Source: an uncultured bacterium (GTDB taxonomy: Bacteria; Patescibacteriota; Patescibacteriia; UBA1558; GWA2-36-10). From it: DNA of 15,414 bases. The notes under the pieces were generated by a model that was given only the letters and a program-made list of their open reading frames with translations, made no database searches and was not told where the DNA came from. Shown piece after piece: positions 1 through 15,414 of the stretch; position 1 is the first letter of the stretch; each line of letters opens with the position of its first letter. The stretch spans positions 1 to 15,414 of the forward strand of contig CALDOH010000120.1 of the NCBI GenBank assembly GCA_937912185.1, in the 5' to 3' direction. A program made the position numbers and the translations under genes.

Positions 1-132
1 AGGGGCCACCTCTGGCACCCCAGCACCCTTTAAAGGATGTAGCTTACCGGCCTTATCCTTCACCAGCAAATTATCAGTCCAGTTATTTTGTCCTTGAACT
101 GACTGTTTTTGATTATCATCTAAGTTGGGCAT
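1..132 (-). CDS. Unrecognised protein, N-terminal 44 residues only
   Basis: An open frame starts at the ATG at 132-130 and runs without a stop to the left edge, so only the first 44 residues are visible. They begin MPNLDDNQKQ and are polar and rich in Asn, Gln and Asp, followed by a Lys/Pro/Gly stretch. There is no signal peptide or membrane segment in this part. A well-formed promoter lies just upstream (TTGGCT-18-TATAAT), giving a short leader of about 17 nt with no Shine-Dalgarno and an A-rich run directly before the ATG. The gene lies downstream of efp in the same direction, but the efp terminator and the private promoter separate them. I do not recognise the family. The reading frame is convincing because of the promoter and unbroken coding, but function cannot be said. 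Confidence 0.7.
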   Translation of the reverse strand, partial: MPNLDDNQKQSVQGQNNWTDNLLVKDKAGKLHPLKGAGVPEVAP

Positions 133-155
133 TTTTGTTTGTGTAATTTGTATAT

Positions 156-185
156 ATTATAACATATTTATGTATTCAAAGCCAA
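156..185 (-). promoter_or_regulatory. Predicted sigma70-type promoter for the left-edge gene
   Basis: On the minus strand a -35 box TTGGCT (185-180) is followed after 18 nt by a perfect -10 box TATAAT (161-156). Transcription would start near 149, about 17 nt before the ATG at 132. It lies just beyond the efp terminator, which supports independent transcription. Confidence 0.6.
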
Positions 186-197
186 TGATTCTACCAA

Positions 198-225
198 ATA
201 AAAAAACTCCCGCTTAGCGGGAGTT
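198..225 (-). terminator. Rho-independent terminator after efp
   Basis: A 9-bp perfect stem (AACTCCCGC / GCGGGAGTT, 205-225) with a 3-nt loop is followed on the minus strand by a run of T (204-201 and beyond). It begins 15 nt past the efp stop codon, so it ends the rpsF-ssb-rpsR-efp transcript. Its core is nearly identical to the terminator at 3378-3402. Confidence 0.9.
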
Positions 226-239
226 AATATTATAAAATT

Positions 240-797
240 TTAAACTCTTTCTACGTATTCTCCAGTATCTGTGTTTACAATTACTTGATCACCTGACTTA
301 ATAAACATTGGTGTCCTAATCTCAAGGCCAGTCTCTAGGCTAACACTCTTAGTGGCTGCGCCAGCACTATTACCCTTCACTCCTTCAGGAGCACTATCTA
401 CTAGTAAGGTTACTTTGGTTGGTAAAGCAACTGATACCGGCTTATTGTTGAAGGTCAAAACTTCAACTTCTTGTCCTTCCTTGAGATATTTTTCCATATC
501 ACCAATTACTTCTTGATCAAATTCAAATTGCTCAAAATCTTCGTTGTCCATAAAAGCAAAATTATTACTTTGCTTATACAAAAAATTGGCTTTGCGACGG
601 GCAATGTCAGCCTCCTCAATGCTATCAGATCCAGAAAAGGTTTTTTCTAAAGTAGAACCACTGACTAAGTTCTTTAGCTTAGTCTTTACAACTGCTCCAC
701 CACGAGCTACCTTGATATGTTGAGAAGCTACTATTTGATAGGGTTCATTATTTACAGAAATGATGCCCCCTAATTTTAAATCACTGAGTGACAACAT
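240..797 (-). CDS. efp: Elongation factor P
   Basis: EF-P binds between the P and E sites of stalled ribosomes and promotes peptide bond formation at polyproline stretches. The 185-residue length is normal for the family. The N-terminal KOW-like domain (about 1-65) carries the tip loop HIKVARGGAVVKTKLKNL at 27-44, followed by two OB-type domains. The C-terminus ends TGEYVERV, a strong family signature. The tip residue equivalent to E. coli Lys34 is Arg32 here, and the usual PGK is VAR. Lys-based beta-lysylation is therefore not expected, and an arginine tip is known from rhamnosylated EF-Ps. The start lies only 3 nt past the rpsR stop and has no Shine-Dalgarno, so translation is probably coupled to rpsR. 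It is the last gene of the operon. Confidence 0.97.
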   Translation of the reverse strand: MLSLSDLKLGGIISVNNEPYQIVASQHIKVARGGAVVKTKLKNLVSGSTLEKTFSGSDSIEEADIARRKANFLYKQSNNFAFMDNEDFEQFEFDQEVIGDMEKYLKEGQEVEVLTFNNKPVSVALPTKVTLLVDSAPEGVKGNSAGAATKSVSLETGLEIRTPMFIKSGDQVIVNTDTGEYVERV

Positions 798-800
798 AAT

Positions 801-1019
801 TTACTTTGATACAAATGGAAGGAGGGCCATAAAACGAGCTCGTTTGATAGCGGTAGCTAATTGCCTTTGATGTTTAGAACAAGCACCACTACGTCTTTTT
901 GGCACAATCTTACCATAAGATGAAGTAAACTTTTCTAACCTCTGCCAATCCTTATAATCGATAGAGGGGGTGTTATTTACACAATAATAACAATATTTAG
1001 TTGTTTGCTTTTTATGCAT
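801..1019 (-). CDS. rpsR: Small ribosomal subunit protein bS18
   Basis: S18 binds S6 as a heterodimer on the central domain of 16S rRNA in the 30S platform. The 72-residue protein has the expected basic core, with [12 protein letters not shown] at 34-45 and the conserved helix [20 protein letters not shown] at 50-69. It keeps Cys10, Cys13, Cys47 and His50 as CxxC...CxxH, so it is the zinc-binding (C+) form rather than the zinc-free form found in E. coli. It lies 21 nt downstream of ssb and 3 nt upstream of efp, in the usual rpsF-ssb-rpsR order. No Shine-Dalgarno is visible before the ATG. Confidence 0.97.
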
Positions 1020-1040
1020 ATTTATGAAAATTATAATTTA

Positions 1041-1526
<486 letters not shown>

Positions 1527-1537
1527 TTAATGATTTA

Positions 1538-2005
1538 TTAAAGGTCCTTGTCTAAAATTTCATCCAATTGCTTATCAATGTCATCTAAATTAACCTTCAC
1601 ACCTTCCCGTTTCTTTTCAATTTCAACCGAAGTTTTTTCTGATTTAAGCTCGGGTCTTATTGCTGGAGCAGCTGCTTTTGGCTTGCCTGTGCCAGATTTT
1701 GCTGCTTTGGCACTTACTTTGTCCTTTTTGATGAGCAAATGACGCAAGATGTTATTGTTGTGCTTCAACTTTACGTCAAAATCAGCCAGACCTTCTTTTT
1801 CCTCAGCTTCAAATTCCAAGAAAACATAAAAGCCATGCTTTTGTTTTTTGATAGGATATGCCAATTTCTTGCGACCAATGGAATATGGTTGCTTGGTAAT
1901 ATTGGCATTCAATTTTTTGAGATTATCCAAAATTTCCTGTTCAACAGTTTTGTGTTCTGTCTCAGGAACATTTGGACCAATAATAAATGATAGTTCGTAC
2001 TTCAT
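1538..2005 (-). CDS. rpsF: Small ribosomal subunit protein bS6 with C-terminal tail
   Basis: S6 pairs with S18 in the 30S platform. Residues 1-94 form the ferredoxin-like S6 core: MKYELSFIIGP at the start, IGRKKLAYPIKKQKHGFYVF at 43-62, and the RHLLIKKD helix end at 88-95. The remaining ~60 residues are an extension that is first Lys/Ala/Pro rich (95-125), then charged, and ends in an amphipathic acidic helix (VNLDDIDKQLDEILDKDL). The total of 155 is longer than the ~95-135 common in model bacteria. It is the first gene of the operon, with a promoter and structured leader upstream. S6 could, with S18, repress its own operon through that leader. No Shine-Dalgarno is present. Confidence 0.96.
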   Translation of the reverse strand: MKYELSFIIGPNVPETEHKTVEQEILDNLKKLNANITKQPYSIGRKKLAYPIKKQKHGFYVFLEFEAEEKEGLADFDVKLKHNNNILRHLLIKKDKVSAKAAKSGTGKPKAAAPAIRPELKSEKTSVEIEKKREGVKVNLDDIDKQLDEILDKDL

Positions 2006-2013
2006 AGTTTGAT

Positions 2014-2072
2014 TTAATTACCTTGAGTTTTGACCCAAGGGTTCCGCCTTTTAACGGAGCGTGGTTAATTAA
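2014..2072 (-). promoter_or_regulatory. Structured rpsF leader, candidate S6:S18-responsive element
   Basis: In the minus-strand leader, TTAATTA (2072-2066) can pair with TAATTAA (2020-2014), closing a domain with two inner hairpins. The first pairs TCCG with CGGA around a loop containing AAAAGG (about 2058-2043). The second is the 8-bp hairpin at 2040-2021 with loop CAAA. A CCG trinucleotide sits in the first hairpin. Known S6:S18-binding leaders before rpsF use a CCG element recognised by the ribosomal protein pair, so autoregulation is plausible. The pairing is read by eye and no covariance was tested. Confidence 0.45.
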
Positions 2073-2095
2073 ATAAGTTATAAGAAACTTTCGAA

Positions 2096-2124
2096 ACTCT
2101 AACATAAATGCCTGGACAAGTCAA
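2096..2124 (-). promoter_or_regulatory. Predicted promoter of the rpsF-ssb-rpsR-efp operon
   Basis: The minus strand shows -35 TTGACT (2124-2119), a 17-nt spacer and -10 TAGAGT (2101-2096), with an upstream TG that makes an extended -10. Transcription would start near 2089, leaving a leader of about 84 nt before rpsF. Confidence 0.7.
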
Positions 2125-2140
2125 TATTTTCTAAAATACA

Positions 2141-2169
2141 TTGCTTTAAATTACTTTTTAAACTATCAT
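2141..2169 (+). promoter_or_regulatory. Predicted promoter of the TRM11-like gene
   Basis: The plus strand shows TTGCTT (2141-2146), a 17-nt spacer and TATCAT (2164-2169). The expected start point is about 2175-2177, at or next to the ATG at 2177, so the transcript would be leaderless or nearly so. It is divergent from the rpsF promoter, and the two -35 boxes are about 17 nt apart. Confidence 0.45.
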
Positions 2170-2176
2170 ATAGGAT

Positions 2177-3379
2177 ATGAAATATATATTTATATTGGGT
2201 CAGTCACCTGACTTGGCAAAACAAGAAATACTAAGTATTTTGGCTAATGATAGCGAAAAAATTATCACAATTAGCCAAAATTTTATTTTAGCCGAAAGTG
2301 ACAAATCAAGTGACCAGTTAATTAAAATACTGGGCGGTACCATTAAAATAGCCCTCCTAGTAGACAACTTGAAAGATCTGGGTGAATTAGACGCCGGCAA
2401 ATGGGAATCTTACTTGACCAAACAACTAAGTGAGGAGAAGAAAAATCACTTTGGTTTTAGTATTTATAATGGCTCTGCCAAAGAATACCAAAAAATTTCT
2501 CAAGTAGCCCTACAGCTAAAAAGAAAGCTTAAGGACAAATACCGAGTTCGTTTTGTTACTAGCAAAAGAGAAGAGCTCTCCTCTGTTATTGTCGCTAAAA
2601 ATGATTTACTGGGAAATGAACTAATCATCATAAAGCACTTGGACGAAAATAATACAGAATATTTATTGGGGCTAACCCAAAGCGTCCAAGACTTTGAAGC
2701 TTATGGTAAACGTGATTTTGATAGACCTGGTAGAGATAGTAAATCTGGTATGCTACCACCAAAGCTAGCTCAAATGATGCTCAATCTAGCTGGGCCAAAC
2801 AGAAAACTTAATTTGCTCGATCCCTTTTGTGGTTCTGGGACTATTTTGCAAGAAGCATTACTCATGGACTATCAAACAATCTATGGTAGTGATCGAGAAG
2901 AAAAGGCTATTGCTGATAGTCGGACTAATATCGATTGGCTAAGGAAAAATTTTCCGACAAAATCCAGAGTAGAAATTGAAAAAATAAACGTCAAAAATCT
3001 AAATGAACACTTTAAAGATAAGAAAATAGGCTTGATTGTTACCGAACCATTCATGGGTGATGCCCGTTTTGTAGTTAAGCAAAGTAGGATTGAAGATTTA
3101 TATAAACTAAAAGCAGATTTACAAGAACTTTATAGTGAGAGTTTTCATCAATTCAAAAAAATACTAACAAAAAATGCTAAGGTAGTCTTTGTTTTCCCCA
3201 TATTCAACATCCGTGGTGAAAAACTCTACACCCTCAACAAAAAGACATTAACCGATATTGGCTTTACTATAATAAAACCGGATATAAAATCCGGAAATTT
3301 ATCACCCGATGGCAATATAATATACAATCGACCTGGACAAAGGGTGGAAAGAGAAATAAGTGTTTGGCAAAATAAATAA
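2177..3379 (+). CDS. TRM11-like SAM-dependent RNA methyltransferase
   Basis: Likely a tRNA guanine-N2 methyltransferase of the TRM11/Trm-G10 group; the exact target base is inferred. The N-terminal ~160 residues resemble a degenerate THUMP-containing RNA-binding half. The linker DFDRPGRDSKSGMLPPKLAQ (180-199) matches the family's Arg-Pro, then pro-Lys-Leu-Ala, signature. The Rossmann domain has SAM motif I LLDPFCGSGT (213-222) and an acidic motif II at GSDREEKA (237-244). The catalytic motif IV is TEPFMG (289-294) rather than the usual DPPY/NPPY; Pro291 and Phe292 keep the shape, but Glu replaces Asp/Asn and the second Pro is lost. The protein is 400 residues with no signal peptide. An AGGA sits only 1 nt before the ATG, too close to be a normal binding site, in keeping with a leaderless transcript. 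It stands alone between divergent and convergent operons. Confidence 0.75.
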   Translation: MKYIFILGQSPDLAKQEILSILANDSEKIITISQNFILAESDKSSDQLIKILGGTIKIALLVDNLKDLGELDAGKWESYLTKQLSEEKKNHFGFSIYNGSAKEYQKISQVALQLKRKLKDKYRVRFVTSKREELSSVIVAKNDLLGNELIIIKHLDENNTEYLLGLTQSVQDFEAYGKRDFDRPGRDSKSGMLPPKLAQMMLNLAGPNRKLNLLDPFCGSGTILQEALLMDYQTIYGSDREEKAIADSRTNIDWLRKNFPTKSRVEIEKINVKNLNEHFKDKKIGLIVTEPFMGDARFVVKQSRIEDLYKLKADLQELYSESFHQFKKILTKNAKVVFVFPIFNIRGEKLYTLNKKTLTDIGFTIIKPDIKSGNLSPDGNIIYNRPGQRVEREISVWQNK

Positions 3380-3402
3380 TCCCGCCTTAGCGGGATTTTT
3401 TT
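3378..3402 (+). terminator. Terminator between convergent genes, possibly bidirectional
   Basis: An 8-bp stem AATCCCGC / GCGGGATT with loop CTTA (3378-3397) is followed on the plus strand by seven T (3396-3402). It overlaps the last two bases of the methyltransferase stop codon. On the minus strand the hairpin lies just past the stop of the 420-residue gene and is followed by a looser T-rich stretch (ATTATTTATTTT), so it may stop both converging transcripts. Confidence 0.85.
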
Positions 3403-4663
3403 ATACACTATTTGCCCAAACTATATTTTCTCCGTTGACCTGCAACTCACGCCACTTGAGTTGTCCATCACTCTCATCAAGATAGATTATCTGCCCAGAA
3501 CTAGAAACCAAGTTGGTCAAATAAAACGCCCACAAAGTAGCTTCTTGGCTATCCAAACGCAACTTATCTTCCAGCATCATCTCTAAAAATAAACGCCTAA
3601 GCAATAATTTGTCTACGTTTTTTACCAACCAATTATCTAAATCCCCTGCATATTTACCACCATAGCGGATATTAACAAAACGCTTTAAAATACTAAAAAA
3701 CCTACTATCTTCCTTAAGCATCATATCAAGATGCTTTCTTTCTACTAGCAACTTAAGACAAGCTAAGGTCTTTTCCTTGTCTTGTAGGCCGATCGCCTGC
3801 CATAATACATCCCTTACTTTTTTGATATCATTATTTGCCTCAGACAAAATAAAATCTTGAGCCAATATCTTTGTCTCCAGAGAAAATAACTTTTGCTTGA
3901 ACTGCTCTACAATTTGCTCAATGTCTATTGCCTCCTCGGTTTCCTCATTCTCTTCTTTGAGTGCTGGCTCAGAGATAATAAGTGTACTACCATCAAGATG
4001 GAAATCCATCTCCACCTTATCATCATAAGAAATTATAAAAAAACGCAAAGATTCTTTTTCTGCTGGTCGCAAAGATAACACATTTGGACTTTTGGCCAGA
4101 TACTTAGCCCTATCCAAAGCATTGTGAAAACCTGCTCCTAAAAAATGAATATAATCAGTCAACCAATTATCAACACTAGGACTAATTGATTTGCCTTCTT
4201 TGTCAGTAATCTTTCTAGAACTCAAACGAAGAGTTTTGAAGTCGTCATATTCTAACAACATATGTTCCAAAACACCCGTAGCTCTGCCCGGAAATACTTT
4301 TGCTTGTAAAACTTTTTTATGAATATGTCTAGGTTTTGGCACTTTACCACCCAAACGCAATACAAGTCGATGAACAGTCCCCAGATGATCTTCTAGGGGC
4401 CACAATATATTTCTGGCAATATACAAACTAATTTCTCTTAAATCAAGATACTTGGCTCTTTCTATTTCTTCCAATCTTTGTGGCAAGTCCAGAGGCTCGA
4501 TTTTTTGTAAATATATATCATCTAATAAATCCAAAACAAACTCAATCTGTTTACGATCAAGATAATATTTTTTGAAGAGATCTTTATTAGCCTGAAAAAT
4601 TTCCTCGCTAAAAATAAGCTCTTTTACCTCTTCTGGTAAATCTTGTATTTTATCAAAAGCCAT
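3401..4663 (-). CDS. Conserved-looking soluble protein of unknown function, 420 residues
   Basis: I do not recognise an enzyme family. The protein has no signal peptide and no membrane segment, so it is probably cytoplasmic. Residues 1-70 form a helical unit with the pattern LPEEVKELIFSEE ... KYYLDRKQIEFVLDLL ... PLDLPQRL, resembling a short helical domain that recurs in Patescibacteria proteins (recalled, not searched). Residues 75-235 are mixed, with a basic patch (GKVPKPRHIHKKVLQAK, 106-122) and strands. A Glu-rich linker (235-250) leads to a helical second half, and the last 40 residues look like beta strands (QIIYLDE ... LKWRELQVNGENIVWA). It is the last gene of the long operon, 26 nt after the VirB6-like gene, and its start has the A-rich context AAAAACAAAAATG with no Shine-Dalgarno. 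Context suggests a cytoplasmic partner of the membrane or secreted components. Confidence 0.8.
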   Translation of the reverse strand: MAFDKIQDLPEEVKELIFSEEIFQANKDLFKKYYLDRKQIEFVLDLLDDIYLQKIEPLDLPQRLEEIERAKYLDLREISLYIARNILWPLEDHLGTVHRLVLRLGGKVPKPRHIHKKVLQAKVFPGRATGVLEHMLLEYDDFKTLRLSSRKITDKEGKSISPSVDNWLTDYIHFLGAGFHNALDRAKYLAKSPNVLSLRPAEKESLRFFIISYDDKVEMDFHLDGSTLIISEPALKEENEETEEAIDIEQIVEQFKQKLFSLETKILAQDFILSEANNDIKKVRDVLWQAIGLQDKEKTLACLKLLVERKHLDMMLKEDSRFFSILKRFVNIRYGGKYAGDLDNWLVKNVDKLLLRRLFLEMMLEDKLRLDSQEATLWAFYLTNLVSSSGQIIYLDESDGQLKWRELQVNGENIVWANSV

Positions 4664-4689
4664 TTTTGTTTTTATTTCTCAAAATATAT

Positions 4690-7131
4690 CTAAGTAAGAT
4701 CTATGCCATGTTTTTCTTTCAAAGCATCCAACAAAGCGGCACCTCTTCCACCAGCAGATGTAGCTACTGTCAGTAGCTCTGTTTTTATTTTATCGAGCGC
4801 TTCAGGTCCAATTGAAGCTGCCTGATCAGCTGTTAATTTGCTAACCACAAAGTTAGCAAAGGCAACCTTATCCAATGCAGCTCCGGTTGGTGTGAAGGCC
4901 TGCTCAGCATAAGGTAAACTATCTTTAGCTAAATCTTCTCGAGTAGCACCAGCGGCAACCTGCACATCAAAACTCTGCTGTATTTGAGCATTATTTACAT
5001 ATTTTGAACCTTTCTGGGTCAATACATCAAGATTTTTACCAGCTCCCATTTGCGCACTGACTACAGCTTGTTTTTGACTGTCATCTGTAGATCTAGATAA
5101 AAATTGAGTGGTTTGTTCGGAATTTAAATTTTTAGCTATAGCCAAGAAAGCCTCATTGTCTACTGTTGCTCCAGCAGCATTAGTCCTTGTAGGCTTCATC
5201 TTGACCAGAGCATCAATGTCAAATTTTGTCTCGGCTCTAAATTTAGCCACTGCTTCACGCTGAGCCGGTGGAGCAGCTGACATAACTGATGTAGCATGTT
5301 CAGCAGAGTTGTTGGCCAAGAGCATCATACGACCAGTACCAACTGAGCCTTTTTGCAAATTACCAGCTCCATCAAGAACGTCCCTTTTCTCAGGAGTCAA
5401 AGATGTATCTGCGCTAGGATCATAAGCAGCCAAAGCCTCCATAAAGCTATCTTTATCTTTGGACGACATACGATCTACAGTAGTTTGCTGAGCCTTAGGA
5501 TCTTGCTGCAGAAATACCCTGACGGCCGCTTCAGCATTTTTATCCAAACCAGTAGCCGCATCAACGGCACCAGCAAAACTCATCTTTGAGAAAGTATCCT
5601 CTACTCCATTTTTATCAACATTAGCCTGCACTGACTCTGCATCATTAGCCGTAGCAACTCTAGCTTGTAATTTAGCAGCATCCTCAGTATTTCCCTGAAA
5701 TTTAAGTGCCTCGATACCTTTTCTAGCTTCATCAGGCGTAAAAGCAGCTCCACTAGCCAACTTCTCTTTGGCAACCATAGCATCACCAATCTTGCCCCCC
5801 TTGCTCTGGGCATAGGCCAATGGATCTCTGACGCCCTCTTTGCCTTTTTCAGCGTGTTCACTCTTACGTTGTCGTCTACCAAGCTCGGCTGCTTCCAATC
5901 TTGCCCCCCATTGTTTGACAACACCTGGACCATGCTGAGCCATCTGAGAGCCAATAACACCTCTACCTACACGGCTAAGACCAGCCTTCATCATACCTTC
6001 GCCGCTAGTCCCCTGCCAAGCAAGCTTAGCTCCGCCAGCAACCCCTTTGCCAGCCAAGCGAGCCGTACCACCAGCAGCTCGTTTACCCATTCTAGTGGCC
6101 ATTCCTTTAGAAGCTGCCACGGCTGTGCCAGCTAAGGCAGCACCAGCGACGCCTGAAGTCTGAGTCATCTTGATGCCAGCAAGTAAAATGGCTATGCCAA
6201 CTATAAAATTGATCATGTTAGCAGGGGTGGCTGCTTCACTAACAGAGTTGACTTGTGCACCGTTATAATCATTAGCGCCCTCACCAAAGCTTTCGTTGAT
6301 TGTACCATTACCAACAATAGCAAAGGCTAGCCATAGGAAAAAAGCTAAGGCTGGACCAGCAAACAAATTGCTACCTAATTGCTCAGACCATTGACTGAAA
6401 TATTTTTCTGATTTAGGAAAAGTAAATGATACAAAGGCCAAAGGAGATAAAACTATTAGTATCCATAGGGTCACAATCCTCATAACCAAGATAGCTATCA
6501 GAGCCATTATTACAATTACTACTATAAACAACATAATCGCTGCTAGAACAAACATTCCCACTTGATTCCAGTCAGGAGCGCCAGTACCTACACTCAAAAG
6601 CTTTTGTAGGCCTAGGGCAATAGTTAGATTGCCAGCAGATAGAGATTTTATTACATTGACGAAAGTCAACATAATAATCTGGGAAAAATCAATTAATACA
6701 CCAACAATGGTTCGACTAAAGTTGATAAGAATAGCCATAATAATAAACCTCTTGAGTAGCTGTCGATAACCATAACTCTGCATTTTCAAAACTGTAGCAA
6801 AAGCAATTATCAACAAGATGACAATGAAAAACATATTACAAAGATTACGTACGGTCGTCCAACCAATAATCACCCCCGCTTCTCGGGTAAAATTATTGTA
6901 TTGAGCGATAATAGGCAAAAGCCACAGTTCCAATTGTATCACTTCTTTAAGTGGTACTATTACACCAGCATAAACTGCCTTTACTATAAACTCTGCCACA
7001 ATACTATCAAAGGCAGCAGCAAAAACAATTTTAGGAACTGCTAAAAATGTGATTACTAAAATTGAAAGCAATAGAGTTGACTTTCTTCTCCTTTTATAAA
7101 ATAAACTTTTCATATTGTATTTAATTTTCAT
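4690..7131 (-). CDS. Polytopic VirB6/TrbL-like membrane protein with long soluble tail
   Basis: Likely an inner-membrane channel component of a type IV secretion-like system; this is inferred from topology. A basic N-region (KRRRK, 13-17) and a hydrophobic stretch (18-38) ending in VFAAA look like a signal peptide or first membrane helix. Further hydrophobic segments lie near 52-77, 97-116, 129-158, 190-217, 218-238, 255-275 and 304-322. Between them is the FPKSEKYFSQWSEQLGSNLF loop (238-257), typical of VirB6/TrbL-like proteins. A Gly/Ala-rich stretch (326-375) with several Lys/Arg follows. Residues 400-813 are soluble, Ala-rich and mostly helical, far longer than the tail of ordinary VirB6. 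The start overlaps the upstream giant gene by 11 nt. Met7 (ATG at 7113-7111) is an alternative start that would avoid the overlap and still keep the signal segment. No ATPase or other secretion gene is visible to confirm the system. Confidence 0.7.
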   Translation of the reverse strand: MKIKYNMKSLFYKRRRKSTLLLSILVITFLAVPKIVFAAAFDSIVAEFIVKAVYAGVIVPLKEVIQLELWLLPIIAQYNNFTREAGVIIGWTTVRNLCNMFFIVILLIIAFATVLKMQSYGYRQLLKRFIIMAILINFSRTIVGVLIDFSQIIMLTFVNVIKSLSAGNLTIALGLQKLLSVGTGAPDWNQVGMFVLAAIMLFIVVIVIMALIAILVMRIVTLWILIVLSPLAFVSFTFPKSEKYFSQWSEQLGSNLFAGPALAFFLWLAFAIVGNGTINESFGEGANDYNGAQVNSVSEAATPANMINFIVGIAILLAGIKMTQTSGVAGAALAGTAVAASKGMATRMGKRAAGGTARLAGKGVAGGAKLAWQGTSGEGMMKAGLSRVGRGVIGSQMAQHGPGVVKQWGARLEAAELGRRQRKSEHAEKGKEGVRDPLAYAQSKGGKIGDAMVAKEKLASGAAFTPDEARKGIEALKFQGNTEDAAKLQARVATANDAESVQANVDKNGVEDTFSKMSFAGAVDAATGLDKNAEAAVRVFLQQDPKAQQTTVDRMSSKDKDSFMEALAAYDPSADTSLTPEKRDVLDGAGNLQKGSVGTGRMMLLANNSAEHATSVMSAAPPAQREAVAKFRAETKFDIDALVKMKPTRTNAAGATVDNEAFLAIAKNLNSEQTTQFLSRSTDDSQKQAVVSAQMGAGKNLDVLTQKGSKYVNNAQIQQSFDVQVAAGATREDLAKDSLPYAEQAFTPTGAALDKVAFANFVVSKLTADQAASIGPEALDKIKTELLTVATSAGGRGAALLDALKEKHGIDLT

Positions 7132-10100
7132 AAACTATCACCCAACCATCAAATATTTCATATTCATACTCTCCCCAATTATCCTCAAGTCTTACATTTG
7201 GTTTATAGCAAGAAGCATTGGATATCGTTGGCTTAGCATAAGATAGCCCCTCTATGGTGATATTGGTACCATCGCATAAATCGCTTGGATTATACAAGTA
7301 GGTCTTATAAAATACTTTATAACCCTGATGACAAGCGCCTTCGGTACCACCAAATCCTTGGAGGCTATTAGGTACACCAGGCATCTCCATCTCTGGATTA
7401 CAGACTGGCAAATTATTTTGATATTTACCTGTATTACCAGTTGATGCACCATCACCCCAATACATCATCATATTCCTAATAGGCATATGATCTGGATGAG
7501 CGTGATAGAAAAACCTAGTAGTAGTAAAGACTGATCCGCCACTACCAACTATACTTCCGTTAATTTCATTGTTGACGCTAAGACCTTGCACTACATTGCT
7601 GGATGCATCATAACACAAACCACTAGCACAAACTGCCAGCACCCTTGGTGAAGAATAATAGTTACCAACTGCTGGTCGTGCATAGTCTGGCCAGAAAATT
7701 GTAGTTCCAGCTGGTCTAACATACTGACTACCATCCCACAACAGAGAATATGATTCTCTAAACAAATGAGCAATACGATCCCGAACAGAAAGGTCATTGT
7801 ATGTTTCTGCCCCTGGAGCTGTAAGTGGATTTATATTATTGCCCCAGCAACTCCAACCAGCGTTGTTAATACAACGACAAGCCGCGCCATTACAACCAAA
7901 GAATGGTACTGTTTCAAGCGGTACATTAAAGTTTACACTTTCTGATGGTAGCCTAATCTGCACTTGGCTGGTGACGTTTACCAAAGAAGTTGGATAATAT
8001 GATCCACCAAAGGCATAACCAATGGTAGTAGTAGCCAAAACTGGACCAGCTGGTGTAGATGATGGCGTCAAGATATAGCTATAATGAAGCTCTGCTCGCC
8101 AAGCAGCCGGTGCACTTAGAGAGGTTGGATCATTAAGAGAATATAATGATGAAGAATACGGAACTCCATTTACAGTAGATGAAGCAGTATTGCCATACCA
8201 AAAGGACCAAGTTGAAGTAGCACTATAGTCATAGGTATCTTCTCGGGAAGCCCACCAAATATCAGTTCTTACCTTTGACTCAGGGTCATCACCAGTTGGA
8301 TGAAGCTCAATTAAACGATTACAAGACTGATAACAACCTGCTTCATCTCCCCTATCATTACAGTGAGTGGCTGGTACTACTTGAGCCGGATAACCAGCGC
8401 CTCCATAAACATAATAATTATAGGATAATGGGTTACACAATCTTTCAGTAGCGGTATTTGCTATTTGGTGCTGATATTGGTTGCTAGCATTACCTGGATC
8501 CCAACAAGTGCCAGCTATAGTAGTCGTTGAACTGGTTGGCATTTCAATAAACTGACCACCAATAATACCACCACCAGATGAATTTACACCTTCATCAAAG
8601 AAATAAAGCTGAAGAGTGCCATCAAACAAAGAATTCAAAGTAGCTACTGTGGTAATCGGGCTATTCAGGGCTACACCAATAAAATCAGTTGACCTAAATA
8701 ATGAATCAGTATTAACACAGGGTGTTGTATCATCATTCAGACAGCGAACAGCTTCATTTCTAATGATTGTTGCCAAGCCAAGACCAGTGGCATAATTATG
8801 GCCACCATCACTGATAGGGTCAACTGCTCCATAGACATTATAAGTTGAACTGTGCAAGAAACGCTCTGTCAACAAAGCCCTGGAACCCTCATCTTCTAAA
8901 GCAGCTGCTCTTATCTTTGAACCAGCGGGCACAACTACCAACTCGGAACAGCGCAAACCAGAAGAAGTGGAAATAGTAGCGCCACAATATATTCTATCAG
9001 TTTCAGTAGTAAAGTCTGTTGAAACTGCACAAAGTTGAACATAATTTCCATAAGGATCTAGATACCCAGCTGTATCATAATTGTTGTATAGACCCTGACT
9101 AGGTACGGCTACATCTTGAACTGGATACCAATTATTACAATAATGAGCATAGTTGTTATCATCAGATTCAACTGGTGTATACCAATCTTGTTCATAACAA
9201 ATACCTGGCCAATTAATGTAAGTCTCTATCTTTCTCACCGCGTCACACTTACCATCTGGCGGGAATGAAGGTCCTGGAGCCGGACCACAATTGACATCTC
9301 GCTCACAAGGTGAACCTACCACTGGGTCCCCTATACAAATTTCAAAATCATCTACAATGGTAGTATCTGGATCATCATAACAATATTGATCACCTGGACC
9401 CAAAATACCCGAGGCATCCATAACTCTAGAACAGGTGCCGGGATGAATTGGGTAATCTTCGTCTATTTGAGTTGGGTGGTCTGTCGGATAATAAAGTATA
9501 TTCTCTCCATATCCATAAGTCACCTTTTTATAACCAAACTCACATCTATCTCCATCGGTATAACACAAGTTAGCACTACCATAGCCTAAGGTTCTTTCAC
9601 CGGTAGAACTTTTAACAGAAATTGGGAAAGGAGAGTCATATACAGAATAACCACGAGTAGCAGCCGGAACTACATAAGATTGACGACTATAGTCAGGTGT
9701 TATCCAGCAAATTTCGTCCTTACAAAGACCAGTATTTATCCACTGATAATAACCATTTTCAGAATTCCAACCATCTACTGGAAAAGCACTACAAGCTGTA
9801 AGGTCGGTGCTTGGTGTGCCATCAGCATTGTAGATACCTGTCTCACAAATAGTACTAGTTGATTTGTACATTAATTTGAAATCTGGAATATCATTAGAAC
9901 CGAAATTATAAACACTAAGTTCGCCAGCTGGAAGTAGATTTGGTGCTGAATACCCTGTAAAATCCCAGTCAGACCACTGTAGATGATCGTTAGGACCATT
10001 GGCTCTAGTCTGGTAAACACGATGAGTTAATGGAGCAATTGGAGTATTAGAATCCCAAGTAGCACATTTACTAATGCCGCCACGAGAATCATATTCAATA

Positions 10101-13100
10101 CAAGTGTCTAGCTCATCACAAATATTATCATAGGAATCTGTTGCTGGATTATAAACACTATTTGAAGCCTTACAAGCTAGCCACTCAGAACACTGCCTAC
10201 TCTTTCTAACTTTTATTAATTTATTTGAACTGCAGCCTGAATCACCAGAATCACAAGTTACTGGATTAACTGGTTCATCAAAAAATGTATTGTTGTCATA
10301 AGTAGAGGTCGTATGATAGACAGTAGTAACTTGAGTATGCTCTGGGTCCCAGTTATTTTCTTCATAAAGAAGCACGCAGCCACTATTTCTATCAACCTGC
10401 CCATAGCAAGAAGTCTCATCTATATTTTCATTTTCATAATAATAGTATGTCTGACATGGTCCACCATACAACCAACCAGTAGCCAGACCAGCTGATATAG
10501 CACCAGCACAATCCAAGGCCCGATTATTGTATATTGGATAACCCACACACCTGCCCACCGTAACATCGGTATCTGTTTCTTCAACTCTACAAGTAGTTGC
10601 CGTCATCTCATATGGATCCACTGGGTCCTTATAGGCAGTGCAAAGATTCTTATCAACAGGACAATGTGCTGCCCAATAAGTACCACTAGGATTAGTTGGT
10701 TGACGCGGTATCAATCCGCTATAAGGCAATTCAAAATCTTCTGGTGTATAAGTAAAATCCCCGTTATCAGCACAACCTATTGGATCGTCAGCAGCCAACG
10801 AATCATTTTTGAACCAACCAGTATATGGAATCTGCTCACCGGTAGTAATAATATTAACTATGGCGTTCCTCTTGAAAGTACAGGATATACTTCCTGGATC
10901 TTTAAAGAAATAAATACCCTTGTCTGAATTATATTCTTCACAGTATAAAGCATCAGACGTACATAAGGTAGTAGCATAAAGATCTGGATTGTTTAATCTA
11001 TGTACCGTCTCATAATCACTTATAGCGTCAGTTGATCTATTTACCTCTGGTAAACCGAGCATTTGGCAACCCTTTTCACTGGCTGCACAATACTTACCAG
11101 CGTCAGGAACCAAATAATCTAGATTGTCTTCTGGAACTGTTAGTTCTGAGTAGTCACCAATATTGAATGTTTCCTCAAAAGGATTAGTAGAATTATGAGT
11201 ATCAATTACCGGGCTACAGCCAATTGCCTCTTGACGACATAGCTTGTCAAATGATTTTAAATCATAGTCCTTTCCGTTCAAATCAATATATGATTGACAA
11301 CCTAGGTGGTAACCTACATAAGGATCATCACAACTAAGTGGTGTCTCCCATGAATCTTTTACTAAGTATAAATTCTCACTGACCTCTTTTAAATTTACGT
11401 TATCAAAATATACCCGATCAGCGGCATCAATAATAAATTCTATCCTAGCCTCTGCCATAGCTATGCCTGCTATATCAGCTACTGGAATATTAATCTTATA
11501 AGACCTCCACTCACCACCCTCTAAATTGTTAAAATCTCTAATCGGATATGTAGTAGCTAAATCTCTAAAACGTAGCTCCATAAAGTCCACATTACTATTG
11601 GCCTTCATCCACCAAGAAAGTGTGTACTCTCTATCTTCTCTTAATATATCAGCTATATCACGACTAACATCTGTCAAAACGCCAGCTACGACCGTAAACT
11701 CCATAGAATGACCGCCATTCATAACTGACTCTTCTGATACATCCAGACTACCAAGACTTGAATCCCAAGGTGAGTAGCTTCCTTCAAATTGATCCTCAAA
11801 AACCGTCCTTAGATTATTACCAGCGTTACCCTTATAAATACGGCAACCATCAAATTCAGCTGAACAAGAGGTGCTCTTATTTGGGATAGCCTTATAATTT
11901 GAGCCCGTTAAAGTACGACGATAGTCATGACAATCATTACTAGCAAATATTACCCTATCCTGTAGACGCCAATATGAATAACCATCTAGATCAAAAAATT
12001 CTCGACAATTAGAATTGACCCCTGGGTCGTCATCAGGATTAGCTGTTTCTGGCCCACAAGCAGCGTGAGGATGCCCAGCCATACCATCAATACAATTACT
12101 CGTACCTGGATCAACGTTGGTACAAGGTGGATAATGAGTGTTGATTGGAAGACCTACATCATCATTACTAATCAAAGCATTCCAGGTCTTTAGAGCATAA
12201 CCTGAGACATCGTAGCCTTCCCATGTATAAAATATGGTACCTAAATCTTCAGCAACACATTGTCTAAGATAAGAATAGTATTCTTTACCTTCACCACCTT
12301 CAAGAACAGTGTCTAGATTGGTGAATTCTTCACAACCGACTTCATTGGCTGCACAAGAATCAGCAGTATCTGGTATCAAATGATAATAGTCTACCGTCTG
12401 ATTACCCTCGATAATATCAAAAATATCTGGCTGTTCGGCAAAGGTAGCATAACCAACACACTCAGCTGGACATAGATCGTCTTGAGTAATAACCCCTGGT
12501 ATCAAAGTACCACCGTTGACAGGATTGTAACCCTGACAACCAACCTCATCTTCCGTACACATAAAGGTACGACCATTCATATATATTTTAGCGCCAGCGC
12601 CATAAGGTGTAAATCCTGAATAAGAATAATTTGGTGCTTCTGTTACTTCCACCTTAAAGTTATCCATGTAGTGATCATCTGATGAACCAAAACTGGCTCC
12701 AACACATATAGTACAGGCAATACTATCTCCAGTATTAAAAGTACCACCAAACCTATTATAATTTACTGGGTCAAGATCCGCCCAAGGTAAAAAAACGTTT
12801 GCCTCGTCATATATACCAGCAGTATTAAGAGCGGCATTGTCATTACTGATGGCCATAGAAGAGTCTGGTGAAAAAATACGACCATCTTCTGTGCCACTCT
12901 CTGTATGACAGCTATCAACCATTATCCTGGCAGCGCCATCTCCTGGCCCTCTTTTGGCAGAAACAGAAACAGTATAATTGGTATTTGAGATAACCGCACC
13001 CCTCCAACAAGTAGCCTGATTAACCGCAGCCGCATCAACTGTTCCACGAATCGCCTCTGAACCATTTACACCCTCACCGGGGGCAATCAAACCTTGATAA

Positions 13101-15187
13101 AAACCATCTGGTCTAGTTGCTACAGCATCATCATTTATTTCAAAATCACCATTTGGTAATATGTTAGCTCTAGTATTTGGTTTAAATGTTATATATTCAT
13201 TGCAACCACCACTACTGGCATCACAAGCACCGCTACTCAAAAACAAATCATCTTCATTTAGTGGAGAGGTAGCCGGCGGTAAAGTCATGTCTTCTTCTAG
13301 TAGCCAGTCTTCATTTTCGTCATACCTCTGAGCATAACGACGGCAGCCAGCTTCTTCAGCTGTACAATAATCTAGAGTCCACTCTAAATAAGAATTAGTA
13401 CCAAATTCTTCATTTTGTAAAGTTAAGCAACCAGAAAACAAATCTCCATCTTCGCAAATGTCCCCATCAAAACGCCAGATATTTTCTGTGCGACTACAAT
13501 AGCCAAACTCTCCGCCAATACAATTGCCATCATCATCTACCCGTAGACATACCTGTGGGTCAGCACAATAAGTCTGACGAGAATTACTATCGGAAGACTG
13601 CAGGGCTGGACCGTTTACCATAGCATTACACCTAGTTGGTGGGACCTCTAAAGTCCAATCTGGATCAACTAAGTGATAATATGGGTTATGATTAAAATCA
13701 TATTGAGGATCAACGCTATATGCGCAATCTCCACCATCTTCAAAACAATCAATCGCCTCTTTTATAGTGACTGCTGATCCGGGCGAGCTACGCATAGCTG
13801 CTAGCTCTATACCAGCTGGCAAAATATTGGCTTTCCTTAATTTAGTCAAATCTCTATGACACCAACCATTACGATAACAATCCTTTTCATTATTTCTAGG
13901 ATCGTCTGGTCCAATCAATACGGTATTAGGATCAAGCAAGCCATCGTCTATGGCCTCTCTAATAGTTTTGTTGCTAACTATGGCTGCCAAAAACTTTTGA
14001 TCAATCACGCAATTATCTAAACTTTGAAAATCACTCTCACCAGGACAAATAACAAAGTCCGCGATGAAGCTATAATTTTCAACTCCCTTAAACTCCATGG
14101 CCGTAAGACTTTTGAAGACGTTATTCGGAATATTACCAGACTGATTATCATACGCTCCCCCCCGTGCATTCTTAAGAAAATTATCTCTTACACCGGGGTT
14201 TTCAAAAGATTTATTCAGGGCCAACATACCTTTATCAAAATAAACTTTCATTAATTTTGAAGATAAGGTATTTAAAAACAAATTACCAGCCTCAGCTAAA
14301 ATAGATTTCATTTTCATAGGGTCCTCGCCCTCTGCAAAATATTTCATAGTGTCCCCTGCCACAGCTGCATTCCATTGTTCATCTGACATATTTAAAAGTG
14401 TACTACATGGTGTCTTAATCTCCTTGGTAATAGTAGTCTCTTTATTCAAATAGCCTTTACAAATTTGTATTTGAATCTTTTTGGATTCTTCTGCAGTCAA
14501 TTCTTCTTCTTTTAATTTGTCATACAACGCTTGGTATTGAGCACCAGCACTTTGTTCAAAAATACCAGTAAAGACGTCCATAAAATTATTGTAGGCCAAA
14601 GATTTGTTTGATTCTCTAGAGCCTACTTGCAACATACCCCTTAGGGTATTTCTATAATTTTCTTCTGCAAAACGACCAGCTAGACCTTCCCACTGTTTTA
14701 AAACATTACTTACATTACATTTAGGCTTAGGTGGGTCTACTTGATCTAATAGACCAAGGGTAAGACTTATTTTAAGATCGATATTAGGACTACAAAGATT
14801 TATTCCTAGTTTATTCAAATCCAATTCAGTGGTAAGTGAACCTAAAAATTCACCCGCAGCTGCATTCCCAGCACTACCTATAGTTTTACCTATGGGTAAC
14901 TTATCAAATAACGGTTTACCACCAGCTGCATTATTGGCAATCGCATCAGCTAAACTATATGCCATAGAATTGAGGAACATACGAGTAGTATTGACGGCAA
15001 CCGTTCGAACAATTGACTTCTTCCAATCTTTAACAACACCTTGAATTTTTTCCCAAGTCCATTTAGCACCATTAATAGCTACTACTCCTGGCGAAAAAGC
15101 CTCTGTTTGTTGAGGTCTGTAAAACACCGGCACAGATATCAAGGCAAGCAAGCTGACTACGACTAGAATTTTTTTGTAAGTGGCCAT
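7121..15187 (-). CDS. Giant secreted Cys-rich surface protein, 2688 residues
   Basis: Probably exported and surface-located; function unknown. An N-terminal signal peptide (KKILVVVSLLALISVPVFY, cleavage likely after TEA at 28-30) precedes a helical region (about 35-345). Around C132 and C157, with an L-K-I-S-L-T-L strand between, this region recalls N-termini of other large exported Patescibacteria proteins. From 381 on the protein is Cys-rich: about 98 cysteines by hand count, an even number. It has twelve C-x6-C pairs between 481 and 1882, many as C...GC-x-x-Tyr/Phe. Two jelly-roll domains (about 675-848 and 1128-1268) look like carbohydrate-binding modules. The last third (about 2100-2688) is Ser/Thr/Tyr/Gly rich and holds a PKD-like WGDG segment near 2577. 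No C-terminal anchor, sorting signal or membrane helix is seen. The 8-kb frame is intact. It starts 31 nt after the preceding gene and overlaps the VirB6-like gene, so both are probably made together and work in one apparatus. Confidence 0.85.
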   Translation of the reverse strand: MATYKKILVVVSLLALISVPVFYRPQQTEAFSPGVVAINGAKWTWEKIQGVVKDWKKSIVRTVAVNTTRMFLNSMAYSLADAIANNAAGGKPLFDKLPIGKTIGSAGNAAAGEFLGSLTTELDLNKLGINLCSPNIDLKISLTLGLLDQVDPPKPKCNVSNVLKQWEGLAGRFAEENYRNTLRGMLQVGSRESNKSLAYNNFMDVFTGIFEQSAGAQYQALYDKLKEEELTAEESKKIQIQICKGYLNKETTITKEIKTPCSTLLNMSDEQWNAAVAGDTMKYFAEGEDPMKMKSILAEAGNLFLNTLSSKLMKVYFDKGMLALNKSFENPGVRDNFLKNARGGAYDNQSGNIPNNVFKSLTAMEFKGVENYSFIADFVICPGESDFQSLDNCVIDQKFLAAIVSNKTIREAIDDGLLDPNTVLIGPDDPRNNEKDCYRNGWCHRDLTKLRKANILPAGIELAAMRSSPGSAVTIKEAIDCFEDGGDCAYSVDPQYDFNHNPYYHLVDPDWTLEVPPTRCNAMVNGPALQSSDSNSRQTYCADPQVCLRVDDDGNCIGGEFGYCSRTENIWRFDGDICEDGDLFSGCLTLQNEEFGTNSYLEWTLDYCTAEEAGCRRYAQRYDENEDWLLEEDMTLPPATSPLNEDDLFLSSGACDASSGGCNEYITFKPNTRANILPNGDFEINDDAVATRPDGFYQGLIAPGEGVNGSEAIRGTVDAAAVNQATCWRGAVISNTNYTVSVSAKRGPGDGAARIMVDSCHTESGTEDGRIFSPDSSMAISNDNAALNTAGIYDEANVFLPWADLDPVNYNRFGGTFNTGDSIACTICVGASFGSSDDHYMDNFKVEVTEAPNYSYSGFTPYGAGAKIYMNGRTFMCTEDEVGCQGYNPVNGGTLIPGVITQDDLCPAECVGYATFAEQPDIFDIIEGNQTVDYYHLIPDTADSCAANEVGCEEFTNLDTVLEGGEGKEYYSYLRQCVAEDLGTIFYTWEGYDVSGYALKTWNALISNDDVGLPINTHYPPCTNVDPGTSNCIDGMAGHPHAACGPETANPDDDPGVNSNCREFFDLDGYSYWRLQDRVIFASNDCHDYRRTLTGSNYKAIPNKSTSCSAEFDGCRIYKGNAGNNLRTVFEDQFEGSYSPWDSSLGSLDVSEESVMNGGHSMEFTVVAGVLTDVSRDIADILREDREYTLSWWMKANSNVDFMELRFRDLATTYPIRDFNNLEGGEWRSYKINIPVADIAGIAMAEARIEFIIDAADRVYFDNVNLKEVSENLYLVKDSWETPLSCDDPYVGYHLGCQSYIDLNGKDYDLKSFDKLCRQEAIGCSPVIDTHNSTNPFEETFNIGDYSELTVPEDNLDYLVPDAGKYCAASEKGCQMLGLPEVNRSTDAISDYETVHRLNNPDLYATTLCTSDALYCEEYNSDKGIYFFKDPGSISCTFKRNAIVNIITTGEQIPYTGWFKNDSLAADDPIGCADNGDFTYTPEDFELPYSGLIPRQPTNPSGTYWAAHCPVDKNLCTAYKDPVDPYEMTATTCRVEETDTDVTVGRCVGYPIYNNRALDCAGAISAGLATGWLYGGPCQTYYYYENENIDETSCYGQVDRNSGCVLLYEENNWDPEHTQVTTVYHTTSTYDNNTFFDEPVNPVTCDSGDSGCSSNKLIKVRKSRQCSEWLACKASNSVYNPATDSYDNICDELDTCIEYDSRGGISKCATWDSNTPIAPLTHRVYQTRANGPNDHLQWSDWDFTGYSAPNLLPAGELSVYNFGSNDIPDFKLMYKSTSTICETGIYNADGTPSTDLTACSAFPVDGWNSENGYYQWINTGLCKDEICWITPDYSRQSYVVPAATRGYSVYDSPFPISVKSSTGERTLGYGSANLCYTDGDRCEFGYKKVTYGYGENILYYPTDHPTQIDEDYPIHPGTCSRVMDASGILGPGDQYCYDDPDTTIVDDFEICIGDPVVGSPCERDVNCGPAPGPSFPPDGKCDAVRKIETYINWPGICYEQDWYTPVESDDNNYAHYCNNWYPVQDVAVPSQGLYNNYDTAGYLDPYGNYVQLCAVSTDFTTETDRIYCGATISTSSGLRCSELVVVPAGSKIRAAALEDEGSRALLTERFLHSSTYNVYGAVDPISDGGHNYATGLGLATIIRNEAVRCLNDDTTPCVNTDSLFRSTDFIGVALNSPITTVATLNSLFDGTLQLYFFDEGVNSSGGGIIGGQFIEMPTSSTTTIAGTCWDPGNASNQYQHQIANTATERLCNPLSYNYYVYGGAGYPAQVVPATHCNDRGDEAGCYQSCNRLIELHPTGDDPESKVRTDIWWASREDTYDYSATSTWSFWYGNTASSTVNGVPYSSSLYSLNDPTSLSAPAAWRAELHYSYILTPSSTPAGPVLATTTIGYAFGGSYYPTSLVNVTSQVQIRLPSESVNFNVPLETVPFFGCNGAACRCINNAGWSCWGNNINPLTAPGAETYNDLSVRDRIAHLFRESYSLLWDGSQYVRPAGTTIFWPDYARPAVGNYYSSPRVLAVCASGLCYDASSNVVQGLSVNNEINGSIVGSGGSVFTTTRFFYHAHPDHMPIRNMMMYWGDGASTGNTGKYQNNLPVCNPEMEMPGVPNSLQGFGGTEGACHQGYKVFYKTYLYNPSDLCDGTNITIEGLSYAKPTISNASCYKPNVRLEDNWGEYEYEIFDGWVIVYEN
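7283..7510 (-). other. PKD-like segment near the C-terminus of the giant protein
   Basis: Residues about 2560-2635 contain PIRNMMMYWGDGAS followed some 40 residues later by GYKVFYKTYLYN. The order 'hydrophobic strand, WGDG, ... Tyr-rich strand' is that of PKD-type Ig-like folds of extracellular proteins. The spacing is irregular and extra cysteines (2596, 2619, 2638) intervene, so this is tentative. Confidence 0.3.
11384..11806 (-). other. Second jelly-roll (CBM4/9-like) domain of the giant protein
   Basis: Residues about 1128-1268 run from VFEDQFEGSYSPWDSS through YTLSWWMKAN (1188-1197) and WRSYKINIPV to RVYFDNVNLKEV (1258-1269). An opening 'F-x-x-x-F/E', a central Y-x-L-S-x-W-x-K-A strand and a final Y-F-D-N-V-x-L strand are the hallmarks of the CBM4/9-type beta sandwich that binds polysaccharide in exported proteins. 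The stretch has no cysteines, unlike everything around it, which supports an independent fold. Confidence 0.55.
12644..13165 (-). other. First jelly-roll (CBM4/9-like) domain of the giant protein
   Basis: Residues about 675-848 open with NILPNGDFE, continue with YTVSVSAKRGPGDGAARIMV (738-757) and close with HYMDNFKVEV (839-848). 'N-L-x-P-N-G-x-F-E' at the start and 'x-D-N-x-x-V' at the end are typical of CBM4/9-like beta sandwiches. Four cysteines (727, 760, 825, 828) sit inside, suggesting disulfide stapling. Ligand unknown. Confidence 0.6.
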
Positions 15188-15218
15188 ATCTTTTGTTTTC
15201 TAATATTTTATATGTAAA

Positions 15219-15414
15219 CTATTGACTAGCACCTATATTCCCCATCAATTGATTGCCAATATCAAGTAATTCCTCATCACTAAGGCTATTAATCTGATCA
15301 GAACTGGCTCCTGGTTGGCTTAATAAAAAATCTCTCACCTCCTGAGGTGTAATTTGACTAGTGTCTGTAGCATCTACTATATCCGTTTCTTCCGATATAG
15401 CCTCATAGAGATTA
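15219..15414 (-). CDS. Unrecognised acidic protein, C-terminal 64 residues only
   Basis: An open frame enters from the right edge and ends at TAG (15221-15219), 31 nt before the giant gene. The visible 64 residues are acidic and look helical: ISEETDIVDATDTS is a likely disordered acidic linker, followed by ITPQEVRDFLL (21-31) and INSLSDEELLDIGNQLMG (41-58). There are no cysteines and no membrane segment. It is the most upstream visible member of the long minus-strand operon. I do not recognise the family. Coding is supported by the uninterrupted frame and by the close packing with the next gene. Confidence 0.65.
   Translation of the reverse strand, partial: NLYEAISEETDIVDATDTSQITPQEVRDFLLSQPGASSDQINSLSDEELLDIGNQLMGNIGASQ

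Follow-up and report, generated by a model that had tools for sequence, protein, structure and literature searches.

A giant cysteine-rich protein of exported type heads the prgI-virB4 cluster in much of a class of Patescibacteria

The giant gene and its product

The window, that is, the whole stretch of DNA analyzed here (15,414 nucleotides), is contig C120 of an 866-kb genome in 163 contigs that is 89% complete. In the order of minus-strand transcription, it carries the end of U1, the giant gene, a gene of the VirB6/TrbL type and G3 (Table 1). Past G3 lie a methyltransferase gene (UPF0020) on the opposite strand, four ordinary genes, which by eye we take to be rpsF, ssb, rpsR, and efp, and finally, at positions 1-132, the start of G3b. 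In locus L034, the copy of U1 gave a match to TSP3_bac under the cut-off.

Table 1. Features of the window in the order of minus-strand transcription; segments of the giant protein follow its gene.
Feature	Position	Strand	Basis or remark
U1, last 64 aa (C-terminal)	15219..15413	-	one-TM protein with DxDxDG repeats, 5' of giant
Giant Cys-rich protein, exported type, 2688 aa, 98 Cys	7121..15187	-	ORF list, homologues, class-wide profile search
Signal-type N-terminus, about aa 1-31	15095..15187	-	basic then hydrophobic, without lipobox; hydropathy 2.06 over 19 aa from residue 7
Helical head, about aa 33-371	14075..15091	-	homologous to smaller slot proteins beside VirB6 in some other classes
Small conserved domain, well predicted, about aa 372-510	13658..14074	-	pLDDT blocks 69-96 over model residues 331-480
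Cys block 1, about aa 511-664	13196..13657	-	Cys 520-662 invariant in 25 sequences
CBM-like jelly roll 1, about aa 670-857	12617..13180	-	
Cys block 2, about aa 861-1120	11828..12607	-	GCEEFTNLD and TWEG motifs; among best conserved stretches
CBM-like jelly roll 2, about aa 1121-1280	11348..11827	-	sequence only: sub-cut-off PF02018; second A3 profile match in window
Cys block 3, about aa 1281-1720	10028..11347	-	Cys conservation and identity to relatives
Variable stretch, Ser/Thr-rich later on, about aa 1721-2507	7667..10027	-	poor prediction in long parts
PKD-like C-terminal domain, about aa 2509-2688	7124..7663	-	
VirB6/TrbL-type polytopic membrane protein, 813 aa	4690..7131	-	ORF list; PF04610 in relatives
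G3, 420-aa protein, often 3' of VirB6	3401..4663	-	profile matches in 49 genes of 77 loci
G3b, first 44 aa	1..132	-	resembles intact G3b of L034

Searching 5.8 billion proteins gave 42 matches, query counted, with lengths of 1494 to 3904 amino acids; the shortest is named partial. The few relatives named beyond "bacterium" are Patescibacteria (Komeili-, Buchanan-, Uhr-, and Kerfeldbacteria). Since the frame is conserved in these relatives, the giant gene is a real gene, and a chance reading frame is ruled out. The preliminary description of the window had read here one intact exported-type frame of 2688 residues with about 98 cysteines, beginning with a signal peptide and ending without an anchor. 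The frame is confirmed by the ORF list, the homologues and the class-wide profile, and both ends were borne out: next to the hydropathy at the N-terminus, a hydrophobic segment lies within the first 80 residues in 72 of the 75 relatives whose start is complete, while none of 61 relatives has a hydrophobic segment or an LPxTG motif in its last 100 residues. Internal hydrophobic segments, which count against an exported stalk, occur in eight of the 61.

These 61 relatives, whose reading frame ends inside the locus, have a median of 2940 amino acids and 110 cysteines; the set includes a few frameshift pieces, down to 1403 amino acids. One ORF in the family loci encodes 4254 amino acids (L105), and a frame of 26,141 amino acids in one relative was discarded as an artefact of masked bases. 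In locus L035 (positions 1362-9418), the giant is split, owing to a frameshift or a sequencing error, into overlapping ORFs that encode 1290 and 1403 amino acids.

The cysteines are both conserved and patterned. In a set of 25 sequences, 52 of the 98 are kept in at least 90%, and the spacing C-x6-C occurs 13 times in the giant (shuffled sequences: mean 3.6, maximum 10 in 300); alignment A1 was too heterogeneous to be scanned for patterns. The number of cysteines is even in 48 of the 61 relatives (P 4e-6, with kinship not corrected for). The same genome encodes a DsbA-like protein whose N-terminus is hydrophobic and which carries a CPYC motif. VKOR was not found there and is present in 61 of 144 genomes of the class, so that disulfide formation is not assured and a role of VKOR as class-wide partner of the giant is unsupported.

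No Pfam or NCBIfam family matches the whole protein, a possibility that the preliminary description had set against its own reading, and the C-terminal half has no whole match among solved structures. The helices of the head are predicted at low pLDDT, and the head model is accordingly of low confidence. The small domain behind it is 42-83% identical to six relatives. A domain of the CBM_4_9 type was found by sequence or fold match: the first jelly roll shares its fold with CBM families 4/9, 16, and 22, and the second gave a PF02018 match of 14.6 bits at residues 1129-1201, below the cut-off of 25.9. Carbohydrate binding is the predicted function of both jelly rolls. Matches of the first jelly roll to toxin, tailspike, and glycosidase chains reflect the common CBM fold and have no bearing on toxicity. 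The variable stretch is 10-36% identical to relatives P0006, P0010, P0014, and P0019, has pLDDT values below 50 in long parts and contains 30 Ser/Thr within residues 2301-2400. The C-terminus probably adopts a PKD-type fold. Acidic residues outnumber basic ones.

Genomic context and distribution

We kept 77 loci from named records out of 206 relatives, called their genes with our own greedy ORF caller and labeled them with self-built profiles; the labels leuS, rsmA, and sua5 are our assignments by recognition. The recurring order is leuS - (MFS, sua5) - rsmA - U1 - GIANT - VirB6 - G3 (- G3b) - PrgI - TrsD-like - VirB4. U1 lies within 1.5 kb upstream of the giant in 69 of 73 loci with enough upstream sequence. 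No partner of the giant is more constant, and U1 is present even where VirB6 does not follow downstream. Among 54 loci with at least 2 kb of downstream sequence, VirB6 follows within 1.5 kb in 30 and anywhere in the fetched flank in 41; seven of the 13 loci lacking it in the fetched flank are named Uhrbacteria. The VirB6-like family itself matches PF04610 in eight of 28 members (best 9.1e-8), the copy in the window giving no match. Coiled-coil proteins were also matched by the VirB6-like profile, mostly through its C-terminal half, and were set aside.

In the lineage of the window, the methyltransferase and ribosomal genes interrupt the cluster, which then resumes with G3b - PrgI - TrsD-like - VirB4 (L034, L041, and L044); L036 has the same interrupted order as far as its fetched DNA reaches. 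The G3b gene cut at the left end of the window seems to continue on contig C91 (locus L111), which starts in the later part of G3b as judged by the intact copy of L034. An exact overlap between the two ends was looked for and none was found; it is the split gene that suggests the join, across a possible gap. After G3b, C91 encodes PrgI (PrgI/VirB3 family PF12666, 32.5 bits, above the cut-off of 27), a 226-aa protein, a 640-aa ATPase identified as VirB4-type by its TraG P-loop match (94.5 bits), two small membrane proteins, and a 406-aa protein. Further on lie a pilin-like protein whose tail is rich in cysteines (PF18895, 26.4 bits, just below the cut-off of 26.6) and a helicase, which we take to be recG. 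The 226-aa protein stands in the TrsD-like slot between PrgI and VirB4 and matches only TraC_F_IV, under the cut-off; the name TrsD for proteins of this type is carried over from a survey of Patescibacteria T4SSs (PMC12102498).

Two further proteins of C91 deserve mention. The T4SS_pilin-like protein (L111, 6981-7853; 290 aa) carries its Cys-rich tail behind the pilin segment, and Cys-rich exported modules may recur in the T4SS cluster. Directly 3' of VirB4, a protein of 185 amino acids with a single hydrophobic segment at its N-terminus is encoded (L111, 4590-5147); Pfam gave nothing useful for it, and it is possibly a VirB8-type part. According to the available part of the survey, VirB8 homologues are few and almost confined to ABY1, and coupling-protein genes near virB4 as well as relaxases are few in Patescibacteria (PMC12102498).

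To judge linkage by contig, we took in 126 of the 132 genomes with the giant, 125 of the 130 with VirB6 (leaving out G099, G290, G314, G338, and G372), and 80 of the 129 with PrgI. In 66 of the 114 genomes with both listed, giant and VirB6 share a contig, and in 64 of these 66, VirB6 lies on the strand of the giant and 2.9-16.2 kb downstream of the point where the N-half match ends; in G411 and G334, the two genes are far apart and on opposite strands. Different contigs carry them in the other 48 genomes, which may reflect fragmentation or real distance. In at least 55 genomes, PrgI comes after the giant, on its contig and strand and at a distance of 7.4-36.6 kb; the number is a lower bound because only 80 of 129 PrgI genomes entered the count. 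In G312, giant, VirB6, and PrgI each occur twice on contig C2 with identical scores and on opposite strands, the giants being about 47 kb apart, as the result of an inverted duplication or an assembly fold-back.

The link of the giant with the T4SS is well supported. Its pairing with a VirB6-like gene had been noted in the preliminary description and is confirmed by the overlap of 11 bases between the giant stop and the VirB6 start; from this one neighbour the giant had been guessed to be an exported part of a type IV-like apparatus, a reading now supported by the same-contig linkage and by the head homology elsewhere described below. The opposite case, namely homologues mostly away from secretion genes, was checked as well: where this could be judged, they lie mostly in the T4SS locus (the 64 of 66 genomes above; PrgI, TrsD-like or VirB4 downstream in 19 of the 54 loci).

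The family is spread over its class, which we take to be ABY1 (Patescibacteriia) from the names of the relatives and our knowledge of the taxonomy. An N-half profile (A3), built from 67 of 76 placed loci after nine had been dropped for length (A4: 50 of 75), matches 132 of 144 genomes of the class and 119 of the 125 that are >90% complete and <5% contaminated. VirB6 and PrgI are about as frequent (130 and 129 of 144), and PrgI was found in none of 14 control genomes. In a draw of 192 genomes from the phylum, A3 matched strongly in all 12 genomes of the class and weakly in 34 of the 180 others, 30 times in the CBM region, which is a common domain, and four times in the head (G086, G089, G115, and G129). 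Head and Cys blocks together were found in no genome outside the class in this draw. With the single giant protein as query, 22 of 286 genomes were found to have it, all from its own class. Records titled Methylomirabilis and Paceibacter (L078 and L095) also carry the family and are probably misnamed bins.

Head and slot proteins of other classes

VirB6 matches were found in 128 of the 192 genomes, and 20 of these loci, all from other classes, were inspected. In 15, rsmA lies upstream, and in 17 the gene directly 5' of VirB6, that is, in the slot of the giant, encodes a protein of 286-1041 amino acids with at least one hydrophobic segment. An alignment of five such slot proteins (A6) matched the giant head with an hhalign probability of 96.7 (E 4e-10), a value biased by the choice of the five members, after reading, for their likeness to the head; the one negative control, VirB6 against the same giant profile, gave 0.04.

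As a less biased test, every gene of at least 150 amino acids in the 20 loci was scored against the head. The slot gene ranks first in six loci (E 1.7e-11 to 6.8e-4), with hhalign probabilities of 97 (L118), 86 (L112 and L114), 76 (L117), 46 (L113), and 27 (L123); in L118, the head-like gene is the second before VirB6. The other 14 loci gave no head homology, their best gene scoring E 7e-3 or worse and not regularly being the slot gene. All four head matches outside the class sit directly upstream of the VirB6 match of their genome; G086 and G089 overlap with the 20-locus set, and G115 and G129 are new.

By these profile comparisons, the giant head has homologues among the small slot proteins of some other classes; elsewhere, the slot protein seems to have diverged beyond detection or to be another protein. 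Head homology reaches into the slots of other classes, while in the 192-genome draw head and Cys blocks were combined only in the giant's own class. The head accordingly seems to be an old part of the T4SS locus, to which one class later added the Cys-rich stalk; the Cys blocks, the CBM-like domains, and the PKD-like end all look like additions specific to this class.

Two loci of other classes show different arrangements. In L118 (10597-13830), a head protein of 280 amino acids and a separate protein of 791 amino acids with 12 cysteines are encoded by neighbouring genes before VirB6, which looks as though each half of the giant had a gene of its own. L116 (9493-15372) encodes, three genes before VirB6, a 1959-aa protein with one hydrophobic segment and no detectable homology to the head; large proteins in the slot may have evolved repeatedly.

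Proposed function

The giant is of exported type, lies between U1 and VirB6 and heads the prgI-virB4 cluster in much of the class. That it is part of the T4SS appears likely. We propose, with a probability of roughly 0.62, that it is the enlarged version, specific to this class, of a T4SS-locus protein that occurs in several Patescibacteria lineages, and that it forms a Sec-exported, disulfide-stapled surface stalk that binds the host. Sec would export the protein, as suggested by the hydrophobic N-terminal segment of nearly all relatives. Its head would stay at the membrane with VirB6 and U1, and the DsbA-like enzyme would close the disulfides outside, giving three rigid Cys blocks. Jelly rolls and the variable outer part would stand off the cell and bind host glycans or proteins, thereby docking and stabilizing the T4SS on the host. 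Surface location, glycan binding, and VirB6 contact are predicted, as is the host-contact role.

The giant would thus do the work of a mating-pair adhesin. PrgB of the Enterococcus plasmid pCF10 is such an adhesin of Gram-positive conjugation, and TraN of F-type plasmids is a Cys-rich mating-pair protein of about 600 amino acids. Like PrgB and other Gram-positive conjugation adhesins, the giant is a large exported protein of a T4SS locus with a proposed contact role; with TraN it shares the richness in cysteines, the export, and the encoding by a T4SS as a contact protein, but it is about four times longer, and the outer-membrane setting of TraN is not expected in a monoderm. As far as compared, the giant appears unrelated to both: neither Pfam (E ≤1) nor eight A2 members (E ≤0.01) gave a family of the PrgB or TraN type, at a level where remote homology is possible. 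In contrast to other CBM/PKD proteins, its domains stand among Cys-rich blocks, and no glycosidase domain was found.

Patescibacteria are known to possess an MPF-FATA-like T4SS, with PrgI, VirB4, VirB6/TrbL-type, TrsD-like, and pilin-like genes together as described here; in its available part, the survey names no giant protein in the position preceding VirB6 and reports that no PrgB-type adhesin was detected (PMC12102498). FhaB-type proteins of more than 4000 amino acids in Patescibacterium danicum are likewise very long, come from the same class and have been proposed to function in adhesion; that survey, as far as available, kept only proteins above this length and had the P. danicum ones from two genomes only (PMC11809585). 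The giant family, class-wide and usually in the T4SS locus, is a different set. Our literature search, which left subscription journals mostly aside, found no publication on it. In the related lineage of Southlakia epibionticum, according to the available part of the study, T4SS genes are essential for epibiotic growth; essential adhesin-type proteins are encoded outside the T4SS cluster (SEML1_0006-0019) there, which counts against the contact role of the giant (PMC10633639).

The giant might instead be a general cell-surface or S-layer-like protein that is no part of a machine and has a conserved neighbourhood by chance. In favour of this, the giant still follows rsmA and U1 in loci that lack VirB6 downstream, and the neighbourhood includes genes with no relation to the T4SS, among them rsmA and leuS; in the Foldseek output for the C-terminal half, an S-layer chain from Deinococcus ranks second, with a weak E of 2e-3. 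We nevertheless consider this unlikely in view of the VirB6 start overlapping the giant stop, the same-contig linkage with VirB6, and the head matches outside the class, all of which adjoin VirB6 in the 192-genome draw. Still less probable is a DNA-uptake apparatus using T4SS parts, in which the stalk would capture DNA or cells. The presumed recG behind the T4SS cluster on C91 would fit, as would comF, recG, and radA, which the accessible part of the survey places near the T4SS in ABY1 (PMC12102498), but CBM-like domains and acidic excess suit glycans or proteins better than DNA, and S. epibionticum is, by the available parts of two studies, viable without comEC while its T4SS is essential (PMC10633639, PMC12857230). 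Delivery of the giant into the host as a huge T4SS substrate, which its size, modularity, and place in the locus might suggest, is highly improbable given an N-terminal segment that points to Sec, dozens of conserved cysteines that suit the outside of the cell, and a presence throughout the class not expected for effectors.

The proposed host-binding stalk can be taken one step further, to a tentative model that we consider possible but doubtful. The giant would be the host-docking stalk of the T4SS itself, with its head in the VirB6 platform and its disulfide-stapled shaft replacing the outer parts that monoderm T4SSs lack. The fast-changing jelly rolls and outer part would set the host range of the ABY1 epibiont, and the shorter slot proteins of other classes would represent the same part at its most basic.

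Nearly all members of the class, tiny and probably host-dependent bacteria, carry the giant, and its gene usually lies in the T4SS cluster. For the way in which ABY1-type Patescibacteria recognize and hold their hosts, a class-wide, T4SS-linked giant is a named, testable candidate for the missing host-reaching part, and the shorter slot proteins extend the question of host contact to other classes, some of which may perhaps be culturable or engineerable.
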